This document shows positions 1-36,918 of a stretch of DNA of 36,918 bases, in pieces. The notes beneath the pieces were generated by a model, which ran no database searches, was not told the origin of the DNA, and saw only the letters and a program-made list of their open reading frames with translations. This DNA comes from a virus. Positions within the stretch are counted from its first letter, which is position 1. The number at the start of each line of letters is the position of its first letter. Made by a program: the position numbers and the translations under genes. Where the stretch lies: IMG/VR virus record IMGVR_UViG_3300036398_005182, positions 1-36,918 of that record. One strand, written 5' to 3'.

Positions 1-49
1 CTTTCCAATCTTCAACTTTTTCCTTTAAGAAAATTTTGAAACTTTTCAT
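1..49 (-). CDS. Partial small protein, N-terminus MKSFKIFLKE (runs off the left edge)
   Basis: Only the first 16 codons are inside the window. The reading frame opens at an ATG whose first four bases overlap the TGA of the next gene upstream (ATGA overlap), so it is translationally coupled to it. The N-terminus MKSFKIFLKE has the same MKxFKxFL pattern as the two genes before it on this strand. That pattern resembles the short capsid-targeting leaders of T4 internal head proteins. Nothing can be said about the body of the protein. Confidence 0.5.
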   Translation of the reverse strand, partial: MKSFKIFLKEKVEDWK

Positions 50-174
50 TCTTCTTCCCCCTCTTTACCCTCATTCTCTGTCTCATCAATCTCTTCTTCT
101 TCAGTTTGTCTAAACCCCATTGGCATATCAATATAAACATCATAATTTTCTAAAAATTCCTTAAATCTTTTCAT
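46..174 (-). CDS. Small acidic protein of 42 aa with MKRFKEFLEN leader
   Basis: Forty-two codons lie between an ATG that overlaps the stop of the methyltransferase gene by 4 nt and a TGA that overlaps the next ATG by 4 nt. The N-terminus MKRFKEFLEN is basic and amphipathic. The second half is almost entirely Glu, Asp, Gly and Asn. I do not recognise a family. The strict ATGA coupling on both sides and the shared N-terminal pattern support a real gene. By inference it could be an internal head protein or a scaffold-like acidic peptide. Confidence 0.5.
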   Translation of the reverse strand: MKRFKEFLENYDVYIDMPMGFRQTEEEEIDETENEGKEGEEE

Positions 175-716
175 TCTTTAGTTCCATGTATTATCCCATG
201 CTCTATTCTTGCATTGGGAAAAACTTTTTTTATTTCTGGTAGATGTGCTGCGGTGGTCATGTTGTTCTGCCATGAATCTTTCTTTGTTTGCTTTCCTTGG
301 CCTGACCGGTCGCCTTCGTAAATGGAAATAAATATTCTTCCACCGGGCTTGAGGGCTTTGTGAGCAGTCTGAAGGGCTTCTTTTCTGTATTCAGGTTCCT
401 TGATGACATTCAGCACATTGAACAAAGATGCACTGTCTGCTCCCCCCTTGCCCACCTCCTGCATGACCTTCGTATTATGTTCTTCTGGGCGATTGAAGGG
501 ATCAAAGACATGAGCCTTGACTCCTAATTTTCCTAAAAATTCTACGGCGTTGTCAAACTTTCCGCCTCCGATGTCGATGTGCGTAGTGTCGGGCTTCCAT
601 CCCATTCTCTTATGAATGATGGTGTAGGCTTCGGGAAGTTTGGTCTTGTTGATGCTGGTTGCGGCAGAGGAGAACTCTTGGGCATCTTCCAGTAAAAACT
701 GCTTGAAGTTCTTCAT
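171..716 (-). CDS. SAM-dependent methyltransferase (class I fold)
   Basis: 181 aa. A Rossmann methyltransferase core is visible: motif I HIDIGGG at about residues 47-52, an acidic strand end in HVFDPF (about 69-74), a DSASLFNVLNVI segment in the motif IV position, and ALKPGGRIFISIY in the post-IV position. The substrate cannot be told from sequence. The N-terminus MKNFKQFLLEDAQEF carries an L-x-E motif like the putative head proteins of this phage, so the enzyme may be packaged; that is inference. The start at 716 is chosen because a late-type CTAAATA (722-728) lies 5 nt upstream and the longer upstream frame is antisense to the divergent early gene. The 3' end overlaps the next gene by ATGA. 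Confidence 0.8.
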   Translation of the reverse strand: MKNFKQFLLEDAQEFSSAATSINKTKLPEAYTIIHKRMGWKPDTTHIDIGGGKFDNAVEFLGKLGVKAHVFDPFNRPEEHNTKVMQEVGKGGADSASLFNVLNVIKEPEYRKEALQTAHKALKPGGRIFISIYEGDRSGQGKQTKKDSWQNNMTTAAHLPEIKKVFPNARIEHGIIHGTKE

Positions 717-721
717 GGAAC

Positions 722-728
722 TATTTAG
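722..728 (-). promoter_or_regulatory. Late-type promoter element CTAAATA
   Basis: CTAAATA on the minus strand ends 5 nt before the methyltransferase ATG at 716. It resembles the T4 late -10 element TATAAATA. At the usual T4 spacing the transcript would begin at or near the ATG. Confidence 0.5.
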
Positions 729-729
729 T

Positions 730-758
730 TTGACTAATCCACCCCCAGAGAGTATACT
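730..758 (+). promoter_or_regulatory. Sigma70-type promoter, TTGACT-17-TATACT
   Basis: The -35 TTGACT is at 730-735 and the -10 TATACT at 753-758 with a 17-nt spacer. The next ATG in frame after a 6-nt gap is at 765. It drives the small-gene cassette to the right and lies back to back with the late element for the methyltransferase. Confidence 0.8.
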
Positions 759-764
759 ATGACC

Positions 765-1121
765 ATGCAAAGCAATGATGTTGAACGACTTAAGCGCGAG
801 GTTCAGTACCTTCGCAATTGCCTTCTGGAAGCCTACAATGCCCTGCCAAGCCTTCCCTGTACTTCGTTGGAGTCTTGGTTCGTCGTAGACCCCATCATGC
901 GGGGTATGCGATCCTACGAGACTTCCTTCGATGTGGAGTTTGAGCCTGTCGTGGTAAAGCGCAAGCGCAAGAGAGTGTCCATGCACCTGTCCCGGTCTGT
1001 CGAGGCCGGGGAGATCGTGGCCGGTCGCCCGAGTGCCATGACGGATGTTGAAGTAAAAATTGATCAAAATTTGCAGCCAAAGTATTCAAGCATTGCCAAG
1101 TCTCTTGGCATGATTGATTGA
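765..1121 (+). CDS. Hypothetical early protein, about 118 aa
   Basis: The N-terminus MQSNDVERLKREVQYLRNCL is a likely coiled coil. A very basic patch, VKRKRKRVS, sits mid-protein (about residues 67-75) and could bind nucleic acid. I do not recognise the family. The ATG at 759 is in the same frame and adds only Met-Thr, but it touches the -10 element. The ATG at 765 is exactly 6 nt after the -10, the spacing seen at seven other promoters here, so 765 is preferred. No Shine-Dalgarno sequence is visible, consistent with a leaderless mRNA. The stop lies in the -35 region of the next gene's promoter. Confidence 0.65.
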   Translation: MQSNDVERLKREVQYLRNCLLEAYNALPSLPCTSLESWFVVDPIMRGMRSYETSFDVEFEPVVVKRKRKRVSMHLSRSVEAGEIVAGRPSAMTDVEVKIDQNLQPKYSSIAKSLGMID

Positions 1122-1145
1122 CTTCCCTCTTCCACGGAGTATACT
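1118..1145 (+). promoter_or_regulatory. Sigma70-type promoter, TTGACT-16-TATACT
   Basis: TTGACT (1118-1123) overlaps the stop codon of the preceding gene. TATACT is at 1140-1145 after a 16-nt spacer and the ATG follows 6 nt later at 1152. Confidence 0.8.
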
Positions 1146-1151
1146 AGGAAC

Positions 1152-1565
1152 ATGAACAAGACAATCGCAATGAAGTGGGTCAAGGCTCTTCGCTCCGGTA
1201 AGTACAAGCAGGGCGAGGCATATCTGTGTCAGATCACCAGCAAGGGCAAGAAGCACTGCTGCTTGGGTGTCCTGACCGAGATGTATCAGGCCGAGCAGAA
1301 GGCCAAGAAGAAGAAGGCTCTCCCCGCCAAAGTTGGCAAGATGTATCACGATGCCTCTTTCAATGTCGTGAAGTACGGCAGTGGTGAGTGTGCTGCTGAG
1401 GAACTTCCCCTTGCCGTCAAGCGTTGGGCTGGCATGGAGGGCAGACTTGGGGAGTTTGATGTTATGGACAAGGGCCACTATGGAAGCCTGTCGCACATGA
1501 ACGATGACGGCCACTCGTTCAAGAAGATTGCCAACTTCATCGAAAAGAACTACGAGAATCTTTAA
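1152..1565 (+). CDS. Conserved phage hypothetical protein (CCLGVL family), 137 aa
   Basis: The segments KWVKALRSGKYKQG (residues 8-21), HCCLGVL (about 36-42), LP.AV..WAG in the middle and the C-terminal SFKKIANFIE are the hallmarks of a hypothetical family often seen in phage accessory regions. Its function is unknown. The start is fixed by a promoter whose -10 lies 6 nt upstream. The stop TAA shares its last A with the ATG of the next gene (TAATG), so the two are coupled. Confidence 0.8.
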   Translation: MNKTIAMKWVKALRSGKYKQGEAYLCQITSKGKKHCCLGVLTEMYQAEQKAKKKKALPAKVGKMYHDASFNVVKYGSGECAAEELPLAVKRWAGMEGRLGEFDVMDKGHYGSLSHMNDDGHSFKKIANFIEKNYENL

Positions 1566-1867
1566 TGGACAAAATTCTTACAGCACACTACCCGCAGTTT
1601 GTCCCCAAACGAGAATGCAATGGGATTTTAATTTATGAATTTTCCAAGTTGAAGTATCATCTTGGACAAAGCGACAATAACGGCGGTGGCGGTTACGATT
1701 ACGACACCGACACTCGTGAGGGAACGATAAACCTCCTTGAGGAGGGTGCCGATGACGATGGCAGCGATTTGAGCATCTTCCTGCACTTCAAGGATGCTGA
1801 GATGCTGCGTAAGATGGCCATGCAACTCAATAAAGTTGCTGATTGGATGGATGGGGCTGATGCCTAA
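1565..1867 (+). CDS. Hypothetical acidic protein, 100 aa
   Basis: The ATG overlaps the preceding stop by one base. The middle is rich in Gly and Asp (GGGGYDYDTDT) and the C-terminal half, DLSIFLHFKDAEMLRKMAMQL, looks like a small strand-helix fold. No recognised family. It belongs to the early cassette driven from 1118-1145. Confidence 0.65.
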   Translation: MDKILTAHYPQFVPKRECNGILIYEFSKLKYHLGQSDNNGGGGYDYDTDTREGTINLLEEGADDDGSDLSIFLHFKDAEMLRKMAMQLNKVADWMDGADA

Positions 1868-1982
1868 TCCCAATGAGAATAATCCCATTCAGAAATTGTG
1901 GGAATATATCCCGCCGTATACGACTCCTAACTACCCACCACACGTCGAGGTAATCACCACAACCAACACAGGAGACACGCCA

Positions 1983-2276
1983 ATGACTGATTTCGACATT
2001 GTTGCGGGGCTGCGTTCACGCTCTGCGTGGTTCAAGCGAGAGGATATTGCCGAAGTGCTTGAGAATGCTGCTAATGAGATTGATCGGTTGAACGATAAGG
2101 TGAGTTTTGTTTGCGGCGATCTTGCTTTGCAGGAGATTAAACGGCTACGCAACGAGCGTGACGAGGCACGGCGGCGAATCTGCGAGATGCTGCATGAGGA
2201 AGGCTATGGTCGCTCTCCCAAAGAGTGGGCAAAGCGCAAGGGATGGGACTGCTTCAAGGAGAACACCAATGGATGA
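1983..2276 (+). CDS. Mosaic coiled-coil family protein A (DIV..LR / LRNERDEAR / GWDCFKEN)
   Basis: 97 aa from the ATG at 1983, which has AGGAG 7 nt upstream and starts MTDFDIVAGLRSRS like other family members that begin (T)DIVxxLR. A conserved coiled-coil core EIKRLRNERDEARR follows, then the C-terminal box KGWDCFKENTNG. An in-frame ATG at 1860 overlapping the previous stop would add a 41-residue Pro-rich extension; that stretch reads like protein, so both starts may be used. The last codons AAG GAG AAC ACC AAT also form the ribosome site and ATG of the next gene, an 8-nt out-of-frame overlap. Function unknown. Confidence 0.6.
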   Translation: MTDFDIVAGLRSRSAWFKREDIAEVLENAANEIDRLNDKVSFVCGDLALQEIKRLRNERDEARRRICEMLHEEGYGRSPKEWAKRKGWDCFKENTNG

Positions 2277-2601
2277 CAACACAGACATCGTTGAAAGGCT
2301 CAGGTCGATGTATTATGAGTTGAGCCGCAGGCAAGCATCCACCCCATTTGGGGAACGATCCGAACTGGACGGTATTCCTGCACTGCTATACGAAGCAGCC
2401 ATTAAAATCCAAGACCTACAGGGTAACGAGATTGAACGGCTACGCAATGAGCGTGACGAGGCAAGGTGCATGCTGTGCGAAGAGTGGGCAAAACAGGATG
2501 GTCTTCCGTTGGATTGGCAGGGTGCACGTGGAGCAGAGGGAATGGCAGAGTTTGTCGGCTGGGACTGCTATAAGGAAAACAAGGAGAACACTAATGACTA
2601 A
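2269..2601 (+). CDS. Mosaic coiled-coil family protein B, 110 aa
   Basis: Starts MDDNTDIVERLRSMYYEL, matching the DIVxxLR module of the neighbouring paralog. The core EIERLRNERDEAR and the C-terminal box GWDCYKENKENTND follow. The segment between them, including SGRS-free sequence FGERSELDGIPALLYEAAIK, is unique to this copy. AAGGAG in the tail of the preceding gene is its ribosome site. Its own tail encodes the AAGGAG for the following gene. Probably a small early or middle host-interaction protein; no function is known. Confidence 0.65.
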   Translation: MDDNTDIVERLRSMYYELSRRQASTPFGERSELDGIPALLYEAAIKIQDLQGNEIERLRNERDEARCMLCEEWAKQDGLPLDWQGARGAEGMAEFVGWDCYKENKENTND

Positions 2602-2776
2602 GACTAAAAATAAAACCGTCAAGACTGATACCGAAACCATCACCAAGATTTCTGATTTTGTTTGGGAACTTTCCACCGAAATGGATACCATTCGGGAACA
2701 GATGGAAGACCTCCAGATTCGGATGCTTTCCATTCGCAAGATGCTCCAGATCATGGAGAATCCCAAGAACAACTGA
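2594..2776 (+). CDS. Small coiled-coil protein, 60 aa
   Basis: Begins MTKTKNKTVKTDTETI, followed by one continuous predicted amphipathic helix (residues about 20-55, WELSTEMDTIREQMEDL and on). It overlaps the previous gene by 8 nt out of frame and uses that gene's AAGGAG. It ends 7 nt before tRNA-Ser. No family is recognised. Confidence 0.6.
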   Translation: MTKTKNKTVKTDTETITKISDFVWELSTEMDTIREQMEDLQIRMLSIRKMLQIMENPKNN

Positions 2777-2783
2777 TAGACTT

Positions 2784-2872
2784 GGACAAGTGGCAGAGTG
2801 GCTTAACGCGGCGGTTTGCTAAATCGCTGAAGGCAGTAATGTCTTCCGAAGGTTCGACTCCTTCCTTGTCCG
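2784..2872 (+). tRNA. tRNA-Ser (GCT)
   Basis: Acceptor GGACAAG pairs with CTTGTCC. The anticodon loop TTGCTAA reads GCT (codon AGC/AGU). The long class II variable arm GAAGGCAGTAATGTCTTCC is present, as expected for Ser. T arm GAAGG-TTCGACT-CCTTC. The discriminator is G and CCA is not encoded. Confidence 0.95.
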
Positions 2873-2921
2873 TTTATGATAAATATATCAGAGAAGTCAA
2901 TTATTCATAAGGAGAATTGAG

Positions 2922-3530
2922 ATGACTGAAATTAATACTAGAAAGCGTGATATCAAATCCCTAATCGCAAACAAACAGACCACCATTGAGAATGAACTTG
3001 ATAGTCTCATTGTGAAGGTCAAGCGTCTCACCAAAGAGCGCGACGAGGCTACCACAAAGGCCAATCTCTACAAGAAAGAGCGTGACGAAGCAAATACTAA
3101 GCTTGGGTTTGCATTACGAGATCTTGAGCGAGGAGAAATACAAATTACTTGCCCAAGTATTGAAGATAAAATTGATAGCCTTAGTGCAGAACGTGATGAA
3201 GCATTAAATGCCTTGAAAGTTGCTGCCGATTTGATTTCAACCATGCCGCAGTATGAATCTATGCACCCTGAGCAAGTGATGAATATGCTTATGCTTAAGG
3301 ATACTGCTCCGCTGTTTAAGTTGAGCCGTGGTTCTTATGCACAGAAAACCAAGGAACTTCTTGAAACCACCCGTGGTTTGAGCAGCACAACCTCAATTGG
3401 CAATCAAAAGATTGAGTGCCTGCGATCTCACTTGGAACTTGTAACAGAAGAGATGGAGCGTTACTATAATGCACTCACTCCTGCACAGCGTGAGAATCTT
3501 GCAAATTTAAAGGAGAACAACAATGATTGA
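2922..3530 (+). CDS. Mosaic coiled-coil family protein C, 202 aa
   Basis: AAGGAG lies 7 nt upstream of the ATG and a late-like ATAAATA lies about 30 nt further up. The N-terminal 110 residues are a long coiled coil with the repeated KERDEA motif three times. The C-terminal third (FKLSRGSYAQKTKELLETTRG, then LSST and IECLRSHL) is a near copy of the next gene's N-terminus. The last codons (LKENNND) double as the ribosome site and start of the next gene. No known function; it looks like a fusion of modules found separately in its neighbours. Confidence 0.7.
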   Translation: MTEINTRKRDIKSLIANKQTTIENELDSLIVKVKRLTKERDEATTKANLYKKERDEANTKLGFALRDLERGEIQITCPSIEDKIDSLSAERDEALNALKVAADLISTMPQYESMHPEQVMNMLMLKDTAPLFKLSRGSYAQKTKELLETTRGLSSTTSIGNQKIECLRSHLELVTEEMERYYNALTPAQRENLANLKENNND

Positions 3531-3813
3531 GTTCAGCCGTGGCAACTACGAACAGAAGAGCAGGCAGATTCTTGAAGCCACCCGTGGCTTGAGCAGCACC
3601 GACTTGGAGGGAACGCACCTAATTGAGTGCCTGCGATCACAGTTGTCGGCTGTTACCGAGGAGATCAAACGGCTTCGCAACGAGCGTGACGAGGCAAGGC
3701 GGGAGGTGTGTAGGGATGAGGCGTACCGTCCTTCTCCGTCACCACCATGCACGGCAAATCAGGTTGCAAATCGGCGTGGATGGGATTGTTTTAAGGATAA
3801 CACCAATGAGTGA
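3523..3813 (+). CDS. Mosaic coiled-coil family protein D, 96 aa
   Basis: The N-terminal module EFSRGNYEQKSRQILEATRG...IECLRSQL copies the C-terminus of protein C. It is joined to the EIKRLRNERDEARR core and the RRGWDCFKDNTNE C-terminal box of proteins A and B. It is therefore a direct link between the two halves of the family. Overlaps both neighbours by 8 nt out of frame. Confidence 0.7.
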   Translation: MIEFSRGNYEQKSRQILEATRGLSSTDLEGTHLIECLRSQLSAVTEEIKRLRNERDEARREVCRDEAYRPSPSPPCTANQVANRRGWDCFKDNTNE

Positions 3814-4009
3814 TACCGACATCGTTACATGGCTCCGTAGCATTCTGCACAACGACCGTTCCGTTGAATTGCGTTGTCAGGAAGCAGCCAATGAAATTGA
3901 ACGACTCCGCGAAGAACTGCGTGAATGCGAAAGCCTGCTTGATGAATATCGAAGAGTTGAAATGGACAGAGATAGATGGGACTCTTTAAGAGAGGACAGC
4001 AATGAGTAA
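3806..4009 (+). CDS. Mosaic coiled-coil family protein E, 67 aa
   Basis: Begins MSDTDIVTWLRSIL, the DIVxxLR module of proteins A and B, then EAANEIERLREELRECE coiled coil. The tail RWDSLREDSNE is a diverged form of the GWDCFKENTN box. The start sits in the AAGGATAACACCAATGA overlap at the end of protein D. Function unknown. Confidence 0.65.
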   Translation: MSDTDIVTWLRSILHNDRSVELRCQEAANEIERLREELRECESLLDEYRRVEMDRDRWDSLREDSNE

Positions 4010-4316
4010 GAAGATGACCAAAGAGCGTTGGAACTACCTCATGCAGCCTTTCGATGGCAATGAGGATGTCATGCTTACCGCAGAGGAACTGAACGAGGGA
4101 TGGCATTGGTGCGAGGAGTGGGACGGTCTGCTCATCCATGTGGATGACGATGAGTTTGTCTCATGCACCTGTGGCTTCATGGAGAAGTTCCGCACACCCG
4201 AACGCATCAAGGCAATGCAGGACAAGATTGCCAGATGGAAGGGACCGCAGGAAGCGATGCAGCGGCTTGCTGATTTGGATGAAGAGTTGGGGTTGAACCC
4301 CGGACAGGAAAAATAA
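4002..4316 (+). CDS. Hypothetical protein, 104 aa
   Basis: Starts MSKKMTKERWNYLMQPFDG and contains a Trp- and Cys-containing segment WHWCEEWDGLLI (about residues 33-44) and CTCGF (about 54-58). A small metal-binding or beta-sheet fold is possible. It is coupled to the preceding gene by the same type of 8-nt overlap with GAGGA as ribosome site. No known family. Confidence 0.65.
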   Translation: MSKKMTKERWNYLMQPFDGNEDVMLTAEELNEGWHWCEEWDGLLIHVDDDEFVSCTCGFMEKFRTPERIKAMQDKIARWKGPQEAMQRLADLDEELGLNPGQEK

Positions 4317-4318
4317 AA

Positions 4319-4768
4319 ATGGCATACGCAGTTTCTACAATCTACGGTGAAGGTCAAAAGTTTTCAAAGTCAGTTGACCAAGGTTCAACATATCTTGGGG
4401 TTTCATACGCACAGCCGCTTGCGTTTAATCCCAATTTTGATGTGACGACTCCAATACGGGCATCGTTGTATCAGCCAACCGTCAGCAATTATCCTCAGGT
4501 TGACAAGTCTTTCTTCATGGGATCGTTTGATGGTTTTTGGGTTCACAAGGTATTCAACGATGGACACTTGGTAATGACCGTTCAGGGAGTCAACCAACAG
4601 ATGTTTATTCCCGTGCAGCATGACCGCGTGGAAAGCGTCTCAATGTCATTTGGGGCAGAGACTATTCCTTATGACGGGCCTGTGCGTCCTCCCGTGCCGT
4701 CCCCCGGTGTCAGCGCAATGCTCGGACTGGCTGCTCTTTTTGCATGGGGCAAAAAGCGGTTTAAATAA
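4319..4768 (+). CDS. Hypothetical protein with PEP-CTERM-like C-terminal anchor, 149 aa
   Basis: The ATG is 2 nt after the previous stop. The first 120 residues look like a soluble beta-rich domain and have no signal peptide. The C-terminus reads VPSPGVSAMLGLAALFAW followed by GKKRFK: a Pro-rich VPxPG motif, one hydrophobic helix and a basic tail. This is the layout of PEP-CTERM sorting signals. Without an N-terminal signal the homology could be chance or a captured host segment. It may simply be a tail-anchored membrane protein. Confidence 0.6.
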   Translation: MAYAVSTIYGEGQKFSKSVDQGSTYLGVSYAQPLAFNPNFDVTTPIRASLYQPTVSNYPQVDKSFFMGSFDGFWVHKVFNDGHLVMTVQGVNQQMFIPVQHDRVESVSMSFGAETIPYDGPVRPPVPSPGVSAMLGLAALFAWGKKRFK

Positions 4769-4771
4769 TAG

Positions 4772-4894
4772 GTGAATCAACAAGGAGCACCATTTACAAT
4801 ACCGTTGTGGGCATTTGTTTGTGTAGTGTTTTTACCCACAATAACGGTGTTCCTTGCCGAAGCCTGGATATGGTTCAAAAAACGTAATAAATAA
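4772..4894 (+). CDS. Small single-pass membrane protein, 40 aa, GTG start
   Basis: Begins at GTG (MNQQGAPFTIPLW) 3 nt after the preceding stop. Residues about 11-29 (PLWAFVCVVFLPTITVFLA) form one transmembrane helix and the tail WFKKRNK is basic. It is the last gene before a clear terminator. Too short for family assignment. Confidence 0.5.
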   Translation: MNQQGAPFTIPLWAFVCVVFLPTITVFLAEAWIWFKKRNK

Positions 4895-4925
4895 AAAAAC
4901 TCTACCGAAAGGTGGAGTTTTTAAT
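4895..4925 (+). terminator. Intrinsic terminator closing the early cassette
   Basis: ACTCTACC-GAAA-GGTGGAGT hairpin (one G-U pair) with an A-run before and TTTTTAATTTTT after. It ends the cluster of small genes. Confidence 0.85.
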
Positions 4926-4962
4926 TTTTATTTCTGATTGCAAAAACACTTTGTATTTGAAG

Positions 4963-4969
4963 ATAAATA
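4963..4969 (+). promoter_or_regulatory. Late-type promoter element ATAAATA
   Basis: GATAAATA ends 5 nt before the ATG at 4975, directly after a terminator. It starts the three-gene block to the right. Confidence 0.6.
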
Positions 4970-4974
4970 TTTAT

Positions 4975-5721
4975 ATGGGAAAACCTGATAAAAAATTTTT
5001 AAGTGGCTTTACTCCTAAAACTCCAGAACAAGCCAGGAGAGAAGCACTGTTGGAAACGCAGGACAAGCAATTAAAGGCTTACAGAGCTGCATCCACACCA
5101 ATGAAGATCCTTACAGAAGATCTTAAAAAAGCAACAGACAGATTTTTTAAATCATCCGACAACAACATAAATCAAGTTTTACATGTCGAAGTTCCAGAGG
5201 AAAAAACTAGACTTGTCGAACAAATAAAACTTGATGATCCTTTGGTAGTAAAAAACGGATCAATAAGTATTGACTATGAAAAATTATCTGAAGCATTTTC
5301 AAGTCAGATGGCTTCCATCGTTCAGTCAACATTAGACAAGGTTAGGCAAAATACTTTTGAAGCAGGAAGTCTTGCCGGTGGTGGCGGTGTAAGCATTCGG
5401 TTCAAGGAAGTTGGAGGAGAAAAAGTAAATATACTAAAATCCGTAAATGACATAATTTTTACTGGTGATGGAGTTACACTCACACGCCAAGGAAAAAATG
5501 TATTGGTAAACATTCCTGGAGCAAGTTTAGTTGCAGGCGATCCTACCATAGATTTTGCAAGAGAAGCCAGCATTCTTCAAATGCAGACCGCATTGGAGCA
5601 AATTTTTAATCAGGTGAATAATATTCAAGGGGTGGTGATTCCTACCTCTTATCCTAACGGAATTGGTGGAAATTCAAATCCATGGTCATCAACGAGTTTT
5701 GTGACAGCTTACACACCTTAA
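4975..5721 (+). CDS. Putative virion structural protein, 248 aa
   Basis: The N-terminal 90 residues are helical and charged (TPEQARREALLETQDKQ). They are followed by EDLKKATDRFF and then a Gly-rich beta region, SLAGGGGVSIRF, NDIIFTGDGVTLTRQGKNV, typical of phage baseplate or fibre-attachment proteins in which a coiled coil leads into a repeat-like beta domain. No exact homolog is recognised. The start is chosen by the ATAAATA element 5 nt upstream; there is no Shine-Dalgarno. It heads a block of three adjacent genes with the spacing of a late operon. Confidence 0.65.
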   Translation: MGKPDKKFLSGFTPKTPEQARREALLETQDKQLKAYRAASTPMKILTEDLKKATDRFFKSSDNNINQVLHVEVPEEKTRLVEQIKLDDPLVVKNGSISIDYEKLSEAFSSQMASIVQSTLDKVRQNTFEAGSLAGGGGVSIRFKEVGGEKVNILKSVNDIIFTGDGVTLTRQGKNVLVNIPGASLVAGDPTIDFAREASILQMQTALEQIFNQVNNIQGVVIPTSYPNGIGGNSNPWSSTSFVTAYTP

Positions 5722-5724
5722 TCA

Positions 5725-6885
5725 ATGTATTATCCCGATTACAATCCATCTTTGCACGATGTCTACCTTTATGGACCATCTAATACTGGATATCCGATTG
5801 GATTAAATCCCAATTGTTTAATATACGGAGCCAGCGGTGATTATAGAAGTCTCAGTTTAAGATCAAGAGGATTTAATTATTTTATTGGTACACCGATACC
5901 TCCAGGCACACCAAATTCTTTATTATCAAATTATTACAATATAAACAGTCCACTTTTCGTGACACTTTCAGATAAAAGTGTTGGGACAGCTGTACACTTT
6001 ACCGCAAATAAATCATCAGCATCAAATTTTGAATCTTATGGTTTTGATGCAAATTGGACAGGAACAACAACAGCATATCCGACAAACGAATTGTTTTTTT
6101 GGAATCAAAATTTTTCTGGAGTATCTTCATATGGGCCTTGGATAGGAGCATACAACTATGTGCCGTTGAATCAGATAACCGGTCCCACAAGTTATTATAA
6201 ACCCAGATACTTTGTGAATTCTCCAGAAATAAATGGTCCAGCAGGACTGGGAGGAACATTCTACAAAATATGGAACATTGATAATTGTTTTATGGATCTA
6301 CTGAATTCTGGACCAACTTTATCTCATGATAAGGTAAAATTTGTAACACCAGAATATATGATAAAAGAAATGGAACAGTTTGGATATACTGCAGAATTTT
6401 ATACTGATGTAACACAAATAGAAGTTACAATACAAACTCAAAACGTATTTTTTTGGGATGGTATGGATAAAATTATACCAATAAGAAAATTGCGTTTTAC
6501 TACACTTCCTAGTAATAGTTTTTTAACCAATTCATCAATTGCTGCTTTATTTATTTTAAATTCTGATCCAGGAGTTGGCGATTCCAGTGGTCAAATAGTT
6601 TATCTTAAAAATTCAAATTTATTTTTCTTGGGACAGGCAAATGTCGCAGCCACTATAAATGACAACGGGATATATTATCCAGCGGTGATGGGTCCCCGTT
6701 ACATAGGAAATGTTCTTCCGACTTACAATGGCTGGCATACCAGAAACTTTGACAAAAAAAGAATAACATATGCTCATAGCACCGGTGTTACTCTTGCAAC
6801 TCAAATAGATTTTGACAGAGCCCAAAACAAGTTTAATGATATTTTGAATCGCTTAAATATATTGTATAATACATTTACAAACTAA
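5725..6885 (+). CDS. Putative tail or fibre-associated structural protein, 386 aa
   Basis: Starts 3 nt after the preceding stop. Rich in Asn, Ser, Thr, Tyr and Gly throughout with few charged residues until the last 100 aa, as in adhesive or fibre proteins. Segments such as YGPSNTGYPIGLNPN and GFNYFIGTPIPPGTPN suggest loops between beta strands. The C-terminus FDRAQNKFNDILNRLNILYN is a short coiled coil that could trimerise. Assignment as a structural protein is by composition and position only. Confidence 0.6.
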   Translation: MYYPDYNPSLHDVYLYGPSNTGYPIGLNPNCLIYGASGDYRSLSLRSRGFNYFIGTPIPPGTPNSLLSNYYNINSPLFVTLSDKSVGTAVHFTANKSSASNFESYGFDANWTGTTTAYPTNELFFWNQNFSGVSSYGPWIGAYNYVPLNQITGPTSYYKPRYFVNSPEINGPAGLGGTFYKIWNIDNCFMDLLNSGPTLSHDKVKFVTPEYMIKEMEQFGYTAEFYTDVTQIEVTIQTQNVFFWDGMDKIIPIRKLRFTTLPSNSFLTNSSIAALFILNSDPGVGDSSGQIVYLKNSNLFFLGQANVAATINDNGIYYPAVMGPRYIGNVLPTYNGWHTRNFDKKRITYAHSTGVTLATQIDFDRAQNKFNDILNRLNILYNTFTN

Positions 6886-6887
6886 AC

Positions 6888-7415
6888 ATGCCTTACGCTC
6901 CATCAAGAATAACCGGACCAATAATTTTAACTTCAAATTCGTCATCGACGGATTTACCCGGAGTTACCCAAACGTCTTTTTTACCGGGTGCATCAATATA
7001 TGCGTCTGCGTATTCACAGGAGCTTTATGCTAGAACTCCGGGAGCGCCAAACAATAGCGGAATAACTGCTGATTGTGCTTCTCATCTTTATCTCAATAAC
7101 TATTTTGATCCTAACTTTTTGAATTTGATATCTGGTTTTGTTCCCAGTTATTACATAGATGTTTTCAAAAATGTAAAAACAACCTATACTGGAGTTACTG
7201 GTGGATTTACATTTGCAGGCGGAGCGGGTAGTTCCCGTGATCGATACGAAGCAATAAGAATAAATTATACGACAGGCGTTGCTCTTGCAGATTTGAGTGG
7301 CAACACATTGAGCGTCATAACAGGAATTGATTTAAAACACGATGTTTATCCAGGAAATACTCATATTTCTGGACAGCAAATTTTTTACAGAAAGCTCGGA
7401 AGACTCCCAGCTTGA
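6888..7415 (+). CDS. Putative structural protein, 175 aa
   Basis: Third gene of the block, 2 nt after its neighbour. Same Ser/Thr/Gly/Asn-rich, low-charge composition (LPGVTQTSFLPGASIYASAY; GGFTFAGGAGSSRDRYEA). It ends just before tRNA-Pro. Likely a fibre or head-decoration protein, by context; no family is recognised. Confidence 0.6.
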   Translation: MPYAPSRITGPIILTSNSSSTDLPGVTQTSFLPGASIYASAYSQELYARTPGAPNNSGITADCASHLYLNNYFDPNFLNLISGFVPSYYIDVFKNVKTTYTGVTGGFTFAGGAGSSRDRYEAIRINYTTGVALADLSGNTLSVITGIDLKHDVYPGNTHISGQQIFYRKLGRLPA

Positions 7416-7419
7416 TTTA

Positions 7420-7493
7420 CGGGCATTAGCTCAGCTTGGTAGAGCGCTTGCTTTGGGAGCAAGAAGTCGTTGGTTCAAATCCAGCATGCCCGA
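7420..7493 (+). tRNA. tRNA-Pro (TGG)
   Basis: Acceptor CGGGCAT pairs with ATGCCCG. Anticodon stem CTTGC/GCAAG with loop TTTGGGA gives TGG (codon CCA). T arm GTTGG-TTCAAAT-CCAGC. Discriminator A, no encoded CCA. A promoter begins 2 nt after it. Confidence 0.95.
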
Positions 7494-7494
7494 C

Positions 7495-7522
7495 TTGACA
7501 ACCGTGATATAAAGGATATAAT
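7495..7522 (+). promoter_or_regulatory. Sigma70-type promoter, TTGACA-16-TATAAT
   Basis: Perfect consensus -35 TTGACA (7495-7500) and -10 TATAAT (7517-7522) with a 16-nt spacer. The ATG follows 6 nt after the -10 at 7529. Confidence 0.9.
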
Positions 7523-7528
7523 AACCAT

Positions 7529-7693
7529 ATGAAAACCCTAATGAACAAACTAGCAATTCCTTTTCTCGTCCTTCTGTTCATCAACATGATTGGTTACGCA
7601 TATCACTTCAACTACGAAGGCTGCGTGGTTGGTAGTGTTGTTGGAATGATCGTAGGCTTCCTCGCCAGCGAAGTACGTGCAAAGTTTGATTAA
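7529..7693 (+). CDS. Small membrane protein, 54 aa, leaderless
   Basis: The frame MKTLMNKLAIPFLVLLFINM has a basic N-terminus and a hydrophobic helix (about residues 9-25). A second hydrophobic stretch, CVVGSVVGMIVGFLA (about 32-46), follows, giving two membrane passes. The gene starts 6 nt after a consensus -10 and has no usable Shine-Dalgarno, so the mRNA should be leaderless. The stop is 1 nt before the next ATG. Function unknown. Confidence 0.7.
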   Translation: MKTLMNKLAIPFLVLLFINMIGYAYHFNYEGCVVGSVVGMIVGFLASEVRAKFD

Positions 7694-7694
7694 A

Positions 7695-7982
7695 ATGCCT
7701 GGAAGCAAAAAAGAAAAACGCGGTCAAGTTCACAAACGATTCAAGGAAGCCAATTATGGTCAACTTGAAACCCAACAAGACATTGATCGTATGTATCCGA
7801 AACCGAAGCATTATCGCATGATGCCACCGCACCTCAAGGAACTCATGATGAAGGATCCGCGCACCATGAGCAGATCGGAGGCATTGAATATGCAGGCAAT
7901 CAGCGAGCACTACAAGGCTCTCTACGAAGAGCAAAGGCGCAAGAGTCGAGAAGACCACGAGAAGAAACATGGCAAGAAGTAG
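7695..7982 (+). CDS. Basic hypothetical protein, 95 aa (tandem paralog 1)
   Basis: Very basic N-terminus (MPGSKKEKRGQVHKRFKEA). The core PKHYRMMPPHLKELMMKDPR-TMSR-EALN matches the next gene's PPHYSIMPEKVRESMKQDMN-SLTR-AEID. The two are tandem duplicates. Charge suggests RNA or DNA binding. It follows the 54-aa membrane protein by 1 nt and overlaps the next gene by 14 nt. Confidence 0.7.
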   Translation: MPGSKKEKRGQVHKRFKEANYGQLETQQDIDRMYPKPKHYRMMPPHLKELMMKDPRTMSRSEALNMQAISEHYKALYEEQRRKSREDHEKKHGKK

Positions 7983-8211
7983 ATCACTGCGCAAGGGAAA
8001 GGTATTCAAGGACTTCAAGGATCGAAGAGAATATAGAGATCCACAGAAGTCTGCGGATTTTCCTGATCCTCCGCATTATTCCATAATGCCAGAAAAAGTT
8101 CGGGAATCCATGAAGCAGGACATGAATTCCTTGACAAGAGCAGAAATTGATGTATTATTGAAACTCAGCAATGATTATCTCAAAGAGTATAATCGCAAAA
8201 AAGTTAGTTGA
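7969..8211 (+). CDS. Basic hypothetical protein, 80 aa (tandem paralog 2)
   Basis: Shares with the preceding gene a basic N-terminus, the PPHYxxMPxxxxxxM core and a C-terminal helix ending in Lys/Arg. It is a tandem paralog of that gene. It ends 2 nt before tRNA-Glu, so the messenger is probably cut by tRNA processing. Function unknown. Confidence 0.65.
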   Translation: MARSRSLRKGKVFKDFKDRREYRDPQKSADFPDPPHYSIMPEKVRESMKQDMNSLTRAEIDVLLKLSNDYLKEYNRKKVS

Positions 8212-8213
8212 CA

Positions 8214-8287
8214 GGCCCTTTCGTCTAGTCGGTCTAGGACACGGCCCTTTCAAGGCCATAACATGGGTTCGAATCCCGTAAGGGTCA
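8214..8287 (+). tRNA. tRNA-Glu (TTC)
   Basis: Acceptor GGCCCTT pairs with AAGGGTC. Anticodon loop CTTTCAA gives TTC (codon GAA). T arm ATGGG-TTCGAAT-CCCGT. Discriminator A, no encoded CCA. Confidence 0.95.
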
Positions 8288-8289
8288 TT

Positions 8290-8490
8290 ATGAGTACTAA
8301 ACACGAAAAGTGGTTTTGGTTTTTTTTGATGATTGGAAGTTATCTTCTTGCGGCTTGGGTTTTGACTGAATGGCTGATATTTCACAATCCCAGTGCAAAT
8401 GGGTTTTACCTATTTGGAATAGGATTAATCTGCTACTTTACAACAGCATGTTTTAAGAGCATTTTGTTTTTGGATAGCAAAGATGAATAA
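8290..8490 (+). CDS. Membrane protein with two predicted helices, 66 aa
   Basis: Starts MSTKHEKW; helix one FFLMIGSYLLAAWVLTEWLI (about residues 11-30) and helix two GFYLFGIGLICYFTTACF (about 39-56); acidic tail DSKDE. The ATG is 2 nt after the end of tRNA-Glu, so maturation of the tRNA would leave a nearly leaderless messenger. Overlaps the next gene by 8 nt. No family. Confidence 0.65.
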   Translation: MSTKHEKWFWFFLMIGSYLLAAWVLTEWLIFHNPSANGFYLFGIGLICYFTTACFKSILFLDSKDE

Positions 8491-8710
8491 TACAGAAAAA
8501 AGATTGAGAGAAATTTATAAAAAATGGAAACATGCAAATGAGGAAGTTTCCGATGTTTGTCGTGATGGTGCTGAGGAACTTCGTGTAATGCGTATGGAGT
8601 TGCAGGCTGCTAACAGAGAACTTGAAATTTACAGAGAACTAAACAAGCCAAAGTTTATTCCCAACAATGTTAATTTGCCTGTTGGATGGGGCAAAGGCAA
8701 AGACGAATAA
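8483..8710 (+). CDS. Coiled-coil hypothetical protein, 75 aa
   Basis: Residues 1-52 (MNNTEKRLREIYKKWKHANE and on) form a charged amphipathic helix; the tail KFIPNNVNLPVGWGKGKDE is extended. Overlaps the membrane-protein gene by 8 nt and shares its TAATG stop/start with the methyltransferase. Function unknown. Confidence 0.6.
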   Translation: MNNTEKRLREIYKKWKHANEEVSDVCRDGAEELRVMRMELQAANRELEIYRELNKPKFIPNNVNLPVGWGKGKDE

Positions 8711-9276
8711 TGGATACGAGAAACCTGATTGACCACTACAAGTATTGGAGAGACGACGCAATTCGTGCAGACTTGGACGACAAGCGTTTTAATTATTCAG
8801 TTGTGTGTTGCAATATTGGGAATGATTTTAATATTGCAACCATTATTCGCAATGCTAATGCGTTCTTGGCGAAAGAAGTCGTAATTTATGGAAAGAAAAA
8901 ATACGATAGGCGTGGCACTGTGGGAACGCATCACTACACCAATTTCCATCATGTACGCGATATTGATTCTCTATCCAATTTTTTTGTCAATGTCACTAAT
9001 GAGTGTGTTGCTGGGGGACAAAGAATCAGAATCATCGGAATAGACAATGTTTCAGAATCTAAGGATGTGAATGCATATGAGTTTGATCCCGGTACACATT
9101 ACATAATGGTGTTCGGTCAGGAGCAGATTGGCATTCCTTCGGACGTGCTAAGTATGTGTGATGATGTTCTTTATATTCCCCAGTATGGATCGGTTCGCAG
9201 CATAAATGTCGGAACTGCATCTGGAATTATAATGAATAATTATTGTAGTAAAGTACATTTTACGGTATCACAATAA
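8710..9276 (+). CDS. TrmH/SpoU-family RNA 2'-O-methyltransferase
   Basis: 188 aa, single SPOUT domain. Motif 1 is NIGNDFNIATIIRNANAF (catalytic Asn and Arg), motif 2 YIMVFGQEQIGIPSDVL (about residues 135-151), motif 3 YIPQYGSVRSINVGTASGII, which forms the knotted SAM pocket. Family members methylate the 2'-OH of tRNA or rRNA. The nearby tRNAs (Glu just upstream, Gln just downstream) make tRNA the likely target, but the exact nucleotide cannot be told. Start ATG at 8710 is coupled by TAATG. Confidence 0.9.
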   Translation: MDTRNLIDHYKYWRDDAIRADLDDKRFNYSVVCCNIGNDFNIATIIRNANAFLAKEVVIYGKKKYDRRGTVGTHHYTNFHHVRDIDSLSNFFVNVTNECVAGGQRIRIIGIDNVSESKDVNAYEFDPGTHYIMVFGQEQIGIPSDVLSMCDDVLYIPQYGSVRSINVGTASGIIMNNYCSKVHFTVSQ

Positions 9277-9290
9277 ATTTAAAAATATTT

Positions 9291-9800
9291 GTGATACTAA
9301 ATAATAATGTGAGAAAAAAACGATCCCCTATTTGGAAAATATCTAAAAAAGATTTAGTTAATATTGTTTCTTCATGTGATACATTTTCTTGTATATTGTC
9401 TAAATTTAATCTATTGAATAAAGGTGGTAATGTTAAAACTTTAAAGAATAGATTGTTGGAAGAAAAAATTGACTATTCTCATATCCCGGAAGGAAGGGGT
9501 TCAAATAAAAATAGAGCGAAAGGTTCAAGGCCACCAATAGACTTAAAAAAAGTTTTGATTAAAAATTCGACATATAACAACAGAAGAGTATTAAAAAATA
9601 GATTAGTAAAAGAAAAATATTTAAATTATGAATGTGGTGAATGTGGTCTAAAAAATATTTGGAATAAAAAATCCATCGTACTTCAGTTAGACCATAAAAA
9701 TGGAATTAATAATGACAATAGAATAGAAAATTTAAGATTATTGTGTCCCAATTGTCATTCACAAACAGACACATTTGCAGGAAGAAATTGTGGAGGTTAG
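9291..9800 (+). CDS. HNH homing endonuclease, GTG start
   Basis: 169 aa. The C-terminal third has the HNH core: CGECG zinc knuckle, then LQLDHKNGINNDNRIENLRL and LCPNCHSQT. The N-terminal half is Lys-rich and probably binds DNA. The gene is strikingly AT-rich next to its neighbours and its stop codon TAG lies inside the 5' acceptor strand of tRNA-Gln. This suggests insertion by homing just before, or into, the tRNA. GTG at 9291 is the first start; a second GTG at 9309 is possible. No Shine-Dalgarno is visible. Confidence 0.85.
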   Translation: MILNNNVRKKRSPIWKISKKDLVNIVSSCDTFSCILSKFNLLNKGGNVKTLKNRLLEEKIDYSHIPEGRGSNKNRAKGSRPPIDLKKVLIKNSTYNNRRVLKNRLVKEKYLNYECGECGLKNIWNKKSIVLQLDHKNGINNDNRIENLRLLCPNCHSQTDTFAGRNCGG

Positions 9801-9863
9801 TTCAGTTGGTAGAACGCGGGGCTTTGGTCCCCGATGTCGGGAGTTCAAATCTCTCACCTCCAG
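9791..9863 (+). tRNA. tRNA-Gln (TTG)
   Basis: Acceptor TGGAGGT pairs with ACCTCCA. Anticodon stem CGGGG/CCCCG with loop CTTTGGT gives TTG (codon CAA). T arm GGGAG-TTCAAAT-CTCTC. Discriminator G. Its first 10 nt overlap the HNH gene. Confidence 0.95.
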
Positions 9864-9872
9864 TTAAATATT

Positions 9873-9983
9873 ATGACAGAAAAAATAATTGGTTGGAGTA
9901 TCATAGGAACAATATTTGTCATAGGTATAGGAATACTTGTCTACGGCATTTACTGCATTATAGAAGATTGGAACGAAAAATGA
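9873..9983 (+). CDS. Micro membrane protein, 36 aa
   Basis: MTEKIIGWSIIGTIFVIGIG then ILVYGIYCII is one transmembrane helix, followed by EDWNEK. The TGA overlaps the ATG of the GroES-like gene by 4 nt (ATGA), which argues that it is translated. It starts 9 nt after tRNA-Gln. Function unknown. Confidence 0.55.
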   Translation: MTEKIIGWSIIGTIFVIGIGILVYGIYCIIEDWNEK

Positions 9984-10231
9984 AACCTATTGGAAAATGG
10001 ATTGTTGCTAAAGCAAAGATTGGTGGAGAAAAAACCAGCGAAGCAGGAATTATCTACCAAGAAAAATCAAAATCAAAAATTATTCCCGCTGAAGTAATTT
10101 CAGTAGGTGATAAACTTACAGAAGACATCAAGGTCGGTGATATTATTTGGTGGGATGTGAGCAAGATTAAAGATGGATACCAAGGAAACCACCTAGTCCA
10201 CCAAGACTGGGTTGAATTCGTAGAGAGATAA
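9980..10231 (+). CDS. GroES/gp31-like co-chaperonin
   Basis: 83 aa, close to the length of GroES-type proteins. The N-terminal strand KPIGKWIVAKAK replaces the usual PLxDRVLV. The mobile-loop region GGEKTSEAGIIY carries the hydrophobic G-I-I motif that docks on GroEL. AEVISVGDKL and IKVGDIIWWD follow as the last barrel strands. Phage co-chaperonins of this type (T4 gp31) replace host GroES for folding the major capsid protein; that role here is inferred. Coupled by ATGA to the 36-aa membrane protein and followed by a terminator. Confidence 0.8.
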   Translation: MKPIGKWIVAKAKIGGEKTSEAGIIYQEKSKSKIIPAEVISVGDKLTEDIKVGDIIWWDVSKIKDGYQGNHLVHQDWVEFVER

Positions 10232-10236
10232 AAGAA

Positions 10237-10286
10237 ACAACCCCGAACTTCTCGGGGTTGTCGGCCTTGAGATGCTATCTCAGGGG
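10237..10286. terminator. Two tandem hairpins between convergent genes
   Basis: CAACCCCGA-ACTTC-TCGGGGTTG (10238-10260) is followed directly by CCTTGAGAT-GCT-ATCTCAGGG (10265-10285). They separate the plus-strand GroES-like gene from a minus-strand gene. No clear T-tract follows on the plus strand, so termination may be weak or depend on the second hairpin. Confidence 0.6.
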
Positions 10287-10294
10287 TATGTTAA

Positions 10295-11110
10295 TTATTT
10301 TTGTCCATAACGATAGGCATCCAAGTAACGATCTCTTAGTGTATCTATCATTACTGCTGCTGGATGTTTGCCATGCCCACTCTTATCCAACATGGAAACA
10401 GCTGTTTCTAGTTGCTTGAGGCTCTTAGAAAGTCCTGGCTTGGTAGATGGAATTTCAGAAGTTTCTGTGCGTTCAAACTCTGAAACTTCATCACCAACAA
10501 GACCTACAAGTTGATTGTGCAAATCTTTTGGAAGCAAAGGGTATGTTTCAGGAGTAAAGTCAGTCCCTTCATGAGAGTTTCTAATAAACAGATCTGCAAT
10601 TTGGCCATGGTCCATTTTACCATCACGGCTTTCATTTAGTTTCTTCAGTGTCATTGCAAGACGAGCTCTCTTGCCTGTCTTTCCACCCTTCTTGGCAGCT
10701 GCCTCTAGTTTCTTCTCTGGAATCTTTTCGCCCTTCTTGACCTTGAGAGTCTTTCGAAGAGAGCCTTCCTTCTTAATTGCTTTTTGAATCCACTTCTTCT
10801 TTTCGGCAGCTTCTATGATAAGATCAAGTTCATTTTCATCAAAGAGTTCTTCCAGAAGTTCCTCTACAACTTCAAAATCTGTTGCATCAAAACTTTCTTC
10901 TACTTTTTTGCCCATATTTGCTTTTATGGCTTTATCTCTTGAACCAAAATACTCTTTTTTAGGGCTTTCTAATTTTCCATCACCATCATAATCTTTTTTG
11001 GCCAACTTTTTGGCTTCATTTAGAGCTCTTGGAAAACCACCGTATGTTATATTGCCGTCGGTGATGTTGCGACCTTCGTTTAAGTTTATTTTTTTGTTTG
11101 GTTGAAACAT
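10295..11110 (-). CDS. Putative internal virion protein with basic KWIQKAIKK module, 271 aa
   Basis: L-x-E motifs followed by small or polar residues occur at INLNEG (about residue 12), ALNEAKK and KKLNESR, fitting prohead-protease sites. DYDGDGKLE (about 41-49) looks like a calcium-binding loop. The strongly basic module KKWIQKAIKKEGSLRKTL, KKGEKIPEKKLEAAAKKGG, KRARLA recurs in many phage virion proteins and probably binds DNA. The acidic centre EELLEELFDENELDLIIEAA is helical. The ribosome site AAGGAT precedes the ATG, 10 nt after the upstream gene's stop. Confidence 0.65.
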   Translation of the reverse strand: MFQPNKKINLNEGRNITDGNITYGGFPRALNEAKKLAKKDYDGDGKLESPKKEYFGSRDKAIKANMGKKVEESFDATDFEVVEELLEELFDENELDLIIEAAEKKKWIQKAIKKEGSLRKTLKVKKGEKIPEKKLEAAAKKGGKTGKRARLAMTLKKLNESRDGKMDHGQIADLFIRNSHEGTDFTPETYPLLPKDLHNQLVGLVGDEVSEFERTETSEIPSTKPGLSKSLKQLETAVSMLDKSGHGKHPAAVMIDTLRDRYLDAYRYGQK

Positions 11111-11120
11111 TTTGGTATCC

Positions 11121-11477
11121 TTATCTCATCATTCCTTGTTGGAGTTGTTGTTGCATTCTTTGTTTCTTTATTTCATTGAATGCTGCTGCATTTACGTCTT
11201 GCCAGCTGGTAGTTTTTTGTGGTTCTATTTCTTGTGTTTCGGGGTCATCTGATCCATATTTCACTAGCTGCTTAATTTGCTCGCCGTGTTCTGAAGAAGG
11301 AACCAGTCCATGGAAAGGTTGTGGTTCGTTTTGTTTTCTTTCTTGTTCCTTGGCTTTTCTTTTCTTCACATATGGTGGTTCGTATTCCTCGGAACCAGTA
11401 TCTGCAGAAAGAGAAAATACATCACTTTCGTTCAAAATTGAAATAAGCAGGGATTTTGTAAAATTGTCAAATGCCAT
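11121..11477 (-). CDS. Putative head-associated protein, 118 aa
   Basis: Starts MAFDNFTKSLLISILNESDV, an amphipathic leader ending in the L-N-E|S motif expected for prohead-protease cleavage. The rest is polar, with the basic patch KKRKAKEQERKQ and a Gln-rich tail KKQRMQQQLQQGMMR. A late-type ATAAATA ends 5 nt before the ATG. First gene of a late minus-strand pair. Exact role unknown. Confidence 0.6.
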   Translation of the reverse strand: MAFDNFTKSLLISILNESDVFSLSADTGSEEYEPPYVKKRKAKEQERKQNEPQPFHGLVPSSEHGEQIKQLVKYGSDDPETQEIEPQKTTSWQDVNAAAFNEIKKQRMQQQLQQGMMR

Positions 11478-11482
11478 CAATA

Positions 11483-11489
11483 TATTTAT
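11483..11489 (-). promoter_or_regulatory. Late-type promoter element ATAAATA
   Basis: ATAAATA on the minus strand, 5 nt before the ATG at 11477. Confidence 0.5.
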
Positions 11490-11495
11490 TATTTT

Positions 11496-11523
11496 TTGTA
11501 ATTAATGAAAATAAGGATATAAT
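11496..11523 (+). promoter_or_regulatory. Sigma70-type promoter, TTGTAA-16-TATAAT
   Basis: The -10 TATAAT at 11518-11523 is consensus; the -35 TTGTAA matches four of six positions at 16-nt spacing. An ATG at 11530 lies 6 nt after the -10, and another ATG at 11524 touches it. Confidence 0.65.
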
Positions 11524-11529
11524 ATGAAC

Positions 11530-11706
11530 ATGAAAGACATTGAAGAAAAAATTTATGAATTTGGAAATGTTTTGTATAGAATTGGAAGAATGGAGACCGA
11601 TGATAAAATATCTTCAAAAGACTACAATTCAATGGTAAAGAAAAAGGAAGAACTCACCAAATTTTTTGATGAGTTCTTCGGTAACAAGTCTAAAAAAATG
11701 AATTAA
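11530..11706 (+). CDS. Small charged protein, 58 aa
   Basis: MKDIEEKIYEFGNVLYRIGR and the following residues form two amphipathic helices, ending in KSKKMN. The in-frame ATG at 11524 adds two residues and has AAGG 7 nt upstream, so either start is possible; 11530 has the 6-nt promoter spacing. It is the only plus-strand gene in this late minus-strand block and overlaps the end of the convergent gene by 4 nt. Function unknown. Confidence 0.6.
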   Translation: MKDIEEKIYEFGNVLYRIGRMETDDKISSKDYNSMVKKKEELTKFFDEFFGNKSKKMN

Positions 11707-12056
11707 CTGCCGAGTCTACGTCTTTGTGGGGTTTGTGCTGGTGTGCCTCTGGTTTGTTGGTACATGCCTAGTAATGATCCTAGGAACTCACCTGCACTGC
11801 TATAACCTTTCCAGTAATCTGGGTTGTTCCAGTTGTCGGGCATCAAAAGTTCTCTGACCATTCTATCTAGTTGATCGTTGCTGTAAGACTGGCTTTGAAC
11901 TCCAGATGGTGTAAAAGTCGTTGCAGTTGTCATATCTTCATTCAAAATGGCATTTGCCTTTTGGTAATATGTATTTGCAAGTTGCAACTTAAGTTGATTT
12001 ACTTGTTCTGCTAATACTTCGCACTTGTGTTTGTAATGTTTGGTGATGTTATCCAT
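11703..12056 (-). CDS. Putative virion protein with L-N-E|D-M-T-T motif, 117 aa
   Basis: An N-terminal coiled coil (HYKHKCEVLAEQVNQLKLQL) is followed by AILNEDMTTATTFTP (about residues 37-51), which combines a prohead-protease-like L-N-E site with an EDMTT block shared with the 568-aa protein further along. The C-terminal half, MDNWNNPDYWKGYSSAGEFL-like sequence, is polar. AAGGAT lies upstream of the ATG and an ATAAATA element 20 nt upstream. Confidence 0.6.
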   Translation of the reverse strand: MDNITKHYKHKCEVLAEQVNQLKLQLANTYYQKANAILNEDMTTATTFTPSGVQSQSYSNDQLDRMVRELLMPDNWNNPDYWKGYSSAGEFLGSLLGMYQQTRGTPAQTPQRRRLGS

Positions 12057-12079
12057 TATTAAATCCTTGTTTTTAATAT

Positions 12080-12757
12080 TTATGCATTTTCTCCCTTGAA
12101 CCTACCTAAACGATATACCTGTCTTGAATAAGGATCATAATGGTAAGTATTTGGAGGAGAATTTTGATTTTGTTGATATTGTTCGTCAGGAAGAAGGGCT
12201 CCAAATCGCTGAAGTGTCTGTTTTAAATTTTGAGAGACATAATTCGATACCGCACCATTTGCTTTTTGCCACGTTAGACTAGTATCCTCCTCTGGATTTT
12301 CTTCGTTGGCCTTTCTTTCCATTTCATATTTTTCGCTTTCAAGTTCATCGTTGCCCATTCCATGATAAAAATTTATAAATTGCTGTAAATTTGGTATTAT
12401 CGTAGTAGGAAGTGCAAAACCCATACCTAAACTTGCTTCTGGCTTTTGAAATGCTTCACCTTTTGGATTGGTAACAACAACAATCCCAGCACCGGTAGGG
12501 TTTGTTAGACTGTTGAAGGAGGGAATTAAATTTCCGTCTACTTTATCTCCACCGGTTTCGACTTTTGATTCAAAAATATCACCAAAAGTTTTTTTTATCA
12601 CTTCTTCAGAATTTTGAATATTGTTTCTTTTCAAGTAATCAAATAGCTGAGACTTCAGTTGAGTCTTAAAATTTTTAAGACCAAGTTTTTCTGGGTTCAA
12701 ATGAGCCCCCATCAACTCTTCAACGTTATAGACATTTCCTTCTTTTATTTCTTGCAT
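12080..12757 (-). CDS. Hypothetical late protein, 225 aa
   Basis: Starts MQEIKEGNVYNVEELMGAHL. A central region with TNPTGAGIVVVTNPKGEAF looks beta-rich, then NLQQFINFYHGMGNDELESE helix and a Gln/Asn-rich tail (EQYQQNQNSPPNTYHYDPYS). No recognised family. CTAAATA ends 6 nt before the ATG, with no Shine-Dalgarno, suggesting a leaderless late transcript. Confidence 0.65.
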   Translation of the reverse strand: MQEIKEGNVYNVEELMGAHLNPEKLGLKNFKTQLKSQLFDYLKRNNIQNSEEVIKKTFGDIFESKVETGGDKVDGNLIPSFNSLTNPTGAGIVVVTNPKGEAFQKPEASLGMGFALPTTIIPNLQQFINFYHGMGNDELESEKYEMERKANEENPEEDTSLTWQKANGAVSNYVSQNLKQTLQRFGALLPDEQYQQNQNSPPNTYHYDPYSRQVYRLGRFKGENA

Positions 12758-12779
12758 TTAAAGTATTTAGTTATATATT
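12752..12779 (+). promoter_or_regulatory. Possible promoter for tRNA-Gly, TTGCAT-16-TATATT
   Basis: TTGCAT (12752-12757) and TATATT (12774-12779) with a 16-nt spacer sit about 10 nt before the tRNA 5' end. The region is AT-rich, so chance is possible. Confidence 0.35.
12764..12770 (-). promoter_or_regulatory. Late-type promoter element CTAAATA
   Basis: CTAAATA on the minus strand, 6 nt before the ATG at 12757. Confidence 0.5.
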
Positions 12780-12788
12780 TGTTTTGTT

Positions 12789-12860
12789 GCGGTTGTCGTA
12801 TAACGGCCATTACGCGGGTTTTCCAAACCCGTCATGAGGGTTCGATTCCCTCCAGCCGCA
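12789..12860 (+). tRNA. tRNA-Gly (TCC)
   Basis: Acceptor GCGGTTG pairs with CAGCCGC with one G-U. Anticodon stem CGGGT/ACCCG, loop TTTCCAA gives TCC (codon GGA). T arm GAGGG-TTCGATT-CCCTC. Discriminator A, no encoded CCA. Confidence 0.95.
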
Positions 12861-12884
12861 TTTAAATTGAAGTCAAAAATCTAC

Positions 12885-12891
12885 CTAAATA
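12885..12891 (+). promoter_or_regulatory. Late-type promoter element CTAAATA
   Basis: CTAAATA ends 6 nt before the ATG at 12898. Confidence 0.5.
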
Positions 12892-12897
12892 TTAGGT

Positions 12898-13314
12898 ATG
12901 ATAATTGATTACAATTACAAACCCCATGTTGAGTATATACCTCTCGGGGCAACCATGTATGTCCCAAGATCTCCTAATAATAAAGGTTTTATATACTTTA
13001 ATGGTCAGGATGATTTAGCAAATGAATATTTGCCAACTGTAGTCGTTCCAGTCGCAACAGGTGGAACGGCTGGTATTTCTTTTCCTAACAATCTGTGCAT
13101 AAGTGGGAGTATTTCAGATTCCTTTATGCAATTTAAAAGAGATTCTTCAACCAGTTCAGCCTCAACAAGAACAACTGACATTGCAATGTTTATAGATTCT
13201 ACTATTTCAACTAGGGCTTCTTTTTATCCAATAAATTATCTTTACATAAATTTTAACACCACTCCGGGATCCTTGTTATTTACAGTCAGACCTCTTATAA
13301 TAACATTATATTAA
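12898..13314 (+). CDS. Putative structural protein, 138 aa
   Basis: Low-charge, Ser/Thr-rich sequence with alternating hydrophobic residues (PLGATMYVPRSPNNKGFIYF; TVVVPVATGGTAGISFP), typical of small beta-sandwich decoration or fibre proteins. The next two genes have similar composition. Read from a late-type element 6 nt upstream without a Shine-Dalgarno. No family is recognised. Confidence 0.6.
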   Translation: MIIDYNYKPHVEYIPLGATMYVPRSPNNKGFIYFNGQDDLANEYLPTVVVPVATGGTAGISFPNNLCISGSISDSFMQFKRDSSTSSASTRTTDIAMFIDSTISTRASFYPINYLYINFNTTPGSLLFTVRPLIITLY

Positions 13315-13315
13315 C

Positions 13316-13603
13316 ATGAGAAGTTATAGAAAAGTAAAACCTCTGGCGTCAAACGTTCAAGCATCATTGAACAACAAAGGACTTTTGGTAATAAATTCTG
13401 ATTCTGATGCTACATTCCACGCTCAGATATTAAATTACGACAAAACAATAACTGGAGTCACCTTTGCATGCTTTAGCGTATCAACACCAACTACAGCAGC
13501 CGCCAGAGAAACAAAACCAAATTACAATTTAATACCATTTACCGTAACCAAATGGATAGATACAGCTGGAAATGGTTATTTGACCGCATACGAATTATTT
13601 TGA
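13316..13603 (+). CDS. Small beta-rich structural protein, 95 aa (paralog 1)
   Basis: Starts MRSYRKVKPLASNVQ and ends GNGYLTAYELF. The next gene starts MRTFRKVKAFG and ends NTVTGYELF, so the two are diverged duplicates. The body alternates hydrophobic and polar residues as in a beta sandwich. Follows the 138-aa gene by 1 nt. Likely a virion decoration or fibre accessory protein; inference from composition. Confidence 0.6.
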   Translation: MRSYRKVKPLASNVQASLNNKGLLVINSDSDATFHAQILNYDKTITGVTFACFSVSTPTTAAARETKPNYNLIPFTVTKWIDTAGNGYLTAYELF

Positions 13604-13604
13604 G

Positions 13605-13611
13605 ATAAATA
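13605..13611 (+). promoter_or_regulatory. Late-type promoter element ATAAATA
   Basis: ATAAATA ends 5 nt before the ATG at 13617. Confidence 0.5.
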
Positions 13612-13616
13612 GTATT

Positions 13617-13868
13617 ATGAGAACATTCAGAAAAGTAAAAGCCTTTGGAACAACTAGTGCGGGTGCAACTGGTGGTCGCACAAATGAAGGAATTTTGTTA
13701 GTTTGTGGTGGAGCCGCAACAACAGTAACAGTTTATAGTTATAATACAACAGGATCTACATCGCCTGTTGGTCCTATTTCTTTGGTTGCCAATCAAAGTT
13801 TTATTTATCCAATAACAGCCTACGGATGGACTGCAGGAAATACCGTAACAGGGTATGAACTTTTTTAA
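13617..13868 (+). CDS. Small beta-rich structural protein, 83 aa (paralog 2)
   Basis: Shares the MR-[ST]-[YF]-RKVK start and the YELF end with the gene before it. It is Gly/Thr/Val-rich (LLVCGGAATTVTVYSYNTTG). It has its own late-type element 5 nt upstream, no Shine-Dalgarno, and ends 2 nt from the convergent minus-strand gene. Confidence 0.6.
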   Translation: MRTFRKVKAFGTTSAGATGGRTNEGILLVCGGAATTVTVYSYNTTGSTSPVGPISLVANQSFIYPITAYGWTAGNTVTGYELF

Positions 13869-13870
13869 TA

Positions 13871-14656
13871 TTAGTTTTTACGGTTTGCTTCTTGTATAAG
13901 CTTTGTTATTTTGTTTGAAACAGTCTTTCTGTCTTCCTTGACTGTTTTCCATTTTGCAGAAGGAGTTGAGAGTCTGTAAAGCTCATCTTCATCGGATGGT
14001 TCTCTTTCCGCAATCTCTTCATCTGTCATTGGATTTTCTTGGGCAAACTTCATGGCATTGTGTGCCTTTACAAACGCTTCAGCTTCTGCTGCAGATTTGA
14101 ATTGAGGTTCTGGGTGAATTCTTTCTGGAGGCGCTACAAACTCCGGATCGGCCATTTCCCCGTCTTTTGCGTCCATGGCAACTGCATTTGCATTGCCGGT
14201 TGGTTTTGCATTTACTGGGCCCTGGGCTCTTGCAGCATTTGCAGCAGCTGTTGCTGCTTTCATCTTTGCTACAGAAGCATTTGCTATTTCTTGCTTTAAT
14301 TGTGTTGTTGAAAGTGGCCCCACATCTCCAACATCAGCGCTTGTATCACTAGGTGCGACGGATCCTGGTCTTTCTACTGCCATTCTTCCAACAGACAGAA
14401 TATCCGGTACGCTACGGATAATTTCTTCTTTTGGGTCACCAATGTCAGACATTAATTTTCCAATTCCCGCAGCAGCAGTTTCTGATCTAGATGATTCAGA
14501 AGATGGTCTTTCTATTTGACCACGCAAGTAGTTTTTAACTGGTCTAGATGGACCTTTGGCAGCCTCATTTAATATTTCAAATCCCTTAATTTGAGACTTT
14601 ACTGCAGCTTCATTTAATGAATGGATCCAACTATAATAGCCTTTATTGTTCTTCAT
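13871..14656 (-). CDS. Putative internal head protein with two L-N-E|A-A sites, 261 aa
   Basis: The start MKNNKGYYSWIHSLNEAAVK contains L-N-E|A-A at about residues 14-18, repeated as EILNEAAKG at about 26-34. Both fit T4-type prohead-protease sites. The middle is Ala-rich helix (ASVAKMKAATAAANAARAQG) and the C-terminus basic. The start at 14656 is chosen because CTAAATA ends 5 nt upstream; the longer frame would run through a divergent promoter. No family is known. Confidence 0.65.
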   Translation of the reverse strand: MKNNKGYYSWIHSLNEAAVKSQIKGFEILNEAAKGPSRPVKNYLRGQIERPSSESSRSETAAAGIGKLMSDIGDPKEEIIRSVPDILSVGRMAVERPGSVAPSDTSADVGDVGPLSTTQLKQEIANASVAKMKAATAAANAARAQGPVNAKPTGNANAVAMDAKDGEMADPEFVAPPERIHPEPQFKSAAEAEAFVKAHNAMKFAQENPMTDEEIAEREPSDEDELYRLSTPSAKWKTVKEDRKTVSNKITKLIQEANRKN

Positions 14657-14661
14657 ATGAA

Positions 14662-14668
14662 TATTTAG
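14662..14668 (-). promoter_or_regulatory. Late-type promoter element CTAAATA
   Basis: CTAAATA on the minus strand, 5 nt before the ATG at 14656. It abuts the divergent -35 TTGACA at 14669. Confidence 0.5.
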
Positions 14669-14696
14669 TTGACAGCCCTTTTCTACAATATATACT
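14669..14696 (+). promoter_or_regulatory. Sigma70-type promoter of the tRNA/tmRNA transcription unit
   Basis: TTGACA (14669-14674), 16-nt spacer, TATACT (14691-14696), then 6 nt to the ATG at 14703. No terminator is seen before 16034, so one transcript could cover the peptide, two tRNAs, the tRNA-like RNA, the 15121 gene and the tmRNA. Confidence 0.85.
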
Positions 14697-14702
14697 GTGG
14701 TC

Positions 14703-14837
14703 ATGGATTATGGATCTCACGGTGCAGGCAAAGGAAGTTCCCCGAGAGCTGTAAATATGGAAACTTACGGTAAAAATTACGAAGCAATTTTTGGTAAGAA
14801 AAAAGTAAAGAAAAATTCAAAGAAAAAGACTAAATAA
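14703..14837 (+). CDS. Small basic peptide, 44 aa, leaderless
   Basis: MDYGSHGAGKGSSPRAVNME, then a middle of about 10 residues and a Lys-rich tail FGKKKVKKNSKKKTK. The high positive charge suggests RNA binding, perhaps ribosomal. It starts 6 nt after the -10 element, has no Shine-Dalgarno and ends 5 nt before tRNA-Thr, so it is the first product of the translation-related unit. No family is recognised. Confidence 0.6.
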   Translation: MDYGSHGAGKGSSPRAVNMETYGKNYEAIFGKKKVKKNSKKKTK

Positions 14838-14842
14838 GTCGT

Positions 14843-14914
14843 GCCACTTTAGCTCAACGGCAGAGCAGTGCTTTTGTAAAGCACAGGTTGCGGGTTCGAA
14901 TCCCACAAGTGGCT
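14843..14914 (+). tRNA. tRNA-Thr (TGT)
   Basis: Acceptor GCCACTT pairs with AAGTGGC. Anticodon stem GTGCT/AGCAC, loop TTTGTAA gives TGT (codon ACA). T arm GCGGG-TTCGAAT-CCCAC with one C-A mismatch. Discriminator T. Confidence 0.95.
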
Positions 14915-14917
14915 TTT

Positions 14918-15000
14918 GCGAGTTTACTCAAGTGGTCAACGAGGGCAGACTGTAAATCTGCTGGCTTATGCCTACGAAGGTTCGAATCCTTCAGCTCGCA
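14918..15000 (+). tRNA. tRNA-Tyr (GTA)
   Basis: Acceptor GCGAGTT pairs with AGCTCGC. Anticodon stem GCAGA/TCTGC, loop CTGTAAA gives GTA (codons UAC/UAU). The class II variable arm TGGCTTATGCCTAC is present. T arm GAAGG-TTCGAAT-CCTTC. Discriminator A. Confidence 0.95.
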
Positions 15001-15002
15001 TT

Positions 15003-15117
15003 GGGTGATCGGCGTGGTGAGAACACGCAGTCTTGAGAAGAGTCGTGCCAGCGTAAAACGGTCTACGGTTAATCGACCGACAAAGCTGGACAAATGGGTT
15101 TAAATCCCATATCACCT
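15003..15117 (+). ncRNA. tRNA-like structured RNA, no readable anticodon
   Basis: The 115-nt element has tRNA geometry at its ends. GGGTGAT pairs with ATCACCT (7 bp, one G-U), 2 nt follow, then a D-arm-like hairpin GCGTG-GTGAGAA-CACGC. A 5-bp, 7-nt-loop T-arm ATGGG-TTTAAAT-CCCAT abuts the 3' acceptor strand. In place of a 17-nt anticodon arm there is a long extended arm: CCAGC/GCTGG enclosing CGGTC/GACCG. The T loop lacks the usual TTC. It sits 2 nt after tRNA-Tyr and ends 3 nt before a CDS. It could be a degenerate or intron-bearing tRNA or a new small RNA. Confidence 0.5.
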
Positions 15118-15120
15118 TTT

Positions 15121-15738
15121 ATGCATAACATAAACATTCCTCATTTTTATTGCTATTTGCGAAAAGAACACATGTATCAGCACCAGGATCATGTGGGAGA
15201 ATTTGACAAAGTTTTGGTATTTGGTGCACAATCCTGTGCTGGATACGCCATGACTTTTCATGTGATGACTGACTATGGCATCGTTCGCAGTCGTGTTCCC
15301 GTGCATATGCTATGCTGGAAGCCGGATGCCCCTCTGATGCCGTTGGATCACCTCCAATTGTGGGATTGCTTCCATGAAAATGTATCCATGGTAGAGTATG
15401 ATGCTCTTTTTGATTGCAGGGCAAAGGTTGTTCTGAAAGACCGTTCTGAACATTGGGGTGATTATGTAATGACCTTTGATTGGTACAGGAATGCCTATTC
15501 GGAGGAGCCTACCCAATACAAGTGTCTGCACATGATTGCATTGGACAATGGAAACTATACACTCCAGCCAAACAATAGAATTTTTTGGAAGAACATGTCA
15601 TTTGTAACTAAGCCATTCCCGGAAAAACCGGATTTTAAGGTAGACAACAAGGCTTGGAAATGCGAAGGAGAGAGCGACAGGTGGATTATTGACGGCCACG
15701 ATGACAATTATTATTATGATATAAAGCCTACTAAATAA
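15121..15738 (+). CDS. Conserved phage hypothetical protein, 205 aa
   Basis: MHNINIPHFYCYLRKEHMY leads into VGEFDKVLVFGAQSCAGYAM, a pattern I associate with an uncharacterised protein of T4-like cyanophages. The rest is rich in Trp, Tyr, His and Asp (SEHWGDYVMTFDWYRNAYSE) and ends GHDDNYYYDIKPTK. The ATG at 15121 is 3 nt after the tRNA-like RNA and has no Shine-Dalgarno; an internal ATG at 15172 is an alternative. The stop lies a few bases before the tmRNA acceptor piece. Function unknown. Confidence 0.65.
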   Translation: MHNINIPHFYCYLRKEHMYQHQDHVGEFDKVLVFGAQSCAGYAMTFHVMTDYGIVRSRVPVHMLCWKPDAPLMPLDHLQLWDCFHENVSMVEYDALFDCRAKVVLKDRSEHWGDYVMTFDWYRNAYSEEPTQYKCLHMIALDNGNYTLQPNNRIFWKNMSFVTKPFPEKPDFKVDNKAWKCEGESDRWIIDGHDDNYYYDIKPTK

Positions 15739-15740
15739 AA

Positions 15741-16033
15741 ATGGTATTGTTGATATCGGATTGAAATGCGACAACACAGGGGTTCGATTCCCCTCGGCTC
15801 CATTAGCCTAACCGAAGGATTCTGCAATTCCTTAGAGATGGCGATCCAAGTCCTCGTAGCAGCGGGGCAATCCCCGAAGTCCTAGGCTTCGGGAATCAGG
15901 GGCTGAAATGGCTTCGACTGGCGCAGAGTAATGAAGAAGGAGATACCCGTTACTGGCAACGAGGAACGTGAAACAACAGTTGCAAATTTAATTGCCAACG
16001 AAATGGCAATGGCTGCTTAAAGCAGTGGGGTTT
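15741..16033 (+). ncRNA. ssrA: Two-piece, circularly permuted tmRNA (acceptor piece first)
   Basis: Rescues stalled ribosomes by adding a degradation tag. Acceptor piece (about 15741-15802): T arm AGGGG-TTCGATT-CCCCT (15778-15794), acceptor strand CGGCTCC (15795-15801), discriminator A; CCA not encoded. After a 96-nt intervening segment the coding piece starts GGGGCTG (15899-15905), then the tmRNA D-loop block AAATGGCTTCGACTGG. The two acceptor strands pair over 7 bp, third pair G-U (15901/15799), the alanine identity element. CAGTT before the resume GCA keeps A at -4 and G at -3. The tag stop lies in a P5-like hairpin CTGC-TTAAA-GCAG. CGCA (15922-15925) and TGCG (15767-15770) may contribute to P2. 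The 5' boundary of the acceptor piece is uncertain. Processing of the intervening segment, including CCCGAAG/CTTCGGG hairpin, would need host RNases. Confidence 0.92.
15982..16020 (+). other. tmRNA tag reading frame, ANLIANEMAMAA-stop
   Basis: GCA resume codon at 15982-15984, then AAT TTA ATT GCC AAC GAA ATG GCA ATG GCT GCT and TAA. With the alanine delivered by the tmRNA itself the tag would be A-ANLIANEMAMAA. It keeps the small hydrophobic AA end recognised by ClpXP-type proteases (E. coli ends LAA). It carries two Met and a single acidic residue. Confidence 0.9.
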
Positions 16034-16067
16034 CCCGGTTTTCCCGCATCTGAAAAACCGGGTTTTT
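16034..16067 (+). terminator. Intrinsic terminator after the tmRNA
   Basis: Perfect 9-bp stem CCCGGTTTT (16034-16042) / AAAACCGGG (16054-16062) with an 11-nt loop and TTTTT. It ends the unit that starts at 14669 and is followed 2 nt later by the next promoter. Confidence 0.9.
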
Positions 16068-16069
16068 GT

Positions 16070-16097
16070 TTGACATTAAATATTATCAGAGTATACT
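16070..16097 (+). promoter_or_regulatory. Sigma70-type promoter, TTGACA-16-TATACT
   Basis: TTGACA (16070-16075), 16-nt spacer, TATACT (16092-16097), 6 nt to the ATG at 16104. Confidence 0.85.
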
Positions 16098-16103
16098 ATT
16101 TGC

Positions 16104-16277
16104 ATGCCAAATTCTAAGCAACGTATTACTGCTCGTCGTCACAAGAAGCGCAAGGATCGGATTGCCCGAAACCGCGCTGCAAGCCTCATGGAGGCAAAAG
16201 TTGGTACACTTCGTGCGCTTGACGCGATTGGCCAACTCCCCAAGTCTGTCAAGCAAAAGAGACTGCCAAATGGCTAA
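16104..16277 (+). CDS. Small highly basic protein, 57 aa, leaderless
   Basis: MPNSKQRITARRHKKRKDRI and ARNRAASL give an N-terminal half dominated by Arg and Lys; the C-terminal half is VGTLRALDAIGQLPKSVKQK. It looks like a nucleic-acid-binding or ribosome-associated peptide. The start is fixed by the -10 element 6 nt upstream; there is no Shine-Dalgarno. It overlaps the next gene by 8 nt. Family unknown. Confidence 0.7.
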   Translation: MPNSKQRITARRHKKRKDRIARNRAASLMEAKVGTLRALDAIGQLPKSVKQKRLPNG

Positions 16278-16569
16278 AACTGATACGCAAATGAGTCTTG
16301 CGGATGTTCGCAAGAAGTATGATTCTATTGATTGCTTTTTTACCTATTATGATGGTGACAAATCTACATTTGATTTTTATGGAACTGATGCCTCTGGTTC
16401 AGAGGTTCGCATTTCCCTTGGTGGATGCCCCGCTTGGATCAAGCATATGGCTTTTGGTCCCCAAGATCCCCTAAATATTTCTGACGCAATTGAGCGCCAT
16501 GTTCGATACATCTCGGTTACCGATCATCGTGGCAAGGTAGTATACGAACAAATTTTTGACACAAACTAA
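16270..16569 (+). CDS. Hypothetical protein, 99 aa
   Basis: MAKTDTQMSLADVRKKYDSI is followed by a beta-rich segment (FFTYYDGDKSTFDFYGTDAS) and SGSEVRISLGGCPAWIKHM. It overlaps the basic 57-aa gene by 8 nt out of frame. An internal ATG at 16291 could also be the start. No known family. Confidence 0.65.
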   Translation: MAKTDTQMSLADVRKKYDSIDCFFTYYDGDKSTFDFYGTDASGSEVRISLGGCPAWIKHMAFGPQDPLNISDAIERHVRYISVTDHRGKVVYEQIFDTN

Positions 16570-16577
16570 GGAATTTC

Positions 16578-17003
16578 ATGAATAACTCAGATTATAACGA
16601 TTTCAACAACTGGCAAAATGGTGACGATAATGAGATGAACAATCCAAACAACTGGAATCATGGATTTTTTTACTATGGACCAAATAACCCTGCATTCAAA
16701 AAGATGTGGGAAAACATGAATTCCAATGGCAAGGATAATGACTTCATTGAAAACATGAAGGACTACATGAACATGAATGATATTTTGAATGCTTGGTCGA
16801 AAGAAATTTCAAAGCCTTCGAACAAGCAGCCACAAAAGAAGTATCCCAAGCCCAAGAACAAGACTACAATTTTTTCTCAAGAAGACTACTTAAAGTTGAT
16901 TGAGATTCGCGGATATCTTGCCATCACGGAACAATTTGCTCATGTTAAAGCTTTAGACAAGCTTTTGAATCAAATTACTATTATTCCCAAGGATTCAAAA
17001 TGA
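16578..17003 (+). CDS. Asn-rich hypothetical protein, 141 aa
   Basis: AAGGAA lies 5 nt before the ATG. The first 70 residues are very rich in Asn, Asp, Trp and Met (NNSDYNDFNNWQNGDDNEMN). A Lys/Pro linker (KPSNKQPQKKYPKPKNK) follows, then a C-terminal helix (EDYLKLIEIRGYLAITEQF). The TGA overlaps the next ATG by 4 nt. Function unknown. Confidence 0.65.
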   Translation: MNNSDYNDFNNWQNGDDNEMNNPNNWNHGFFYYGPNNPAFKKMWENMNSNGKDNDFIENMKDYMNMNDILNAWSKEISKPSNKQPQKKYPKPKNKTTIFSQEDYLKLIEIRGYLAITEQFAHVKALDKLLNQITIIPKDSK

Positions 17004-17206
17004 CAGACTACATTCCTGGTTCGGCTTATAGCGAAGGGTTTAAAGCAAGAATGAAAGGTGTTCCCAAAAACAGCGTAAACAATGAGCAACCAGTCTATTT
17101 ACAGGAATGGATTGCTGGTTGGGAAGATGCTCACAAAAAAATTATTGAAGATGCTAGATCCACTGTTGGTATTGAAAAACATCCAGGATTGTTTATCCAG
17201 GATTAA
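17000..17206 (+). CDS. RMF/CrpP-like small protein, 68 aa
   Basis: SAYSEGFKARMKGVPKN and LQEWIAGWEDAHKK (about residues 34-47) follow the pattern A-Y-x2-G-x2-A-x2-G...W-x2-G-W of ribosome modulation factor-type proteins. RMF binds and inactivates ribosomes in stationary phase; CrpP-like relatives have other proposed roles. The usual CPY segment is not conserved here, so the assignment is tentative. It is coupled to the Asn-rich gene by ATGA and overlaps the convergent gene by 14 nt. Confidence 0.5.
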   Translation: MTDYIPGSAYSEGFKARMKGVPKNSVNNEQPVYLQEWIAGWEDAHKKIIEDARSTVGIEKHPGLFIQD

Positions 17207-18899
17207 TCATTCTTCTGATAAAATCTTTAAAGTTTTGATTAACTTGTCCGCCAGTTAATCTTCCAAGACCTCTTTCTTCCTCTGGAGTTGGAGGTCTTAC
17301 TTTTTCTGGTGTTATCAGTCTACCCACTCCATATCTTGTCTGTGCTAATGGATAATAAGTTTCATCCGAACTTGCTAATCGGTATCTGAGTCCTCTGCCA
17401 GCCATATTTGCAAGTTGACCTGGAGTAACCAGTGCAATTTCTTTTGAAGGATCTGGGAACACTCCAAATGATGTTCCGGTAGTTCTTAATTTTTCAGCAT
17501 GTTTTTCGGTCCATATTGGCGCAAGCTCATCTTGAGTGGTTTGACTATTGAACCAAGGATTTATAATGGTATCTTGTATCTTCTTGGCTTCCACTGTTCT
17601 GCCTTGTTTCATAAGATCTGCCTGTTCCTCCCATGCAGCTCTTCCATTTATTTTTGGCATTTTATCCAATACAGATTGGAAACGTTTCAAGCCAACGGGA
17701 CCCGTTCCTTTAGGATTTTTTATATCTAATTTTTCTATTGATGTTTCACCCGTATCAGGTGAGAATCCAAATCCAGCGACATCAAAAGGCATTTTTGAAC
17801 TTGTAGATCTTGGTAAAAGACTTCTCACCAATCCATGATATTGTGCAATTTCTGGTTCTTTTCCTGCCTGTGATGCAGACAACAAATCTGGAATCGATCT
17901 AAAAAGTTTTCTTCCCTGTGCTTGTAATTCTGCTGTCGGAGCATCAAAAGTTACTTTTTTTTCTACCTTTTCTGCATCAATTTTTTGTCCTCTTTCAGAC
18001 ATTCTTTTTTTAATTCGTTCTATTTGAGATTGTTTTGTGGCTTCTAGCTCTCCACGTAAAATATCGACAGTGTCTTTAAATGTTTGTCCAGTAAATTCAA
18101 CTGGTGTAACTTCAATACCTTCTTCACTATTTTTTCTTGTAGCTACATTTTCTTGATCATCTAAAACAGAATCTTTATAAGCGGAGACCACAGCATTTTG
18201 TTCTTGAAGTATTGATAAGTTAGTCAAATTAAATTCTTCCATGAAACTAATAGGTTTCATCTTGACCCAGTGTACTTCATGTTTGCCATTCTCTGGATTT
18301 AAAGCTCTTATTGCTATTTTTGAATCCTTGTTCCTTCTTTGAAATCTTTGAAGATATTTCTTGGTTTCACTGTCAGGGATGTGTTTCCATGCTTTGTGAG
18401 TTTTGAAGTTTTCAAGATCTTCCTTTGACACATCAAACATATGAATACCACCCATAAAAGGCGCAGGGGGAGCCCCCAAGACCTTTTCATATCCCATGAC
18501 ACCACCTTCACTGGTGGCCTGTGCTGGGGTTCCTAGAGTTCCTGGTGCGGTCCCCGTGGTCATGTCTTCTGTCAGGAGCGTGGTAAGATAACCCTCCACA
18601 AAGAACATGAATTCATAGGGCTTCATTCCATGTTTTTCGGCATCTTCGGTGAACATCTTGAAAGTGGTCGCATAGCTGTCCAGTGCCGATCTTGTGTAAG
18701 ACATTGGAACTTGATCAAATATTTTTTTCAATTTTATAATGAAATACTCAAAGTCATCTATGCTGCTTTCAGGCTTCAGTAGATTTCCCTGCTCATCTAT
18801 GGCCCCAGATCGATAAGCATTTAGGCTCGTATATGGAGATGACACGGCTTGTGCAAAAGAAGACAAAGAAAATGAAGGTATATATTGTGATCCGCCCAT
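17193..18899 (-). CDS. Large late protein, putative internal head or structural protein, 568 aa
   Basis: The N-terminal region includes MGGSQYIPSFSLSSFAQAVS, then EYFIIKLKKIFDQVPMSYTR. GYLTTLLTEDMTTGTAPG (about residues 108-125) joins an L-T-E|D site with the EDMTT block also found in the 117-aa late protein. Other parts are helical and charged (SQIERIKKRMSERGQKIDAE). The C-terminus is QVNQNFKDFIRRMINPG. No enzymatic motif is visible. CTAAATA ends 5 nt before the ATG and there is no Shine-Dalgarno. Confidence 0.7.
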   Translation of the reverse strand: MGGSQYIPSFSLSSFAQAVSSPYTSLNAYRSGAIDEQGNLLKPESSIDDFEYFIIKLKKIFDQVPMSYTRSALDSYATTFKMFTEDAEKHGMKPYEFMFFVEGYLTTLLTEDMTTGTAPGTLGTPAQATSEGGVMGYEKVLGAPPAPFMGGIHMFDVSKEDLENFKTHKAWKHIPDSETKKYLQRFQRRNKDSKIAIRALNPENGKHEVHWVKMKPISFMEEFNLTNLSILQEQNAVVSAYKDSVLDDQENVATRKNSEEGIEVTPVEFTGQTFKDTVDILRGELEATKQSQIERIKKRMSERGQKIDAEKVEKKVTFDAPTAELQAQGRKLFRSIPDLLSASQAGKEPEIAQYHGLVRSLLPRSTSSKMPFDVAGFGFSPDTGETSIEKLDIKNPKGTGPVGLKRFQSVLDKMPKINGRAAWEEQADLMKQGRTVEAKKIQDTIINPWFNSQTTQDELAPIWTEKHAEKLRTTGTSFGVFPDPSKEIALVTPGQLANMAGRGLRYRLASSDETYYPLAQTRYGVGRLITPEKVRPPTPEEERGLGRLTGGQVNQNFKDFIRRMINPG

Positions 18900-18904
18900 A
18901 AAAT

Positions 18905-18911
18905 TATTTAG
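18905..18911 (-). promoter_or_regulatory. Late-type promoter element CTAAATA
   Basis: CTAAATA on the minus strand, 5 nt before the ATG at 18899; it overlaps the stop codon of the upstream gene. Confidence 0.45.
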
Positions 18912-19306
18912 TTTTCGGCATTTAAGAGTTTTCTGTCAACTCTTGGATCTGTGTTTAGTTTTCTATAATCGACTTCTGGAATCGACTTTACATCAAATTC
19001 TAAAAAAACTAGAAAAGATTTTAAGTAAGAATGAAGTTTTGGTTCCACCTTAAAAAATAAAATTCGGGAAGCATTTTGCTCCCCAAATACATTTCTTAAT
19101 ATTATTATGTGATTTATTATTAATCTTTCACGAATTGATTTTAGTGTCTTGTACTTATGAATCTTTTGAAGCAATCTTTTTACGTATTTTATTCTTTTTA
19201 AATCGTCTATAAAATCGCTTCTCCCAAGACATTCTGGATTAAAATAGTTATCTTGACAGAAAAGAACAAAATTTTCTTCTGTCAAAACTTCTATTTTATT
19301 TTTCAT
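18908..19306 (-). CDS. Conserved T4-like phage hypothetical protein, 132 aa
   Basis: MKNKIEVLTEENFVLFCQDN, then DDLKRIKYVKRLLQKIHKYK and ERLIINHIIILRNVFGEQ: an all-helical protein I recognise as an uncharacterised conserved protein of T4-like phages. The start at 19306 is preferred because the longer frame overlaps the upstream gene's His/Cys tail. It sits 7 nt after the preceding late gene. Function unknown. Confidence 0.65.
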   Translation of the reverse strand: MKNKIEVLTEENFVLFCQDNYFNPECLGRSDFIDDLKRIKYVKRLLQKIHKYKTLKSIRERLIINHIIILRNVFGEQNASRILFFKVEPKLHSYLKSFLVFLEFDVKSIPEVDYRKLNTDPRVDRKLLNAEN

Positions 19307-19313
19307 TTTTATT

Positions 19314-19859
19314 TCAGTGTTGGCAACCACAACCAGCACCACTCTCTAATGAAGAATCAGCACTGGGTGCTATAACCATGGTTACTTTCTTTAAGAAGTT
19401 TGGTTGTCTTGTGACAGTGACAACCAATGACAAGGAGTGGCCAAGCTTTTCCTTAATGCCATCTCCTTGAGAAAATCCTGTCTTATTAACGTCATCATAA
19501 GGATTCTGTCCATAAACCCCGATGTGAGGACTTCCATATTGAACCAGTTCAAATACATTTGGTCCCTCTTGGAGACTGCTCTTGTATGAAAAATCAAAAC
19601 CAAAATGGTTTAGCTTTTGCTTTACTACAGCCAAAATGCCATCTGGATCAATGTATTCCCTTGTAGAAAAGCCATACAGCATGGCATTTATTGCATCCAA
19701 GGAATGCGGAAGCTTAATATTGAACGTTCCCTTGTCGGTTAGGGCGCTTCCCTTTGTTTGGTTCTGTGGATCTCCGATGAACAATCCACCTCCATAGGTG
19801 TGTTCAGGGGCATTTTCTTTTAAAACAGCAATTTTGTTTAGTAATTGTTTAAATTTCAT
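19314..19859 (-). CDS. Putative head-associated protein, 181 aa
   Basis: The leader MKFKQLLNKIAVLKENAPEH ends in L-K-E|N. The following domain (YGGGLFIGDPQNQTKGSALT; GILAVVKQKLNHFGFDFSY; LSLVVTVTRQPNF) is a mixed alpha/beta fold. The C-terminus ESGAGCGCQH could bind metal. AAGGAC precedes the ATG; the gene overlaps the upstream one by 11 nt. No known family. Confidence 0.65.
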   Translation of the reverse strand: MKFKQLLNKIAVLKENAPEHTYGGGLFIGDPQNQTKGSALTDKGTFNIKLPHSLDAINAMLYGFSTREYIDPDGILAVVKQKLNHFGFDFSYKSSLQEGPNVFELVQYGSPHIGVYGQNPYDDVNKTGFSQGDGIKEKLGHSLSLVVTVTRQPNFLKKVTMVIAPSADSSLESGAGCGCQH

Positions 19860-21021
19860 GGTTGTCCTTATTATTTAGAACTGAAGAATTGCCTTTTAAG
19901 TGGCCCCACAAATTTGGGTTATACGTATTTTCATTCAAAGTTTTTAAAGTGTTGTTCGCAATGTCTTCCGTAACCTTTTTCCAAGATCCACCCTTGCTTT
20001 TGTAACACTTAGATGCCCATGCATTGGCATATGCTGAAGGATAGACATCAAACTTTGCTTTAGCTTGTGCAATGCAAGAAGCCCATTTTTTTGGATCTTT
20101 TGGCTTGTTTTTCTTTGCCTCATCCAATGTCTCGGCTTCTTCTTTGAGCATTGCACTGACCGGTTTTGCGCTCCAGGTTTTGCAAGCCCAGTATCTGGCC
20201 TTCCAACGTGGTCCTGGATTATCGCAATTATGTCTTGCACGGAAATTTTTCCGACGAGCAGGGTCGTCACGCTTTATTTCCATGTTTGGATCACCAAAGT
20301 TTACCTTAACTACATTTCCTTTGTCATTTCTTACGTAAACCTTGTATTTCTTTACGTCGCCTCTCATTATTTTGTTGAGCTTTACTTTCTTTTCACTCTC
20401 TTCATACACCATTATCTTGTCGCCAAAATCGTTGTATGCGGTTTCTTCAAGATTATCAACAAAACCCATCATTGTTTCTGCATCAAATTGCTCTGTTAGT
20501 TCACAGCCATTTTCATCTGTAAACAATACAGAATAATTGTTTTCATTTATTTCGATGTGTTCTACTTCCAGAAGCTGACCAGACTCATTTATGATGACAT
20601 CGCATGGAAGCAGATCCTTTGCTTGAATTGTATCAAAATTCATTTGAAACACGGCTCCACGGCTTTCTACAAGAAAGTTTTCAAATGATTCCTTGACTTC
20701 GGTCACTCCAGTTTTTACAAAGATTGGCTTCTTGCCTTTTGATTCTCCGGTTCCCTTTTTTCCTCTTCCAGCTTTCTTTTGGGCCGCTCTTTTTCTTCGA
20801 ACAAATGCGCCAATTTTTTCCTTGCCAAGTTTCTTTGCCTTTTGCTTGCTGAGACAGGCCGCATACGCCTCTCCTTCTTCTGCATCTCCACATTTTCCGA
20901 CACGTTCACCCTTGGTGTTGTATCTGTCCCAGCCAGGCCCCCCGCCAGCAGATTCTTTGTTGAACCATTTTCCTAAGCCGGAATTTGCATAGACTTTTTC
21001 AAGCAAAAGTTTAACGTTCAT
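19849..21021 (-). CDS. Putative virion DNA-associated protein built of phage head modules, 390 aa
   Basis: Starts MNVKLLLEKVYANSGLG. Module 1 (GGGPGWDRYNTKGERVGKCG and YAACLSKQKAKKLG) and a Lys-rich stretch (RRKRAAQKKAGRGKKGTGES) come first. L-V-E|S follows at about residue 115, then a beta-rich middle, then FRARHNCDNPGPRWKARYWA, then KKWASCIAQAKAKFDVYPSA with SKCYKSKGGSW. These Cys/Trp/Lys blocks recur in virion proteins of T4-like and other phages. The ATG at 21021 overlaps the upstream stop (ATGA) and has AAGG upstream. Likely packaged; inference. Confidence 0.65.
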   Translation of the reverse strand: MNVKLLLEKVYANSGLGKWFNKESAGGGPGWDRYNTKGERVGKCGDAEEGEAYAACLSKQKAKKLGKEKIGAFVRRKRAAQKKAGRGKKGTGESKGKKPIFVKTGVTEVKESFENFLVESRGAVFQMNFDTIQAKDLLPCDVIINESGQLLEVEHIEINENNYSVLFTDENGCELTEQFDAETMMGFVDNLEETAYNDFGDKIMVYEESEKKVKLNKIMRGDVKKYKVYVRNDKGNVVKVNFGDPNMEIKRDDPARRKNFRARHNCDNPGPRWKARYWACKTWSAKPVSAMLKEEAETLDEAKKNKPKDPKKWASCIAQAKAKFDVYPSAYANAWASKCYKSKGGSWKKVTEDIANNTLKTLNENTYNPNLWGHLKGNSSVLNNKDNHEI

Positions 21022-23399
21022 TTCCAATCCTTGTTTTGTTTTTCGCCTTTTCTATGGCCGTTGTCAGCTCTATTGTGAGACTTTTTTCTCTTACGTAGAT
21101 TATTTATGCCGTTTGAACCACCAGATCGAAGGGGCTTTTTATGGTCTATGTCGATGCCATCGCCCTTTTTCACCAATCCTTTTTTCATCATCAATTCACG
21201 GGCTTTTGTTCTTGCTGCGCGTTCTTTTCTTTGCTTTGGCTTTCCGTGGTAGTTTCTGTATTCTTTTTTGTAATCTCTTTTTGATTCTTCGGAAATTGTA
21301 TTCAGTATTTCTTCAAAAATTGGAATAAGGAATTCAGGATCTTCGCTTGTTCTTTCGTATATCTTGTTCAAAATTGGAACCAAGCATCCAGATTTAAGGT
21401 CATCTTCCTGAAGTAATTGCGAACCGTATTTTGTTATTACATAAGCTTCAGAATCATTTACAATATTCATTCTTGTCAGTTGGTTCAACAAGAAATTATT
21501 TGTAAGGGTCTCAATCAACATATCATTGATAACACAATAGTTCTCTCCCAGAAGCCTAGATGCAACTTTTTCGTTTCTTACGACTGGTATTTTTGTCGTC
21601 TTTCCGTCAACGGTTACGTAATTGTATTCTATTGCATTTACGTCTTCTGGCTTAAATCCTGGCAACAGGCTTGCATTTATGTCAAAAGTAAAGTTGTTCA
21701 AGGCATTTTGAATAAAAATGTTCATTGGATCTAACTTTTTGCGATCAACAAACATCTTTTTAAGATCAATTTTTTCCTTTGGCTCTTCTTTTTCCTCTAC
21801 TACTTTTCTCCACTTTGTTAGATTTTCGGCAGACTTTCCCTTGTATGTGGAAAGATTAGATCCATCTATTATTTCCTTGTTCTTTTTTACTTCTATTTTT
21901 GCAGTCTTGGAAATTTCATCAATGTAATCATCAGATAATTGGAAGACACCGTTTACCGTTACTACGTGGTTTGCAGAGGTCTTTGGATCCCTGATGTCGT
22001 CTCCTCTCAACGATGATTTGAGTGCGTTTGCAGCAAAAGATCTGAAGAATTGGCTGTTTCTCTGCTTGAAGAGATCCTTTCCAGCATCATTAACGGATTT
22101 TTGATAAGAAGTAAGAGAAATGGCTGGGTTTACATTTCCATCTTTATCAATAGCAGTTCCAAGACTTTTTCCGCTGGGGGAGGTTATGTTAAAAGACTGA
22201 AGCTGGCGTACCATCTCAGGATCTTTCAAAAGCATGGAAAGAGCTTCATCGGGAAGAACTTGTGTTGCAAACAACTCATTTTGCTGTTCAAGATTTTTTA
22301 CAAATCCCTGTACACCAGGATCCCTGCTAAGGTTGTCTGGATTGAGAAGAGCTTTTCCAAGGGCATTTCCAATTATTCCCTTAACTATTTTTCCACTTTG
22401 ATTCAAGTTGTTGGTGGAAATGCTCATTTCACCGCCGGCTGAAATCTTAAATTTATATTCACCACATTCAAGCTCAGGGGCTCCTTCAGAATACATCGAA
22501 GAATTTCCTGCTTCAATGCTTGAAACAAGATTCTTTATGCATTCATCTCCTATCTGAGACAGGATTTTGCTGGCTTGAAGAAACGCTCCCTTGGTGAAAT
22601 CCAAAGAAGCAGCAGAAGTAGCAAGCAAAGTCTGCATTTCTTGATCACTGGCTCCCGCTTTTATCTTGGCAACAAACAAAAGAGCGTTTAGAACTTGTTG
22701 GTTGTATGGAACGCTTGAAAGCGTGTTGATTCCGAACTTGTTGCTTAGAGATTCGAAGGAAATGTTATCGAAATCTTTTGCTGCCATGGGAGAACGAAGT
22801 CTCTCAAAGAAGTCTTTTTGAACTTCTGGTGGCATTTCAGCCAGTTGATCTGGAGTCATCTGCAACATGGCCTTCATTATCTCTTCTTTGGAGAGTTTTT
22901 TGGCCTTTGGCTTTTCCTCTGTTTTCTTCTCTTCAACTTCTTCTTTTTTGCCACCCTCTTTTTTGGATGGTTCTTCTTTTTTCTTTGTTTCTTCCTTCTT
23001 TTCCTCTTTTTCCTTCACTTCACCGAAAAGAAGCTTTGATGCTCTGGTTTGCTCAAACTTTGGGTCTGATGTATATTGCTTGGCCTCAGCCTCAGTCATT
23101 ACATCGCTTTTATTTATTTTTGTGTGTAGATTCTTATTGAAAGAATCCTTAAAAATCAACTGAACTCTTCCCGATGCTGTTTTTACAGCAATAACGTCTT
23201 TTACAAGCTCGGCTTTGGCCTTTCTTTCACGAGGCACTTGCTTTGCTCTTTCGGCGCGCTTGCGTGCTGCGTCCTTGGCCTTGTCAGTCGTGGCCTTGGA
23301 CTTTTCTCGATCCTTTCGCATTGCTTCACCAGTTGTTCTAAAAGAGTCTGCAGCAGCTCGGGAAGCCTCGGTAAGTTTTAAAAGGTCCTTGAATTTCAT
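21018..23399 (-). CDS. Giant internal protein with C-terminal HNH-like domain, 793 aa
   Basis: The leader MKFKDLLKLTEASRAAADSF has an L-T-E|A site. A highly charged Lys/Glu region follows (about residues 25-175, KEKEEKKEETKKKEEPSKKE), then a long domain with helices and beta segments. The C-terminus has EYRNYHGKPKQRKERAARTK then GDGIDIDHKKPLRSGGSNG and LRKRKKSHNRADNG, the HNH-like D-H-K..L..GG..N pattern. Presence of both a head-targeting-like leader and a nuclease-like tail suggests a packaged protein that acts on DNA after ejection; that is inference. A late-type ATAAATA lies 7 nt upstream. Confidence 0.75.
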   Translation of the reverse strand: MKFKDLLKLTEASRAAADSFRTTGEAMRKDREKSKATTDKAKDAARKRAERAKQVPRERKAKAELVKDVIAVKTASGRVQLIFKDSFNKNLHTKINKSDVMTEAEAKQYTSDPKFEQTRASKLLFGEVKEKEEKKEETKKKEEPSKKEGGKKEEVEEKKTEEKPKAKKLSKEEIMKAMLQMTPDQLAEMPPEVQKDFFERLRSPMAAKDFDNISFESLSNKFGINTLSSVPYNQQVLNALLFVAKIKAGASDQEMQTLLATSAASLDFTKGAFLQASKILSQIGDECIKNLVSSIEAGNSSMYSEGAPELECGEYKFKISAGGEMSISTNNLNQSGKIVKGIIGNALGKALLNPDNLSRDPGVQGFVKNLEQQNELFATQVLPDEALSMLLKDPEMVRQLQSFNITSPSGKSLGTAIDKDGNVNPAISLTSYQKSVNDAGKDLFKQRNSQFFRSFAANALKSSLRGDDIRDPKTSANHVVTVNGVFQLSDDYIDEISKTAKIEVKKNKEIIDGSNLSTYKGKSAENLTKWRKVVEEKEEPKEKIDLKKMFVDRKKLDPMNIFIQNALNNFTFDINASLLPGFKPEDVNAIEYNYVTVDGKTTKIPVVRNEKVASRLLGENYCVINDMLIETLTNNFLLNQLTRMNIVNDSEAYVITKYGSQLLQEDDLKSGCLVPILNKIYERTSEDPEFLIPIFEEILNTISEESKRDYKKEYRNYHGKPKQRKERAARTKARELMMKKGLVKKGDGIDIDHKKPLRSGGSNGINNLRKRKKSHNRADNGHRKGEKQNKDWK

Positions 23400-23405
23400 C
23401 TTAAA

Positions 23406-24008
23406 TTATTTATCACTATTAGAATCCTCTACTATTTCCAATGGATTATATAATTTGTAATTTTTATGGCTTTTTTCTATCCCATTAGCCACTTTATAGA
23501 GAGATTTTTTATCTAGTCCCCTGGCTTCAGCAAATTCAGGTATATTTTCAACAAAGCAAATTTCATTTGTCTTTGTATTCTTGAAAGTCGCAGATTTCAT
23601 TATTGCAACTTTTTCAGGTGTTTTCTTTTTTACTTTTACATGGGAACCAGTTGTTTCCTTAACTTCCCGCTGTTCAACGGCGGTCCAACCTTTGTATGTC
23701 TTTCGCTTGCCATTAAGAAGTTCACAGACCTTTACAGCTGTCATTCCATGTTCTTCCGCCCATTTGCTCATGTTTGAGAAGAATTCTTTCTGGTTTGTGT
23801 GGATGTTTATAAGCCAGTAACCGTTTTGCTCGTCCTCCGGACAAACCCAAAGCCAGTACCGGCCATCTTGCTTAAAAAATCCCCCATTTTGTTGAACAAA
23901 AATTTGTCTTTGTTTTGCGGCCTTTGAATCATCATTCATCTTTGTCCAAAGACGAGATCCCCTTGTATTTACCGCCTGTTCAAGTGTTCTGAGTTCTCTG
24001 TATTCCAT
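23406..24008 (-). CDS. Putative DNA-binding protein with two NUMOD1-like repeats, 200 aa
   Basis: Two related helix-turn-helix-like segments are visible: FSNMSKWAEEHGMTAVKVCE with LLNGKRKTYKGW (about residues 76-108) and NIPEFAEARGLDKKSLYKVA with KNYKLY (about 158-190). These resemble the NUMOD1 repeats that give sequence specificity to homing endonucleases, but no nuclease domain is present. The Trp-rich stretch YWLWVCPEDEQNGYWL precedes them. The gene overlaps the RecB-like exonuclease by 29 nt, with AAGGA before the ATG. It may target a nuclease or act as a regulator. Confidence 0.55.
   Translation of the reverse strand: MEYRELRTLEQAVNTRGSRLWTKMNDDSKAAKQRQIFVQQNGGFFKQDGRYWLWVCPEDEQNGYWLINIHTNQKEFFSNMSKWAEEHGMTAVKVCELLNGKRKTYKGWTAVEQREVKETTGSHVKVKKKTPEKVAIMKSATFKNTKTNEICFVENIPEFAEARGLDKKSLYKVANGIEKSHKNYKLYNPLEIVEDSNSDK
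23407..23413 (-). promoter_or_regulatory. Late-type promoter element ATAAATA
   Basis: GATAAATA on the minus strand, 7 nt before the ATG at 23399, at the stop of the upstream gene. Confidence 0.4.
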
Positions 24009-24648
24009 GGCTTTCCTTGTACCTATCTATTGTTTTTTTCAATTTTTTTACATAATTTATTGGTCTATCTTGAAATACTTGCTTTATTCCATCTTCACAT
24101 GCTATTAATATAGCAAAATTTTCAACAATTATTCCAGTTCTTTCCTGAAACATCAAGGCATATGCGGAAGCTTGAAGAAAATAATTTTCAATGTCTTCTT
24201 TTCTTTTTTCTTTACTGCTGGCCTTAAAATCTATGATGGTGGCTTTTCCGTCATACTCTGCTATGCAATCCGTTCTTCCTGCCAATCCCAATGTCTCTGA
24301 CCATAGTGGAGTTTCTATTGCAAGAATGTTGTCGATTTTATCCAGCTCTGGCTTCAATAAATTGAAAAGATACTTGTAATTTGGTAGCATATTATCGATA
24401 TCAATATCTTCATTGTTTAAATATGATTCTATTATGCCATGAAACTTTGTTCCTCTTGATGTGACTCGTCTGCTTTCTTCTGGATTTTTTCTTCTCCAGT
24501 CAGCAAAAAACTTTTGTTTTTCCCATCCCATCACAGTTGTTACACTGGGAAAAATTCCACCGGGAGTCTCATAATGACGTGAGCCATCTATAGAAACTTC
24601 TTTAAGTTGGTTTTCCAATAATATAGTTTTGTGTGTAAACTTCTTCAT
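23980..24648 (-). CDS. RecB-family PD-(D/E)XK exonuclease
   Basis: 222 aa. GTKFHGIIESYL carries the N-terminal His (about residue 70). AGRTDCIAEY gives the catalytic Asp (about 127), TIIDFKASS gives D-x-K (140-142), and LQASAYALM provides the QxxxY motif (159-163). This is the Cas4/RecB-like nuclease fold common in T4-like phages, where it acts in recombination or replication. The promoter is a sigma70 type, unlike the late genes around it, so it is probably early or middle. AAGGTG precedes the ATG. Confidence 0.85.
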   Translation of the reverse strand: MKKFTHKTILLENQLKEVSIDGSRHYETPGGIFPSVTTVMGWEKQKFFADWRRKNPEESRRVTSRGTKFHGIIESYLNNEDIDIDNMLPNYKYLFNLLKPELDKIDNILAIETPLWSETLGLAGRTDCIAEYDGKATIIDFKASSKEKRKEDIENYFLQASAYALMFQERTGIIVENFAILIACEDGIKQVFQDRPINYVKKLKKTIDRYKESHGIQRTQNT

Positions 24649-24664
24649 GTGTACAAATCACCTT

Positions 24665-24692
24665 ATTATACCACAATTTAAATAATAATCAA
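24665..24692 (-). promoter_or_regulatory. Sigma70-type promoter, TTGATT-16-TATAAT
   Basis: Minus-strand -35 TTGATT and -10 TATAAT with 16-nt spacing. Here the ATG is 16 nt downstream with a Shine-Dalgarno between, in contrast to the leaderless promoters. Confidence 0.65.
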
Positions 24693-24694
24693 AA

Positions 24695-26665
24695 TTATTG
24701 CAGTCTTATTGTTTGCGCTGTTCCAAAAAATTTATCCAAGTAAGCATTGATGTCTGCTTGAGTTTTTATATTTCTCAAGTAATTGTCCAGGGGTGTCCCT
24801 TGACCATCTCCTACCATACCGAATGATGGGAAACCTCCGCCAGCCGCTTTTTCTTTTGTGGTAGTTTCTTTCGTGTTTTTTGTTGTTGATTGGGTAGATG
24901 TCCTTATTGTTGTTGTCCCGCCACCACCAGTTTGTTGCGCTGGTGCTTGGGCGGGTGTCTGTGCAGGAACTTGGGCTGGTGTCTGTGCAGGAACTTGAGC
25001 TGGTGCTTGGGCTGGTGCCTGTGACGGAGCTTGAGCTGGTGCCTGTGCCGGAGCTTGAGCTGGTGCCTGAACTGTAATATTACGTGTAGTTTTAGCTCTA
25101 CCTGTTACTGGTTTAGTTTCTCCAGAAACCGTTGACTTTCCTCCAGGAACTTCTGTTCTCGTAGGTTTAGTTTCTGATGGTCTAGAAACTTCTCCTCTAA
25201 CAACAGTTGGTTTTTGACCAGTTTCAGCTGGCATAACCTCAACAATTCCTGCTGGTCTTGGTGGAACATTTGAAGTTGGTGCTCTTGCTGGCTCCGCTGC
25301 TCCGATTGCCAAAGCTGCCGTAGTCGCTACTCCAAATTTTTTGGCTAAAGATGGTTGAGCTTCTGGTGCAACTGTGGAAGGAGATTGTCCGGGTTCAAAA
25401 TAAGGTTCAAATGGTTGACCTGGTGACCAAGAACCTTCCCCTCTTCTCCATGCCGCCATTTGTTCTTGGGGAGATAAATTTTGCCACGATGATGGTTGAG
25501 TTCTAGATCTTATTGTTATTTCTGGTCGAAGCATTTGTTTCAACCAGCCTGGTAGTTGTTTTGCTTGACCTACAAAACCTTGTGGGCTTCTTTGTGTTGC
25601 AACAAAATCCGTTGCAATATCTGCCAGTGTTTCAGCTCCTTTTGCCACTTTTCCTGGAACTGATTTTCCAGTTTCTATTGCTGTTTCAGCAACTTTTGCT
25701 GCAGCTTTGCCTGTAGCCTTCAATCCTTCTTTGCCGGCCTCCCCCGCAGCTTTTGCTCCCTGAACCGCAAGCTTGCCACCCTCAACTCCCGCAACCTTTG
25801 CTCCTCTACCAACAATTCCCGCTCCAGCTTCCCCCGCTCTAAAGCCAGGAATTCCACCTAAAACTTCACCAGTAAATCTAGATCCTTTTCCTGCTGCAAC
25901 AGATGTTCCTGCTCCATAGCCAAGCAAACCAATCCCTCCAGCAGCCACAATTGCTTTTGCAGCTTTAGGGCCATACAGACCACTCAATCTTCCGAAACCG
26001 CCAAGAAGGGCTCCAGCTCCTTTAAACGCAGCTCCACCAGCTGCTGTCATTGCCAATCCTTCTGGAGTTGTCAGAGAGTCCTGCGCACCCCTCAAGAAAT
26101 CATATGCCATGGCACTATTGGGATCTATTCCTGCCCAAGTTTGTATTGATTTTCCTGCAGAAGGCATCGAATATTCTCTTCCTTCAGCACCTTTTTTCAT
26201 AGGAATTACTTCAAGGGGATTGGTTATATCGCCTGCCAAACTTATATATTCATCTCTAGTTAAAACATCTGCAAGATCTGGATTTCTTGATAACGCAGTT
26301 TGAAGAATTTCTGTTTCATCTGGATTTCTGTCGCCCTCATCAAATTTTTCTTTTCTTGCCAATACAATTTCCTTGGCAAGCTGGCTTCTCAATTCTTCAT
26401 ATTTTTTCTTATCTTCTTTAGCTAGAGGAACTTCTCCTTGTGCCATACCTTTAACAAAAGGCATGTTTTCATATGCAAACTCAGTGTAACCAGATTTATC
26501 GGAAATATCCATTAAACCCTGGCCGAGTTTTTCTCTAACATTTGATGGGGCTTTTCTTGTTTTGCTATACTCAATTACACCCAACTCTTCTTTTTCCAGA
26601 AGAATCTTATTTTGGTATCTTTGTTCTAAAATAAACTCTACGTTTGGGTGTAATTTTCTGGCCAT
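24695..26665 (-). CDS. Large Ala/Pro-repeat late protein, 656 aa
   Basis: N-terminal half is charged and helical (MARKLHPNVEFILEQRYQNK). A Gly/Ala-rich hydrophobic region (about residues 210-320, AAGGAAFKGAGALLGGFGRL; AAGGIGLLGYGAGTSVAAG) could insert into a membrane. A long APAQ repeat (about 533-576), a Thr/Ser stretch and a compact C-terminal domain (TPLDNYLRNIKTQADINAYL) follow. No enzyme motif. The composition would suit an ejected or internal virion protein; inference. ATAAATA lies 8 nt upstream of the ATG. Confidence 0.65.
   Translation of the reverse strand: MARKLHPNVEFILEQRYQNKILLEKEELGVIEYSKTRKAPSNVREKLGQGLMDISDKSGYTEFAYENMPFVKGMAQGEVPLAKEDKKKYEELRSQLAKEIVLARKEKFDEGDRNPDETEILQTALSRNPDLADVLTRDEYISLAGDITNPLEVIPMKKGAEGREYSMPSAGKSIQTWAGIDPNSAMAYDFLRGAQDSLTTPEGLAMTAAGGAAFKGAGALLGGFGRLSGLYGPKAAKAIVAAGGIGLLGYGAGTSVAAGKGSRFTGEVLGGIPGFRAGEAGAGIVGRGAKVAGVEGGKLAVQGAKAAGEAGKEGLKATGKAAAKVAETAIETGKSVPGKVAKGAETLADIATDFVATQRSPQGFVGQAKQLPGWLKQMLRPEITIRSRTQPSSWQNLSPQEQMAAWRRGEGSWSPGQPFEPYFEPGQSPSTVAPEAQPSLAKKFGVATTAALAIGAAEPARAPTSNVPPRPAGIVEVMPAETGQKPTVVRGEVSRPSETKPTRTEVPGGKSTVSGETKPVTGRAKTTRNITVQAPAQAPAQAPAQAPSQAPAQAPAQVPAQTPAQVPAQTPAQAPAQQTGGGGTTTIRTSTQSTTKNTKETTTKEKAAGGGFPSFGMVGDGQGTPLDNYLRNIKTQADINAYLDKFFGTAQTIRLQ
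24936..25068 (-). repeat. In-frame tandem repeat encoding APAQ/TPAQVPAQ units
   Basis: Imperfect 12-nt units grouped in 24-nt blocks (for example the repeated GGAACTTGGGCTGGTGTCTG on the plus strand) encode about eleven xPAQ tetrapeptides. Near-identical adjacent blocks point to recent slippage. Confidence 0.8.
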
Positions 26666-26673
26666 TGTATTTT

Positions 26674-26680
26674 TATTTAT
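26674..26680 (-). promoter_or_regulatory. Late-type promoter element ATAAATA
   Basis: ATAAATA on the minus strand, 8 nt before the ATG at 26665. Confidence 0.45.
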
Positions 26681-27717
26681 CTAGGTACTTGATTCTTTAT
26701 TTGTGCCAATGTTGGGCGAACTGGTTTTTTTCCAACTGCGGGGCCAGCAAGAATTTCACCCATAGTTTCCAATTTTGGTGGAGCGGGCGGAACGGGAGAA
26801 GATCTCTCGGAATATCTTGAACCTATTGCGGCTTGTGATGAAGATCCCATTTGTGGTGTTCCCGGGTTCATTTCATCGTTCATTTTTCTTATTGTAAGAG
26901 TCAATTCCCTTACTGCATTCGCGTCGCCACTCTCCCTTGCCTTTCTTAGTTCCGCTTTTTTTCTATCTAACTCACCTCTTATTGCTATATTTGCAGTAGC
27001 AATTTTTTCATTTCTTTGTTGTCTGGCTGATCTCACGGCTTCCAATGATCCTGGATCTCTTGGATTGTATGATGGAACCTGTTGTGCTCTTGCAGTTCTC
27101 AAATCCTTCATCATTTCTCCCTGCTCATAACTCAACTCTGCAGCAGGCATTGATGACTGTGGCCCAATGAAATTGACTTCAGCTGGTGTTAGATCCGCTG
27201 GTGGAGGAGTCAATGCATAGGATGGCAAACTTTGAAATCTGTTCATTGATGGGGAGAATTGCATTGAAGATGCATATAATCCCATTTCTCTGTTAAGATT
27301 TTGGTCTTGGGTTCTGGGGCTCAGAATATTATTTTTTCTGCCGGGCTTTGTTGAAATTTCAGGATTCAGTAAAGCCTCATTGAGGTTTTTTTTTAAATTG
27401 AACATGTTGTCAACTATATTTGGAGTAAATGCCTTGCATTCAGGTGTTCCGTTCTTGACTGCTTCTTCATTCATGGAAAGCAAAGAATTTACATTCTTGA
27501 TAAGATCTTCTGAAAAATAAGACAGTTCATTTGCCATTTGTTTGTTGGAATCCTCTGTTAACACTTGTGGTGTATGCAGTTTATTTTGTGAAACCAACAT
27601 TTTTTGAATGCTTTCCTTCAAGGATTCTGGCTTGGCCTTCTTTTGAGTGGTTGAAGGCTTTTTGTTCAAGAAATCCTTGACTTCCCAATAAAATTGTTTA
27701 TCTTGTTTATTATCCAT
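26677..27717 (-). CDS. Putative internal head protein, 346 aa
   Basis: MDNKQDKQFYWEVKDFLNKK begins a polar, Pro/Ser/Gln-rich protein. Prohead-protease-like sites appear as QVLTEDS (about residues 55-61) and KNLNEALLN (about 112-120). A Lys/Glu coiled coil (GELDRKKAELRKARESGDAN) lies past the middle. No enzymatic motif. CTAAATA lies 10 nt before the ATG. Confidence 0.65.
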   Translation of the reverse strand: MDNKQDKQFYWEVKDFLNKKPSTTQKKAKPESLKESIQKMLVSQNKLHTPQVLTEDSNKQMANELSYFSEDLIKNVNSLLSMNEEAVKNGTPECKAFTPNIVDNMFNLKKNLNEALLNPEISTKPGRKNNILSPRTQDQNLNREMGLYASSMQFSPSMNRFQSLPSYALTPPPADLTPAEVNFIGPQSSMPAAELSYEQGEMMKDLRTARAQQVPSYNPRDPGSLEAVRSARQQRNEKIATANIAIRGELDRKKAELRKARESGDANAVRELTLTIRKMNDEMNPGTPQMGSSSQAAIGSRYSERSSPVPPAPPKLETMGEILAGPAVGKKPVRPTLAQIKNQVPR

Positions 27718-27727
27718 GGCTGTAAAA

Positions 27728-27747
27728 TATTTAGATTTTCATAAATA
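27728..27747. promoter_or_regulatory. Divergent pair of late-type elements
   Basis: CTAAATA on the minus strand (27728-27734) faces the 346-aa gene; ATAAATA on the plus strand (27741-27747) faces the HNH gene, each 10 nt from its ATG. Confidence 0.5.
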
Positions 27748-27757
27748 CTTAAAAGGT

Positions 27758-28255
27758 ATGAAGAAGCAGGTTCTCTTGCTAAATCAGGATAATACACCCT
27801 TAAATATTATTACAATTGGAAAAGCCTTCAAACTTTTAAGTAAAGACAAGGTTTATGCAGACTTTGAAAGTAGTGAATTTTATGAAGTTGCTTCGGTCTC
27901 AAAGATCGTAAAAATACCCAAAATTTTAATACTCAAGTATTACGTAAAATTGCCATATAAGCGGGTTGCTCCGTCAAGAGCCAATATTCTCCGAAGAGAT
28001 CAATACTGCTGTCAATACTGTGGAATTGAATTGTGTGATAAGACGGCTACCGTTGATCATATTGTTCCTAGATGCAAGGGAGGAGGCTCTACTTGGGTGA
28101 ATCTCGTAGCAGCCTGCAAGGATTGCAACCTACATAAAGGAAACAGGACTTTAAAAGAAGCCAAGATGGATTTGAAAACCAAGCCGAAAGAACCATCTTA
28201 TGGATTCTTGTTTGACCATATATTGGTGACATTCAGAAAGACGAAAAATGCCTAA
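27758..28255 (+). CDS. HNH endonuclease, 165 aa
   Basis: The N-terminus KKQVLLLNQDNTPLNIITIG matches the 'VLLLNxxxxPLNI' start of a widespread bacterial and phage HNH family. The HNH core is CCQYCGIE, TVDHIVPRCKGGG and NLVAACKDCNLHKGNRT, with four zinc Cys and the catalytic His. The start at 27758 is preferred over 27716 because it matches the family N-terminus and follows a late-type element. Overlaps the zinc-ribbon gene by 8 nt. Substrate unknown. Confidence 0.85.
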   Translation: MKKQVLLLNQDNTPLNIITIGKAFKLLSKDKVYADFESSEFYEVASVSKIVKIPKILILKYYVKLPYKRVAPSRANILRRDQYCCQYCGIELCDKTATVDHIVPRCKGGGSTWVNLVAACKDCNLHKGNRTLKEAKMDLKTKPKEPSYGFLFDHILVTFRKTKNA

Positions 28256-28550
28256 CTATTCATTTAACTGCGAAGCATGTGATCATAAATTTGAATTATT
28301 TCTAAAGATGAGTGAATGTGAAAATCCACTCAAGGAAAAATGCCCAAAATGCAAAAAAAAGAAAGTTGTGCGTGATTGGGCAGACCAAACAAATTCAATT
28401 GCCATCGATACAACCCTAACCCCTTCAAAGGTTAATGGAAGCGCATGGAAAGAAGTAATAGATAAGATTAAAAATTCAGGCCATGTTCCAAAGAGATATC
28501 ATGACAAGCTTGAAAATTCTGGAAGACATGCTGGTAGATATGTCCGTTAA
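28248..28550 (+). CDS. FmdB-type zinc-ribbon protein, 100 aa
   Basis: MPNYSFNCEACDHKFELF with C-x2-C at residues 8-11 and CPKCKKKK at about 32-35 forms an FmdB-like zinc ribbon. The C-terminal part (RDWADQTNSIAIDTTLTPSK and KRYHDKLENSGRHAGRYVR) is extended and basic. Such proteins accompany nucleases or replication genes in T4-like phages; their role is unclear. It overlaps the HNH gene by 8 nt and the convergent RuvC-like gene by 4 nt. Confidence 0.8.
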   Translation: MPNYSFNCEACDHKFELFLKMSECENPLKEKCPKCKKKKVVRDWADQTNSIAIDTTLTPSKVNGSAWKEVIDKIKNSGHVPKRYHDKLENSGRHAGRYVR

Positions 28551-29095
28551 ATTTTTGAGTTTACAAGAGACTTAAGAATATAATAACTGTCTATAATATC
28601 CGTCACAGGATTAGTCAGAGATTTTTGCTCAAAGACCGAAATTAAATCGGTCTTTGTCTCTTTTAGGAAGGCTTCATACATTGCCTGTTTGTCGGCGTTT
28701 CCTTTGCCTGTGGCGAGTTTCTTTACTCGGGATGGCTCTACGACGGTTACGGGGACGGCGAGCTTATGGAGTTTGTATTTCAATATTCCACAGTTCTCTG
28801 CCAGATTAAAAACTCTACCGTGTGAGCCGTATGAATAACCTTCTATGGCAACATCTGCAGCCCCAATACATAAATTTGTTGCCCATTCTGAAATGGTATC
28901 AAATCTTTCTGTATCGTGGGCGTATTCCTCAAAACCTTCACCATTAATATTTGGTGCAATTTTTGTAGCAAACTTTTTTGTGTTGGTCAAAAAATAAAAT
29001 GAGCAATTTTGAAAGCAGAATTCCCGCTTTTCATCAAAAAGGCAGATGGCTGGGCTGGTTATAGAATAGTCAATCCCTACGAGCATATAGAACAT
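28547..29095 (-). CDS. RuvC-like Holliday junction resolvase
   Basis: 182 aa with an RNase H-like fold: VGIDYSITSPAICLF gives the first Asp (about residue 9), VAIEGYSYG gives Glu (about 85), and NPVTDIIDSYYI gives the last pair of Asp (about 166 and 169). SRVKKLATGKGNADKQAMYE is the basic helix typical of RuvC. It would resolve branched replication and recombination intermediates before packaging, the job of endonuclease VII in T4. ATG at 29086 (MLVGIDYS) is an equally good start. Confidence 0.85.
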   Translation of the reverse strand: MFYMLVGIDYSITSPAICLFDEKREFCFQNCSFYFLTNTKKFATKIAPNINGEGFEEYAHDTERFDTISEWATNLCIGAADVAIEGYSYGSHGRVFNLAENCGILKYKLHKLAVPVTVVEPSRVKKLATGKGNADKQAMYEAFLKETKTDLISVFEQKSLTNPVTDIIDSYYILKSLVNSKI

Positions 29096-29098
29096 ATA

Positions 29099-29106
29099 TA
29101 TTTATA
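29099..29106 (-). promoter_or_regulatory. Exact T4-type late element TATAAATA
   Basis: TATAAATA on the minus strand, just upstream of the RuvC-like gene (3 nt to ATG 29095, 12 nt to ATG 29086). It is the only perfect match to the T4 octamer noted among the starts examined. Confidence 0.55.
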
Positions 29107-29110
29107 CCTT

Positions 29111-29198
29111 GGCCAGCAGCGGTGGTTCCTTAGCATTACGATGAGCATTATACTTCGACTGGCCCAAAAGGAATGCGTGGAACTACCCACCGCCGCTG
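29111..29198. other. GC-rich intergenic element with crossing stems (possible pseudoknot RNA)
   Basis: GGCCAG (29111-29116) pairs with CTGGCC (29159-29164); GCGGTGG (29119-29125) pairs with CCACCGC (29187-29193). The two stems cross, giving a pseudoknot. TTCCTT (29126-29131) can also pair with AAGGAA (29168-29173). On the plus strand the order P1-P2-loop-P1'-P2' is the topology of HDV-like ribozymes, but no conserved core is evident. On the minus strand it lies in the leader between tRNA-Asn and the RuvC-like gene. Confidence 0.4.
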
Positions 29199-29213
29199 AC
29201 AAAAATATTTATG

Positions 29214-29244
29214 AAAAATCCTTCCCACAAGGGAAGGATTTTTT
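29214..29244. terminator. Bidirectional intrinsic terminator
   Basis: Perfect stem AAAAATCCTTCCC-ACAA-GGGAAGGATTTTT, flanked by A/T runs on both sides. It would end the transcript of the reductase and tRNA-Asn on the minus strand. Confidence 0.85.
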
Positions 29245-29247
29245 ATG

Positions 29248-29321
29248 CTCCTCGGGCTGGGATCGAACCAGCGACATGGAAGTTAACAGCTTCCCGCTTC
29301 TACCAGCTGAGCTACCGAGGA
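29248..29321 (-). tRNA. tRNA-Asn (GTT)
   Basis: On the minus strand: acceptor TCCTCGG pairs with CCGAGGA; anticodon stem GGAAG/CTTCC, loop CTGTTAA gives GTT (codons AAC/AAU); T arm GCTGG-TTCGATC-CCAGC. Discriminator G. It follows the ribonucleotide reductase by 7 nt. Confidence 0.95.
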
Positions 29322-29328
29322 TTGAGGA

Positions 29329-31218
29329 TCAGACTATCTGGCAACCGCCAGCACTGCAGGCATACTCCTTTGCTGCCTCAGTATTGTCTTCTGCTTCATA
29401 TTTAGACAGATCCTTGAAGTTAACCTTAACCTTTGGATGTGCCGAATAGGTAGCAGAATCAATTTGCTCAAATGGAGCCTGAGCGTATGTATGACTATCT
29501 CCACCAGGAAGGAACGAAATTCCTGTTGCCACATCAAAGTTTTCCCACAGCCACTGACCGACTTCAAGGAACTCAGAGTCCCTGTAGTTAACGGTGATTG
29601 ATGGCTTGTGGTGGCAATAGTGTTCCTGATATGTCTTCCACAGATCCAAGTGATCCAATGCACGGAGATCTTCCGTGGTGATTGTTCCCTTGGGGGCCTT
29701 CATCGCAAAGGTGAAGACCGCTGTGTTTCCTGGGTTGATAACATCATCTTCACAAGGAACGCCTTGATCCTTCATGAGATTGTAGATTGGATCCTTCTTG
29801 TCGATGCGAATTCTACGATAATAATAATCCGCGTATCTTGGGTGTAGCCCTGATGCAGAATCCACCAAACAAGAAGTTGTTCCCTCTGGCTTGACGCAAG
29901 TGATTGATTTGCTTGGATTGATACCAAGCTTTTCTGCCCACTTGAGATTGGTTGCAGTTGCGTGGTCGCGCAGGGTTTCAAGTAGACGGATCAACTTTGG
30001 CTTGCCTTCAAGACCACTGGTAAGTTTGTTGTCATATATGCCCGTCATGCTGACACCTAGCAATCTTTCGTCTTCACAGTTCTTCTTCCACTCTGGACGA
30101 AGGTACGGGAAGTTGGTGAATGTGGATTGAACAGTTCCTATGATCGTGGCAATCTCAATCTTCTTCTTCAAAGTTGCTGCAGTATCATCGGGACGAACGA
30201 CAACAGTTGAAAGATTGCAGAACTCAAATGGCTTGAGAATGATCTCCGAGCATGGGTTTGTTCCATACTCACAGTTTTCATCTCGGCCCCATTTGGCTGC
30301 TTGCTCTTGCAAGGCTCTCCTGTTGATCATTCCACGCTCACCGCTGTGGCTGTTGTACAGTGATGTCCACTCCTCAAGGAACTGACCCATCGGTGGGCGA
30401 CCACGATACACAGCAGAGTTATTTGCGTATGAGCGGAAACCAGCCTGCTCCCACCATGCACCACTCTTGCAGTGGGCCATCTCACGATCAGACAGATCGC
30501 TGAGAGAAATCATGGCAGAACGACGAACACCACCAACAATAACAGCATTGGCAATGGCACAGCAAATATCATGGCACTCAAGAGCAGTCAACTTGCGTCC
30601 TTGTGCGTTGTAAAAAACCTTGACAAGGAATTTAAACAAATTGTCAAGAGGTGCTGGACCACTGGCGCGGCCACCAAATGTCTTGAGTCTTGCGCCAGCA
30701 GGACGAATCTTGCTCAAGTCCCACTTGATGTGGCGACCTGCATATAGATGATCCATCAAGAACTTGACGGCATTGCCCCAGCCCTCCTTTGAATCTTCAA
30801 CAACGTAAGTCACGTTGAAGTGCTTCTCAATCTTGCTTGCAACTGTTGGAAGTTTGTCTGTGTATTGACGCTCAACAGAATAACCAACGCCAGTTCCATT
30901 CATGAGAACGACAAACAACTCAGCAAATGATTCAAGAGAATCGATTGGCAAATAAGAGCAATTGTACAAACAAGTATTGTCGTGGTCTAATGCTGGTCCA
31001 GCAGTCATCAGACTACGCATAGATGGAAGAACCTCAAGATTCAGAATTGCATCCTTTACATCAGGGCGTTCTGCAAGTTGAGGAACCTTGTTCGTAAAGT
31101 AATTCCACCAACGCTCCACGCATTCCTCCCAGCTTTCTCTGCGATTGTAATCAGGAAGCCATCTGGAGTAGCGTGAGATGAAAATAAACGATTGAAACGG
31201 TGATAAAATTTCTGCCAT
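29329..31218 (-). CDS. nrdJ: Adenosylcobalamin-dependent class II ribonucleotide reductase, monomeric type
   Basis: 629 aa. NPCSEIIL (about 321-328) supplies the N-x-C-x-E active-site triad and FCNLST the second active-site Cys, 11 residues on as in the Lactobacillus monomeric enzyme. NTCLYNC near residue 83 holds the partner redox Cys. The C-terminal YACSAGGCQIV gives the swinging Cys pair (621 and 626). CVKPEGTTSCLVDSASG is the conserved KPEGT block. It makes dNTPs from NTPs using B12, so it works without oxygen or iron. The protein is about 100 residues shorter than typical monomeric members. A Shine-Dalgarno AGGAG lies upstream; no cobalamin riboswitch is visible. Confidence 0.9.
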   Translation of the reverse strand: MAEILSPFQSFIFISRYSRWLPDYNRRESWEECVERWWNYFTNKVPQLAERPDVKDAILNLEVLPSMRSLMTAGPALDHDNTCLYNCSYLPIDSLESFAELFVVLMNGTGVGYSVERQYTDKLPTVASKIEKHFNVTYVVEDSKEGWGNAVKFLMDHLYAGRHIKWDLSKIRPAGARLKTFGGRASGPAPLDNLFKFLVKVFYNAQGRKLTALECHDICCAIANAVIVGGVRRSAMISLSDLSDREMAHCKSGAWWEQAGFRSYANNSAVYRGRPPMGQFLEEWTSLYNSHSGERGMINRRALQEQAAKWGRDENCEYGTNPCSEIILKPFEFCNLSTVVVRPDDTAATLKKKIEIATIIGTVQSTFTNFPYLRPEWKKNCEDERLLGVSMTGIYDNKLTSGLEGKPKLIRLLETLRDHATATNLKWAEKLGINPSKSITCVKPEGTTSCLVDSASGLHPRYADYYYRRIRIDKKDPIYNLMKDQGVPCEDDVINPGNTAVFTFAMKAPKGTITTEDLRALDHLDLWKTYQEHYCHHKPSITVNYRDSEFLEVGQWLWENFDVATGISFLPGGDSHTYAQAPFEQIDSATYSAHPKVKVNFKDLSKYEAEDNTEAAKEYACSAGGCQIV

Positions 31219-31243
31219 ATTTGAGACTCCTATAGTGGTGTCT

Positions 31244-31978
31244 TTATTTAGTTGTTAGAGTTTGCCACGAAACTGGGAAAAGGGGAGCAATTAATTTGTC
31301 AATTGCTTTTGCATATTGCTGAATTTCCCATTGTGCGTGAGCATCGATTCTCAGGTTATAAACGCGGGCAAATGCATAGAGAGAACCAGTCCACACAAAT
31401 TCCGTATAAGTTCCTTGGGGAAGAATGGATCTTGCCTGTTCGGGGGCAACACCATCTTGGATAAGTTTGCTATAAAGATCAAGACATTCTTTTGCAACTG
31501 CGTCATATTCTTGGCGCATACGAATGCATAAATCCATATCTTCAATTGCACCACTACTTCCTTGTTTAGCACCATCAGTAGGTGCATTTCGCCAAAGTGG
31601 CGTATAGATCTCCGGTTCAAATGTAACATAACGACGACTAACCTCATTCATTACCAGACCAATCTGATGCTTGCCCAGCTGCGCACGAACAAATATCGGG
31701 CACTTGATTCTAAGGCTAATCTGAGGATGACAGAATGGAGTGAAGTGATCGTGCTTTGCAAGATACTTAATTAGTTTGGAATCTTTTTCAGGCAAAGATT
31801 TAATTGGAACATGGCTATCAGTATAATCCCAAGAACTTTCCTTGTTGAAGGAAACTCTTGCTGCATTGACTACACTAAGATCCGAGCCCATCCAATCAAC
31901 TAGATCAACGTGACCATGATCTAAAACAAAAACTTTATTAGTCTGATCCGTTTTTGTGGTTGCTGTCTGAGTCATCAT
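31244..31978 (-). CDS. thyX: FAD-dependent thymidylate synthase
   Basis: 244 aa. SVVNAARVSFNKES near residue 40, FTPFCHPQISLRIKCPIFVR (about 79-98) and the ThyX signature LGKHQIGLVMNEVSRRY (about 101-117) are present. The usual RHRxxSxNExSxRY motif is degenerate at its RHR part (KHQ) but keeps NExSxRY. It methylates dUMP to dTMP with FAD and folate, feeding the replication machinery next to the reductase. The ribosome site GAGGA precedes ATG 31978; an ATG at 31975 is an alternative. Overlaps the upstream small gene by 41 nt. Confidence 0.9.
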   Translation of the reverse strand: MMTQTATTKTDQTNKVFVLDHGHVDLVDWMGSDLSVVNAARVSFNKESSWDYTDSHVPIKSLPEKDSKLIKYLAKHDHFTPFCHPQISLRIKCPIFVRAQLGKHQIGLVMNEVSRRYVTFEPEIYTPLWRNAPTDGAKQGSSGAIEDMDLCIRMRQEYDAVAKECLDLYSKLIQDGVAPEQARSILPQGTYTEFVWTGSLYAFARVYNLRIDAHAQWEIQQYAKAIDKLIAPLFPVSWQTLTTK

Positions 31979-32174
31979 TTATATCCTCATCTTCATCTAC
32001 AAGTTCAATCTTTACGCCGGGAATCTTGGTAAAATCTGCTGCATATTCTCTGGCTCTTTCCCATAACTTTGGATCCATTTCCTTAACATATTCACTAAAT
32101 CGGTGAACAAAAGTAAGATATGCCTCACTTGCCTTTAATACATCTTCTTCTGAGATATCGTCGTCATTATTCAT
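31938..32174 (-). CDS. Small acidic protein, 78 aa
   Basis: MNNDDDISEEDVLKASEAYL leads into a helix (FVHRFSEYVKEMDPKLWERA) and a very acidic tail (VDEDEDINDDSDSN). No known family. GAAGG lies just upstream of the ATG, and the gene starts 2 nt after the primase stop, so it belongs to the replication operon. It may be a DNA mimic or a small accessory factor; the sequence alone cannot say. Confidence 0.6.
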   Translation of the reverse strand: MNNDDDISEEDVLKASEAYLTFVHRFSEYVKEMDPKLWERAREYAADFTKIPGVKIELVDEDEDINDDSDSNHKNGSD

Positions 32175-32175
32175 T

Positions 32176-33153
32176 TTATACCTTCTTCCAATAAGTGTAC
32201 TTCATTTTTGCTTTAAGTCCAGAATATACATTGTTTATTATCAATTTGGTGGTTATAGAACTTCCATAAGCAATTACCATGTCATTGATGTCTTTTTTAT
32301 TTATCTCTTCGGGCCATATGACTACATTTCTTCCCGCATCAATGTATTTTCCTACGAGTGATACTATTTCTTCGTTTCTTGGTTCATTGTCAAAAATAAA
32401 AACAACGTTTGAATTACTGATCTTTTCAGGAAGATCCGCAAGCCAGCCTGCGCCTTGCATTGCAACACCATTGCTCATGAACATTGAATCTATCGGACCC
32501 TCTGTTACGTAAACCGTGGATCTTGGATCAACTTTGTTTAGATTATACCAAAGACGTTCGCAACCCTCTTGTTTGAGCGTGATATAGCGGATTGCATTCT
32601 CAGTGAACGCTCGTCCCTGGACACCAATGAGGTTTCCGGCCTCATCGAAGAATGGTATAACGAGCCGTTCTTCCTGCTTTCCTTCACGATCAAAGGACTG
32701 CATGATCTTACTAAAGTCATTAGTGTAATAAAAATTTGTATACTTTTCTTTCGGAATCCTTCTAGATTCAACATATTTTACCGCCTTATGATCTGGGTTG
32801 AGCAGGTCAAGCCGTGTGCCGAGTTCAGTAAATACAGGGTGACGCTTTGGCTGCTCTTGCTTTTTAATTGGTTCTGGGTTTTTCTCTTTGTAAACTTCAA
32901 ATGAGTATTCTTTGCAGAGAGATGGGCTGACACTTTCAAGTACAGAATATAAATTACAAGAAAAACCGCAATTGTGGCATTTGTAAACATAATGACCTTT
33001 GTTCTCAAAGAAATATCCCCTTGTCTTGGACTTGTTTTTCTTTGAGTCGCCACACTTAAAACATCTACATGTGGCTAGTGAATCTTTTTTCCACTTAAAC
33101 TTCTGCAGCGAACCAGACACAAGATTCACATACTTCTTGTCAATATACAGCAT
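32176..33153 (-). CDS. DNA primase (gp61/DnaG-like)
   Basis: 325 aa. N-terminal zinc ribbon: CRCFKCGDSKKNKS (Cys at about 29, 31, 34) and YKCHNCGFS (about 59 and 62). The Toprim part has STVYVTEGPIDSMFMSNGVA (catalytic Glu) and VVFIFDNEPRN (Asp). It lays RNA primers for lagging-strand synthesis with the helicase encoded immediately upstream, whose TAA shares its last base with this ATG. The length fits T4 gp61. Confidence 0.88.
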   Translation of the reverse strand: MLYIDKKYVNLVSGSLQKFKWKKDSLATCRCFKCGDSKKNKSKTRGYFFENKGHYVYKCHNCGFSCNLYSVLESVSPSLCKEYSFEVYKEKNPEPIKKQEQPKRHPVFTELGTRLDLLNPDHKAVKYVESRRIPKEKYTNFYYTNDFSKIMQSFDREGKQEERLVIPFFDEAGNLIGVQGRAFTENAIRYITLKQEGCERLWYNLNKVDPRSTVYVTEGPIDSMFMSNGVAMQGAGWLADLPEKISNSNVVFIFDNEPRNEEIVSLVGKYIDAGRNVVIWPEEINKKDINDMVIAYGSSITTKLIINNVYSGLKAKMKYTYWKKV

Positions 33154-34568
33154 TATTTAGCGCCTTCAAAAGACCAATTGATTGCCTTATTCTTCTTTTT
33201 TGCAAACATTGGATTGAAAGATTCGCCATCTGACCCCGAACCAAAGCCTTCTTCATCTGTGTTGTTGGCGTTGATTAGGTTATTGTTGCTGTTATCAACA
33301 TCAAAAAATTTCATCTTTGATTTGTTAACTCCAACCAAAAACTTTCTATTCTTTGTAAGATCGTTTCCTCTATTTTTGAGTTGCTTTACCATTATTTGAC
33401 CACCTGTGGCAAGCTCTTCATTTTCAATCAAAGCAAAGAAAAAATCTGCTGTTTGAGGGAGTCCAAAGCTTTCAGAAGTATCAGTCATTTCCATATCGCT
33501 GCTTTTTGCACCTTCACGGTTTACCTGAGTTGCCGTCCATAGAGGCACATTAAACTGCTTTGCAAGACCTCTGAGTTCTTCTGCAATTCCCTTTACGTAG
33601 GTATAACTATTCATTCCATTGCCCAATTTGAATCGAGCACAAGAACAAATATTCAAATAGTCAACAAAAATTACATCGGGGATAAACTTCTTCTTGATCT
33701 TAAGTTCCTCAAGAAGATTCCTAAAGTGGGTTACGTTTCCTGCTGCGGTTGGATATTCCTTGATAATGAGTTTTCCACGGCATGTGCGCTTTAAATTTTC
33801 AATCTTTCCTTCGTACTGTGCGTGCGGCATCTTCTCAAGTACGTGCATATCCGTATCAAGAAGATTGGCATCAATTCTTTTTGCTATTTCCTCTTCGGCC
33901 ATCTCCAATGTAATATACAGTACATTCAAATTTTGTGAAAGACATGCTGCTGCATGGTGGCAAAGAAATGCGCTCTTGCCGACACCGGATGCTGCCATGA
34001 CGACATTCAATGTCTTCTTCCGAGTTCCACCACGTGTAATGACATTAAACATCTCCAAATCAAATGGAACCTTTTCTTCTACACGGTGATAATAATCATA
34101 TCTTTCATCCATGTCTTCCAGGAAATCATGGCCAACTCTGGTATCAAAAGATACCGAAAGAGCTTTTGACATTATTTCTGGAATAGCATTTTGAGTTTTT
34201 TCTTTGTCTTTTCCCTCTATGATACCGATTGATTCCATGATACCATTATAAATTGCTTTTTCCTTGCAGAACTTTTCTGTATTTTCTACAAGCCAAATGG
34301 TATCGGATTTTTCTCCCTCTTTGTACATTTCCTCTGAGATAGAAACGCACTTTTTGAACTCTACTTCACCGAGACCCTTTTCATTTTCAAGAGAAATGAG
34401 AATAGCATCCTTTGTTGGAATGCTATTGTACTTCAAGATAAACTTGCTTACAATATTGAAGACCGTCTTTTCAGACTTGTCATGAAAGTATTCCTCTTGA
34501 AGGAACGGGACAACTTTGCGAGCATAGTCCTCATTGAGGACCAAGTTCTTCAGAATAACTGTTTCCAT
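33153..34568 (-). CDS. Replicative helicase (gp41/DnaB-like)
   Basis: 471 aa. An N-terminal helical domain precedes the RecA-fold ATPase: Walker A AASGVGKSAFL (about 192-202), Walker B VIFVDYLNI (about 300-308), then TATQVNREG with the conserved Gln. FFFALIENEELATGGQIM and the K-x-R-G block (KQLKNRGND) match the DnaB C-terminal half. Hexameric 5'-3' helicase at the phage fork. The start is set by a sigma70 promoter with its -10 6 nt upstream and no Shine-Dalgarno, so the primary transcript would be leaderless. Confidence 0.9.
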   Translation of the reverse strand: METVILKNLVLNEDYARKVVPFLQEEYFHDKSEKTVFNIVSKFILKYNSIPTKDAILISLENEKGLGEVEFKKCVSISEEMYKEGEKSDTIWLVENTEKFCKEKAIYNGIMESIGIIEGKDKEKTQNAIPEIMSKALSVSFDTRVGHDFLEDMDERYDYYHRVEEKVPFDLEMFNVITRGGTRKKTLNVVMAASGVGKSAFLCHHAAACLSQNLNVLYITLEMAEEEIAKRIDANLLDTDMHVLEKMPHAQYEGKIENLKRTCRGKLIIKEYPTAAGNVTHFRNLLEELKIKKKFIPDVIFVDYLNICSCARFKLGNGMNSYTYVKGIAEELRGLAKQFNVPLWTATQVNREGAKSSDMEMTDTSESFGLPQTADFFFALIENEELATGGQIMVKQLKNRGNDLTKNRKFLVGVNKSKMKFFDVDNSNNNLINANNTDEEGFGSGSDGESFNPMFAKKKNKAINWSFEGAK

Positions 34569-34574
34569 GTTTTT

Positions 34575-34602
34575 ATTATATCTTGTTTATTAAACTAGTC
34601 AA
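34575..34602 (-). promoter_or_regulatory. Sigma70-type promoter, TTGACT-16-TATAAT
   Basis: Minus-strand -35 TTGACT (97-102 of 34.5 kb), 16-nt spacer, TATAAT (34575-34580), then 6 nt to the helicase ATG. It overlaps the end of the upstream gene. Confidence 0.85.
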
Positions 34603-34913
34603 TTCTTATCTTGGTGAACGTCATCTTCAAGATCTACTGGTTCTTTTGTAGTTGCTTCTTTTTCTACAATATCAACAAAAATTTCTCCAACCGTTTGAGT
34701 AAAATTTTTTTCGTGTTGATCAAAATTTTCTGGTGCGGAAATCATTGTTATGTCCATTGTCACTGCAAGTTGCCCATCATCAGTTTCTTTTAAAGATATT
34801 TTGCCATATTTGTAGACAATATCTTTAAATTCACCATCTATAATATGTATTGGACATGTTTCATTTTCTTGGAGAGAAACATCTAGCAATTTATACTTAG
34901 GTGGATTGGCCAT
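34599..34913 (-). CDS. Hypothetical protein between UvsX and helicase, 104 aa
   Basis: MANPPKYKLLDVSLQENETC, then DGEFKDIVYKYGKISLKETD and LAVTMDITMISAPENFDQHE; a small beta-rich protein with an acidic tail (DLEDDVHQDKN). A hypothetical gene at this place, between uvsX and gene 41, is common in T4-like cyanophages. Role unknown, perhaps a recombination or helicase accessory. AAGGAT lies upstream; overlaps UvsX by 17 nt. Confidence 0.65.
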   Translation of the reverse strand: MANPPKYKLLDVSLQENETCPIHIIDGEFKDIVYKYGKISLKETDDGQLAVTMDITMISAPENFDQHEKNFTQTVGEIFVDIVEKEATTKEPVDLEDDVHQDKN

Positions 34914-35919
34914 ATTTAAAATCCTTTTGAACTGCTGTGTCGAGTTTATTTAGAATGTCCAGAGTAAAATACTTTTCCGGTTCATCATCAATGTTTTTCT
35001 CAAACACCTTTGATCCATCTGGCAATTCAATTCTAGTAGAAACCTTTTTAAAGATTCCGTATTTGATTGCAAGATCAGTGAGACCATAATACCTGCTAAG
35101 ACCGGATGTATAATTTAGCCTTGTCTCAACCTGCATATTTTCCTTGACAAAACGATTCTTGTAGTTGGTGCACTTAATAAAGTTTCCAACAACACCATCA
35201 TCTGTCTTGTCTTTGCTCTTTGAGAGAGTAAGAATATTGCTTGCTGCATATTTCAAACCAATGCCACCACCAAGTTCCTTTGTGGGTACATATGCTCCAA
35301 TTACCTGATACGTGTGATTGGTAAGGAGCATGGGAATCTTGGCTTTGCCAAGCTTCAGAGTAAGAACTCTGAACGTTGCCTTGGTCTGTTGGGCCTTGGT
35401 CATGTCACGAACATCTTTCCCCTCAGCAGAGTCAGTCATCTCTTTACGAGTAGACAACATGCCAAGCGAGTCGAGAACCATGAAGACCGGCTTTCGATCT
35501 TCTTCGGGCTGCTCAAGAATGTCATTGACAATCTTGAGTGCCTGGGTCTTGAACTCTTCGATTGTGGCAACGGGAATGACTGCTACACGCTCAGGATCAA
35601 CTCCCCGTGCAGTGAACATGTCAGATGTTACTGCTTGCTCGGTATCAAAATAAATCACAACACCGTCTTTGTGATCCTTTAGGAACTGGCCTGCGATGCC
35701 AATGGCATAGAAGGTCTTTCCCGTTGCCGGATCCCCTGCCAAGCAAGAGATCTTGTTGTTTGGTAAACCCCCGAAGATGGATCCAGACAGCAATGCATTC
35801 AATGCATAGGAACCAGTGTCGATGAAGCCAGATACGTCAGCTCCATCAATGCCTTCTGATACAAGAGTTGCGTCAGGATTATCGATTTTGCTTATTAAAT
35901 TTTTTAGATACTTTGACAT
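34897..35919 (-). CDS. uvsX: UvsX/RecA-like recombinase
   Basis: 340 aa from MSKYLKNLISKI. Walker A LAGDPATGKTFYA (about 60-72), DTEQAV (about 92-97), Walker B PVFMVLDSLG (about 144-153), TNHTYQVIGAY and GGIGLKYAASNILTL match RecA-fold recombinases; the size and order match T4 UvsX. It coats single-stranded DNA for recombination-dependent replication. The start at 35919 is preferred over longer frames because upstream sequence belongs to the overlapping gene and the family begins near MSxxL. Confidence 0.92.
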   Translation of the reverse strand: MSKYLKNLISKIDNPDATLVSEGIDGADVSGFIDTGSYALNALLSGSIFGGLPNNKISCLAGDPATGKTFYAIGIAGQFLKDHKDGVVIYFDTEQAVTSDMFTARGVDPERVAVIPVATIEEFKTQALKIVNDILEQPEEDRKPVFMVLDSLGMLSTRKEMTDSAEGKDVRDMTKAQQTKATFRVLTLKLGKAKIPMLLTNHTYQVIGAYVPTKELGGGIGLKYAASNILTLSKSKDKTDDGVVGNFIKCTNYKNRFVKENMQVETRLNYTSGLSRYYGLTDLAIKYGIFKKVSTRIELPDGSKVFEKNIDDEPEKYFTLDILNKLDTAVQKDFKYGQST

Positions 35920-36181
35920 TTTTTGCTTTCTTAACGGAAAGTATAACACTTGCATAGTTATCTGCAAGATTACTTTCATCAATTTCTATATTAGTGATTA
36001 CAGGAGTGTCTTCAACATCAAGAAGTCTATCACCAACGATATAGCATGGACCGCCTTCAAAATCAAATAAACCAGTGCCGTGGCGAGTATAAAGAGACCT
36101 GCCTTCGATTCGGTAACGTCCATCTTCAAGAAGCGTAATAGTTCGTTCATCACCATATCTAGATTTAAGTTTCTTTACCAT
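35879..36181 (-). CDS. Hypothetical protein, 100 aa
   Basis: MVKKLKSRYGDERTITLLED then YRIEGRSLYTRHGTGLFDFE and GGPCYIVGDRLLDVEDTPVI: a compact beta-rich fold with a Lys-rich tail (KKAKNVKVSKKFNKQNR) that overlaps the UvsX start by 41 nt. The GAGGAG ribosome site is in the upstream gene. It lies where T4-like phages carry small genes between the polymerase and uvsX. Function unknown. Confidence 0.65.
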   Translation of the reverse strand: MVKKLKSRYGDERTITLLEDGRYRIEGRSLYTRHGTGLFDFEGGPCYIVGDRLLDVEDTPVITNIEIDESNLADNYASVILSVKKAKNVKVSKKFNKQNR

Positions 36182-36184
36182 TTC

Positions 36185-36403
36185 TTAACACTCCTCGTTT
36201 ATAACTTTGAGCAGTTCAATCTCTTCTTTAAGATCTACCATTTCTTGTTCCAAACTTTTTATGCGCTCTGTTTGCTCTCTAATCAATTTTTCATATTTAA
36301 AAATTTTTGACTGAAGGATATTAGTATCAACAACATCATGAACCAATTCTTTATTCATGATTGCGTATTTTCTTCTTTGTTTATAATAATCTTCGTATCC
36401 CAT
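36185..36403 (-). CDS. Coiled-coil hypothetical protein, 72 aa
   Basis: MGYEDYYKQRRKYAIMNKEL is followed by one long coiled coil (YEKLIREQTERIKSLEQEMV, DLKEEIELLKVINEEC). The ATG at 36403 lies 6 nt after a -10 TATAAT, and no Shine-Dalgarno is present, so the leaderless pattern sets the start. Its promoter overlaps the polymerase stop. Function unknown. Confidence 0.6.
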   Translation of the reverse strand: MGYEDYYKQRRKYAIMNKELVHDVVDTNILQSKIFKYEKLIREQTERIKSLEQEMVDLKEEIELLKVINEEC

Positions 36404-36409
36404 GATTCT

Positions 36410-36437
36410 ATTATAACTCAAACAAAGAAGTCTTCAA
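36410..36437 (-). promoter_or_regulatory. Sigma70-type promoter, TTGAAG-16-TATAAT
   Basis: Minus-strand -35 TTGAAG, 16-nt spacer, TATAAT (36410-36415), then 6 nt to the ATG at 36403. The -35 lies in the coding end of the polymerase. Confidence 0.7.
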
Positions 36438-36918
36438 GTGTTGCTTGCTTATTTATTGACCAACCAATTGCAGAAAGGATGTTATCCAAAGGTTCGCCAA
36501 AAGTTTTTTCAAATTGCTTGTTTTTGTCTGCGTAAACATCGAGCTGAAATTCCTTTGGTGGTTTTCCGATAAACCCCATGACTGCATCTTTGCCAGACAT
36601 TCCATATGGATTGGGAACCTTGACAAAGACAAACTTCATCTTGTCACTTTCTTTTATTGTCTGTACTTCCTTTTCAAGATTTATTTTCTTTACATAGGCA
36701 TTGTGAAGCAATGCAGCCTTGGTTGCGATTGGTGTTCCTGTCTTGTAAATTTTAGCAACATCGGAATACTTTGAAATTCCCTTGACGCCCCGAGGAGCTG
36801 CGATGTCTTCTATAGGCAACTTCATAAATTCATCATAGAATTCATCCACATGCATTCGCAACTCGCTCGGGGTTTTGGTCAGGATAATCTTTATGCAATC
36901 CTTTAACTTGTTTCTAAC
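36418..36918 (-). CDS. DNA polymerase (gp43, family B), C-terminal part; 5' end outside the window
   Basis: The frame is open to the window edge. Read from there it gives VRNKLKDCIKIILTKTPSEL, then FYDEFMKLPIEDIAAPRGVK, TGTPIATKAALLHNAYVKK, ESDKMKFVFVKVPNPYG, PPKEFQLDVYADKNKQFEKT, and FGEPLDNILSAIGW. This is the thumb region of T4-like family B polymerases. The end ATLEDFFV is the usual clamp-binding tail. The codon at 36861 is TTG (Leu), not a start; the true start lies beyond 36918. It heads the replication block of the window. Confidence 0.9.
   Translation of the reverse strand, partial: VRNKLKDCIKIILTKTPSELRMHVDEFYDEFMKLPIEDIAAPRGVKGISKYSDVAKIYKTGTPIATKAALLHNAYVKKINLEKEVQTIKESDKMKFVFVKVPNPYGMSGKDAVMGFIGKPPKEFQLDVYADKNKQFEKTFGEPLDNILSAIGWSINKQATLEDFFV

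Follow-up and report, generated by a model that had tools for sequence, protein, structure and literature searches.

The window analyzed here is a stretch of 36,918 nucleotides of viral DNA, and between positions 1983 and 4316 it carries genes A, B, s, C, D, E and F, all on the plus strand. Gene A (1983-2276) consists of a DIV head, an anchor coding for ERDEAR (2154-2171), which is the first recombination joint, a middle, and a GWDCFKEN tail in which a second anchor (GWDCFKE; 2241-2271) continues into the ribosome-binding site and the start of gene B. Gene B (2269-2601) has a DIV head, an anchor (2449-2466), a middle and a GWDCYKE tail (2557-2577), followed by the ribosome-binding tail AAGGAGAACACTAATG (2581-2596). 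Gene s (60 amino acids; 2594-2776) lies between gene B and a tRNA-Ser (GCT) gene within the array (2783-2873). Gene C (2922-3530) contains a long coiled coil and an RGLSST..IECLRS module (about 3307-3465), and it has no GWDC tail but retains the ribosome-binding tail. Gene D (3523-3813) combines an RGLSST..IECLRS head with an anchor (3682-3699), a middle and a GWDCFKD tail (3778-3798), and gene E (3806-4009) has a DIV head and a degenerate tail, RDRWDSLREDSNE, with the overlap layout retained. Gene F (4002-4316), which has relatives in other loci at 80-82%, is outside the family and is coupled to gene E by an 8-nt overlap. A sequence-only reading had placed the modules in five neighboring genes; the coordinates of genes A to E fit, but gene s had been overlooked, and gene E does not have a true GWDC tail.

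The A/B, B/s, C/D, D/E and E/F junctions have a common layout, with an 8-nt overlap of stop and start. A Shine-Dalgarno-like sequence precedes the ATG by about 8 nt and is part, in frame, of the coding end of the upstream gene; it reads AAGGAG at A/B, B/s and C/D but AAGGAT at D/E and AGAGAG at E/F. Because this layout is common to the five junctions, the '..KEN' tail doubles as the ribosome-binding site of the next gene. A repeat search of the window identified a block of 44 nt with copies at 2131, 2426 and 3659 (86-93% identical) and a tail block of 30 nt with copies at 2242, 2558, 3779 and 3975 (70-87% identical). Furthermore, genes C (3313) and D (3524) have a 76-nt block in common (78%) and, after it, another of 44 nt (3411/3622; 77%). 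Thus, gene D combines the last part of C with the core and tail of A and B, just as had been proposed. The module sharing is real and more extensive than had been described, and since it resides in nucleotide blocks, the likeness is not merely one of low-complexity coiled coils. Gene s is 100% identical in the contig L082, and its relatives in L006 and L043 have a GWDCFKEN tail that is missing from the window copy. This copy ends just 5' of the tRNA-Ser gene (2594-2873, plus strand), and it may be that insertion of the tRNA cut the gene and removed its tail.

Genes A, B and D belong to one family without a database name, characterized by a variable head, the ERDEAR anchor, a variable middle and a GWDC(F/Y)KE tail. 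Members, all from metagenome contigs, were collected by a scan with D (222 of 291 candidate stretches were relatives, and 80 were kept), a scan with A (23 relatives among 40 candidate stretches) and a search for the GWDC(F/Y)KE pattern (at least 120 matches). From 279 unique C-terminal fragments, 236 were parsed and 229 remained after removal of duplicates; the 43 fragments outside the motif patterns, which were left out, comprise chance matches as well as real variants, such as a form having no middle. The family therefore has at least 229 non-redundant parsed members on 153 viral contigs, 50 of which carry two or more. Alignment of 110 members shows no variation at R17, R21 and GWDC (110/110) and hardly any at E16, D18, E19, A20, R22, C25 and A44, although choosing members by motif patterns favors such invariance. 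When whole records were searched, 42 of 43 had a family match, with 13 matches in a 125-kb record and 11 in one of 10.7 kb. Only one of the 76 candidate stretches from genome_contigs was a relative, on L223, a contig of a betaproteobacterial MAG.

The comparison with related phages, which the sequence-only reading had suggested as a check, showed that heads and middles are recombined in differing combinations across these members. Two or more middles are paired with 28 of the 34 recurrent heads, and two or more heads with 37 of the 40 recurrent middles. Only 20 of 117 head-similar pairs are also similar in their middles; random reassignment of middles gave a mean of 1.1 and a maximum of 5 doubly similar pairs, and some linkage between head and middle therefore remains. 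Among the 95 members from tail-pattern loci, which were picked blind to head and middle, the middles were unrelated in nine of ten head-similar pairs. In different contigs, 90-nt heads that are 100% identical are followed by three different middles, and 100% identical middles are found on different heads. As for the window, the middle of gene A is present on another head in L010 (100% over 69 nt), the head of A is 99.4% identical to a head in L082 that has another middle, and the head of D occurs with several middles or is fused directly to the tail (L006, L009 and L010). The best outside partners of the heads and middles of A, B and D are scattered over several contigs (L082, L010, L033 and L002), and the best partner differs between the head and the middle of one gene. 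Of the 229 joints, 26 are found in more than one contig, and 19 of those are shuffled with respect to another member.

The clearest case is a clean segment swap between the window and L082, running from the ERDEAR anchor of gene A to the ribosome-binding tail of gene B. In the left flank (1909-2138), 229 of 230 bases are identical; identity then fades across the anchor (28/35 at 2139-2173), beyond which the sequences are unrelated (18/49). On the right, identity returns from 2580 onwards (429/435), while the match before that position is at chance level (12/46). The swapped segment measures 441 nt in the window, where it comprises the middle of A and all of gene B, and 173 nt in L082, where it contains another middle and lacks gene B. 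Together with the A middle held in common with L010, this swap bears out the earlier proposal of recent recombination between related genes.

Heads, middles and whole genes have been exchanged between phages, and similarity breaks at two conserved coding blocks. Anchored similarity profiles, for which pairs were selected for similarity on one side and dissimilarity on the opposite one, show how sharp the joints are rather than locating them freely. In a second test, every pair with near-identical heads was taken without choice by the other side: of 48 such pairs, similarity ended in the anchor in 35, in the middle in none and in the tail or stop in 10, and it continued in 3. Among 63 pairs with near-identical middles, 45 ended in the anchor or within 24 nt of it; for the other 18, similarity ended at -59 to -25 in one, at -149 to -60 in seven and at -398 to -150 in five, and it ran for at least 400 nt in five. 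Among 49 head pairs of equal length whose upstream DNA is unrelated, 27 show the head beginning at the ribosome-binding tail of the upstream gene. At the 16 joints for which both 'parents' were available, an exact common run of 18-26 nt was present in six and of 6 nt in one, and nine had none, so that older events or non-homologous joining fit as well.

The coupled layout extends to the family at large: a plausible next start was found in 207 of 229 members, none in 19, and in 3 it would lie off the contig end. The stop overlaps the next start in 195 of the 229 (109 at -4 and 43 at -8). As the choice of starts favored Shine-Dalgarno sites, the frequency of these sites is not independent. The dN/dS values, 0.19 for heads and 0.11 for middles, indicate working proteins that do not diversify via point changes. 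The earlier suggestion of diversifying host-interaction proteins finds no support here: point changes are under purifying selection, and no family match indicates what the proteins touch.

On these grounds, we consider it very probable that the window carries a translationally coupled array of cassette genes of an environmental tailed phage, exchanged at the anchor and tail blocks by short-similarity recombination. Each gene would be built of head, ERDEAR anchor, middle and GWDC(F/Y)KE tail, with the tail containing both the start of the following gene and its ribosome-binding site. Phage-driven homologous recombination at short similarities (about 18-25 nt) would swap the parts, in keeping with the UvsX-type RecA that the window encodes. 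An exchange at a block would keep the reading frame, and one at the tail would keep the downstream gene translated, so that recombinants would be expressed at once; selection would then retain those that fold. Shuffling by short-homology recombination is well supported, whereas the role of the anchor as a DNA signal is less settled. Breaks might instead occur at random along the genes, the joints appearing fixed because selection keeps an intact hairpin, in which case ERDEAR and GWDC would be conserved purely as protein. We regard this alternative as possible, though somewhat doubtful. Between unrelated members, the anchor has a pN of 0.04 and a pS of 0.63; it is thus conserved mainly as protein and need not be a dedicated recombination signal. 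In the AlphaFold2 model of the anchor-middle-tail part (pLDDT 93.6), which is predicted to form a helical hairpin, a long helix spans the anchor, and GWDC is preceded by a short second one. The nine joints lacking an exact run also agree with random breaks. On the other hand, random breaks do not explain why none of the 48 head pairs breaks within the middle, although middle length varies freely. Nor do they account for the strong codon bias at the anchor and tail, which is absent from the variable parts of the same genes: the last arginine of the anchor is AGG in 62%, against 8% in the background, and the identity of anchor DNA between unrelated members is 87.2%, against 76.5% expected from background codon use. 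Anchor third positions are also more alike within contigs (0/1000 permutations), which shared base composition could explain. We tentatively read the anchor as a protein motif that doubles as a handle for recombination.

It is improbable that homing endonucleases drive the swaps by cutting the conserved anchor or tail. The window does contain an HNH gene (9291-9800), 5.3 kb downstream, and nuclease genes at exchange boundaries have been reported in phages (PMC10448857). However, relatives of the two HNH proteins of the window were found in only 8 of 154 member loci, 6 of them within 3 kb, in a search of short loci for HNH only. Ancient tandem duplication and divergence within a phage, without exchange between phages, which comes close to the wording of the earlier reading, is very improbable. 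It would suit the tandem arrangement and the likeness of anchor third positions within contigs, but as a full account it is already contradicted by the 100% identical heads with three middles and the identical middles on other heads across contigs, and by the swapped segment between near-identical flanks of the window and L082. The earlier proposal of recombination between tandem duplicates thus holds for the recombination; given the scatter of best partners over contigs, the source looks more like a pool of segments common to many phages. Chimeras of metagenome assembly, in which unrelated genes are joined at short repeats, are scarcely credible even though every member comes from metagenome contigs and the anchor is a repeat, since nine of 16 joints have no exact common run, 26 of the 229 family joints occur on more than one contig (19 shuffled), the right joint of window and L082 shares only the run from 2580 (12/46 before it), and the frames are open with dN/dS of 0.11-0.19.

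Pilin antigenic variation by minicassettes likewise swaps variable segments between conserved blocks; the pilin system has a store of silent copies and a single expression site, whereas all genes of the window array look expressed. Diversity-generating retroelements make adenine-directed substitutions against a template repeat; this candidate was rejected, because the differences between cassette genes are whole unrelated segments. In domain mosaicism, as described in PMC10684548, otherwise unrelated phage proteins share fragments through recent exchange, and more such cases are expected among unknown accessory proteins. The cassette family shows the same common fragment with an unrelated remainder. 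The cut-offs of that study are a fragment of at least 50 amino acids, coverage of at most 50% in both proteins and a profile probability of 95%; the head of A makes up about half its protein, and its coverage is therefore borderline. The family differs in being one small family with two fixed joints, in which many heads meet many middles in coupled arrays. The Start-Associated Sequences of cluster K mycobacteriophages are a short repeat at many translation starts and a possible target of homologous recombination (PMC3203893). The cassette arrays resemble them in having a repeated sequence of ribosome-binding type directly 5' of many starts, but here the repeat lies within the coding end of the upstream gene, the proteins are homologous, there is a second, internal joint, and exchanges at the joints are directly seen. 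About half of the mycobacteriophage sites have an extended form with 17-bp imperfect inverted repeats, mostly spaced by 4-13 bp, and a repeat search revealed no pair of this kind beside the five starts of the window array. Finally, for phage recombinases PMC3945230 describes relaxed homologous recombination, in which short, diverged similarity is enough and the minimal exact pairing of Red-beta is 23-27 nt, near the 18-26 nt runs at six of the 16 cassette joints. The recombinases described there are Rad52-like annealing proteins of temperate phages, whereas the window encodes a UvsX-type RecA.

Phages from lakes and other environments carry rows of small genes composed of interchangeable fronts and middles, with swaps taking place at two short joints of fixed position, a compact natural system for recombining viral proteins. 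Phage mosaicism is usually observed gene by gene, without known joints, whereas both joints of the cassette arrays are fixed. The fixed joints, the small countable pieces and the near-identical natural recombinants make the arrays a test bed for in-frame shuffling at short similarity. The family also indicates that there is a large body of small, unnamed phage proteins, which may act on the host. Pfam and PHROG searches yielded no family matched by more than two of 110 members, and PADLOC yielded none. In 50,697 records of phage isolates, a tblastn search with A, D, E and two relatives as queries gave no match at E<=1, with a low-complexity filter on that may mask coiled coils. The exact motif strings did not turn up in published papers, and literature searches showed no account of the family. 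A sequence search of the PDB gave weak coiled-coil likeness only (best E 0.0071), and a fold search of BFVD gave two proteins of uncultured Caudovirales with 38-39% identity, one at TM 0.88 (E 0.025) and one at TM 0.75 (E 0.33), both by query length. The model of full-length D is of moderate quality (pLDDT 71.4). A single open frame at 3039-3491 of L223 contains two or more hairpin-domain matches, as do frames of 210 and 212 amino acids in G008 and G017; these are gene fusions within arrays. Any function of the proteins, host interaction included, is something we infer. The constant part might dock as a hairpin on a common partner or on itself, the head being a changeable activity against host functions or defenses during infection, an idea that we put forward tentatively. 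Still less likely, in our opinion, is the most far-reaching interpretation, namely a combinatorial cassette system of lytic environmental phages in which heads and middles from a common pool are joined in frame at two fixed coding blocks. These blocks would be retained both as handles for recombination and as ribosome-binding sites, and every phage population would obtain new small proteins, probably for host takeover or counter-defense, as if from an open library.

The UvsX and the T4-type helicase of the window are nearest to those of Methylophilales, Pelagibacter and Synechococcus phages (54-59%), and the source of the window is therefore likely to be a T4-like phage. The carriers of the family differ: close relatives of UvsX (56-93%) are encoded in 8 of 20 large records, while 2 others match weakly and the remaining 10 not at all, and a relative was present in 5 of 50 smaller records, which as fragments may miss the gene. 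Typing by terminase (PF03237) gave no useful information, with 3 of 20 records above the cut-off. UvsX-bearing contigs (11 members on 7 contigs) and UvsX-lacking ones (12 members on 8 contigs) have only one middle in common, at 85%, which is too little to claim exchange between the two lineages. Several other features of the window deserve mention. The gene upstream of the array (1152-1565, plus strand) matches phrog_18067 (E 7.8e-20), a PHROG without a functional name. At 9291-9863 (plus strand), the 3' end of an HNH endonuclease gene overlaps a tRNA-Gln gene. A permuted tmRNA lies within the phage contig at 15713-16111 (plus strand; Rfam RF04321, 80.9 bits), with the tag ANEMAMAA according to ARAGORN. 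At 29247-31218 (minus strand), a class II ribonucleotide reductase gene with a B12-dependent insertion domain has a tRNA-Asn gene next to its end.
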